Below, in pieces: positions 1 through 48,867 of a stretch of 48,867 bases of DNA. Numbering within the stretch: position 1 is the stretch's first letter; each line of letters begins with the position of its first letter. The notes beneath the pieces are model-generated. The model was not told the DNA's origin and searched no databases. It saw only the letters and a list, made by a program, of their open reading frames with translations. Source of the DNA: Hydnum rufescens UP504. Taxonomy: Eukaryota; Basidiomycota; Agaricomycetes; Cantharellales; Hydnaceae. Made by a program: the position numbers and the translations under genes. Location: the NCBI GenBank assembly GCA_014904985.1, contig MU128917.1:448279-497145 (forward strand). Reading direction: 5' to 3'.

Positions 1-520
1 GCATTGCGGATTAATCAAAAGTCAGGGTCTAGGCAACTGCGCACTCCTGCGTTTCGCCCTGCGTCTGGTCGGTGCATTCGTCGGGTTGGATATTGCAGCG
101 TGAAGGTCCCTAGAATAGTAAAATGTTAGTAAAGAAAAAAAAACTCGAAGGCAACGCGAAAAGAGGGGCCAGGGCTGCTCTTTTGGCATTGCCATACACC
201 CCGTAATGAAGAAGCTCACCTAATATTGCCACACACCCGCCGAAGCGGGTGTGTGGCGCCGTCCTTGTTTCGTTGTCATATAGTTGCGAGTTGGGGTCTG
301 GGCAGCTGTGCGCTCCCGTATTTCGTGGTGGATGTTGTCTGTGCGTTCTTCGAACGGAGGGAGAAAGACCTAGACTAAGTAATAGCGTAGAAAAAAAATA
401 ACATAAGCAGCGCAAAAGAGCAGCTAGTGCTGCTCTTTTGGTGTCGTATACACCCCGTAATTTAAAAAACTGACCCAAGATTGCCACACACCCGCTGAAG
501 CGGGTGTCAGGGCGCACCTG
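1..520 (-). repeat. H1/H2 exon-intron module array, block 1 (two modules)
   Basis: Two modules read on the minus strand. H1 hairpins lie at about 228-257 and 482-507, and H2 hairpins at about 150-186 and 412-448. The first intron is well bounded at 110-219: the minus-strand donor AG|GTGAGC lies just after H1, H2 sits inside, an ACTAA-type branch site and TTCTAG acceptor follow. The second intron (about 369-473) has a weaker GTCAG donor. The minus frame 110-565 is open across both modules, but I take this as a by-product because the hairpin words themselves read as open peptides (HTRFGGCV, KRAALA). The block is cut off at about 520 by retroelement-derived DNA. Confidence 0.7.
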
Positions 521-554
521 CCGTCGAAGCCACAAAAGAAAGAGGAAAGAGATT

Positions 555-790
555 AAATTAACCACACGCTATCGCAGTGGGAATCCTGAGTATACCACAC
601 AACAAGGGACACACAAGTCTCGCACCTATCGCAGTGGGAATCCTGAGAGATCAAAACTGGTGATCCCCCAACTGCGAAGGGCTATAAATACTATTTCCTG
701 CACACAGCCTCCCAACCTTCCAGAGCCTTCTGCGTCTTCCCCGTGTGATTTCTGAATTAAATCCTCCATTCATTCATTGTTAGAGCAAGC
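555..790 (+). promoter_or_regulatory. LTR-like promoter stretch with direct repeats and TATA box
   Basis: Two near-identical direct repeats of the word CTATCGCAGTGGGAATCC lie at about 568-590 and 627-648. They are followed by GCTATAAATACTATTTCC (about 681-698) and a C-rich stretch. This is the layout of a retrotransposon LTR core promoter, and a Ty3/Gypsy pol remnant on the same strand starts about 100 bp further on. A second LTR copy was not found, so LTR identity is inferred from context. Confidence 0.35.
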
Positions 791-879
791 CCACCCTAGC
801 AAGACAAATTCTCAACCTCAAGGCCTTTCATTCAATCGGACCTTAACCTATGGATTGACTCCATGGCCCTCTCCTTTCG

Positions 880-2110
880 TCCTTGATTCAACAATCTTGG
901 ACTGTGCATAGTCTCTTAGGAGATTCCTGCTTACAGCAGATCAGGCCACCCCTCTCTTTGAGTTACTACATAAGGACTTGCATTGGTCCTGGGCAGCTGA
1001 ACATGAATCAGCCTTCAGGGAACTCAAGCAAAGTCTCACAGAAGCCCAGTGTTAGGACATCTGATGGCCGGCCTCCCATACAGGGTTTACTCAGATGCTT
1101 CAGACATAGCCATCAGCACCAGCCTCCAGCAAGTCCAGCTGATTAAGCTTAGGGACCTATGAGGCATGAAGTCATACAATTGCATTATGGCTGCATACAA
1201 ATCAGGTGACCCCATCCCCCAGCTGGTTCACTGAGCATCAAAGCAAATGGATGATGTGCCAGCAGCAAATGGATGGGGTGATGACCCAGAAGATATGGTA
1301 GTTTTCACTGAGTGAGTGATCACCTACTGGAGTTGCTCTCTCAAGAAGGCTGAAAGAAACTACTCAGCCACAGAGAGAGAAGCCTTAGGAGTGAAGGAAG
1401 CCCTCATGCGCTTCCAACCATTCATTGAAGGTGAGCAGAACATTGTGATCACAGACCATGCAGCCTTGCAATGGGCCTGAACTTACGAAAATGCCAACTG
1501 TTGTCTAGCAGCATGGGGGGCAGTATTCAGGGCTTACCCAGGTCTTGAAATAGTGCACAGAGCTGGAGTAGTGCACTCAAATGTAGATCCATTGTCTAGA
1601 CTAAAAAGAATTCTGCTGCATCAGTCTCCAGTTAAAGATGATATGCTCTCTCTCCCAGAACAGCCCCCAGATCAGCCCTTAATGGCTTGGACTTCCCAAG
1701 TAGATGAGATACCAGCAGAGAAAGCTGCCTTTATCGCTACAAGGTCACAGAAAACCTTGAAATTCCCCAACACCATTGAACCCCAAGACAGGCCCATAGC
1801 CTCCCTGACCATGGAAGAAGAGATGTCCAAGGCTGCAATAATCAGAGGCAAGATGTCAAACCCTCCAAGCAAGGATTTCCAACCTGCAATGCTTTCAATT
1901 TCCATCAGCCCCACTCACCTTGAGTCCTTTATCAAGGGTTACAGGGAGGACCTGAATTTCAAGAGAATCTGGAGTTCCACCAATATGGATTCTACAGAGC
2001 TGAAAGTAGCACAATGATTTTACAAGAGTAAAGATGGTCTGCTCATTTTCAGAGATGCAGACTGGGTAGCTAGACTCTGCATCCCCAGTGCTGAAACCCA
2101 TCGCCTCCCA
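880..2110 (+). pseudogene. Decayed Ty3/Gypsy pol fragment (RT end, RNase H, integrase N-terminal side)
   Basis: Translation with frame changes gives Gypsy polyprotein landmarks in order: FRELKQSLTEA at about 1017-1050 (end of reverse transcriptase), DASDIAISTSLQQ at about 1091-1130 (start of RNase H), SHREREALGVKEALMRFQPF at 1366-1430, NIVITDHAALQWA at about 1439-1478 and EIVHRAGVVHSNVDPLSRL at about 1546-1602. Downstream, RDADWVARLCIPSAETHR at about 2048-2103 resembles the linker before the integrase zinc finger. No frame runs through: TAG/TGA stops and indels occur every few dozen codons, many where TpG or CpA replaces an expected CpG. The copy is dead, internally deleted and flanked by unrelated repeats. 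Identification as Gypsy is firm; the exact clade is unknown. Confidence 0.8.
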
Positions 2111-2184
2111 GGCTGGTCAGCCATATGGCTTTACCTCAAAAGGAGTACCATTTTGACAAATTTTCATGGCCAGAGAGGGTGAAA

Positions 2185-2275
2185 TTGGGGTTGATGTCAA
2201 ATGATGATCAAAAACTAAATTTTGACCTCGGATTGATGGGTTTGACATCAAATTTGACATCAACCATTGTCAACA
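2185..2275. repeat. Small inverted repeat built on TTTGACATCAA
   Basis: GGTTGATGTCAAAT at about 2189 is mirrored by ATTTGACATCAACC at about 2255, with a further TTTGACATCAA copy between. It looks like a short MITE-type fold-back remnant. The surrounding 2110-2590 contains no gene I can support. Confidence 0.5.
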
Positions 2276-2589
2276 GCCTGAAGATGAAGGACTTCTCAAA
2301 TATTCAGTACAACCCCATGGCTGTGCATTATGTGCAACTAAGGGTGACAGCTCAGTAGCTTTGCTCAATCAGATGAAAGAGATCACATAGTGCATTGAGT
2401 ACCACATCAAAATACAGGTGGGTGGACCAGGTATAGTTCAATGGGGGGCATGCACAATAGATTCACCATGAATATACTAGTACATAGGGAAGGAATGATG
2501 GAAGAATTTGAAAGAGTGGCAGAAAGGGGCACAGGTTTGGATGGTAAGAGGAATCAAACAAGCCTAATAATGCTTGAAACAGCAAATAT

Positions 2590-3975
2590 TTGAGCATCCC
2601 TGGTGGTGGTGAGGGAAGGTGAGGGGATGATGAGGAACAGCATGGCCAGAAGTTCTCAGAATACACTGAAAGTAGGTGTGTTGAAAATTTGTGATTTGGG
2701 TGCACAGAATGCACCCACACACAGCCTGAGAAACAACACCTAGCCCCCAGGAGGGGCACATGAACCCAAAATGGAAGATTGAGGATAGCACAGTGGAAAG
2801 TGGTCAGTTCATCGCATAAATATGCTTGACGGATTCGGATGAATGAGACAAATCAATGGAGCCCAAGAACACCGAAATCAGCCATGATTTGACCCCCCCA
2901 GGTGATGTTGAGTGGGAGATGAGGGGAAGATGAGGAACTGTGAGGCCAGAAGTTCTCAGAATACACTGGAAGTAGATGTGTTGAAAAGATATGATTTGGG
3001 TGCACAGAATTCACCCACACACAGCCTGAGCAACAACACCTAGCCCCCAGGGGGGGCACATGAACCAAAATGGAAGATTGAGGATAGTGGCAGTGGAAAG
3101 TGGTCAGTTCATTGCATAAATATTCTCGAGGATTTGGATGAATGAGACAAATTGATTGACCCCAAGAACATCAAAATTGGCCACAATTTGACCCCCCAGG
3201 TGATGTTGAGTGGGAGATGAGGGGAAGATGAGGAACTGTGAGGCCAGAAGTTCTCAAAATACACTGGAAGGAGGTGTGTTGAAAGCTGTGATTTGGGCAC
3301 ACAGAATGCACCCACTCACAGCCTGTGGAACAACACCTAGCCCCAGGGGGGGCACATGAACCCAAAATGGAAGATTGAGGATAGTGCAGTGGAAAGTGGT
3401 CAGTTTGTCACGTAAATATGCTCAACAGATTTGGATGAATGAGACAAATTGATTGACCCCAAGAATGTCAAAATTGGCCATGATTTGACCCCCCCAGGTG
3501 ATGTTGAGTGGGAGATGAGGGGAAGATGAGGAACAGTGAGGCCAGATGTTCTCAGAATACACTGGAAGCAGGTGTGTTAAAAAGCTGTGATTTGGGTGCA
3601 CAGAATGCACCCACACACAGCCTGAGCAATGACACCTAGCCCCCAGGAGGGGCACATGAACACAAAATGGAAGATTGAGGATAGCACAGTGGAAAAGGTC
3701 AGTTCATTGTGTGAATATGCTCGACAGATTTGGATGAATGAGACAAATCAATGGAGCCCAAGAACGCCAAAATTGGCCATGATTTGACCCCACCAGGTGA
3801 TGTTGAGTGGGAGATGAGGGGAAGATGAGGAACTGTGAGGCCAGAAGTTCTCAGAACACACTGAAAGTAGGTGTGTTGAAAGGCTGTGATTTGGGCACAC
3901 AGAATGCACCCACACACAGCCTGAGCAACAACACCTAGCCCCCAGGAGAAGCATATGAACCCAAACAGGAAGATT
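2590..3975. repeat. Tandem repeat, about 300-bp unit, 4 full copies plus a partial
   Basis: The marker GATTGAGGATA recurs at about 2778, 3076, 3373 and 3673, with a degenerate copy at about 3971, giving a period of 297-302 bp. Other words recur at fixed offsets, for example GTGATGTTGAGTGGGAGATG and CACACACAGCCTGAG. Copies differ by scattered substitutions and small indels. Minus-strand open frames of 64-106 codons recur in each copy with similar peptides (CVWVHSVHPNH, SENFWPH), but frames and lengths shift between copies, so they are best treated as repeat by-products. Confidence 0.85.
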
Positions 3976-4143
3976 GAGCATAGTGATGTGACATGAATCA
4001 GGTGGTGTATTCTCTTGAAGTTGGCTTGTTGGAGAGCTGAGATTTGGGCACAGACACTGTTCCCACACTCAGCCTATCCAACAAAGCCAGGGCCCAGTGG
4101 GACCCAGCAACATCACATTTGATGTCAGCTGTCTGTTGAAAGC

Positions 4144-4725
4144 TTGACTCAACACCAGCACTTGCCAAAATTAACAAAGCGCCTATATACACTGTTCCAA
4201 TATACCTGGATACCAGCTATTTTTCTGTCACTTATATTGGTAATTCCATTGTTATATTTCTTTGTTTCTCTTCATGTCCACTTGCCTACTATCTTGGTGT
4301 GCTCTGTATACCATATGTGTACACTATTAGCCTTTACACCTCAGGTCTGTTTGCAATGTCCTTTCCAATGGGTACAGTGCATGTACTTGGCCATTATGTA
4401 CATTCCTGCCAGGGGGGCCAGGTGTCCTCATGTCCCCATTGTCATCACTGGCCCCCCTTCTTCATATTTCTTTTCTTCCTGCCCCCACCCTCCTCCTCCT
4501 GTTGATGATTTGAGGGACCTCACAGACACACAATTGAGTTTCCCCCCTGACCTAACAGGCATGGACAGTGTCCTACATGAGATATGTATATCAGCAGATG
4601 GGGGGCCCCTGGCAGTAGTGAAATCCTTTCAGACTCCACTGAGTGGTGAAGAAATGTATTTATTCATATTTTCTGAGGGACAATGGAGTGCACTTGCCCT
4701 CCACTCTGGGAGAGAATCTGAATGA
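4144..4725 (+). CDS. Hypothetical 193-aa ORF inside repeat-rich DNA
   Basis: An open frame of 193 codons begins with a hydrophobic stretch (about residues 24-65, possibly one or two membrane segments), has a proline-rich middle (SSCPHPPPPVDD) and ends in a mixed, plausibly folded C-terminal part (SADGGPLAVVKSFQTPLSG). I do not recognise the family. It lies between the ~300-bp tandem repeat and a fold-back element in CpG-poor DNA, so it may be part of a transposable element. No intron signals were needed to keep it open. Real expression is uncertain. Confidence 0.3.
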   Translation: MTQHQHLPKLTKRLYTLFQYTWIPAIFLSLILVIPLLYFFVSLHVHLPTILVCSVYHMCTLLAFTPQVCLQCPFQWVQCMYLAIMYIPARGARCPHVPIVITGPPSSYFFSSCPHPPPPVDDLRDLTDTQLSFPPDLTGMDSVLHEICISADGGPLAVVKSFQTPLSGEEMYLFIFSEGQWSALALHSGRESE

Positions 4726-4860
4726 TTAGACCTGAATCCTCAGGGATTGGGGGTGGATTTATTATGCCCACCAGAACCAGGTGTTATTTTCATTCCACAA
4801 GAAATGCTGTATCAGGCTGTAGTGTCCAGGGTTGCAATTTGGATATAGGGGTAGTATCCA

Positions 4861-5340
4861 CTGTTAGTCATGTGGCCATGCATCCTGAACCAAATTTGAG
4901 ACTTGTCACATGTCACACAATCCCATGAACTGACTTTCAGATGGGTGTGACACATGGGGAGGTCACTTGATATTAAAGCACATTTGGGCCTGATTGCCTC
5001 TAAGCACTAGCAAATCCCCAATATGTCTTTCATGGAATTTCTGGCATCCATATGGGGATCTTCCTTTTAGTCCTCAGTATTCCAGCTGTACAATGAAATA
5101 GTTGTTGGGGATTTGCTAGTGCTTTAAGGACTAAAAGGAAGATCCCCATATGGATGCCAGAAATTCTATGAAAGACATATTGGGGATTTGCTAGTGCTTA
5201 GAGGCAATCAGGCCCAAATGTGCTTTAATATCAAGTGACCTCCCCATGTGTCACACCCATCTGAAAGTCAGTGCATGGGATTGTGTGACATGTGACAAGT
5301 CTCAAATTTGGTTCAGGATGCATGGCCACATGACTAACAG
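4861..5340. mobile_element. Fold-back element: 213-bp arms, 54-bp loop
   Basis: Left arm 4861-5073 (CTGTTAGTCATGTGGCC to CCTTTTAGTCC) is mirrored nearly base for base by right arm 5128-5340 (GGACTAAAAGG to GGCCACATGACTAACAG). The spacer repeats the arm word GGGGATTTGCTAGTGCTT, suggesting rearrangement at the centre. There is no coding content. It is either a MITE/fold-back transposon or an inverted duplication; a transcript would form a long hairpin able to feed small-RNA production. Confidence 0.85.
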
Positions 5341-5394
5341 TTCAATTTGAGGATTGTCAATTGACATCAAAGAAAATTAGCCCTCATTAGGCTG

Positions 5395-6630
5395 GTGAAA
5401 TGACCTCAAATGGTACTCCTTTGGAGGTCAGCCCAAGTGGCTGACTGAGGTGTAGAAGTGACACAAAAAGGGCAGCTTGTGCTGCCCTTTTTGCACCACT
5501 TATGCATAGAAAATTAGATAATAATAAAAACATACCTTTTAGTACCACACACCTGCTGGAGTGGGTGTGTGGTACCACATTTTGTTGTTCACAAGGACAG
5601 CAGGGTCCATATAGGCTCATGCCTGGTTTGTCATGCAGGGGGTCATATGGGGTTTGGTTTGATGTCAATACATGGGTGCAGGGGTTCTCATTGCTGGGGG
5701 GTTTGGGTGATGGTGCATTTGGGTTCGGTGATGTTGGTCATGCAATCTAGAATAGAAGAAATATATGTTAGAAGTGACACAAAAAGGGCTGCTTGTACTG
5801 CCCTTTTTGTGTCACTTGTGCATAGAAGATTAGATAAAAAAAAACATACCTTTTAGTACCACACACCCACTGGAGCAGGTGTGTGGCACTGTGTTTTGTT
5901 GTTCATGATGACAGTGGGGTCCATACAGGCTCATGCCCAGTTTGGGTTTGGTTCAGTGTCGATACATGGGCATGGGGGTTCTTGTTGCTGGGAGGTTCAG
6001 GTGGTGGTGTGTTCAGGCTCGGGTGATGTCAGTCATGTGATCTAGAATAGAAGAAATATATGTTAGAAGGGATGCTAAAAGGGCAGCTTGCGCTGCCCTT
6101 TTTGCATCACTTATGCATGAAAAATTAGATTTAAAAAAACATACCTTTTAGTACCACACACCTGCTCCAGTGGGTGTGTGGTACTTGTATTGGGTCCCTC
6201 ATGTTGATGAAGGGGTCCATATGGGCTCGTGCCTGGTTTTTCATATGGGGGTCACACAGGGTTTCATTCAAATCAATACACAGGTGCAGGGGGTGATACC
6301 ACAGTCTCACACAGGGGTTTAGGTACACCTAGAGTTTAAAAAAAAATATGTTAGTACTTGAGGACAAAAACCAGCACAAAAAGAGCAGCTTTCACTGCTC
6401 TCTTTGTGCCACTGTATCTACTTCAACAAAAAAACTCACCTACACACCCACAGTAGTGGGTGTGTGGTACCTCACATTGAATCATTCATGTGGATGCAGG
6501 GTCTGTATGGCCACATGGGTCCTCATCATTTGGGGATTGGTATTTCATTCAGGGGCTCAGGTGTCTGTCACATGATCTAGAATAGAATGTTATAACTTCA
6601 AAAAGTGATGCAAAAAGGGCAGCTTGCACC
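5395..6630 (-). repeat. H1/H2 module array, block 2 (CpG-depleted copies)
   Basis: Four modules plus half of a fifth, on the minus strand. H1 lies at about 5541-5575, 5854-5888, 6151-6183 and 6441-6470. H2 lies at about 5457-5499, 5773-5815, 6071-6110 and 6373-6410, and a half H2 at 6604-6628 is cut by the next element. Introns are recognisable by minus-strand donors AAAG|GTATGTTTTT after H1, and by TAACATA/CTAACATAT branch-like and TTCTAG acceptor words at about 5745-5765, 6045-6065 and 6335-6350. These copies carry TpG/CpA where the CpG-rich blocks carry CpG, and H2 has GGGCAGC/GCTGCCC instead of GAGCAGC/GCTGCTC, so the pairing is kept. Confidence 0.75.
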
Positions 6631-6882
6631 ACCTTGGACAGCCGTATGTGACCCCCTTGTTAGGTATCTATTCTGGGGCATGATTTGGTACCTAAGTAGG
6701 TACCAGACACTATTGGGGCCCCAGTCCCCCACTTTGGTTGTGGCTTGCGTGCCGATTGGGGCCCAATGGGGTCTTATTGGGACCCAACCAAGGAGCTCAT
6801 ACCCAAATCCACATTTATTACTATTATTATTTATTTATTTATTATTATCCATATTATATACATACATCTGGTGAGCCGAATG
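6630..6882 (+). mobile_element. Small dispersed element, copy 1 of 4
   Basis: The head CTTGGACAGCCGTATGTGACC is followed by an imperfect palindrome around TTAGGTATC..GGGGCA..GGTACCTAAGTAGGTACC and then by an AT-rich tail of TTA/ATT triplets (about 6815-6865). The same order of blocks occurs at 9270-9560, 13560-13800 and 15480-15775. It has no coding capacity. The short simple-repeat tail is SINE-like, but I see no clear pol III A/B boxes. Here the head abuts exactly the first half of an H2 hairpin. Confidence 0.65.
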
Positions 6883-6884
6883 GC

Positions 6885-8390
6885 TCACCCACAGTAGCAC
6901 AGAAAGAGCAGCCAGAGCTGCTCCTTCTGTGCGACTCTATCTACTACAATTGAAAAAACCTTACACTACCACACCCGCTCCAGCGGGTGTGGCCCATTGT
7001 TCCACCCAGTGGGTTGTGTTTTGTTGGGTGGGGTTTCGTATTTCGTTCGGCTGGGTTGTTTGGCAGACCTTCGGTTGGTGGTTCGCGTGGGTTTCAAGTC
7101 GAGTGGGGGGTGGTTGGCATGGGTTCTAGGTTCGGATAACAAAACATTAGTGAAAAAAGAAAAAAAAACTTACCTTTGAATCACCACACACCCGCTAAGG
7201 CAGGTGTGGTGCAGGGGCTTCCCTCGTTTTCGTTTCATCCGTTTCGCGGGTTGTCATTCCTGCACGTTCACTGAGTGGGCCCGGTTGTCATTGCTGGGTT
7301 GACGCGTATGGGAGGGGGTGGGTTGTTTGGGGTACCCCTGGGTTCTCGTTCAGCGGGTTTTCACCTTCAGAACATAAAATTAAAAAGTACATTAGTTAAA
7401 AATTAAAACCAGCGCAAAAAGAGCAGCTTTCACTGCTCTCTTTGCGCGGTTGTATATATTGGGGGGGACTCACCTTACATAGAACCCCACACCCACTGTA
7501 GCGGGTGAGGTTCATGCGGCCGTTCGCGGTTGTCATCGTGCTTGCATTGGTGGCATTTTTCTTTGTCGTGGTGTATGGGAAGGGGGTTGGGTCGTCTGGC
7601 GTATCTCCGGGTTCTCGTTCGGCGGGGTTTTTACCTTCAGGACATAGAATAAAAGATTATATTAGTTAAAAATTAAAACCAGTGCAAAAAGAGCAGCTTT
7701 CGCTGCTCTTTTTGCAGGGCTGTATATATTGGGGGGACCCATCTTATATAGAACCACACACCCACCATAGCGGGTGTGCGGTTCATGCGGCCGTTCGCTG
7801 GGCGCGTTGTCGTCTGTCGTGCTTGTCTTGATCGCGTTGGTCGTGTTTCTCATTGTTGCGTTGTATGGGAAGGGGGGGTGGGTCGTTTGGCGTATCCCCG
7901 GGTTCTCATTCGGCGGATTATCACCTTCAGGACATAGAATAAAAATATTACATTAGTTAACAATTAAAACCGGCCATATTGAGGGAGACTCACCTTATAT
8001 AAAATCACACACCCGCCGTAGCGGGTGTGTGGTTTGTGCAGCCACTTACTGGGCGCGCATTGGTCGTGTTGTCGTGGTTGTTGTTGGCTGGCGTGTTGCC
8101 GTTTGGGTCCTGACTGGTCGGACCCTTGTCATTTGGCTGCTTTCGTCTGCTGCCTTGGAGCAGGCCATGATCTAAAGTAATAAAAGATATGTTAGTAAAA
8201 AAATATTCAAAGCAGCGCAAAAAGAGCAGCTTTCGCTGCTCTTTTTGCACCGTTGTAGCTAACTACGATAAAAAATAAAAACTTACCTAGTGACCACACA
8301 CCCGCAGTGGCGGGTGTGTGGTCATTGCTTTCCTTTTCTAGGCTGTTGGGTGGTGGTGGTGGTGTAGTTGCGAGAACGAACGCGACTCGA
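6885..8390 (-). repeat. H1/H2 module array, block 3, running left from the 8393 hub
   Basis: Minus-strand modules. H1 lies at about 6966-6989, 7183-7211, 7483-7510, 7751-7782, 8008-8034 and 8294-8323; H2 at about 6896-6933, 7411-7447, 7681-7716 and 8213-8250. The intron at 7126-7173 (48 nt) has a clean minus donor AAAG|GTAAGT, an ACTAAT branch site and a CCTAG acceptor but no H2, which shows that H2 is an optional insert in an otherwise ordinary short intron. The module around 7950-8000 also lacks H2. Exon-like blocks are 150-200 bp and on the minus strand encode short asparagine/proline-rich peptides (PNDKGPTSQDPNGNTP near 8100). Confidence 0.8.
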
Positions 8391-8465
8391 TACCAGCAAT
8401 TGCCGGTGTTGAGACACGTTCGTTCTCGCAACTACACCACCACCACCACCCAACAAGGCAACCGC
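8325..8465. repeat. Palindromic hub 1 (centre about 8393) of divergent module arrays
   Basis: GTTGGGTGGTGGTGGTGG followed by GTAGTTGCGAGAACGAACG on the left is mirrored by CGTTCGTTCTCGCAAC and CCACCACCACCACCCAAC on the right. The motif AGCAATTGCCGG sits at the centre. Modules read away from this point on both strands, so the two arrays are head to head. Mirror similarity continues outward through H1, the intron and H2 on both sides (about 8150-8640). It looks like an inverted duplication whose centre is a shared start region. Confidence 0.8.
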
Positions 8466-9260
8466 CTATACAAGGAAAGCGATGACCACACCCCGCCACT
8501 GCAGGTGTGTGGTCACTAGGTAAGTTTTTTTTCAAATCGTAGTAGCTACAACAGCACAAAAAGAGCAGCGAAAGCTGCTCTTTTTGTGCTGCTTTGAATA
8601 TTTTTTTACTAATATATCTTTTATTACTTTAGATCATGGCCTACTCCAAGGCAGCAGACGAAAAGTGGCCAAATGACAAGGGCCCGGACAGTGAGTGCCC
8701 CAACGGCTATACCCCAACCAAAAACATGCCAAATGAAAACGCGATAAACAACGAGAACACGGGGATCGACTGGCCATGTGAACCGCACCCCCATCGAAGT
8801 GGGTGTGCGGTTCTATATAAAGTACGTAACATATCTACCCCAACAGCGCAAAAAGAGCAGCAAATGCTGCTCTTTTTGCGCTGGTTTCGATTTTAACTAA
8901 TACTATGAATTATTCTAGGACATTGCCTGAACCAGGACCCGCCAACAAAGACCCGCCCAACGAGCCCCCCTCCCCTCCCAGACGATAATCAGTCAAACGA
9001 ACACCGGCCAAACGACCACCGCCAAACGGGACCCTACCACACAAGAATCCGCCGAGCAAGACCCTGCCGAGCGAGACCCGCCGAACGAGAAATTAAATGA
9101 ACCACACACCCGCTGCGGCGGGTGTGTGGTTCTTTATAAGGTGAGTACGTTTGTGTACCCAACAGCGCAAAAAGAGCAGCAAAAGGCTGCTCTTTTTGCG
9201 CCGGTTTTAATTTTTAACTAATGTTATCTTCTATTCTAGGTTATCCCCTGAACCACATTC
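8396..9260 (+). repeat. H1/H2 module array, block 4, running right from hub 1
   Basis: Three plus-strand introns can be placed exactly: 8520-8632 (CTAG|GTAAGT to TACTTTAG), 8822-8918 (AAA|GTACGT to TATTCTAG) and 9141-9239 (TAAG|GTGAGT to TATTCTAG). Each has an H2 hairpin inside (about 8551-8590, 8844-8882, 9162-9201), an ACTAAT branch site 20-30 nt before the acceptor, and an H1 hairpin just upstream of the donor (8482-8515, 8787-8818, 9100-9133). The exon-like blocks are 8633-8821 (189 nt) and 8919-9140 (222 nt). Confidence 0.85.
8636..8821 (+). CDS. Open exon of a module, Asn/Pro-rich peptide
   Basis: From the ATG four bases after the acceptor, the whole exon is open to the next donor. It encodes MAYSKAADEKWPNDKGPD and then NPT-rich sequence ending PHPHRSGCAVLYK, where the last words come from H1. 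A module on the other arm (minus, near 8100) encodes a related PNDKGP..DPNG peptide. However, the next exon (8919-9140) has stops in all three frames, so continued coding is not supported. It may be a decayed repeat protein or a non-coding transcript. Confidence 0.25.
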
Positions 9261-9269
9261 TGAAACACC

Positions 9270-9560
9270 TTGGTCAGTCATCTAAGCCTACCTAGTTAGG
9301 TACCACTTCCGGGGCAGATAATGGTACCTAAGTAGGTCCCATCACTATTCCGGCCGAAATGGCCATTTTTATGATTTCACCTCCTGGCCCAGAATTGGCC
9401 GAAAATTGGCCGAAAATTGGCTGAAACTGGGACTTAGAGGATCAAGCCTTAGACTTACATGACCTCTAGCTATGCGGGCTTATCAGGGTTAATCACCATT
9501 ATTATTATATTCCCTCTGGTGTTCCATTTATAATTATTTATTTATTATCATGATCATACA
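9270..9560 (+). mobile_element. Small dispersed element, copy 2 of 4
   Basis: CTTGGTCAGTCATCTAAGCC, then CTAGTTAGGTACC..GGGGCAGATAATGG..TACCTAAGTAGGTCCC, then a CCGAAATGGCC-rich middle and an ATTATTATTA tail match the order of copy 1. It lies in the exon that follows the last intron of block 4 and ends that array. Confidence 0.65.
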
Positions 9561-11835
9561 TACCTGGGTGGGGGCAGTATTTGTTCGGCAGTCTGATCTT
9601 TTGTTCTTATTAACTTATGTACATGTATTTATTTTATTTAAAAATTCAATAAAAAAAAAAGACCACACCCTAGCAGGTGTGGTACTGTCCGTTGCTTCCT
9701 CAGAAGTTCAGATGGGGGGTCGTCCAGTATTCAGACGCGGGTTCAGGGGACACACTGCTGAGGTGTCGGGTGGTATCTATTGCACAAGAATCTAAGAAAA
9801 TATAATTAAATATAAGTCAAAAATTCAAAAAAAAAACATACTTAGTAGCACCACACACCCGCCCTAAGGGGTGTGTGGTGCTTTCCGTTGCTTGATCGGG
9901 GTTCGGCCAGCTCATTGGTGGCCATTGGGGGAGTGAGGCTCGGCGGTTCACCGTTGGGGGGGTCATTTGGACGGGTCGCGGTCATCGTTGGGGTGGGTCG
10001 TCATTTCGGGAGCTTCTAAAATAATCATACACATTAGTAAAAAAAATTCAAAGTGACGCAAAAGGAGCAGCTTGCACTGCTCCTTTTGCATCACTGCAGA
10101 TACAGAAAATAAAATAAAAATACCTTGTAGTACCACACCCGCCGAAGCGGGTGTGGTACTCATTTTGGCCCGCGGTTGCGGGTTCTGGGATCGGGTTGCG
10201 GGTGGCCGCGCACATTTCTTTTTCACCTTGGAAGTTGGCTGTGTTCTTGTTGGGTGGGGTTTCGTGCATTGAGGGGAGACCTAGAATAATCAATAATACA
10301 TTAGTTTGAAAAAAAAAACAGAAGCAGCACCCAAAGAGCAGCTACTGCTGCTCTTTGGGCGCCGTTGTATGAGAAACTCACTAGCTATTACCACACACCC
10401 GCCGCAGCGGGTGTGTGGTACTGTATTTCATCCGTCGTTGTGTACGTTGTGGGTGTTCAGGCGCTGGGCTCTTGGATCGGGTTGCGGGTTGCGGGTGGTG
10501 GGTGGCTGCGCATGTCCCTTTTTTGTGCAGGGGATTTTCGCACTGGGGGACGGATCAATCAGTAAATAACACGTTAATTTAAAATGGAAAAAAAAAAAAA
10601 AAAAAAAAAACAAAGGAAGCACCAAAAGAGCAGCTTCTGCTGCTCTTTTGGTGCTTTCGTACATCCTGTAATTGAAAACCTACAAGGTATTACCACACAC
10701 CCGCCGCAGCGGGGTGTGGTACGCGATTTCGTCGATCGTCGTGTTCGGGGGGTGGGCACTAGAGGCCTGTGTGGCTGCGCATTGACTGGTGTACTGGGGC
10801 TCGTCCATATCGTCGTCGGGTGGGTTTTCACATAGGGAAGGGACCTAGAACAGCGAATAATAATACGTTAGTAAAAAAAAAGAAAACAGAGGTGCCAAAA
10901 GAGCAGCTTTTGCTGCTCTTTTGGCACCGGTGGGATTAGACGTACCTAATATTACCACACACCCGCCGAAGCGGGTGTGTGGCACACGGTTTCGTCGATC
11001 GTCGTTTCGGGGGGCAGGCACTCTGGGCTTGGGTGGCTGCACGTACTGGGGGCTCGTCCATGTCCTCGTCGGGTGGGTTTTCACGGAGGGAAGGAACCTA
11101 TAAGAACGAATAATAATACCTTAGTAAAAAAAAGAAAACAGGAGTGCCAAAAGAGCAGCAGAAGCTGCTCTTTTGGCACGGGTGGGATTAGACGTACCTA
11201 ATATTACCACACACCCGCCAAAGCGGGTGTGTGGTTCCGTCTGTGCTTTATGGTCTTGCGTCGTGGGTTTCCGGTCCTGGGTTTCGTCTGGTGAGCCGAT
11301 CGGGGGCAGGTTTCGTTGGTTGGGGTTTTGGCGGGTTATGTTCGTAGCTTCGTTTTGGCGGGGGCTTCGTTGTGTGTTCAAATGAGAATATAGAATAATA
11401 AATAATAAGTTAGTAAAAAAGAAAAAAAAGAAAAGCCACGCAAAAGGAGCAGCATATGCTGCTCCTTTTGCGTGGTTGTACAGATGCTTACCTTAAAGCT
11501 ACCACGCACCCGCCGAAGTGGGTGTGTGGTTCCGTCTGGGTTTTGGCTGGCCAGCCGTCGTTGGCGGGTCGCATCTTCATTTCTGGGGGGGGGGTGGTTC
11601 GTTCGGTGGGTCGTCGTTTTGCTGCTTCTGGCCGATAACCTAGAATAATAACTAATGTATTAGTTAAGAACTAAAATCAGCGCAAAAAGAGCAGCTTTCG
11701 CTGCTCTTTTTGCGCCACAGGAGAGGGGGGGGAACTCACCTTAATTAGTACCACACACCCGCCGCCGCGGGTGTGTGGTCGTGTGGTCGCCTTTCTGGCT
11801 GTTACGGGGTGTGGCTGCGTACTTGCAATTCAACG
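9560..11835 (-). repeat. H1/H2 module array, block 5, running left from hub 2
   Basis: Nine minus-strand H1 hairpins at about 9660, 9850, 10131, 10389, 10692, 10953, 11205, 11500 and 11750. Seven H2 hairpins lie at about 10052-10094, 10324-10362, 10617-10654, 10890-10928, 11143-11180, 11433-11474 and 11677-11716. Introns have minus donors such as TTAG|GTACGT, ACTAAT/ACTAACGT branch sites and TTCTAG acceptors. The intron at 9792-9841 (50 nt) has no H2. H2 stems differ between copies by paired changes, for example GTGCCAAAAGAGCAGC against ACGCAAAAGGAGCAGC, each matched on the other strand of the stem. Period is about 250-300 bp. Confidence 0.85.
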
Positions 11836-12465
11836 CCGGCAATTGCCGGTAATCAAGAAGCGCCCAAGTGCTGGCGCTGCAAGCACAGTACATATTAATA
11901 GTAAGGATGTAGATGTGTAATATATACTATATAATATATATTTGTCCAAAAATGCGAAGAAGATGACGGTGATAAGTCAGAGCTCAAATAAGACATGATA
12001 TGCCTAATTGTAGAGTGGATTGGGCCACTTCTATGCATCATAATTGGCCCAAATTTAAATATAATGATAGTAGATATGTACCCTTCCATGGACGATTAGT
12101 TATATCGGACGATTCTGGCACTTTTCAATTTTTCACGCCTTCAATTCCCTATTTAGGGAATTGAAGGCATGAAAATTGAAAAGTGCCAGAATCGTCCGAT
12201 ATAACTAATCGTCCATGGAAGGTACATATCTACTATCATTATATTTAAATTTGGGCCAATTATGATGCATAGAAGTGGCCCAATCCACTCTACAATTAGG
12301 CATATCATGTCTATTTGAGCTCTGACTTATCACTGTCATCTTCTTCGCATTTTTGGACAAATATATATTATATAGTATATATTACACATCTACATCCTTA
12401 CTATTAATATGTACTGTGCTTGCAGCGCCAGCACTTGGTGCTTCTTGATTACCGGCAATTGCCGG
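11836..12465. repeat. Hub 2: 630-bp near-perfect palindrome bounded by CCGGCAATTGCCGG
   Basis: CCGGCAATTGCCGG occurs at 11836-11849 and again at 12452-12465. Everything between folds on itself about the centre TTCCCTATTTAGGGAA (about 12145-12160), with few mismatches along roughly 300-bp arms. Each arm has an AT-rich TATATACTATATAATATAT stretch (about 11923-11942 and its mirror near 12365-12385). Left of the palindrome, modules run on the minus strand; right of it, on the plus strand. This suggests a duplicated upstream or promoter region shared by two divergent arrays, though a transposon insertion is an alternative. Confidence 0.9.
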
Positions 12466-14240
12466 CATTGAATCTGCGTCTTTCTTCCCATCTCCGTAAC
12501 CATAACAGGCAACCGCCTGGAAAGGCAAGTGCACGACCACACACCACCACTGCGGGTGTGTGGTCATAAGGTGAGTTTTTTTTTTCGCAGCACGAATGCT
12601 ATAACAACGTAAGAACTGTACACAACACGGCGCAAAAGACAGAGCAGCGAAAGCTGCTCTTTTTGCGCTGCTTTCGAACTTTTTGCTAATGTGTCTTTAA
12701 TTATTCTAGCTGGGCCTTCGTCCAACCCATGACATGACCAGAACCCAAACGCCAACGCAACACGCCAACGCGACCCGCCAATGCGACATGCCAACGCGAC
12801 ACAGCAACACGACCGCCAACGCGACACAACACGCCAACGCGACACAACACGCCAACACGCGAATGACGTGACATGCGGCACTGCACCAAACGAGGACACA
12901 ACTGCGCCCAATGCGGGCCCCAGAAATCACACACCGCCCCGGCGGGTGTGTGGTCCTATATAAGGTGAGTACCCGTCCCCCCCAGTAGCTACCTACACCC
13001 ACGCAAAAAGAGCAGCCAAAGCTGCTCTTTTTGCGTGGTTTTTAATTCTTAACTAATTGAAAAGGTTTATCTGTAGGTCTCAACATCCCCTGAAAATAAA
13101 TACCGACGCAACACCCCCGTAATCCCCTTATCGACGCCCGAACGACGGGCACCCATACGAACTGCCGTACGTACGAGCCAGAGTACACGGCCCAGTACCC
13201 CACCCCGCTGCAGCAGGTGTGGGGTACTACAAGGTATGTTTTGTTTTTTATTTTTATTTCTTATTCTTGTGGCGCAAAAAGAGCAGCATAAGCTGCTCTT
13301 TTTGCGCTGCATTACTGTTGTACTAATACTTTATTATTTATTTCTCTAGATCCTGAACCAGAATCCCCGTGAGCCCCCAAGCAGAACCGGCCGAACGAGA
13401 CGTGGCAAACGATAACTACAAACGAACCCCACAAATGAAGACCAACCCCGCGAGGGAGTGCCCAAAAGGAACCAGCCCCCAACCGCACTCACTGCAGAGG
13501 GTACGGTGGGTATATGTGGGCGCGTGACCCGCATAAACCATCCCCCCCTGTGGTGGCAGACCCCGGGGGGGTATAGTATAATATGTATATAATAATAGTA
13601 ATAATAATAATAATAAATAGTAAACAAATAATAATAAATAAGTATATAACCTGGCACAGCCATGGACTGGCCGATAGATGGCCCAAAAACTGAATTGGAA
13701 CAGCCTGATTTTGGCCATAAGGTCTGGGGGACCTATTAGGTACCATTTTCTGCCCCGAAAGTGGTACCTAAATTAGGTCCCCTATGTGACTGACCAGCCT
13801 GTTCTGAAAGCCCGCCACACGACCCCTTCCCTCCACTACACATCAACTCATGCGAACGACAACCCGGCCCACCCAATAAGCACGTGCCAAAGGAATCCCA
13901 CACGAATAACAACCCGCGAAGCGAATGACTCGAAGACATGGGAAACCCATGCACCACACACCCGCTGCGGCGGGTGTGTGGTGATTTTCAAGGTAAGTAT
14001 TTTATACTACATGTACCACCGTGCAAAAGGAGTAGCGCCCGCTGCTCCTTTTGCCCGGCTTTTCTTATCTTTTCTTTTTCTTCTCTTTTTTCTTTTTTCA
14101 CTAATGTTTATTTTCATCTAAACCCAGAGCCCGCCCAACCACCCCCTAAAACCCGCACACACCATCAAGCAAAGAGACTGAAACCATGTGACTACGCCGA
14201 ACGAAAACACGTAACCCCAGGCAGTGAGGCAGAGGATAGC
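12466..14240 (+). repeat. H1/H2 module array, block 6, running right from hub 2
   Basis: Four plus-strand introns can be placed: 12571-12709 (TAAG|GTGAGT to TTCTAG), 12965-13076 (TAAG|GTGAGT to CTGTAG), 13234-13349 (CAAG|GTATGT to TCTCTAG) and 13993-14127 (CAAG|GTAAGT to ACCCAG). H2 lies inside each (12630-12668, 13001-13036, 13270-13308, 14019-14056), and H1 directly before each donor (12536, 12928, 13197, 13952). The exon 12710-12964 contains a degenerate GCCAACGCGACA-type short tandem repeat. No frame is open through every exon. Confidence 0.85.
13560..13800 (-). mobile_element. Small dispersed element, copy 3 of 4, inside a module exon
   Basis: Read on the minus strand it begins CAGGCTGGTCAGTCACATAG, continues with ACCTAATTTAGGTACC..GGGGCAGAAAATGG..TACCTAATAGGTCC and ends in a long TTA/ATT tail (plus-strand AATAATAATA at about 13585-13640). 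It splits the exon between introns 13234-13349 and 13993-14127, so it arrived after the array formed. Confidence 0.7.
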
Positions 14241-14299
14241 TAGATACATATGTATGATAGTACATTCTAAATAATAACCAATGAATAATTATATGGAGT

Positions 14300-14860
14300 A
14301 TGTGGATCCTTGGCATTGTGTTTCCAACTAACACCCCTGGGGTGTTTTGCATCTGAAAGTACCCCCCAGAGTTTTGCATGGATAATTTAGTTGAATTTTG
14401 AGAACCAGACTATGATCAGGGTGCATAGCTTTCTATTGAGTATGATCTCAACACTGGGTTTGGTCCCCTCATTGATAGCCATTTCAGGAAACTCTCTGGA
14501 CTTGTAATAGAAGGCTTAGGTCCACTGAAAGCTAATGAACACCTGTGTTAAATAATGGCCAGATCTGGTTTCTTCATCATATGTGACGGCTCACTGCCTG
14601 ATTTTGTTTTAAGTGCCCATCACTTGACAATACAGATTTGGATTAATACTGACTCCTATGTATGTGCAAGATCTATTGTACCCACAGTTCTTATTGTTCA
14701 CATGCTCCTGCACCCATAGCACACTGCCTGTATGTTAGTATCCAGTCTGAAGGAAGGGGGATGTCAACAGCCTGCACCACCCCCTTCCCAAACTTTCAGA
14801 TTCAAGTGAAAGGGGGGGTGTTAGCTGGAAATCCAATGCCAGGGGTGTCAACTAGGATTA
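14300..14860. mobile_element. Decayed element with terminal inverted repeats
   Basis: TTGGCATTGTGTTTCCAACT followed by AACACCCC at about 14310-14338 is mirrored at about 14813-14846 (GGGGTGTTAGCTGGAAATCC then AATGCCAGGGG). CTGAAAGT words continue the match inward (about 14353 and 14793). The 430-bp interior has scattered open stretches but no recognised domain. The block is CpG-poor and marks the right edge of module block 6. Confidence 0.6.
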
Positions 14861-15480
14861 TCCAATAATGAGAAGTGAATAAATATAAATAATAGTCATT
14901 ATTGCCAATAAGCCCACACAGCCCACTGACCCATTCACAGGCATTCCCAGGCTTGCTGGGAGCCATCCTGATACCCCCAACCAAATATATCCCTGTGCTT
15001 CTGCTCACAGTGTGGTTTGATCCTGCCCTTGTTGATCCCCCCATGACTTGCTGCTATAGTTGTGGGCTGGATATGAAGCTCCCAGTCTTAGCATGAATAT
15101 TGACACCAATTTTCTGGAAAAATCTTATGGCTACTCCTGCCACAAACCTGCTAGGGTGAGAGTGTGGTGCTGCCAAGTACTTTTTTTTTTTTTGATTTTT
15201 ATGAATAGTACCACACTACGGTGTGTGGTATGCTTTTTGTTTTGATTGAATTTTTAAATAAATAAATAAAGTGGTTCTATTGCAGAAATTTCCAGATGTA
15301 AAAATATACTCATATATGGTAATTGCTTGTTTAAGGCTTAACTGCATTTGGAAGTCTGGGGTCTTTTTGATCAGCAGGGTCATCTGAGGGTCCCCCTACC
15401 CATTTGGGCCATCCCCCCCTGGTCATGGGTCTGGATTGGGCTGGATGGCTTGGGTACACTGTGGATATACTTGATTTATT
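14860..15480. other. Repeat-derived stretch with degenerate H1 hairpins
   Basis: An H1-like hairpin TACCACACTACGGTGTGTGGTA lies at about 15208-15230 and a degenerate one near 15140-15172. No module boundaries are clear. The short open frames here show no recognisable domain. Confidence 0.4.
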
Positions 15481-15775
15481 TTCCACCTTTTCTGCATTTT
15501 CCACATTTGGGTATTACATAATTAAAATAAATATGGATCACTGCCTCAGTGGTATGGAACTATGAAGGGGTTCATTTTGGAGCCACATTGGGGCCCCATG
15601 GCACCACATTGGGGTATATGGGCCCAATTGGGGCCCAATTTGGGCTGATTCCCTGATATTGAATTATCAATTGGCACCCATATGGCACCCCATCACAATT
15701 GGACCTACTTAGGTACCAAAAAGTGTCACAAATTTGATACCTATCATAGGTATCAAATATGGCTGACCAGCCTGG
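15480..15775 (-). mobile_element. Small dispersed element, copy 4 of 4
   Basis: On the minus strand: CCAGGCTGGTCAGCCATATT, a TTTGATACCTATGATAGG palindrome, GGTACCTAAGTAGGTCC, then a GGGCCCCAAT-rich middle and an AT-rich end (about 15515-15535). As in copy 1, its head abuts half of an H2 hairpin (CTTGCACTGCCCTTTTTG at about 15776). Confidence 0.6.
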
Positions 15776-15912
15776 CTTGCACTGCCCTTTTTGTGCCACT
15801 TATGGATAGAAAATTAGATAGTAAAAAAACATACCTTTTACCACACCCACTGGAGTGGGTGTGGTACTGTGTTTTGTCATTTGTGTGGGACGGTGGGGTC
15901 CATATGGTATAG
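15776..15912 (-). repeat. H1/H2 module remnant, block 7
   Basis: A half H2 (15776-15800) is followed by a minus-strand donor region (AAAG|GTATGTTTTT, about 15826-15840) and a complete H1 (15840-15867, CCACACCCACTGGAGTGGG). It resembles the CpG-depleted copies of block 2. Confidence 0.6.
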
Positions 15913-16540
15913 AAGAAGGATTGGGAGCTCCAATGACTGTCAAATCAAACTCTGGTTCAGCCAGTGTGTAGATGGGAGACTGTATTTCTGTTTTTATTCA
16001 ATGGGCTGGTTCACTCTGATGGTTGATCACTCTCTAACAAGTTGTGTATGGAATTCAGTGATGGATAAGGTGATGGTATGGACTAGCTATAGTCAATGAT
16101 ATATCATGGAATGCTTGTGAAAGGCTTATATGTGTTGTATTGAACTGTTTACTGCTATTTGTGTGTACCTATTTGTGTCCTCCTGGTCAAAATGCGGATT
16201 CTAAAGAGGGTTCTAGACTGGTTTGAGCTTGATTCAGTGTGTCAATGTGTTTCTTTCTTCTTCTGACTTGACTTCATTATTACTCACCTTTCCTTGGATG
16301 TCCAGCAACTCTAACCTTAGGTCCTGCAACTATCCTTGGCTTAGTATTTCACGTAGAGGGCTTCCAGTGACTTAGTCTTAACAACCTTGTATATGACTTA
16401 GCTCCAGATGGCTTTAGATCAGTACTCTCTTCAGATGCAAGCAGATTTGTAGACAGTAGTATATTCCAGTAGTGGGGAGATGGGGGGATACAGGAAAATC
16501 TACCAGCTTTTATACCTTTCTGAAGGTGGCTGTGTTTAAA
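15913..16540. other. No gene recognised
   Basis: AT-rich, CpG-poor DNA with short open frames only. It is probably old repeat or LTR sequence, but I find no boundaries. Confidence 0.4.
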
Positions 16541-16546
16541 GAATAT

Positions 16547-16678
16547 GACTCACTCCTAGGTGAGTCATATGTGAGTCATAGGTGAGAACAATAGGGTTGT
16601 CAAGGAGGGTGAGTCATTCATAAGGTGGTTGCATGATAGGTGAGTCATTCATAAGGTGGTTGCAAGGAAGGTGAGTCA
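16547..16678. promoter_or_regulatory. Cluster of six TGAGTCA/TGACTCA sites
   Basis: TGACTCA lies at 16547 and TGAGTCA at 16561, 16572, 16610, 16641 and 16672. The last three sit in a 31-bp tandem repeat (GGTGAGTCATTCATAAGG). TGASTCA is the binding core of AP-1/Gcn4-class bZIP factors. The first two sites also form a short palindrome around CTCCTAGG. No clear gene starts just downstream, so this may be an LTR enhancer or an accidental product of tandem duplication. Confidence 0.45.
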
Positions 16679-16959
16679 TTCATAAACAGAACAAAAGGGT
16701 AGTCAAGGAGGTGTTATCTTTCTTATCTGTGAAGTTCTAGAAGTTATTTGTGGCAATGGGAGATGAAATCAAAGGATATTTCCGAGTTCTTGGAGATTAA
16801 TTTGTTTGTAGTCCAGTGGTTAAGATGTTTTTGTTGCTGGTTGATAATGGGGACAAGTGCATGGGATGGGATTTGATGCAGAAACAACAGTTTGCATCCG
16901 TAATAGATGTTCTTGGTATCATTAAATGCGGATTTTTAACAGCTTTCTGGGAGCAGTGG

Positions 16960-17255
16960 TTCCGAGCAGATTGGATGCGAACTGACAGAGAAATTCATAA
17001 AATACTAATGGGTGTTGATTCTGATAATAATATTGTTCTATAGAGCTCAGTTTTGATCTGTTCTTTGTGCACTTAGTACCATTGGATGTGGATCATTTAT
17101 ATCTTTCTAGGCAAGGTTATTTCAAAAGGATTGGATGTGAACTGAGGGAGAAATTCATTTTTTACTAGAGATTCTGGATTTTGATAGTAATATTGGTCTG
17201 GAGAGTGCAGTTCTGGTCTGCTCAACTTGTGTTTGGTACCATTCAAAAGGTGTGA
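16960..17255. repeat. Direct duplication, about 160-bp period
   Basis: GATTGGATGCGAACTGACAG followed by AGAAATTCAT (about 16971-17000) recurs as GATTGGATGTGAACTGAGGG plus AGAAATTCAT (about 17130-17160). The stretches that follow (GATAATAATATTG / GATAGTAATATTG, then CTCAGTTTTGATCTG / GTGCAGTTCTGGTCTG) match in the same order. Two diverged copies; the 75-codon frame at 16816-17043 ends inside the first and is not convincing. Confidence 0.6.
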
Positions 17256-17439
17256 ATAGTGGATCTCCAAGAGTTATATGGGTGCACCTCTCCAATCAAA
17301 ACTGATGGAGTAATCAAACAAACTCTGTTTTCATGCATAGCTGTAATTAATTTCATAATAGGTCACATGATCATTCCATAGGCTGGGATCAATGGATATT
17401 CACATTTTCTGATACTGGATGTTTTTATCTTCCACAATT

Positions 17440-17965
17440 GGCTCATGCCTGGTTTGTCATATGGGGGTCGTATGGGGTTTGGTTCAGTGTCAATACATGG
17501 GTGTGGGGTTCTCATCACTGGGGGTTCAGGTGGTGGTGCATTCAGGCTCAGGTGATGTCAGTCACATGATCTAGAATAGAAGAAATAATGTTAGAAGTGA
17601 TGCAAAAAGGGCTGCTTGGGCTGCCCTTTTTGCATCACTTATATGCATAGAAAATTAAATTTAAAAAAAACATACCTTTTTGGACAGTGGGGTCCATAAG
17701 GGCTCATGCCTGGTTTTTCATACAGGGGTTCACATGGCATTCAGTTTGGTGTCAGAACACCTGGAATTTGAGAAAAATACATTAGTAAATAGCACAAAAA
17801 GAGCAGCTTTCACTGCTCTTTTTGCACAGGTGTATCTACAGGGGGGGAAGACTTACCTTTATTTGACCACACACCCGCTGTGGCGGGTGTGTGGTCCCTT
17901 TTCCTCGGTTTGCTGTGGGGAGTTGCATTTGAGGATGACACAACTCAATGCCAGCAATTGCCAGC
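17440..17965 (-). repeat. H1/H2 module array, block 8, with its own start motif
   Basis: H2 lies at about 17597-17638 and 17793-17827, and H1 at 17866-17896. Minus-strand donors are AAAG|GTATGTTTTT near 17678 and AAAG|GTAAGTC near 17855. To the right, CAATGCCAGCAATTGCCAGC (about 17947-17966) matches the CCGGCAATTGCCGG hub motif with CpG-type changes, at the same distance from H1 as at hubs 1 and 2. This makes it a third, one-sided array start. Confidence 0.65.
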
Positions 17966-18745
17966 ACCAAACAAGCACCCTTGTAAAGTGGACCTGCAAG
18001 AAGATGAATCAGAATATCAATTGGATATTACCTAATATAATAATATATATTTATATAGTATTTATATGGGGGACCATGTATTATTATATAATTTCCATCT
18101 GGTTCCACGGCTGCTGCAGCCTGGGGCAGCCGCCCAGCATCTCTGTAAATCCTGGGTACTCAGAGCTGACAGAAGAGGCCTTACATGGAGCCTCATAGCG
18201 AATCTGAATCACTGCGATCGTGAGCTTAAGTCAAAGGAAGAATGATGCATATGACTGTGTTCGGTGGCCCAACCTTGCTAGCACAAAGTGAGGCCACAAT
18301 GGACATGAGAGGAACTCACCAATTTGTCACTGAGGCCAGGGTCGACAGAACCTTACACTAGTGTATCTGTCTTTCCTGAAATGAAGTCATGAAACTAAAA
18401 ATATAAGTTTCTGTAAGCCAGCAATGGAGCCATGTGCACTGGATGTTGATCCGTGGTATTGTAAGATCCCCTCTTCAACGCAGAGCAACCAGGCTTAATT
18501 ATGAGGTACCCCTCATAATTTGGGACCAAGCTTCACATATCTCTTGCATCAACATATCTCTTGTAGTAGCATATCTCTTATAGTTGTCAAAAGAAAAAAA
18601 GAGGGGAATTATGTACAAAAATTAATCCAAAAATGCATACATACTCAAGTCTTGTCCAAAAGTCTCCTGTATGTACAGAAGATTAGCACAATGTTCTTTA
18701 TCAACCTGCATGTGCTCCCTCATGGATGAGTAAAGGCTGTCACCC
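17966..18745. other. No gene recognised
   Basis: The first 100 bp is AT-rich (TATATTTATATAGTATTTAT) and weakly similar to the arm of hub 2. The rest holds only short open frames. Confidence 0.4.
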
Positions 18746-19255
18746 ATGCATGCCAGCTTGTACTCTTGCCTTAGGTGGCTGCTTTGTCCATACACAGCTG
18801 GTACTCTTGCCTTAGCTGGCTGCTTTGTCCATACATGGCTGGTACTCTTGCCTTAGCTGGCTGCTTTGTCCATACATGGCTGGTACTCTTGCCTTAGCTG
18901 GCTGTTTTGTCCATACATGGCTGGTACTCTTGCCTTAGCTGGTCTGTTTTGTCCATACATGGCTGGTACTCTTGCTTAGCTGGCCTGTTTTGTCCATACA
19001 TGGCTGGTACTCTTGCCTTAGCTGGCTGTTTTGTCATACATGGCTGGCGTTGTACTCTGTCTGCCTTAGCTGGCTGTTTTGTCCATACATGGCTGGTACT
19101 CTTGCCTTAGCTGGCTGTTATTGTCCATACATGGCTGGTACTCTGCCTTAGCTGGCTGTTTTGTCCATACATGGTATCTGCTTAGCTGCTGTTTGTTACT
19201 GCTGTTTTGTTATTTTTTCCATACATGGCTTGTACTCTTGCCTTAGGTGGCTGTT
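18745..19255. repeat. 41-bp tandem repeat, about 12 copies
   Basis: Units contain GGTACTCTTGCCTTAGCTGG, CTGCTTTGTCC and ATACATGGCT. The word TCCATAC recurs every 41 bp (18787, 18828 and onward). Copies are nearly identical up to about 18950, then gain small indels and truncations towards 19250, consistent with ongoing slippage at one end or with assembly error. Confidence 0.9.
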
Positions 19256-20100
19256 GTGAGCTATGGTGCTGGCTTGAGCTGCCATTGTTAGTATGAGAGG
19301 ATTGGATCAATCTTGTTTTTATTACATAATCCACATGATGTATATAGCTTGGGAATTCCTGATCTCCTATCAAGTTTTTCTTTGCCAACAGGCTATGGGC
19401 CCAATTAAGCTCTGTGATACCTGGAGTAATACCCACAGTGAAGTGGTGTTTCTGTCTCCCTGGCTCCAATGTCCCCATGCTGCATGCACCACCCTCCTTG
19501 TGTCCATGAATCCTACCATCGTGTGTGGATTCATCACATGACCAAACCCAAACTCATATTCAACTCTATGACACTGTATCTGAAAGTATAGCCTGTATTG
19601 ACTTGAAGCTGTAACCTGCAACCATGGCCCCTGTGACTAACCTGCAACTGAAACTGAAACCATACCTGTGCCCTGAAAAAGTTACCTGACTGTACACTTA
19701 GTTCACTGCCAGGAATGCAAGGGTGGGCACCACTCAGAAGAAAGCACTGCCAGAGAGTCAGAAAGACTTAACCTCATGTCAGCCTCATGTTTTCCAGCAT
19801 TTTCCAGCTTTGATTCAAGTTGCACACCAAGAACCCTCCAGATCCTATTTATTGTGGGGCCAGAGGCTCCAAGGACAGATTAGATGTATATATATATTGG
19901 ACTGACACAGTTTACATCAGTTTACATGGCTACTTCTATCAATATTGAGTCTTCCAAGCCAATTTGGCTCCAAAGAAGCCAGTTTGGTTCTGAGGAAGCA
20001 AATATGCCAGTTCCCACAGGGTGGCCATTTTTCTCATGGGGGCCCATGGAAGCAAATTGCTCAAAAGCACTGTTACAAATAAGTTCCCACAGGGTGACCA
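19256..20100. other. CpG-poor stretch, no gene recognised
   Basis: Overlapping short frames on both strands (up to 98 codons) with no domain match. Base composition switches sharply near 20105, where CpG becomes frequent. Confidence 0.4.
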
Positions 20101-20399
20101 TGTTTGGTCCGAGGGATTTTGCACTATAAACAAAAAGCGGAAGTGTAAATAAGACCTCGCAAGCTCGGTCAATAACCTGAAAGGTATTCTGATTGATTAA
20201 GATGAAGAAGTCCAGGAAAATTACGGAACTGTCGCATTGCCCTTGGCGATTAAATCTCCTTGGGATACGTAGTAAATATCAGAAACTCTAAATATCGCGA
20301 CGAAAGATTGTAACTAAGAGCGAAGAATCAGATGATTATTCACGACAGTCCGAAGCCGATCTGTGCGAACGCATACAGTAACGAGTGAGAGTGTTCATG

Positions 20400-22902
20400 C
20401 TAATGGAAGTCAAAGTCCTCAGGAAATCGAACACAACCAGAAAGAGGGAAGAGGGAGGGGAAGAGGCACACGTAAGAGTCATGTCCGGAAAATGGGGTAT
20501 CACACAAATCGGGAATCGTCGTGGGGTGTGCTACCGTGCTGGAGCTTGGGTTTGCGCTGGATAGAGCGCTCGTCCGAGTTGCCCCGGCAGCGCAGAAACT
20601 GGTAGTGGGGACAGGGAGGTCGACCGCATTCCAGGGGTCAGGGTATGTGCATCCGCTGATGTTTACTGGGGCTTGCGCATGGTCGTTCACGTTGAACCAT
20701 CCAGTACCGCCCACTATCTTTGTCCCGTTTCGTGCGGTGTAGGTGGGTGCGGCGAGAGTGGGTATGCCCTGGGTAGCTGTGTACGTGGGTAAGAGTGTTG
20801 CATCAGGGATCGATGGCAATGATGTTGGGGGCCAAGCAGAAAAACTTGACACGAAAGTTGGCGCGATCGTTCCTGCGCCAGCGCCTCCCGTAGCGGTTGG
20901 TGGAAGCGAAGCAGTGATTGGGTTATAGTCACCGGCAGCTCGACATGTTCCTAGTGAAGTTCTGGGATCGCTTGGGATCCAGCCATGTTCGAGTCCGAGG
21001 CTGTACGACCACAGCGGTGCCTCAACCTTGCCTGTTATAGAACTGTAATCTCGACAATGAGGGTCATATTTTCCTTGATCAGTGGCCAGTAGTTCGTCGC
21101 TCACCTATTGCCAACTTTCCAGGTCCAGAAGAACCAGTTCTGTGTATTTAGATATTAATGGGTCATAGAACCGACTATTGGGGAGTGTACTGACAGGAAG
21201 AGCATCCATGCTGCTGAGCGCGAACTCGTTGAGATTGGCTTTCGTGCTCGTAGTGAACGCTGACCACTCCGTCCAGTCGCTGCAACTACCGACTGCAGTG
21301 CCAGATCCTCCGAAAGTGCCTTCCCAACGACTTCCCGACCCTACGCCATTGAGCCATTTTCCACCTAAAGGGATCGCCTTTCAGGGGAGATAAGGATATA
21401 GCCGATCGTGAGAAGCTACATACAGTCGTTGAATCCGAGACTCCATTCTCCAGCTGTAGTAACGCCAAAATCATCATACTGTTGTTGAACGCAGCCCCCC
21501 AAGAACAGGGTTTATTGACCTGCTGTGCAAAAGGCGAACCATCGGGAGGTCCAAAGCAGAAATATGGGTGCGAGTCGATGACTAAACGGTCGGCGCCGAC
21601 CATGTAGCCTACCCAATGTTGGGGACCAGTGAAGGCTGAGCCGAGAATGTGTCAACGACCGAACCATACACGATAGATTAGTGGACTGACCATCATGGAT
21701 AGAAATGAAAGGCCCATTCCCGGCACCATATCCACTGATATTTCTGATCATGTTGTGTGATTCGAGATAGCTGGAATCCGCGCGCGTCAGTAAAAGAACA
21801 ATCCACTGAGTAGGAGGCGTACAAATTACTCAAGACATCTATAGGTATCGTAGGTTCGTTCACGATCCCAAAGATCGGGACGATGTTGCTGTACTCGGGT
21901 TGCCTGGGGGTTCAATGTGATCAAGATACGTGAACGGAGGTGTGGCAAGTCGAGACACGTACGAAATGAATTCGGTAATGATTCGAACATACTCTACTGC
22001 ACGCTGTGCATTGGCAATACCCATGACGCCATTTAAGAAACCGAGCGAACCCTGCTTCCCACCGTGATTATAACCATTCTGACTACCCGGAAGGGTGTGA
22101 AGGTCGAGATTGATCCTGATTCCATATTTCCGGGCCCACTTGATGGCTTTGAGGAAATATCTTGAGAAATCGATTCAACAGACACTCTTTAAACCGGGAT
22201 AGAGTTACGGATCACTCACTTCCAGGAGACACCCTCTAGAAATGGCTCGGCGTTCCTAACTCTATCGCCCAGAAAGGAAAAGGTATCCGCACCCAACTTA
22301 GACCGGCGCCAGCGATCTGCGCAAAATCTTGTTCCGTCTTGAGAATCCTGGTCAGTGGCGATTCGGAAATAGGACATCAAGGAAAAACTAACGACGAAAG
22401 TGTTGTAATGGTTCTCAAGGACAGCCTGAAGGCCACCACTACTGGGATCATTCGCTATGGCTAGCGACAATGACCACTCGTCCAGGGTCCCTGGATACTT
22501 CTCAAAGTACGCCTAGATTGATGAGGCAAGGCTGAATATAAGTCTCCTCAAGCCAAAACCATTAACAAACCGGGGTGATGAATGGTTCCAAGACAAGCCA
22601 TCCGCCAAATTAACACTGAAACACGTGACGGCTTAACAGATGCGACAGGCAGGAAGTAATCACATGGAAGAACACCCACCGAAGGCACGATTCTTGTTCC
22701 AATCCATGTCTCGTTAAGAGCTGGTACCCAGCTTTGCGCTTGGGCCCCATTATTGAAAGGGTCATCAGGGTTGTCTACCCAAAAGCCGCCAAAGGGATTT
22801 CTGTACGTAAAGTTAGTACCATCCTCCATCGTGATGATACTTCCATCGCCTCCAGTGGTAACAATAGGTGTGGTAGTGTTAGGGTTAGTCGGAGGGCTCC
22901 CA

Positions 22903-22933
<31 letters not shown>

Positions 22934-23598
22934 CGCCTCCGCCTCCGCCACCGCCACCGCCGGTGGGTGAGCCATGAGTGACATTGGAACCACTTTTCCT
23001 CGTGGCTAGGGGAACAGCCACCCCGACCGCGATAATGATAAGAGCAGCGATAGGAATTGTAATGAAAAGCCACTTGCGCTTTTTACTGCCAAAGCTGCCA
23101 GACTTGGCGCCGTGTCGCTTCATAAAGGAGCCTTGCTTTTCTGCGCCGGGATCGTCCCCAAAGAGCGCTTGCGTCGCACTTGGATTGGAAGAATCATCCT
23201 GAGGCGTAGCCTGACCTGGGGTTGTAGATTCTGGGCAGAGTCATTTGGGGCATTGGAAAAGGAGTGGAAGAGCCGGTCATCAAGCTATTACGATTTGCGA
23301 AGGGGTCCGAGCCTGTGGAGGCAAGGAACCGCAGATGCTGATCTGTAATAGGTAGTGGAGGGTCGGCAGTAGAGCCACGGGAGCTGGACACCAAGCTATC
23401 ACGATTTGCGAGGGGATCTGAAGCTGCCATGCCAAAGAATCGCTGATGTTGATCTGAAGTAGGTAGTGGAATGTCGGCAGCAGAGACACGGGAGCCCTCC
23501 ATCTCATCTTGAGAGAGAGGTGTGCCAGGGGAGCCCTGAGCTGAAGGAGAGGGAACAACCTCGTCTTGGCTAGACATGTTTGAACGAATGCGCCTCAC
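20400..23598 (-). CDS. GH5 exo-beta-1,3-glucanase, type II membrane-anchored, with frame breaks
   Basis: Secretory glucan 1,3-beta-glucosidase acting on cell-wall beta-1,3-glucan. In order: a Ser/Pro-rich cytoplasmic N-terminus from MSSQDEVVPSPS (ATG at about 23577; an upstream ATG at 23598 is also in frame), a basic KKRK stop and membrane segment LFITIPIAALIIIAVGVAV (about 23004-23069), a poly-glycine linker, NPFGGFWVDNPDD, EKYPGTLDEW, AGAGLSWVRIPFPFWAI, NLDLHTLPGSQNGYNHGGK (about 22046-22115), the acid/base GIVNEP (about 21849-21870), DSHPYFCFG (about 21570) and the nucleophile TAGEWSLGFNDC (about 21425-21460). A C-terminal tail follows (SYSLGLEHGWIPSDPRTS). Several short introns are implied. 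Frame slips that introns do not explain occur near 22605 (the NLGGW motif), 22250 and 21475. Either the assembly has single-base errors or the copy is decaying; all catalytic motifs remain. Confidence 0.85.
22900..22975 (-). repeat. GGN triplet microsatellite encoding poly-glycine
   Basis: About 24 consecutive Gly codons (CCGCCGCCACC on the plus strand) in the luminal linker of the GH5 enzyme, just after the membrane anchor. The run length is likely variable between strains. Flanking Thr/Pro/Asn-rich sequence fits a flexible stalk. Confidence 0.85.
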
Positions 23599-23599
23599 G

Positions 23600-25400
23600 C
23601 GAAAACCGAGGAAGACTCAGGAAAGAAGAATTTGCGACCTCACCGCCGTGTGGGGGCGACCGATACCACGTGCAACGATCCGATCCGCCCCAGCAACCCT
23701 CGGCGGCGATGGTTAAGGAGTAAGTAGAGGGGGTAAATCAACTCTACGGATAATTCCGGACATGTCGAGGGGAACGTTATTACGCGATAACGTAACTGTG
23801 CGCGGACCAATGCTTCATTTCCGTTCTCCCCACGTATTATTAGGCAGTACAATCCCAGTCTGTGGCCTGGGCAATCGAAACGGAACCGTTCGTCCTGATC
23901 CTGCACTCTGATATCATGTATTGAATCTCGATAATTGACCCGCCTCGTTGGTAGTCTTGGGGATATTGCAACCGAGAAGTACGACCGCGGAGAAATAGCT
24001 AATGCCTCGATGCCTAGATTCCATCGATTCACTCGATTCGGTATCGGGCATTCCAGTTAGTCAATGGCTGCCACTCTACAGCACTACCGGAAAGCCAAGA
24101 ATAAGTTCAAGATAGCTCTACGTGCATGCACATTGATGGAATTAGAAATCCCCAACCTAGATGCCACACACGATGTCCATCGATGGAGGTGACGAACACG
24201 TTGACTGATATTTTATATTGAATAATTGAATAGTATTGTTCGGCTGATGCCTCCTTCCTCATAATCCGTTCAAGCGATTAATATTTTTCCAAGAAGCCCA
24301 ATGTGCCCAATTCGGAGGTCTTCCAGTACGTTCCTCAATTCCACCTGTTTAAAAGAAGTTGATAAGTGATCATTCATTGGATAAGGAACAATTCTGAAAG
24401 GAACATTGGCCACAGCCCCCGCGTAAAATATCACTTGGCTCCTTAATGGACAATGAGGTCGGAGTGACTAATTAATACGTAAATGTGATATGCTGAATAG
24501 CAGCCCCCACGCACCAGGAAGTTTTGGCTACGGCTAGATATCAGAATGACGGGTTGTTGGGCACAATCTTCCATACGTTTATTTGCGCGGGAAGCGAATT
24601 GCTTCCGATTTAGGAGCGCACTGTTGGTCATTTAGGTCTTCACTGGTATGTGCCACCGGCTCGATCCATTATTTTAGGAGCATTTGCGCTCATCACCGAA
24701 GACAAGTAAAGGGATCCCAATCCCCACTGAATTCCCCCTTGACAGGCTTGAACAGTCTTGGGATGGCCTCAAAATATAACGAATCTCCAGTCTTTTACCA
24801 CCCAATGACCAACAAACTATTGGTACGTTTCTCCCACCTTCAAATTTGTGGAATACCACTTGAATATTTCCGGAAATATAGAGCCGCATATTGACTCCCT
24901 TGCCAAGGATTGGGGTGTTGTCCTGCATGGGTTGCGGGGCCCCTAATAGGTGTTGAAGTTACATACGCACCACGCTTGGTCCTGACGCTCCTCATCTTGG
25001 CCAGAGCTTTCGCCTTGCAGATGGGTATGCTAATAAGTGACCTTCAATGTTTAGAAACGTGCATATGCATCCACTATTGAGTAGGTTGGGCGCCGGAGGT
25101 AAATGAGCTGAACTGCTCTCTTGAAGGCAACTTTCTCGTGGCTCTTCCAACATAACACCGAACGTTGTTTTGATTCGGCGAGGAGATATAGTGCGATAAG
25201 TTCTACATTCACGCGCAAGGAATAATGGCTCAGATAAGAACTGGGTGAGAAAATCATCTTTCGGCCTTGAAGGGTACTATAAGCGGCATTGGGCACTGAA
25301 AGACTGTACCTCAAATGGTGATCCAATTGGCTGGGTTGCATACGGCATCATCTACACGAAGCGTGTGCCTGTTTATACCTCATATAATCTTCGACCTTCT
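23600..25400. other. Intergenic, no gene recognised
   Basis: CpG-normal DNA between the 5' end of the GH5 gene and the 3' end of the Sec14-like gene. Open frames up to 130 codons (minus 23640-24032) show no domain, and several are antisense to one another. The part near 23600-24100 should hold the GH5 promoter, but I see no clear TATA box. Confidence 0.4.
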
Positions 25401-25401
25401 A

Positions 25402-26807
25402 TTACGTCTCTACAGGTCCCGGCGAGGCCACGAGTGCAGCCTCAAGCCCACTATCCCCGAGTGAGTCCGTGGTGTCGGCCACAGCGGGAGCCTTCGATGT
25501 TGTTCTCTCGCTCTTCGCATCAGGATCCACAAATATGTATCCTCGTATGGTCTCGATACCCATCACCTCCTTTAACCACCTCCGTGCGGGCTCATCCATA
25601 TCTGGAGGCTGACCAGTCTCCCATTCGAGTTCACCGCCATAAATCTTGGGCAAGTTTTGTCGATCGATAAATCTCGTGAGCACGGAGACAGCTGCTGGGT
25701 CTTTGATCGGGTTCCCGAGTATTGTTATCTTGCTGCGCGTCCGTTGATCGAACCACCCCTGTCATGGAAAATTTATCCACCAACCAAATGCAGTCAAATG
25801 ATGAGTAACGAACCTTGACCCAGCCCCAGACTGTGGGGAAGAATGCGGGGGAATTGACAATGAATAAGGCGCCAAGCGTTTCGGGGTAATTCGCTGTTGC
25901 AAGCGTCGAAGCTTGTTGCAAATGTTGCCTTATCCCCCAGAGCTGTGTAAGCGAAACACCGCCTAGATCGATGATCGTTGAGACCGCGGAAATCTGATTT
26001 GGAGCGAATGGCTGCTTGACACCAGTCTTGGCATTGTCCTCTAGAGAGACATCTTTCGCCAATGCCACAGAAAGGTTTAGAATGCCATTCATCATGTATT
26101 CAGAAAGCGATATTCTGCAGTCAAACCGGAGGAAATGAGAATGAGATGGTCTTGAAGTAAAATGTCAAGGATGCTTGCATGCGTTGATAGCGTCTCTCAA
26201 CTGGGACTGCATGGATCTCTTTCTGTGCAGCCGAATCCAGATCGGCCAATCGATACACATATAAAGGATGGCCCCCCTAAAGATTCACGATAAGGAAGGG
26301 GAGACCAAACGCGGGACTAAAGATGATCCATCGCACGTTATCACGTCTCCCTGTCCAAGTAGGGTAATGTTTCTTGGCATCCTCGTACTCGTCGACAGGA
26401 AAGGTACGGTAGAGCTCGTCCACATTAAACTTCTTCCTCCAGCTTTCCGTTTCCGTGAATTGTACCTGCGCTTTTGCAACATCGAACCTGCGGGCGCGCA
26501 GGAATCGCCTAGAATGTGCATTTTAGTATTTATCTTTGTACAGCACCCCCGGACGCAGTTACACGCCTCACAGTAACGTTGTATCGGTATGTGATGGTTT
26601 GGGGGACTCGGATGACGCAGGTGTATAGAGCTTGGCGTCTATCAGTCTTCTGCGAAACTGATCGAGGGCTGCGGTCTCTGTCTCCGTAAGATAGCCGGGA
26701 TAGCCCTCGAGACGACCGAGCTCGTCCGGGTCCGGTGTCGTGGGGCCAGCATCCTCGATGAGAGGTGATTGGGATAGAGAATTTTCAGATTTGTGTTGCG
26801 TTGTCAT
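25402..26807 (-). CDS. Sec14-like CRAL-TRIO phosphatidylinositol transfer protein
   Basis: Predicted cytosolic or Golgi-peripheral lipid-transfer protein. Exon 1 starts at ATG 26807 and encodes the CRAL-TRIO N-terminal helix region (GYPGYLTETETAALDQFRRR). Intron 1 is 26509-26571 (GTGAGG to TTCTAG). Exon 2 reads RFLRARRFDVAKAQ then ESWRKKFNVDELYRTFP. Then GGHPLYVYRLADLDSAAQKE follows a second intron starting GTGCGA. The core lipid-binding part is ISAVSTIIDLGGVSLTQLWG (about 25960-26000), ATANYPETLGALFIVNSPAF and FPTVWGWVK. Another short intron (GTTCGT to ATGACAG) is followed by RTRSKITILGNP, LPKIYGGELEWETG and an acidic tail ending at TAA 25402-25404. I saw no frame break. A broken paralogue lies head to head at 28218. 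Confidence 0.9.
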
Positions 26808-27051
26808 CAGGGATCGTCACCGCTTCAGCAACGTTTACAAGAAGACTGAGTAATCAGCCACATTCAAATATCCGGATGACGTCCTCTGGCAGAGAGAACA
26901 CCCTGACCCCTCGGTCCCGGAAAATGCGTAAACGGGTCAAACAGAGAGGAGATAATGTCGATTTGGTCCATTATAATCAAGAGTTGGAGGCCTGCCGAAG
27001 TCCGCAGCGGTTGACCTGACCGGACTGTGCCGAATTTAAGTTTGCTCTTCA

Positions 27052-27060
27052 GGAACCGTC
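27052..27060. repeat. Left 9-bp target site duplication GGAACCGTC
   Basis: Identical to 28097-28105 and directly abuts the terminal inverted repeat, as expected for a cut-and-paste insertion with a 9-bp staggered cut. Confidence 0.85.
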
Positions 27061-28096
27061 TAGTCTCGTCACCAGACCCTCTTAATAAGAGGGTCTGGTG
27101 GAATGGGGATTTCCGTTGAATGGCACAACATGCTTCCGAAACTTCCAATTTTGGCAATGATTTTTGGTTGATTTTAGAATGCAAATTCCACTAGCTGATC
27201 AGCCAACCCCAGTGCGCGCTGGTACACAATCTGTGATCATTCCCTAATGAATGTCTCCAGAAATGCACCTGGAGTATCTAAACCCATGAGTGATGATTTC
27301 TCTCAGTTTTCTCCCTGTGAATGCCTAGGTGAGTTTCTTCTTGGCGAGGCTCTTCTTGCCTCATTCCCCAACCATCGAGCCTTGGTTTGTAAGGCTGCTG
27401 AGTTGATTTTCACTCGTTCAAATGACACCATTGTGCCCAAACGGCATCAATTGGAGGCGATTGTTACTCTTGATGCGCTTGGAAAAGACTTAGTCCATAT
27501 AGCCGCTACTGGGTCGGGAAAGACCCTTATCATGGCTATGTGGATGCTGTTGCATCCCGACAAGTGTGTTGTTACCATATCTCCATTGAAGAAATTACAG
27601 CGTGGCCAGGCAAGTAGAGATACTCCATTGTTTAGTTGAATGCAATTTCTGAGTGTACTGCCCTTCGGGTCGGAGGAGGCACATTATAGTACTTCCTCGG
27701 GCTCGTTCTCGAGGGAGCCATGAATGTCGATTAGGGGGACTTGGATGATATACGGCCGGAAAACGGTGTTCCGGGAAATTAAAAACCACTACGAAATTTC
27801 TTCTAGTATTCATTGGGGGGATGGATAGTCAAGGGCAGGGGGACGGAAGTCGTCACCAGTGGAATAAATTACTCATTTCAATGCTTAATACTGGTATCTC
27901 GCGTTTCAATTCCTACTGAGAAAGCAGCCGACCACGGTCAAGGGCTTGCTGGGTTTATTTCAAAACTGACTGGGGGGAACGGCTAATCCCGACCAAGACT
28001 TTTTGTGATTGGTGGCAGCGGAAGCATGTTGTGCCATTCAACGGAAATCCCCATTGCACCAGACCCTCTTATTAAGAGGGTCTGGTGACGAGACTA
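27061..28096. mobile_element. 1036-bp TIR transposon, Mutator-like by TSD length, carrying a helicase fragment
   Basis: The inverted repeats begin TAGTCTCGTCACCAGACCC at both ends (27061 and mirrored to 28096). They match over about 78 bp, including ATGGGGATTTCCGTTGAATG and GCACAACATGCTTCCG, to 27138 and from 28019. Each repeat contains an internal palindrome around CTCTTAATAAGAG. A 9-bp direct duplication flanks the element. No transposase is present, so it is non-autonomous. A 9-bp TSD is typical of Mutator-like elements, but superfamily assignment rests on TSD length alone. The interior holds the helicase fragment described separately. Confidence 0.85.
27286..27640 (+). pseudogene. 5' fragment of a RecQ-type DEAD/DEAH helicase inside the TIR element
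   Basis: Open frame (first ATG 27247; MSDDFSQ at 27286) with VPKRHQLEAIVTLDALGKD, the Walker A motif AATGSGKTL (27502-27528), then WMLLHPDKCVVTISPLKKLQ, corresponding to helicase motifs I and Ia. It stops after about 115 residues, well before motif II (DExH), so no active helicase can be made. Either the element captured part of a host gene or it is a deletion derivative of a helicase-encoding transposon. Confidence 0.7.
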
Positions 28097-28105
28097 GGAA
28101 CCGTC
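28097..28105. repeat. Right 9-bp target site duplication GGAACCGTC
   Basis: Matches 27052-27060 exactly. Confidence 0.85.
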
Positions 28106-28217
28106 CTTGACAAACACGATTTGCATTCTAATAGATCACTACGAAGAGAACGGTGTCCTTGCCTTGTTTTGATTGGTGTGCTTGAGATCCTGGTTTCCGT
28201 TGTCGTTATACATGTAC

Positions 28218-28495
28218 ATGATGAAGGGCATTCTAAACCCTTCCTTGGCATTAGCGAAGGGAACAACGCTAGGATCGGTGTCCAACAGCCATTCCCATCG
28301 AATCAAATTCCCGCTGTCGCAACCATCATTGATCTAGGTGGCGTTTTGGCCCCCAGTTGTGGTGCCTGGGACAAGGTATCATTTGCAACAAGTTTCGACG
28401 CTTGAAACAACGAATTACCCCGAAACGCTTGCCGCCTTGTTCCTTGTTAATGCCCCTGAATTCTTCCCCAGTCTGGGGGGCTGGGTCAAGGTTCG
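28218..28495 (+). pseudogene. Broken Sec14/CRAL-TRIO paralogue fragment
   Basis: At DNA level this follows the Sec14-like gene at 25402-26807 base for base over long stretches: ATGATGAAGGGCATTCTAAA against ATGATGAATGGCATTCTAAA, GCAACAAGTTTCGACGCTTG, and the codons for TIIDLGG, NYPETLAALFLVNAPEFFP and GGWVK. Small deletions break the frame at least twice (near 28265 and 28345). The N-terminal exons are missing, and the TIR element sits immediately upstream. It is a pseudogene remnant of a head-to-head duplicate, or a fragment moved by recombination. Confidence 0.75.
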
Positions 28496-28499
28496 TCGC

Positions 28500-28815
28500 T
28501 GATCATCCGACTGCGTGTGATTCGCACATACATCAAACATGTACACAACTCTCCTTTCGCCTTGTAATTACTGGCTGAGGGGGGAAGATCCGACTCGTGC
28601 GGACAAAGGGATTAGAACGTCATCTAATCGCGCTTAGTCCCGCTTGAGCAGTGAGCAGGGTCCCTATGTTATGGTATTTTCCTCACTTGAACCACAAGTG
28701 GTTCTACTTCGCCATGCGAAATATTTCAGGTGTGGAGCCGGGCCTTTAAATCGGCGAATTTGAAAGTTCAAGTCCCTCCAAGTAGACAGCTATTGATGAG
28801 CATAGCCAACAAGGG
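28500..28815. other. No gene recognised
   Basis: Short stretch between the Sec14 fragment and the assembly gap, with no supported feature. Confidence 0.4.
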
Positions 28816-29545
28816 NNNNNNNNNNNNNNNNNNNNNNNNNNNNNNNNNNNNNNNNNNNNNNNNNNNNNNNNNNNNNNNNNNNNNNNNNNNNNNNNNNNNN
28901 NNNNNNNNNNNNNNNNNNNNNNNNNNNNNNNNNNNNNNNNNNNNNNNNNNNNNNNNNNNNNNNNNNNNNNNNNNNNNNNNNNNNNNNNNNNNNNNNNNNN
29001 NNNNNNNNNNNNNNNNNNNNNNNNNNNNNNNNNNNNNNNNNNNNNNNNNNNNNNNNNNNNNNNNNNNNNNNNNNNNNNNNNNNNNNNNNNNNNNNNNNNN
29101 NNNNNNNNNNNNNNNNNNNNNNNNNNNNNNNNNNNNNNNNNNNNNNNNNNNNNNNNNNNNNNNNNNNNNNNNNNNNNNNNNNNNNNNNNNNNNNNNNNNN
29201 NNNNNNNNNNNNNNNNNNNNNNNNNNNNNNNNNNNNNNNNNNNNNNNNNNNNNNNNNNNNNNNNNNNNNNNNNNNNNNNNNNNNNNNNNNNNNNNNNNNN
29301 NNNNNNNNNNNNNNNNNNNNNNNNNNNNNNNNNNNNNNNNNNNNNNNNNNNNNNNNNNNNNNNNNNNNNNNNNNNNNNNNNNNNNNNNNNNNNNNNNNNN
29401 NNNNNNNNNNNNNNNNNNNNNNNNNNNNNNNNNNNNNNNNNNNNNNNNNNNNNNNNNNNNNNNNNNNNNNNNNNNNNNNNNNNNNNNNNNNNNNNNNNNN
29501 NNNNNNNNNNNNNNNNNNNNNNNNNNNNNNNNNNNNNNNNNNNNN
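28816..29545. other. Assembly gap (730 N)
   Basis: A run of N. The open frames that appear to cross it are artefacts. The true length may differ from 730. Confidence 1.
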
Positions 29546-29926
29546 ACTTCTTTCGCTACTCACCGGTGTTGGTGGAGCCACGTTAAACCGGAGGGTGAGG
29601 AAAATGCAACGCCCACTTGTGAGTCATATTCGCTAATCTGACACGCCACTTCGGTGCTATTTTTCAAACGGGGGCAACCTGTAGGCTCGTTCCCCGGGCC
29701 AGCACCCAGCTCAAGTGAATTGCGAAGTTTCTTCTTTGTGCTTCCAACGGATCGAAGATCCGAATCATCACCAACTGTCAAATATTTTTATGGGTACGGT
29801 GCACAATGGCCCTGCCCATGACATCCCGACATCACATGGTGGAGGCAGGTCTCAACCAGCTAGCATTCAAGTGTAGGAAGCGACAATTAGGCAGGCTTAG
29901 TATGGCCATGGACCTCTGGGGATTTA

Positions 29927-30114
29927 TTTTGGGATAAAGAACCTCGTGTGTGTCGCGGAGGTACAAACCAGTGGGGGTTTACACGCAGTACCTACGCTAT
30001 ATATAGTAAAAAAAGGGGTGGCCCTAGAATGGGCCGGAACAGCAAAGAAAAGGGGAGGCCGCAATTTGGCACGTGATATGAATACGCCGTAGCCGATAAC
30101 CGCCCATTTCAACA
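29927..30114 (-). repeat. 3' LTR
   Basis: 188 bp, beginning TGTTGAAATGGG on the minus strand and containing a TATATATAG box. It ends CCCAAAA next to the TSD; the canonical CA end is not visible here, although the other copy continues CCCAAAACA. Confidence 0.85.
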
Positions 30115-30339
30115 CTCCCCTTGACGGTGGAGGCTACGGCACCAGCAAAAAACATGAGACAAAAGAAGAAAAAATGGGCAGTCCCCATATGCTCCCACTA
30201 GAACAAGAAAATGGGAAAGTGAGCAAAACATGGACAATGGCTCCCACTGGAGCAAATGAGTTTGAACGGGAATGGGGGCAAAAGAAACAGGAAGAAAACA
30301 TACTCCCCCTGGAGTAGAGACCATAAACACCAAAAATTA

Positions 30340-30960
30340 AACCTGTCGGTAGTGGGACTGTGAGCCGAGCTGTCCAAGCTCCCTCGCGCGAACTGAGAAC
30401 CGAAAAAAATGAAAATTTCTCCCAAGTAATAGCGGGTACCATGAGCCGAGTCCTCCAAAAAACTCCCTCGCGCGAACTGAAATTGAAAAATGAACCCCTC
30501 GGTAGGAGGACCACGAGCCGAGCTTACTGAGCTCCCTCGCGCAAACCGGAAACCGAAAATAATGTCGTGTACCGCGAGCTGGATATCCAAATCCCCTTGC
30601 CCGAACCGTAAACCGAAAAATATAATGGCGGATGTCTTGATGACGTCGAGAACCGTGAGCCGGAAATCCGAATCCCCTCACGCGCATCCCGAAACAGCGA
30701 GCTGGGCCCACATAGATTGATAAATCCCCAACAGTAGCGGGTACCGCGAGCCGAGCCCAAACTCCCTCGCGCGAACCGGAAGAACAACGGTAGATGTCTT
30801 GATGATGTCGTGTGCCGCGAGCCGGATATCCAAATCCCCTCCGCGCACCCCGATCGACGAGCCGGATCCATGAAATCCCCTCACCCGGGCACCACCTCCA
30901 TCCCACCTAAAAGACCCGAGAGTCGTGAGCCAAGTCCGGAGACTTCCTCATGCACGTCTC
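30340..30960. repeat. Degenerate ~70-75-bp repeat array inside the LTR element
   Basis: Words CGTGAGCCG or CGCGAGCCG, TCCAAATCCCCTCGC and GCGCGAACCG recur about eight times in a fixed order, separated by AAACCGAAAA-type spacers. On the minus strand all three frames are partly open (peptides such as FARGS and AHGTRHH recur), but no frame spans the array. It may serve as packaging or regulatory RNA sequence, or be a captured host satellite. Confidence 0.75.
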
Positions 30961-31285
30961 AAAATAGTGTTCTGGGTCCAGGGCCAGAGCCCACCCAAAC
31001 ACCCACATAAAGAAAACTCCACCTCTCGAATATGCCACAATGGCAATAGAAGATCCCCGAAAGAACACATGGGTACAACGGTCCCAACGGTCACGACGGA
31101 CACAGGATGTATACAGACACGGGGCCTCAAACGCAGGCCGGAGGATAATCCCAGGTATGAGCAAAGGTTTCCCTATAGGACAGGTACTCCCAGGCACAGT
31201 AATCGCACAGATTGAGAATGGAACAACTGGTTCACGGACACGGTGTTGACTGCCACAGATTACAGCACAGAGGTTCACTGGTTTG

Positions 31286-31473
31286 TTTTGGGATAAAGAA
31301 CCTCGTGTGTGTCGCGGAGGTACAAACCAGTGGGGGTTTACACGCAGTACCTACGCTATATATAGTAAAAAAAGGGGTGGCCCTAGAATGGGCCGGAACA
31401 GCAAAGAAAAGGGGAGGCCGCAATTTGGCACGTGATATGAATACGCCGTAGCCGATAACCGCCCATTTCAACA
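31286..31473 (-). repeat. 5' LTR
   Basis: Identical by eye to 29927-30114. On the minus strand the interior begins CAAACCAGTGAACC after this LTR. I could not match this to a specific primer tRNA. Confidence 0.85.
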
Positions 31474-31479
31474 ATTTAT

Positions 31480-32700
31480 TCCGGAGCAGTCTGGATGTTG
31501 TCCCGAACTCCGTGAGAAAGCATTCACGAGGCGATTCTTCGCGTCCCTCAACTATTGATGCGCGCGTATGGTGGCCCGTCCTCGGCTAAGTCCGTGGCAC
31601 ACTGGTGGCCCTAGTTTTTCCTTATTGTAAACAACTAAGCGCGTGCCTGAGAGGTTCTAGATGTGCAAGCTGATCTGGGTCTGATGAAATCCCCAGGTAT
31701 AGTGGTGGTCGGGACCACTTATTAAGTAGGTCGTGCGTCTAATGATTGTGGCCTTGAGGTGACAACACACCAGAGGATTGAAAAAGTCTAATAGAAAAAG
31801 GAATGACTAGCCGAGATACCGAGACACTATTCTACGATCTAACTATCAAATTGGAATTTGCGTTATTACCGGGGGAGACTTCCAAGGGTCAACCAGAGCG
31901 AACCTAGCTCACGTTGTGGAATATATGCAGGGTTGCACTTGACAGCTATCGAAGCAACCTCGGTAAATGATCAAGCGAGGATGTAGTCCCCGACCCCCAA
32001 AATACAGCTGACACAGATGGCTGAATTTTCTACCCTCGGGAAAAATTGATCGAGAGAGAGATTCACTTCTCTTCGGGTTGGCGGGCGTAAGGTCGAATCT
32101 TTTTTGGATCCAAAAGAGGCCATCGTTTCAGCCACGGCAAAAATGTGTTGCTTTCGAATTCGGAGATAGTGGGGTGATACGCACCGGCAGACTCCCGACA
32201 ACCGCCGACGATAGGGGGATCTCCATGTTTTGCAGACCCATTCAACACCAATTGTTTGGGGTAAGCTAAAGCCACATAACATTTTTGATTGATAATGCAC
32301 CCCAAAGTGGGGGAGCGTAAGATCCGGTTGCAGCTCAGAAGAGATGATAACTGATTTCTCAAATACAGCGGAGAACCAGGAGGGGAGCGCTCGCAATCTA
32401 CCAGGCATGGTGATAAGGGGATGGAATCCGGGCATCGGGACTTGGGGCACAAAGACTCAGATAATAGATCATTTCTTGCTTCAGATGAAACTCAAAGGAC
32501 TTCTCTGATTCTGGAAGAAACAGCTGCATTAGAGCACACCGCCACCATGCAAAAATAAGTGCGTGATTTGGGACATGTCAAAATGTCGAAATATACTGGA
32601 TATTCCATCTATTAGACCGCCCCACGATTGTTAGGGATAAAATACTCACGAGAAGGTCAGCTTGTATATTGCGCACATTTGTACGATCTATTCAATCAAG
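31480..32700. other. Intergenic, no gene recognised
   Basis: CpG-normal. Two overlapping minus-strand frames (31971-32450, up to 159 codons) have no recognisable domain and unlike-protein composition. Nothing else is supported. Confidence 0.4.
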
Positions 32701-32703
32701 CGG

Positions 32704-33556
32704 GCTATGGTGCCAATCTATCAATCTTCCATGTTGAATCGGCTGAGGCCTCGGTGCTGACGCGAGTATACCGAACGCGATCGTGTAATCTACTAGGCTT
32801 ACCAGCCCAGAATTCGACCTCACTATGCTCACATTATTAGCAATGAACACATGGAGTATTTGGAAAGAAGCCTACTCGGGTATTACTCGCCACCCACCCC
32901 AAAACTCTGGCAGTGGGATGTCTACATCAGCACTGCCTCCTTGTATGCCAAAGCGCTCTTCTAGGACATGATATCGCCTCTGCACATCCCCCTCTTCTAC
33001 TACGGTGCTTTGTTTGCTTGCGTACGCACCAATCCTACTTCCAACGGGTCGAGATTTGAAGTAGGCTTCGCTCTCTAGCTTGGCTACCATCTCTACTCGA
33101 CCGACCACGCGGACTTGCCGGTGGATCTCCTTCCAGTAGAACGTGAGGGCAGCGACAGGGTTTTCCTTGAGTTCACGGGATTTCCGGGATGTATAATTAG
33201 TGTAGATCACAAATCCTCCCTCATCGACACGTTTAAGGAGGACGACGCGTGAAGATGGAATGCCAGATGCGGATGCCGTCGAGAATGTCATTGCTTCGGG
33301 CTCCACTACGGCAGGGATTTTCTTCTGCAGCTTTGAACCATTCTCTGAATTGATCTAAGGGCGATGGGAGCACCAGGTTTGGAGCAAGGGTGGTTGGAGA
33401 GTCATACTGGTGGTGGGTGGTCACAGCGATGATTGGGGGAGCGTGAGATGCCATGCGAGAGGTACGAAAACACCCTCGAGTCGCAGCTGATCTAATATTA
33501 CTGTAACGCGACAAAGATGCTGCTGCACGCAGGAGACTTCGCTTCCACCCGGGCAC
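32704..33556 (-). CDS. PDX3: Pyridoxamine/pyridoxine 5'-phosphate oxidase
   Basis: FMN-dependent enzyme that oxidises PNP or PMP to pyridoxal 5'-phosphate (vitamin B6 salvage). From ATG 33556 an Arg-rich leader ([16 protein letters not shown]) looks mitochondrial; a second ATG at 33454 (MASHAPP) would give a cytosolic form. Then come [41 protein letters not shown] (FMN phosphate contacts), [25 protein letters not shown] and [15 protein letters not shown]. Intron 32823-32875 (GTAGGC to GCATAG) joins WRVIP to [20 protein letters not shown], and the protein ends WKIDRLAP at TAG 32704. One frame slip occurs near 33322 in an A-run (GAAGAAAATCCC), most simply a homopolymer error. Family assignment is firm. 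Confidence 0.92.
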
Positions 33557-34250
33557 ATGATTTCGGCAATTGGCGGCCCGGAGTGGCGTGTAAAATTTGT
33601 TCTTCTCACATCATCTAACAAGGCAAGGCTAATTCACTTCCAGGTGCATGATGCCTTGCCTTCACCGGATCTGGAAAGGATATCGACCGAACTTTCCGAC
33701 CACTGCGATCATGTCGGGAATATACAGCTCGAGTGTTTCTGCCCACAGGGCTCCTCAACACTCTGGAAGGGCAAGCCCCGCTACTTTGATTCGATATTGT
33801 ATTCATCTTCATCCTGGAGACCCGGCAGGGGCTTGAGCTCTGCATAGTCTCGCTCCCGATTTGTCGGGCGATTCTTTACGTGTGTTTTTAATTTGTTGTG
33901 CGTCGGGGTGCAACGGGACATCGTGCGATCGGTGGTCTCCATGCCCCCGTTGCGGGCCTTTTGAGGTGGGAAATCTCCTTCGGAGGCCAGGACAGTCCCT
34001 AATGCCCGCACTCTGTCATAGGAGCTTCTCATCCCAGAATGGCCTGTAGCCCTTATTCCGCTAGGCCACAATGGCCGATAGTCTCTCCCCAGTTAGTGTG
34101 AAGACTTCTATTGGAAAATAGGCATCAGGGGATTAAACGGATGATATCCCTGCTGCTGCTTATTATTTCTTCACCACTTTGGGGTTAAGCTGCGTGGGGT
34201 ATGCCCTCACATGACTTAGGCCTTTTTGGATACATCCCTTCTGTATGTTT
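33557..34250. other. Intergenic between divergent PNP oxidase and FKBP genes
   Basis: Frames up to 96 codons on both strands overlap one another and show no domain. The minus frame 33781-34071 ends in a charged tail (NRERDYAELKPLPG) that could be part of a small gene, but I cannot support one. Confidence 0.35.
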
Positions 34251-34383
34251 TCAGACGTATATAATGCCCAATGTCGCCCTACTACCCCCCTCCCTAGTAC
34301 ACCTTCTCCCTTTTTCTAATTCTCCAGTCTATTCTCCCGGGTTTCTCGTGCCCTCTCCCTCTTCTCACTTATTCAATTAGACC
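34250..34383 (+). promoter_or_regulatory. Core promoter of the FKBP gene
   Basis: CGTATATAATGCCC at about 34255-34268 is TATA-like, about 115 bp before the ATG. A long pyrimidine-rich tract (CCTTCTCCCTTTTTC, CCCTCTCCCTCTTCTC) runs up to TTAGACCATGG, as is usual upstream of well-expressed fungal genes. Confidence 0.55.
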
Positions 34384-34998
34384 ATGGGCGTCTCGGTCCA
34401 AACGATCATTCCAGGCGATAACAAGGTGCCCCATTTCTTTCTAGTTCGCCAACTATCTCAACTTACCCCCAGAGAATGCCCAGAACTATCCCAAAATCGG
34501 AGGTATGAGCTATCGAAGGGACTCTGCAGGCCGTTAGTGATATGCCAATCCTAGATCGGGTGACTATAGAATATACTGGCATGCTTGAAAATGGCTTTAT
34601 AGTATGTTCCATGTCCTTCACCGAGGCTTTGACCGACATTCAAATCCTCTCTGTTAGTTCGACAGTTCCCGGGGCCACACGCGGGGTCCCTTCGTCGTGC
34701 AAGTAGGCGTTGGCTCTGTGATTCGCGCGTGGGACGAAGGTAGGTAGTTGTCGTCCCCCAACTTGGCCACTTCCTCTCAACACTGCTTCTAGGAATTCTT
34801 GACTTGTCGCTCGGTGAAAAGGCCATTATCACCGCTACTCCGGACTACGTAAGTATACGTATCCGCACCTTTGTTTCCTTCCACTTGTCAGTGCTAACGA
34901 CTAGTGCTGTTTAGGGCTACGGCGCACGGGGTTTTCCTCCAGTCATACCAGGAAACGCCAGTCTGAAGTTTGAGATACACTTGATCAAGATTAACTGA
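34384..34998 (+). CDS. FPR1: FKBP12-type peptidyl-prolyl cis-trans isomerase
   Basis: Small cytosolic prolyl isomerase, the receptor of FK506 and rapamycin in fungi. Six exons, all with clean GT..AG borders: 34384-34425, 34475-34502, 34555-34601, 34658-34739, 34793-34848 and 34915-34998. They join in frame to MGVSVQTIIPGDNK, NAQNYPKIGD, RVTIEYTGMLENGFI, FDSSRGHTRGPFVVQVGVG then SVIRAWDEG, ILDLSLGEKAIITATPDY, and GYGARGFPPVIPGNASLKFE then IHLIKIN. The total is about 113 residues, the normal FKBP12 length. The drug-pocket residues Y, F, D, W and the PDY..GFPPVIP loop are present. The single Trp at the pocket floor (IRAWDEG) is conserved. No frame breaks, so this stretch of the assembly is accurate. 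Confidence 0.95.
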
Positions 34999-34999
34999 C

Positions 35000-37900
35000 C
35001 CAGCTCGGAGTCGGCATTTGTTCACTTGACTTTCTCCTCCCCGGTCCAATGTTCGCCGCTGTTACTTCAATTCCTGAGCATTGTTTTCTCGCTCTCTCTC
35101 TGCCTCGCATTCTCGACATACCACCGCACGCTCGCCCACTGTTTCATGTATTAGGGTCCCTCTTAATTGCATTTTTGGACCATTGATGTAGAAGTGTTCC
35201 CAGCACACGTCGAGAATAGTCCCGGCGTGCCCATTCCTAATCCATTGGAGAGGGCGATTAGTAGAATATAGTCACGTGAACAATAGTGAGGAAAAGTGGA
35301 CTGAACTAGATCTATGGTAAGTTCTTCCCAGTTAAACCTCCGGAAATAGGTAGCAATGTACACATAAAAAGAGGCTTGATACTGTAGTCGGAACAAAGAC
35401 GGGACCATTAAACACCGACATGAAAGACAAGGTCCAGTGCTAAGATTAATTCATTGCAACAACCGAAATAACTCTTGCTCGGGGGGCCTGGCCCATTGAG
35501 AGGGATATTATACTCAAGGCAGATTGAGGATGTCACCAGTTTGTTTGGAATGCTTCTTAGGGTCAGTTTAGCGAATGATTCACTTCGAACAGAAGACATC
35601 ATCTTTTCTCTAACTTGGAAGCACTTAAGAGTAATCGATTTATTTAAACAGGGGGTGGAACCAACAACGGTAATCATATAGGGCCAGAAGAGAAACAGAA
35701 TCAGTTGAAGGCGACAGTTCTAGAGTTCGCGAGAGGAACATTGGGGAGAAAACAACCGCGAAAAAAACCGGGGGGTTACTTCGTTCTGCCGAACTGACCC
35801 TACCATGACCGGCAATGCTAAGGCACACCCTCTTGTGTAATTTTATAACGTGGGCGTGGGACTGTGAGCGCGAGCACTGCGACCAAAATTGTACCGCAGG
35901 GCAATAACCGCCGCCTGGCGGGTGAGATGGTGAATCCTCGGAAACAGTGTCATGAAGGCAGAAGGGACAGGGGCGTGCGCGGATTCAATTGGATAATGGG
36001 TAGAGATGGAATCTCCACCGTGATGGTCCAAAACCATACGAGACACGATGGGGTATTACAGGAATGACTCGATTTCCAAGGGATTTCTGAAGCACCAGTA
36101 CAATTCCAGTGATGGACATGACGGGAGGATCGGACTCCCCGATCTCTTAGAACCAGGTATACGGCAATATTCACTTTCGAAGGCTCGACTCCTCGGGTCA
36201 GTGTATCATTCGCTTAAGGGATGGCAAGAAGGCGCAACAAATTCGAGCATCGCTTCGGCGACTTCCGAGGCTCAGAAGTCCGCAGGGCCGACTAGAACAC
36301 TCTGTACTAATCGGCCTCAGTTCCGGCCCCCTTCCGAGGCTTCTGAGGTACCCTAGTCGGTAGATAGGTTTAGAGGCTTCTGCTCATGTATATTTTCATC
36401 GCGAGTCCTAGAATTAAAGTGGGCTAGAATCTAGGGTCTTGGATCTACCCCTGAAATGCCACTTGTTGGTGTCAACTTGGTGATGGTCAAGTGGCGAACT
36501 GGACACCTATTCCACAATTTTCAACGGCAATGAATCTGAATCATTGAGGGGACAATTTTTTTAATTTGGCCTAGCCTCCCGGTGCATGCGGTTACAGAGG
36601 TACAGAGTACAAATATAAAAACGGTATGACGCGTCCGACACTAGGGTGGCGGCCACTCGCAAACCGGAGCTACGGCGCCTATTCACGTACAACCCAAGGC
36701 ATAGCATTCCTGGAGACCACTGCTTGTTAAAAATTCGGAGCGAAACTTACGGACTTCCATCGTTTGAACACTCCTGCGGTAAAAAAAAACAATCCAATAG
36801 TCAGTGGGAAAACAAGGACTCCAAATTCTAATAGACCACCATGCGACTGACTCTCACTCGGAAGGTCCGTAACTGCTGAGGCAGCTCCCTATGAATGGAA
36901 TCGCTATAGTCCGGGAGCAGAAAAGTAATTGTGAAAGGGAATTCCATTTTCACTTTCTCATTAATGCTCTAGGCTTCCCCACCAATAGTGGTAGATCTGA
37001 ATCTTCTTTCTCCGAGCTCTATGGGAACTAGTTCCCATTCGATCTGTCGAGCTGCCGACCCGGAAGTCCAAGCCAAAGGGGACTTTTGAGTTGTGACAGA
37101 CATGTTTGGTGGTGGCATTAGTAATGGGCGATAGCATTTGACTTGACCTGCTCCTGGACACTGCCCTTATGCCCTGGGTACTCCCAGGTTGACCATTACA
37201 GGAGATATCCGGTCCAATCCGCGGGAATCTACCAAGGTAAGTAAAGAGCTCATCACAGTTATGATGTCGATTAGATATCCCAATGATCAAATCGGAATTT
37301 CGGGACTGACATATAGTGTACCATAGTTCAACTGGAGCTTCATCTACGCATGATGGTCACCCAGGTTCTTTGGTAAATTCCATGGGCTCGTGAAGTCAGT
37401 GCCACAGTGGTGCACGTGGGAAGGACAGAAGGCGCGGAAGGTGGAGCAGCCTTGGTCACACCAACCGTGGGTCAGATAATCTTTATGGTGACATCGACGC
37501 TTAGGTATTTCTCAGCCTTTGTCATTTAGCTCTAAAGGATAGGGCGATGCTTACAGACTAGGAGGATTTCGGCGGTCGCTGCCAAGATCTGTCACCAGAT
37601 GCGTCAACAGGGCTCGAAACTCCTTCGACTTTCAGATACTGTGCCCAATAACTCAATTATTGGGAATGGTTGTCGCAACGACTGATGCAAGACATGCCTG
37701 ATGGTATCAATCACTAAAACTCCAGACGTTGACGATGACATCATGGATGACCCCAATGCATTCATCAAAGGTGGATGCCAGCGAAGGTTCCGAAGAACAT
37801 ATAGCCCCAATACAGTACTCATTTGGAAACGAAGAGGCGAGCATGAGGTTGGAACCTCTCGGGTTTCCAAAACGGGCGCAGTGTGTCGTCCGACACTGGA

Positions 37901-39000
37901 AGATATCATATCAAAATGCGAATGATACGCAAGAAATAGTGAACGCACTCAATCAATTTTGACGCCTTTGAGCAACTGTAAAGAGCCAGCCTACAAGATT
38001 GGATTGCTCTGATTCTCTGAATCGGCGTCACCCTCGGCCGCCGCTGTCTGGGTCTTCGGACCGGCGGCTGTGTGGGACCACCGACGATGGGGTTCATGGT
38101 GAAGCTGATCAGTTTCTTTATCGTGGCTTCGTACCCGATCGTCACCGGAAATCAGACTATATCAGCGCAACAATAAACGTCCAACCATTATTACACACCA
38201 GAAACCTCCGCCCAGTATGTCTATTGCCTGCTATAGTGTTGAAGGGCTTCCTGCGGCTAACTTTGACGGCCTCAGTGGCGGTCTCTTTACCTCGATGCTC
38301 CCATTTGACTATGTTCTTAGCAAGGGTCCGTGGCATACATCGAATCCTCTAGGAGAGTCGGTGGCGGCACTGGTGGGTCTGAGCCCCGCAGACCCCTGAA
38401 ATGCGTTAGTGGGATGGATTGGTGCTGATGGTTGAACTGTCGCAGTCTTGGTCGAGGTCCCACCTGGATGGGGTATAAGAGCTAGCTGAGGTATCCAGAG
38501 GAGAGCGGCGTTCCCAACAGAGGAACCTGAAAAGCGGCATTATTGATAAGAAATGGAACACAGTGACACTTTGATAGTTGCTGCATGATCATGCAGTCGT
38601 AGTTGTCAGAATGGAAGCTTGAATGTCCTAGCGCGAATTAGTCACGTGCAGGTCTGCCACATTCCCATAGCCTCTGTCTGGTAGGCTGATTGGTGGGTGC
38701 TTGGCCAAAGTTCGTCCTCGTCACTCAGGAAAAATCGGGTTGTTATCCGAGGTGCTCAGAAATAATCGTGACTCTACATTGCAGCAATCACTTGAATGTG
38801 CAAACGAACAGCCCAAAATGGATGGCCCTACACGAACCTTGACCCCTAGACCAAAATTTACTACCAGATCAGGCTGTGGCACCCGGCCACATCCCCGGAA
38901 GGGCCCTATCTCAAGGAAGCGCCCATGGTTCTCGAACGGAAGCTAATCAAGTTGACGTAACAGGAATGCTCTTGCCGCCTGGCTTTTGACGTTTTGTAAT
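35000..39000. other. 4-kb CpG-normal stretch without a recognised gene
   Basis: Longest frames are minus 36961-37290 (109 codons), minus 37604-37948 (114), plus 36048-36356 (102) and plus 37999-38352 (117). None shows a known motif, and several are antisense pairs over the same DNA. Near 36255-36360 there is a short interrupted inverted repeat (CTTCCGAGGCT..AGAAG; CCGACTAG and CTAGTCGG). I see no tRNA or rRNA. Confidence 0.4.
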
Positions 39001-39002
39001 AT

Positions 39003-39062
39003 GTACGAATGTATTTAACATTTTCCACACGCCCTCTTTTCTGCCTCCCCAGTCCTTCAACC
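39003..39062 (+). promoter_or_regulatory. Core promoter of the GTPase gene
   Basis: GTATTTAACATTTTCC (about 39010-39025) then a pyrimidine-rich leader (CGCCCTCTTTTCTGCCTCCC) directly before CAACCATG. This is typical fungal spacing but not diagnostic. Confidence 0.4.
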
Positions 39063-40178
39063 ATGTGGAACTCCATCCGCAAGCTTTTTAAACTCACTAA
39101 CAAAGACGGTGATACAAACAGGCGCTTCAGGGTCCTCATACTTGGTCCGGCGAATGCAGGAAAGACCACTCTGCTTGAACGCCTGACTGACAGCTCTGCT
39201 GGCGCGGCCATGGTGACCCGGAACGGAAAACGTGTCATTACTACAAATGTTTGAACTCAGTAGAGATGCTGGTCTAATTTTCTTTATCTTTTCAGATCAA
39301 GGAGGTCCCTAGGGGATACGATCAAGTAAGAGCGATCATCCAAGGGGCACTGTGGTTATTTGATGTTCTCATACCATCTAGCGAGGGATCCATAGCATCG
39401 ATGATGAAATCACTTATGCATCAAATGCTGAGCTCGTTTTCCATGACTCTGGTGGTTTCGAGGCGGGAGGGGTCCAGGAGGTCGAGACTGTCTGGAAATT
39501 TATTCGAGAGCGCTCGTTAGCTCCACCTTCACAGCAACTGCATGTGATTTGGTGCGTTCACATGGTTCATGCATCCTCACACTTTGACTCATCCAATACT
39601 ACAGGCTCTGCATTCCAACAGATAATGACAGGCCTTTTGGATTCCTGCAGTCAAGATTTTTCTCTGAACCTACAGCATCAGGTATGTCCCATGAGTCATA
39701 GCATTTGACCCTATGTGTTACCCACTGACCTGTGCATCCCTCAGTACCTGTTATCGGGATTTTCACCAAACTGGATGGAAGAAAAACAAAAGTCATGGCT
39801 GAGGTCCTCGGCCCAGCTCCCAGTCCATCCGATTTCCTTGATTGTGCCCGGGAGGTGGAGCAGAAAGTGGCTGAATTTGTTGAGGGACTCGAGACACAAT
39901 TTTGCAAGCAGCAGTACCCACCTGTTGGTTTCATCAGGGTTGGAAGTAAGTAGATTCTATCTCAGTGGAGCTTTTGCTTAAATCTATGGCTTAAAGACAT
40001 GCATGAAGATACTGAGCAGAGCATAGCATCATGTGACCAACTTCTTCAAACCACTATAGATGCTGTTCCACATGGGACCCAGAGATTGTTACTCAGCCTT
40101 ACAATTTGGAAAAGAAACCGCCGGATTCATACCATATATGTTTTAGAACGGTGGATGTCCAATGTCCAAATGGATTGA
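39063..40178 (+). CDS. G-domain GTPase of the expanded basidiomycete family
   Basis: Exons 39063-39248, 39296-39325, 39382-39551, 39605-39681, 39745-39945 and 39997-40178 join in frame with GT..AG introns. G1 is RVLILGPANAGKTTL, G3 is VFHDSGGFEAGG and G4 is GIFTKLDGRKTKV; between them are RGIHSIDDEITYA and FIRERSLAPPSQQLHVIW. A helical C-terminal part follows (SIASCDQLLQTTIDAVPHGT). It probably hydrolyses GTP; the biological role of this family is unknown to me. The TGA at 40176-40178 may not be the true end: a donor at GAACG|GTGGAT (about 40150) and an acceptor at CATAG (about 40207) would skip it and continue in frame (VLKGGAKGAGSSCINGIMP) towards the micro-exon array. Confidence 0.8.
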
Positions 40179-40207
40179 TAGTGACTAATGATCATGCTAT
40201 CTCATAG

Positions 40208-40483
40208 TGTCCTTAAAGGTGGAGCTAAAGGTGCTGGCTCAAGCTGCATCAATGGGATAATGCCACAACTTGACTATGTTCAGGGAACATTATGGCCAGA
40301 ACCCCAGGACCTGGGAAAGATGAGGCATTGGAGTTACGTGGAGATAAGGGGTTCTGGATTCTCATGGTGGGTGGCTTTGTCACTTGTGAGCAACATTAAG
40401 GTACTGATTGTATCATATGCTGTAACTGTGGCAACTGGTTGTGACACTATTGGTTCATTGGATGGGATTGACAATATAGGAGG
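40208..40483 (+). CDS. Possible additional coding exon linking the GTPase to the intron array
   Basis: After the CATAG acceptor the frame VLKGGAKGAGSSCINGIMP continues open through QLDYVQGTLWPEPQDL and WSYVEIRGSGFSWW to beyond 40380. If the upstream donor at about 40150 is used, it is in phase with the GTPase. The stretch is CpG-poor but protein-like. It then meets GT-rich sequence (GTGAGCAACATT at about 40386) that could be the first donor of the array. Only transcript data can settle this. Confidence 0.35.
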
Positions 40484-43400
40484 TATGGCTGGTGTTAACA
40501 TTTGGTGTATAATTACTGGCTTACATGTCTTTGTGTGACAATATAGTTGGTCAGTCTAAATGTCTGATTATTTGATCCCTGGGAGTTGAATGATATGCCT
40601 TTTGGTGTCATTGGGAATGTAGTATGTGAGTCCAGATCTTGCACCATTCAATGTATGGTTGTTCCTTGATACAGCTTATGTTGGAATCTGCAATGCAGGG
40701 GGTGAGTTTGCATCTCTCAGAATTCAATGTGAGGCTACTAGGTACACATACTTAGTGACATTGATAACATAGCGTGTGAGTACATGTATCCCACCTTTGG
40801 ATCCACATTGTTGCCAGCTGATATATCCCTTGGTGATGTTGACAATGTAGGAGGTAAGACCACACTGCTTGCAGTTTGATATATGGTCAGTACCTGATGG
40901 AATTTTTGGTGGCATGGACACCAAGAATGTGGGTTGGCCTTTTCCACCATTCAATGTGTGATGACTGACTCATACATGTTTTGGTGGGATCAATAACACA
41001 GGATGTATGTCCAGATGTCTTGGAACTTGATTCATGATTTCTGACTAACAAATCTTTGTGGTCATTCATAATATAGTATGTGAGTGTGAATTCAATATGA
41101 GATCCAAGGCTGATACATTGTGGAATGGGATTGATAAAATAGAAGGTAAGTTCATGGTTCCCATGATTGATGGGTGGTTACTGGCCAGTGCATCATTCAG
41201 TGACATGGACACTATAGTATGTAAGTCAGAATTCCCTCTGAGTTGGAAGTATGAGTGACTGACACATTGCTATTTTATTGACAATCAAGGATGTAAGCTC
41301 CCTTTTGATTGTGGGGGCAGTCCCTGGCTGACCTAGCTTGGTGGCATTTACCATCTAGCTGGTAGGTAGCTTCTCTCCCAATTTGATGCAGGGTCACTGG
41401 CTGATATATCAGCTGGTGGTATTCACAATGTAGGGTGTGAGTCTCCATCCCTCACTATCATTAGTGTCTAGTTGATAGATCTTTTGATGCCATGGCTAAC
41501 ATAGGATGTAAGTCCAGATACCTCCCAGTTTCATGTATTGGTGCCAGCTGATACATTGTTGGGTGGGATCAATAACATAGGAAGTAAGGATATGTCTCAT
41601 ATATCTCCCACAATCCATGGGTGGTTGCTTGGCTGACCCATCCTTTGGTGGCCTTGACAACATAGAATCATGTGAGTCTGAATGTCTTAGTATTCAACCT
41701 ATGGTTGTTGACTAATACATCTTTTGGTGGAATTGATGATGCAGGCTGTGTGTTATGGTTCTCTTCCAATTCAATGGATGACTGCAGACTGAGATTTATT
41801 TCTTCAACATGGACAACTTAGGAAGTAAGTCAGGATCTCTCCCACTTTGATGCATGGCCACTCTCTGATACATTATTTGATCCTACTGACAATGTAGCAT
41901 GTGAGCATGGGTCTCTTCCAATTTGATGTGGGGACACTGGCTGACATATATTTTTGGTGTCATTGACAATGCAGCATGTAAGTTCTGATTTCTGCTGCCT
42001 TGATGCACAATCACTGGCTGATGCATCACTGGGTGACATCAATGAGCTAGTTTGTAAGGCTGACTCCCTTTGGATTTGGTGTATCTTCCTGCTGATCCCA
42101 TCCACTGATGGTCTTGACAATATAGCTGGTGGGCCCCATGATCTCAATTTGATGCAAGGTTCCTGATTCATCATCTGGTGGCATGGACAATGCAGGAAGT
42201 GAGTTGCATCCCACATGATTTAATGCATGGCTGCTGTCTTATACTTTTCCTGGTGGGGTTGAAAATGTAGAATGTATGTTGAAATCTCTGGTGATTCAGT
42301 GTGAGGTCACTGGCTGACTGATGCATTGTTTGGTGGCATGGGGAATGTAAGGTGGTGAGTTTACATCTCCCACAATTTATTGGGTGGTCCCTGGTTGATT
42401 TATCTTTGGGTGGCATTGATACCATAGTATGTGGGTGTAGATCTCATACTGTTTGATACATGATCTCCTGCTGATTCATCTTTTGGTGGCATTTGCAATC
42501 CAGGGGGTAGGTCTATATTTCTTAGGATTTGGTACATGACTACTGGCTGATTTATCTCTTTGTCTGATGATAATGTAGAGGGTATGTCAGACTCTCTTAG
42601 AATTCAATGCAAGGTGCTGGCTGATGGATTTTCTGTGACCTGAATACCATAGGATGTGAGTCCATGTTTCCTGCCATCTGAAGTATGTTTGCCAGTTAAT
42701 GCATCTTTTGGTGTCATTGGGAATGTAGGAAGTAAGTCCAGGTGTCTTGGAATTTGATGCACTGTCCCTCACTGATTTGTCTTTTGATGGCATCAACAAT
42801 GTAGGGTGTAAGTCTGGGTGTCTTAGAATTTGATCCATTATCCCTCAATGATTTGTCTTTGGTGGCATTTGAAACATAGCATGTTAGTTTGGATGTCTTA
42901 TAATTTGATGCATTGTCCCTTGCTGATTGATCCTTTGGTGGCATCAACAACACAGCATGTAATTCCAGATTTCTTAGAATATGATGCATCATCCCTTGCT
43001 GATTCATCTTTTAATGGGATTGACAATATAGGGTGTAAGTCCAGGTGTCTTGGAATTCAATACCTGCTGATTCATAGGCTGGTGGATCCACAACATAGGG
43101 TGTAAGTCTGGATGTCTCAGAATCCAATGCATTGTCCCTTGCTAATTTGAATTTTGGTGCTGTCCACAACATAGGGTGTAAGTCCAGATGTCTTAGGATT
43201 GAATGCATTATCACTTGCTGATTTGTCTTTGTGGGAAACATAGCTTGTAAGTCTGAATATTTTAGAAGTTGATGCATTGTCCCCTACTGATTCATCTTTT
43301 GGTGGCATTGATGACATAGCTTGTAAGCCTGCATGCCTTAGGATTTAATGTGTTGTCCCTTCTTAATGCATCTTTTTCTGGCATAAACAACATAGGGTGT

Positions 43401-44950
43401 AAGTGCAGATGTAATTTGGTGCATTATCCTTTGCTGATTCATCATTGGGTGGCATTGTTGACATAGGGTGTAAGTCCAGATGTCCTGGGATCCAATCCAT
43501 TATCTCTCATTAATTTATCTTGGGTGTCATTGACAACATAGCCTGTAAGTCCAGGTGTGTTAGCATTTGATGTATTGTCCCTTGCTGATCCATTTTTTGG
43601 TGGCATTCACCATGTAGGGTGTAAGCCCTGATGTCATAGGATTCAAGGCATTATATAACCCTTGCTGATTTGTCTTTTGGTCACATTTTTAACAATGCAG
43701 CATGTGAGTCAGGATGTCTCAGCATTCAATGTATTGTCTCTTGCTGACCAATATTTTGATGGCATCAATGAGATAGCTTGTAAGTCCTGGTGTCTTAGAA
43801 TTTGATGTGTCATCTCTTGCTGATTCATCTTTTGTGGTCTCCATGACATAGATTGTAAGTCTCAATGTTGTAGAATTCAATGTCCCTTGTTGATTTGTCT
43901 TTTGGTGGCACCAACAATATAGGAAGTAAGTCTAGGTGTCATAGAATTTGATGCATCACCCCTGATTCATCTTTTGGTGGGTTTACAATGTAGTTTGTAA
44001 GTCTGGATGTCTTGGAATTCAATGCTTGCTGATTCATATTTTGGTGGCATCCACAATGTAGCAGGTATGTCCAGATGTCTTGAAATTTGATGCATTGTCA
44101 CTTGCTGATTCTTCTTTGGGTGGCATGAAAAATGTAGAGTGTAAGTGGATGTCTTAGGCTTGATTTTCCTTCCTGATTCATCTTGTATCAATGACATAGC
44201 TTGTATGTCTGGATGTCTTAGAATTTGATGTCCATTCCTTGCTAATGCAACTTTTGTGGCATTGATAATATAGATTGTAAGTCCAGATGCATTAAAATTT
44301 GATTCCCTTGCTGATCCATGTTCTTATGGCATCAAAAATGTAGTTTGTAAATCTATATGTCTTAAAATTTGGTGCTTCTTCCATGCTGATTTGTCTTTTG
44401 GTACCATTGCCAACATAGCCTGTAAGTCCAGATGTCTGAGAATTTGATGTATTGTCCCTTGCTGATTTATGTTTTGGTGACATCAACACCAAAGGTTGTA
44501 AGTTTAGAGACTATAATTCAATGTGTCCCTTGCTAATCTATCTTTTGGTGCCATTGACAATGTAGCATGTAAGTCTAGAGGTCCATAACTTGATGCACCA
44601 TCCCTTACTAATTTGTCTTGACATTGGCAACATAGTCTGTGAGTCCTGTTTGTAGAATTCAAACCATCATTGTTTGCTGATGTCTAGCTTGATGGTCATG
44701 GCCATGTACTAGGAGGTCAGTCTGCATGTCCCACCATTTGATTTATGATTCTGGCCAATATCTTACTTGGTGGCCTCTAACATGCAGGATGTAAGTCTGC
44801 ATCTGTTACCATTGTGCTTATGGTCCCTGGCACATCAACATTTTGCTAATGTTCATCATCTAGATTGTAAGTTCAGGGATCTATCATATTCTATTTTCCA
44901 ACTGCATTTCTTACAATTGGCTTTACTGCAGGATAATGTATGTCATATCT
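40484..44950 (+). repeat. Array of 61 intron-like units separated by 3- or 6-nt micro-exons
   Basis: Every ~75 bp the pattern (T/C)AG-NNN-GTRAGT recurs. Examples are ACAATATAG GAG GTATGG (about 40480), AATGTAG GAG GTAAGA (about 40850), ACATAG GGT GTAAGT (repeatedly 43030-43630) and ACATAG CCT GTAAGT (44420). I read 61 junctions: 59 have exactly 3 nt between AG and GT, and two have 6 nt (AATCAT near 41665, GATAAT near 44931). Each unit also keeps a CTGAT, CTAAT or CTGAC branch-like word 25-40 nt before the AG. A GATGTCTTAGAATTTGATG core is well kept in the right half (42700-44600) and blurred in the left half, where the splice words persist. Read as codons, the 3-nt pieces include no stop. No hairpin is shared with the H1/H2 family. 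Confidence 0.9.
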
Positions 44951-45059
44951 AATTTGTCTGAGCCTAATAATTCAATTGAAATATGATTCATTGCTCACCT
45001 GTGCCTTTATTCTCTCATGGTAAATGGTCTCAATCCACCCTTCAAGCTTATCCTCATCT

Positions 45060-45493
45060 CACCCATGCTGTGTTAGGTGCTCGAATCTGCAGGGGGTGAA
45101 GGCCTGTGCATGCTTGCTCAAACCATTGGTTAGTTTATATTTTCATTAATTTTCCCCCTTCCAGGAAGTCTAAGCACTCATTCCAGCATCACCTGTTTGC
45201 ACCATCAAACCTTAATGCTCAATATGTGGTTTTCATTTGTTGTCAGTGTTGAGACCAATTCTAAGTGCGCAGGAGATTGCTTATCTTGGCATGTTGAACT
45301 AGTGGTTGTCCTTTGGATTCGGTCAGAGAGGAATGCAGATTCACCTAAGCCAACTGGAACAGAGCATGTCACTAGCTCAATCCAGGCACAGATCAAGAGT
45401 GAATTGATGGATAATGGATACTTGGAAAAACTAGATTCATACAAGATTGCAAGGAGACTGGCAAGGATCATTGATAACTGTACACCATTGTAG
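45060..45493 (+). CDS. Possible terminal exons downstream of the micro-exon array
   Basis: CTGCAG|GGGGTGAAGGCC (about 45093) to CCATTG|GTTAGT (about 45129), then CCTTCCAG|GAAGTC (about 45167) are plausible exon borders. An open frame then runs 45197-45493, ending RRLARIIDNCTPL. The last third (KSELMDNGYLEKLDSYKIAR) looks protein-like. There is no domain match. It is listed because it would be the natural 3' end if the array is transcribed and spliced. Confidence 0.25.
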
Positions 45494-45719
45494 GCATCAT
45501 GCAGAAAATACATCATGTGTCAAAACAGTGATATCTCCCTATGTCATTGGGATCAACCCTGATTACCAACAGGCTTTAGGGTAATTGACAGCCACCAGCA
45601 GTATTTGACATTTGCTTCCACTCTCAGACCTACTGGATGGCTCTAGCATTGATCACCTTCACCTCGTTACATCTGTTAATTCAGTACCACTGTTGGGACC
45701 AGCCAATCTCACCCTTGAT

Positions 45720-45904
45720 TGCATAGCTTTGGAATACCAAGTTTCCTATTAAAGTTGTCTGTCTTGCCAACATTATGGGCCTCCCTTAGCTCTGTGGAGA
45801 TTACCCTGCAGTGAACATGTAGTTCCTGCTCTGGCCCCTGTCTGGTGCCATGTGTGCCACCTGTAATATAGCATCTTAATTCTTCATATATACTGTCTGA
45901 CACT
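45720..45904 (-). mobile_element. Possible solo or truncated Copia-type LTR
   Basis: On the minus strand CAGGGGAG is followed by TGTCAGACAGTATATATGAAG, resembling a polypurine tract plus LTR start with a TATA box, the same arrangement as the element at 29927-31473. No second LTR was found in the window, so the right-hand internal region or a partner may be missing. Confidence 0.35.
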
Positions 45905-46199
45905 CCCCTGTTTCTCTCCTGTACTATTATGTAATTAGCATGGCTGTGATGATTCTAAGTTGTTGACACTGCAGAAGCAAATATATCTTTTTAGCCCAGA
46001 CCTCTTCACACTTGCAAGAACTGTGAAACACTCACCTAGCCCCATGTCCTGATAAACTTAGCCATGAGAGGCTGTGCCCTTGTATGATGCAAGGCCTACA
46101 GTTGGAATAAGGGGAGTCACACACAACATGACTCAATTAAGTGAACACCTTGGCATATCAGGCTAACCCCTCCTTTCTCCCCTAGATGGTACCCTGGCC

Positions 46200-46500
46200 C
46201 TGTTGGAATAAAAATAAAGAGTTGATCATGTGATCAGCCCAAAGTGGCAATAACCCCTATTAGGGCTTAATGCCATATCAAGTGCAACTCCCCTACCACC
46301 CTCTTATGGTAATAATAAACCTAAGAGAACATTCTTATCTTTCTTGTTGGTGCCAGTAGTATAGCACCCAAACATTCTACTGTTCTCCTGTAGTTTCTTT
46401 AATATCCTGTACATAGTATAAAAGGGCAAGCTTGAGCTTGCCAACAGATCTAAGACTCTTTAATAATATCCTTCCTGCTAATTCACCCAAGCAACTAGGG
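46200..46500 (+). mobile_element. Possible LTR with TATA box
   Basis: TGTTGGAATAAAAATAAAG at about 46202 resembles an LTR start, and CATAGTATAAAAGGGCAAGC at about 46415-46434 is a strong TATA-type promoter followed by a GCTTGAGC palindrome. No matching copy was seen, so boundaries are unknown. The flanks 45500-45700 and 46500-47600 hold no gene I can support. Confidence 0.35.
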
Positions 46501-47621
46501 CTCTCTGGTCTATCAAATTTGCTCATGTCCACTTAGTCATCAGCAGAAATAGTATTCTCATCTGTAGCCTCACACTAGGCCCCTTAGCCAGTTACTAACA
46601 CATCATCCACATATCCTCTCCCTCTCCCTCCACTTCTCCCATGTACAAGGTGAAGCCAGTGCTCAGCTTCATGTGTGGCCCATCCACTTGAAGCCAGTGC
46701 TTGGAGTGGAGGATTTCTTCTCCCCTTCTGTTTACAGGAAAGTCAACTCTGCCTCATCTAACAACAACTCCTGTGTATATTTGAAGTCAAATAATGTGTT
46801 ATTACACTGCCTGTGTGCTGTGTCTGTGAATCCATTTTGTGTGTGAATCTATTGTCATGCTTTTCAACTGTAACTGTAAGCATCAGCCCAGTCAGCCACT
46901 TTTCCTCATCAACTTAGATACACTGTATAATGAGCCCTGCTTTTATTATATCTCAGTACGGATTTCACCAGGGGGCCCCTGGGGGCCAGATAAGGTCATT
47001 TCAAATTGAGACATGGGGGCCCCTTCTGTGAAGGGTTGTACTTGAGACAAGAGGAATGATTACATAATTGAGTCAAATACAAGGAATAGCCCTTAAGGTG
47101 ATTGATGAGAGAGTCATGAAGTGAGGATTACATAAGGTCATGAGAGATGAGTACATACATGAGGAAGACTGGCTTCTTGAGAGTTAATATGCAAAGACTT
47201 GGAGATGAGAGTCATGAGTGATAACTGAGATTGCAAAAGGAAAGTTCAATTGGTTGACAATATATTCTCAATCTTCTAAAGAGTGAGTGTACATCAAGTA
47301 ACTACTTATACGTCTAGAGATCAAAAGGGTTTGTGAATAAAGGGATGAGTTTGAATAATGGAGGGGTTGTATATAATAGGAAGTGCTAAGAAAGGAAGGC
47401 ACAATGGCAGTAAAGGGGAAGGTCACATGATGGCATGATGGATCTGGTTATTCTCTGTATGTAATCAAGGTTACGAGTATGACTCATAACACCTTCAAGG
47501 GAACTTGGAAATTTGCACTGCAGCTCAAGGTGCTCTTTTCAGATGAACTCCACCTCAGTAGTAAGGAATCAAATTTTATCAATCAAGCTATTAGTTACAC
47601 AGATAAAAAAAACTACTGTAG

Positions 47622-48146
47622 ATGAGAGAGTGTGTCAGGATCAAATTGATATTTGCTTCTGCTTGTGGACTTACCCATCAGAGTATCATTCCTCATCAAC
47701 TCTATCATATGGCACCTACTTCTTCAAATGCTCTTGTCTCCTCTCTCCCTCCATTCAGTCAGGGGGTTATTGTCATCCTTGCCATTATTGGCATTTCTCT
47801 TATTGTTATTGCCCTCATACTATCAGGCCTCAACCAGTGGGCTGTGGGCTGGGTAATCAACCAGTGGCAGCATTGGCAGCCTTGTCAGCACCTCTTGTCC
47901 CCTTGCTCCCCACATGAGTCAATGCAGTTGCCAATCCAGACTCCTCCTCCTCTTCCTCCTACTCTGCCCCCATTCCCTGAATCCTCACCACCCCTCCCAA
48001 TCCAGCTCCCTCAGCATCACTACAGTCCTTCAACTCCATTGACACCTTTGGGGTACCCAGGCATTCACTGCCTTGGAAGCATATGCACTAAGGGGATGCA
48101 TATGGAAGTTGGGGCATTGCCATGTGGAGGTGCACACAGGATTTAG
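47622..48146 (+). CDS. Hypothetical single-pass membrane protein with proline-rich tail
   Basis: The frame is open for 174 codons; the ATG at about 47709 (MAPTSSNALVSSLPPFSQG) is the likelier start. One strong membrane segment follows (VIVILAIIGISLIVIALIL), then LNQWAVGWVINQW and a Pro-rich stretch (PPPLPPTLPPFPESSPPLP). This is the shape of small retroelement or orphan proteins. It is not recognised, and it lies in CpG-poor repeat DNA without introns. Confidence 0.35.
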   Translation: MRECVRIKLIFASACGLTHQSIIPHQLYHMAPTSSNALVSSLPPFSQGVIVILAIIGISLIVIALILSGLNQWAVGWVINQWQHWQPCQHLLSPCSPHESMQLPIQTPPPLPPTLPPFPESSPPLPIQLPQHHYSPSTPLTPLGYPGIHCLGSICTKGMHMEVGALPCGGAHRI

Positions 48147-48417
48147 TGAGGCTTAGTGCACCTAATGCACCCCCAAAAAGGTACCTCTTAGGTGGGTTCC
48201 AGTTGCATTGGCCTTTGACCTAAGAGGTGGTTTTTATATAGGCACATCTAGGCAGTGTCTAAAGGTGTTCAAAAGATGAAAAATTTCTAAGTCCCTATAA
48301 TAGGCATGCCTATCTGTGCCCACCACAGGCACTGCTCCCAGGCTTTTTACCTATTTGATAGGGATTCTGGGGTTGATTTAGGCATGCCTAAATCAGTTGT
48401 GTCTAATGATGTCTAGG

Positions 48418-48867
48418 GCTTAATTATTGACTTTGAATTGAAGTGGCTATCCAGGGTGATTTAGACATGCCTAAGACATGCTAGACACCTAGACATGCCT
48501 AGACACCTAGACAATGCCTAAGACATGCTAGACATGCCTAGACATGCCTAGACCAACCTAGACCATGCCTAGACATGCCTAGACATGCTAGACACCTAGA
48601 CATGCCCAGACAAGCTTAGACACCCCTAGACATGCTTAGACTTGCTTAGGCACACAATTAGACACCTCCTGGTGATGGTCAACCTGTTCATTTATCCACT
48701 TGTAGACACACTGCATACTAAAGCCCTCAACTGCAGGGTGTCCATCAATTCATTGTAAAACCCCTGGAGCAGCACCTGACTCTAACACATCACTAGACAT
48801 CACTGATTTAGGCATGTCTAAATCAACCCTGGATAGGCCTCTTCAATTCAAAGTCAATAATTAAGCT
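48418..48867. mobile_element. Fold-back element with internal CTAGACATGC repeat, cut by window end
   Basis: GCTTAATTATTGACTTTGAA followed by TTGAAGTGGCTATCCAGGG (48418-48455), then GATTTAGACATGCCTAA, is mirrored by the last 65 bp of the window (TTAGGCATGTCTAAATC to AATTCAAAGTCAATAATTAAGC). The interior (48470-48660) is a degenerate ~10-11-bp tandem repeat of CTAGACATGC. No coding content. The right arm may continue past the window. Confidence 0.75.

Follow-up and report, generated by a model that had tools for sequence, protein, structure and literature searches.

What does a gene look like in which dozens of introns follow one another at intervals of a single codon, and are the spacers between them exons of a real transcript? 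The question is raised by an array in the window, the whole stretch of 48,867 nucleotides from the source genome, Hydnum rufescens UP504, that was analysed here. A sequence-only reading had counted 61 micro-exons, 59 of 3 nt and two of 6 nt, and our counts agree exactly: a caller with a flat prior on spacer length (0-12 nt) recovered 57 of the 3-nt spacers and one 6-nt spacer, two weak sites (GAG at 44713 and GTG at 42352, the latter from the AG-NNN-GT pattern only) came from gap filling, and a terminal GATAAT was located by reading and a string match. The one-codon layout stands as first described, and the extent is slightly revised: the array runs from 40480 (GAG) to 44937 (GATAAT), with a first intron from 40367. 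Every micro-exon is bounded by AG before and GT after, and the introns between micro-exons 1-60 (n = 59) measure 59-82 nt, most commonly 73. The length variants are indeed multiples of three only, namely AATCAT (N H; 41666..41671), found by the flat-prior caller, and GATAAT (D N; 44932..44937), and a recount confirmed that TAA, TAG and TGA are absent from the 3-nt spacers. Genome-wide, the pattern TAGNNNGTAAGTCNRNRTGTC has 346 exact matches versus 0 for a reversed control.

The array lies in a putative GTPase gene on the forward strand. By tblastn of the public model P0014 (BS47DRAFT_1158118), an exon with a P-loop (GPANAGKTTLLERL) was placed at 39009..39236 and a short exon (IKEVPRGYDQ) at 39293..39325, both with approximate limits, followed by an exon reading RGIHSIDDEITYASN...FHDSGGFEAGG...LHVIW at 39382..39558, the end of which is approximate. 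A genome search placed the exon VPVIGIFTKLDG...GFIRVG, with a TKLD motif, at 39744..39947 (the last codon of the query extends into the donor), and tblastn with the P0014 protein placed the last ordinary exon ahead of the array (NIMARTPGPGKDEALELRGDKGFWILM), ending in phase 0, at 40283..40366. The first intron (40367..40479; 113 nt, GTGGGT...ATATAG) was taken from the sequence and is drawn as a single intron. Micro-exons 1-31 (40480..42731) form a shared block, ELYGRENDYKYDLGDE[NH]AEHHFLENVYGRDE, with introns diverged between positions; micro-exons 32-57 (42805..44638) form a variable zone in which most codons are NNT (GHHGGGLLGGPGHLIEFQSLIFPVHS) and the introns are more alike; micro-exons 58-61 (44713..44937), placed by gap filling and alignment, form an end block GAG GAT ATT GATAAT (E D I DN), which reads VESMDL-DD or PEDL-DN in paralogues. 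The final 6-nt micro-exon is GATAAT, TATAAT or GATGAT in all nine aligned loci. One paralogous locus, L020, carries a second copy of its own shared block.

Beyond the array, a downstream exon VLESAGGEGLCMLAQTI lies at 45077..45128, with inferred boundaries (its counterparts have a one-base gap in L028 and a missing start in L026), and a last exon ...VLRPILSAQEIAYLGMLN plus stop, identified by its match in other loci, lies at 45247..45302. A scan of 16 loci located the latter, of the form SAQE..A.L..LN-stop, in 10, with no match in L009, L010, L012, L018, L021 and L022. The frame is open from the array through to the stop codon, so that the predicted tail of 63 residues would be in frame with the GTPase part on one side and the last exons on the other; in the window copy a predicted tryptic peptide, YDLGDENHAEHHFLENVYGR, would cover 19 exons. 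The public model P0014 departs from this frame at the array and is best read as probably including one 3-nt exon, GAT at 41002-41004.

Coding constraint on the spacers is seen across the family. With a flat length prior, 1,585 of 1,679 junctions have 3-nt spacers (1,639 of 1,739 after gap filling), and these 1,585 triplets contain no stop where about 50 are expected; the count is zero in each part when the loci are split into 23 and 6 (L016, L019, L020, L028, L030 and L031). TA is followed by T in 166/166 spacers and [ACG]A in 407/686, and the alternative frames of the concatenated spacers of the 23 loci hold 3 and 263 stops per 1,273 codons. In an offset control (1,610 triplets, L029 and L031 excluded; rough, since neighbouring columns are interdependent), offset 0 has 0 stops versus 49.9 expected and is alone at zero among offsets expecting at least 10. 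Offsets -5 (3 versus 32.9) and +1 (4 versus 43.6) are depleted too, which we attribute to the make-up of the splice sites; observed/expected ratios in this control range from 0.09 to 4.73.

In 19 of 29 loci all called spacers are multiples of three and stop-free. Each exon supplies one codon of a peptide common to the paralogues (ELYGHENDYEYK...LENVYRRDE); behind it come a variable NNT-rich zone and a shared end. Three loci fetched after training of the caller have 3-nt spacers at 171 of 177 junctions, no stops and an identical opening peptide; one of them, L039, has four spacers that are not multiples of three. Overall such spacers number 84 of 1,739 and fall in 10 of 29 loci, 75 of them within L016, L019, L020, L028 and L030. 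Some of them are miscalls (first exon of L026; L031); others are truly 1, 2 or 4 nt long, and some copies are thus probably broken or in another frame. After filling, 21 gaps are left in 12 loci, four of the 19 clean loci having a single gap apiece, and the clean locus L027 has one 0-nt spacer. A search with the spliced tail found no contiguous homologue and no intronless relative sharing the codon string, and a search of other assemblies with the unspliced L028 repeat frame found no array. Comparative sequence supports the coding reading of the spacers.

The splice signals are under constraint as well. Alignment of the units, suggested earlier as a check, puts donor, branch and acceptor mismatch below that of the intron interior: when 13 loci are aligned over their whole sequence, mismatch is 0.000 at AG, 0.004 at GT, 0.076 and 0.074 at the branch A and T, and 0.252 in the interior. 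This confirms the claim that the diverged left-hand units keep their splice words while the rest decays. Acceptor positions -3 to -6 (0.24) are hardly below the interior, and a CTRAY word occurs in 21/33 reference introns of L022 and 17/25 of L024. In the constraint on GT donor, branch word and AG acceptor the array agrees with U2-type spliceosomal introns. A complete acceptor and a complete donor are separated by 3 nt, which is not the arrangement of a stwintron, and the copies are not scattered over gene positions as introners are. A two-junction GTGAGT pattern has 90 of its 97 matches on contigs with a GTPase match, and the matches listed for TAGNNNGTAAGTCNRNRTGTC are clustered in arrays.

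The absence of stops, the 19 intact frames, the shared peptide and the splice sites speak strongly for the earlier proposal of a genuine transcript made up of dozens of one-codon exons. On these comparative grounds we are fairly confident that the window holds a GTPase gene whose tail of one-codon exons is spliced, translated and diversified codon by codon, and in about 30 related GTPase genes of H. rufescens the one-codon pieces are likely spliced into a gene-specific protein tail. The spliceosome would remove the ~73-nt introns successively, joining 61 micro-exons; splicing would proceed by intron definition, one intron at a time, given the mere 3 nt between neighbouring sites. The 63-residue tail would then be translated as the stretch linking the GTPase part to the final exons, and by analogy may provide a recognition or binding surface. 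The near-identical introns would serve as an exchangeable scaffold, and the two free codon bases as the diversified part.

The diversification is suggested by the contrast between codons and introns. In 125 pairs of units from the same array whose 73-nt introns are identical, the codon differs in 72% (base 1 in 54%, base 2 in 62%, base 3 in 2%). Of 488 codons in the variable zone (counted without L016, L019, L020, L028, L030, L031, L021 and L029), 91% have T as base 3, and NNT spacers can never be stops. From the mostly NNT spacers, together with free bases that differ beside identical introns, we infer that the array is a device for codon-by-codon diversification. Between orthologues, codon bases 1 and 2 differ at 50/422 sites versus 851/14,881 in introns (Fisher p 2.6e-6), codons diverging about twice as fast; among the seven locus pairs, L019/L020 shows 0 codon differences at 3.2% intron divergence. 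A doubtful but conceivable route is that, at each copying of a 74-nt module made up of T and an intron, the two preceding bases are made anew, for instance as untemplated bases when reverse transcriptase jumps between excised introns. Each gene copy would so receive a fresh, random, stop-free NNT recognition tail, and any exon skip would leave the reading frame intact while adding to the number of products. In diversity-generating retroelements the first two codon bases are randomised, the third is a fixed pyrimidine and stops are avoided. The Hydnum array shares the randomised bases 1 and 2 and the fixed pyrimidine at base 3; unlike in these retroelements, adenines inside its introns are not randomised.

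A serious competitor, to which we give somewhat less than even chances, is shuffling and selection alone, in which short-tract recombination homogenises the introns and selection on the protein keeps the codons varied. The twofold faster change of orthologous codons agrees with it, as do the absence of within-unit linkage at 11-25 nt and its weakness within 10 nt, although unlinked sites could also reflect a single copying burst; fungal NLR genes offer a precedent in the part of PMC4986451 considered. Against it, codon differences are already near saturation where the introns do not differ at all, and repeated codon words within loci are not above the shuffle range (3-codon words: 16 versus a shuffle mean of 10.5, maximum 25; 4-codon words: 4 versus 1.1, maximum 7). 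On the same counts we rejected the idea that the variable zone arose by block duplication.

It is improbable that an introner-like element was inserted between existing codons, so that young introns separate old codons with no special diversification needed. Such elements are known in fungi, and their insertion would account for identical introns beside different codons. The number and order of variable-zone codons differ, however, between paralogues that are ~95-97% identical upstream, and the codon string is therefore not old and conserved; the prevalence of T at base 3 also argues against insertion, and no clear sign of target-site duplication is seen among adjacent codons, which differ in 179 of 211 close pairs. 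As a route of array growth, a self-amplifying intron unit may still have acted. A satellite repeat or decayed gene family with merely splice-like words in its unit would fit the near-identical 76-nt units and the frame loss in some copies, but is very unlikely given splice dinucleotides nearly invariant at 25% background mismatch and GTPase exons that are open and lie upstream of the arrays on the same strand. Least probable of all is one giant non-coding intron removed recursively or stepwise, its spacers absent from mRNA or without code: the tandem donor/acceptor layout suits such removal, but AG and GT stand 3 nt apart and not as AG|GT, and the absence of stops, unique to offset 0, and the peptide conserved across paralogues are left unexplained. 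As main readings, we thus rejected recursive splicing, satellite DNA and gene decay.

In the literature searched, no gene of such one-codon-exon design was found described. Schistosome micro-exon genes, as far as the consulted part of PMC10526429 goes, have 10-20 exons of 3-81 bp, mostly 15, and introns of 0.1-5 kb; they too form a multigene family with many tiny in-frame exons that is hard for automatic annotation. Unlike their mixed-size exons and long introns, 59 of the 61 window exons are exactly one codon (the others 6 nt) and the 59-82-nt introns are tandem relatives. Single micro-exons of 1-3 nt in plant APC11 and VPS55 and human RPS24 indicate that splicing of 1- or 3-nt exons is possible; the passages available in PMC8831610 and PMC11162997 give one to three per gene, in contrast to dozens consecutively here. 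Fungal introner-like elements and stwintrons likewise multiply introns of similar sequence, but in the portions of those reports covered they are scattered or nested in other introns, whereas the Hydnum copies are tandem, one per codon. A further parallel is offered by the high-internal-conservation repeats of fungal NLR genes, which, in the portion of PMC4986451 used, are near-identical, with few hypervariable codons, changing repeat number and diversifying selection. The array resembles them in the first three respects, and its diversification may by analogy be of the same kind; the conserved scaffold is protein in the NLRs but intron in Hydnum, where the variable codon alone is exonic. The nucleotide-binding domain also differs, since Pfam gave P0001, P0014 and P0005 only GTPase-type families and no NACHT or NB-ARC with WD, ANK or TPR repeats.

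If transcribed and spliced as predicted, these genes would string together dozens of exons each reduced to one codon, a strong test of minimum splice-site spacing and of splicing order. Arrays of dozens of near-identical introns are natural material on intron birth, and may reveal a new route to protein diversification, codon by codon. Standard annotation misses such genes, as P0014, leaving the frame at the array, illustrates, and the usual RNA-seq mapping programs are prone to losing exons of 3 nt.

The GTPase exon at 39744..39947, a little 5' of the array, has 51 genome matches, 50 without an internal stop, and arrays are present in 32 of 32 GTPase loci read, short only in three. Conversely, of 15 arrays (14 fetched, found by the intron pattern, plus the window) 14 have the exon upstream on the same strand, L013 being without one. 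P0014 contains GPANAGKTT and TKLD, which we take to be the GTPase P-loop and TKxD motifs. Pfam Arf is above the cut-off for P0001 (23.0 versus 22.3) and below it for P0014 (22.2), MMR_HSR1 is below for both, and two bare exon translations had no Pfam match. An AlphaFold model of P0001 (pLDDT 81, pTM 0.79) matched G proteins best in Foldseek (E 2.7e-6), and also IRG and BDLP, with TM over query of 0.30-0.48 among the 50 matches listed; the model suggests a GTPase fold, with no closer family assigned among those matches. The GTPase exon was found in 21 of 29 loci; there, one group shows 49 synonymous against 108 replacement changes and the other 101 against 245, and so many replacements indicate that the tail is not alone in changing fast.

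In the window, 61 micro-exons lie between 40480 and 44937, 59 of 3 nt and two of 6 nt, every one of them flanked by AG upstream and GT downstream; the sequence-only reading had described tandem introns separated by micro-exons of exactly these numbers, and our recount bears them out. The introns among the first 60 micro-exons are 59-82 nt long, 73 nt being the commonest length. From the array the frame continues through GATAAT and two further exons to a stop, giving ELYGRENDYKYDLGDENHAEHHFLENVYGRDEGHHGGGLLGGPGHLIEFQSLIFPVHSEDIDN-VLESAGGEGLCMLAQTI-VLRPILSAQEIAYLGMLN, where the VLES exon was delimited by our own reading. In other copies the VLES exon has a one-base gap (locus L028) or lacks its start (L026), and the last exon was recovered in 10 of 16 loci scanned.

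The protein sequences encoded by the GTPase exons correspond to gene models of Hydnum rufescens UP504, a basidiomycete in Cantharellales; the window (contig C9:448279-497145 of the 63.2-Mb genome) contains gene BS47DRAFT_1158118 (protein model P0014). This public model tracks the gene up to GFWILM and departs from it afterwards; the likeliest reading of its N-D-YVSVNSI tail is that it draws on a single array exon, GAT at 41002-41004. Models P0001, P0002, P0013 and P0014, examples among P0001-P0040, stop or lose frame at the array start. Since several public models end or leave frame where the array begins, the GTPase-array family looks misannotated.

The intron pattern TAGNNNGTAAGTCNRNRTGTC has 346 matches in the genome and its reversed control has none, and the window GTPase exon has 51 matches at ~49 places, 50 of them free of internal stops. 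A GTPase match lies upstream on the same strand in 14 of 15 arrays (14 fetched by the intron pattern, plus the window), L013 being the only one of these with no such match. The one-codon array is present in all 32 loci read, that is, the window and 31 loci fetched at 5-10 kb, with 18 of the ~49 GTPase places left out. Short arrays occur in L013, L029 and L031 (13, 16 and 15 called junctions, respectively); L031 is the most diverged copy among the loci read, with 51% in the GTPase exon and ~15 one-codon exons of different codons. The two-junction GTGAGT pattern matched 97 times (control 7), 90 of them on contigs bearing a GTPase match; the remaining seven are on C10 (the L013 array), C50, C70, C229 (two, both a simple repeat), C476 and C489. 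All three matches of the two-junction GTATGT pattern (control 2) are on contigs with a GTPase match.

Coding function of the spacers is addressed by their length, stops and frame. When junctions were called in 29 loci with a flat prior over spacer lengths of 0-12 nt, 1,585 of 1,679 spacers were 3 nt long. Gap filling under the same prior but at a less strict threshold added 31 junctions (25 of 3 nt), and filling restricted to AG-NNN-GT added another 29, giving 1,639/1,739 with 21 gaps remaining in 12 loci; the unbiased count is 1,585 of 1,679, not the gap-filled one. No stop was observed among the 1,585 triplets versus ~50 expected from base composition, or from within-locus shuffling of base 1 or base 3. 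Moreover, TA is followed by T in 166/166 triplets, and [ACG]A in 407/686. For the 23 loci in which irregular spacers are few, reading the concatenated codons in the two alternative frames gives 3 and 263 stops per 1,273 codons; the contrast is strong for the 263-stop frame only and not for the 3-stop frame. The joined codons spell a peptide common to the loci, e.g., ELYGHENDYEYKAPDNLD.., ..DENAEH..LENVYRRDE, and the common opening is followed by a variable stretch and then VESMDL or PEDL. In three later-fetched loci, 171 of the 177 spacers are 3 nt long, stops are absent and the opening peptide is unchanged; their four spacers that are not multiples of three are all in L039.

Called spacers contain neither frame break nor stop in 19 of the 29 loci. 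Irregular spacers, 84 in total, occur in each of the other 10, and 75 of them are confined to five loci. Arrays rich in 1-, 2- and 4-nt spacers, with introns of normal length, are those of L019, L028, L016, L020 and L030. Base-by-base inspection of L019 and L028 confirmed irregular 1-, 2- or 4-nt spacers flanked by normal introns; length variation there is mostly within the spacer, and these two copies may be broken.

Conservation of splice sites was measured in alignments built blind to them. Over 13 loci the mismatch was 0.000 at AG and 0.004 at GT, compared with 0.252 in the intron interior, 0.076 and 0.074 at branch A and branch T, and 0.142 at donor +3 to +6, while acceptor -3 to -6 was barely better conserved than the interior; gap pairs amounted to 0.09 at AG/GT versus 0.13 within introns. 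In two groups of seven close loci, AG/GT mismatch was 0-1.7% versus 6.5-7.7% in the interior. The CTRAY word is present in 21/33 and 17/25 reference introns. In addition, C is nearly absent from the third codon base (2/1,282), consistent with constraint from splicing on the last base of the exon.

The codons themselves are diverse. In the variable zone, the later part of the array (488 codons, 21 loci), 91% of codons end in T and the first two bases vary; H, G, L, D and Y are the most frequent residues. Within arrays, 125 pairs of units have identical 73-nt introns, and 72% of these pairs carry different codons (base 1 differing in 54%, base 2 in 62% and base 3 in 2%), versus 87-94% of pairs with at least three intron differences. 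Thus identical introns do have matching codons more often, and codon sharing between them is far below the copying expectation. Recurrence of codon words did not exceed the shuffle range, and within-unit sites showed no linkage at 11 nt or more and weak linkage within 10 nt. In the shared block, the paralogue-common codon string in the 5' part of the array, comparison of orthologous positions shows differences at 50/422 sites for bases 1 and 2 versus 851/14,881 intron sites (p 2.6e-6; seven disjoint locus pairs, one of which, L019/L020, has no codon differences). The L020 array holds a second copy of ~30 shared-block codons. Codons thus change faster than introns, and intron copying would either omit the first two codon bases or make them anew. 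As a source of this diversity, selection combined with recombination is plausible, if far from assured; that new bases are made during intron copying seems less likely. Untemplated addition with template jumping is a known reverse-transcriptase activity (PMC8857657).

Exons of such size can be spliced, as described for 1-nt exons in plants and a 3-bp exon of human RPS24 (PMC8831610, PMC11162997). An open-access literature search, covering few subscription papers, found no gene built from a run of one-codon exons. The nearest gene type is the schistosome MEGs, whose exon and intron sizes (PMC10526429) are unlike those of the Hydnum arrays; introners and stwintrons (PMC9860276, PMC7138796) differ from these tandem arrays in placement.

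The GTPase part bears a P-loop and a TKLD motif. The AlphaFold model of paralogue P0001 (pLDDT 81) resembles G proteins, IRG immunity GTPases and a bacterial dynamin, with TM 0.30-0.48 over the query among the matches listed, and on this model P0001 would have the GTPase fold, with no closer family indicated. A homologue search with the tail found none. By analogy with the repeats of fungal NLRs (PMC4986451), the tail may serve as a recognition surface.

Elsewhere in the window there are tandem repeats of 299 bp (2598-3983), of 252 bp with a CCACACACCCGC...GCGGGTGTGTGG palindrome (10688-11234) and of 41 bp in ten copies (18756-19174), as well as repeats of 11 and 31 bp in which GGTGAGTCA is abundant (16557-16685), with related repeats at C229:1503-1647. 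An assembly gap at ~28800-29560 appears as a run of N (730 N in the window). Finally, an open frame on the minus strand, 32872-33354, may encode a pyridoxamine-phosphate oxidase-like protein.
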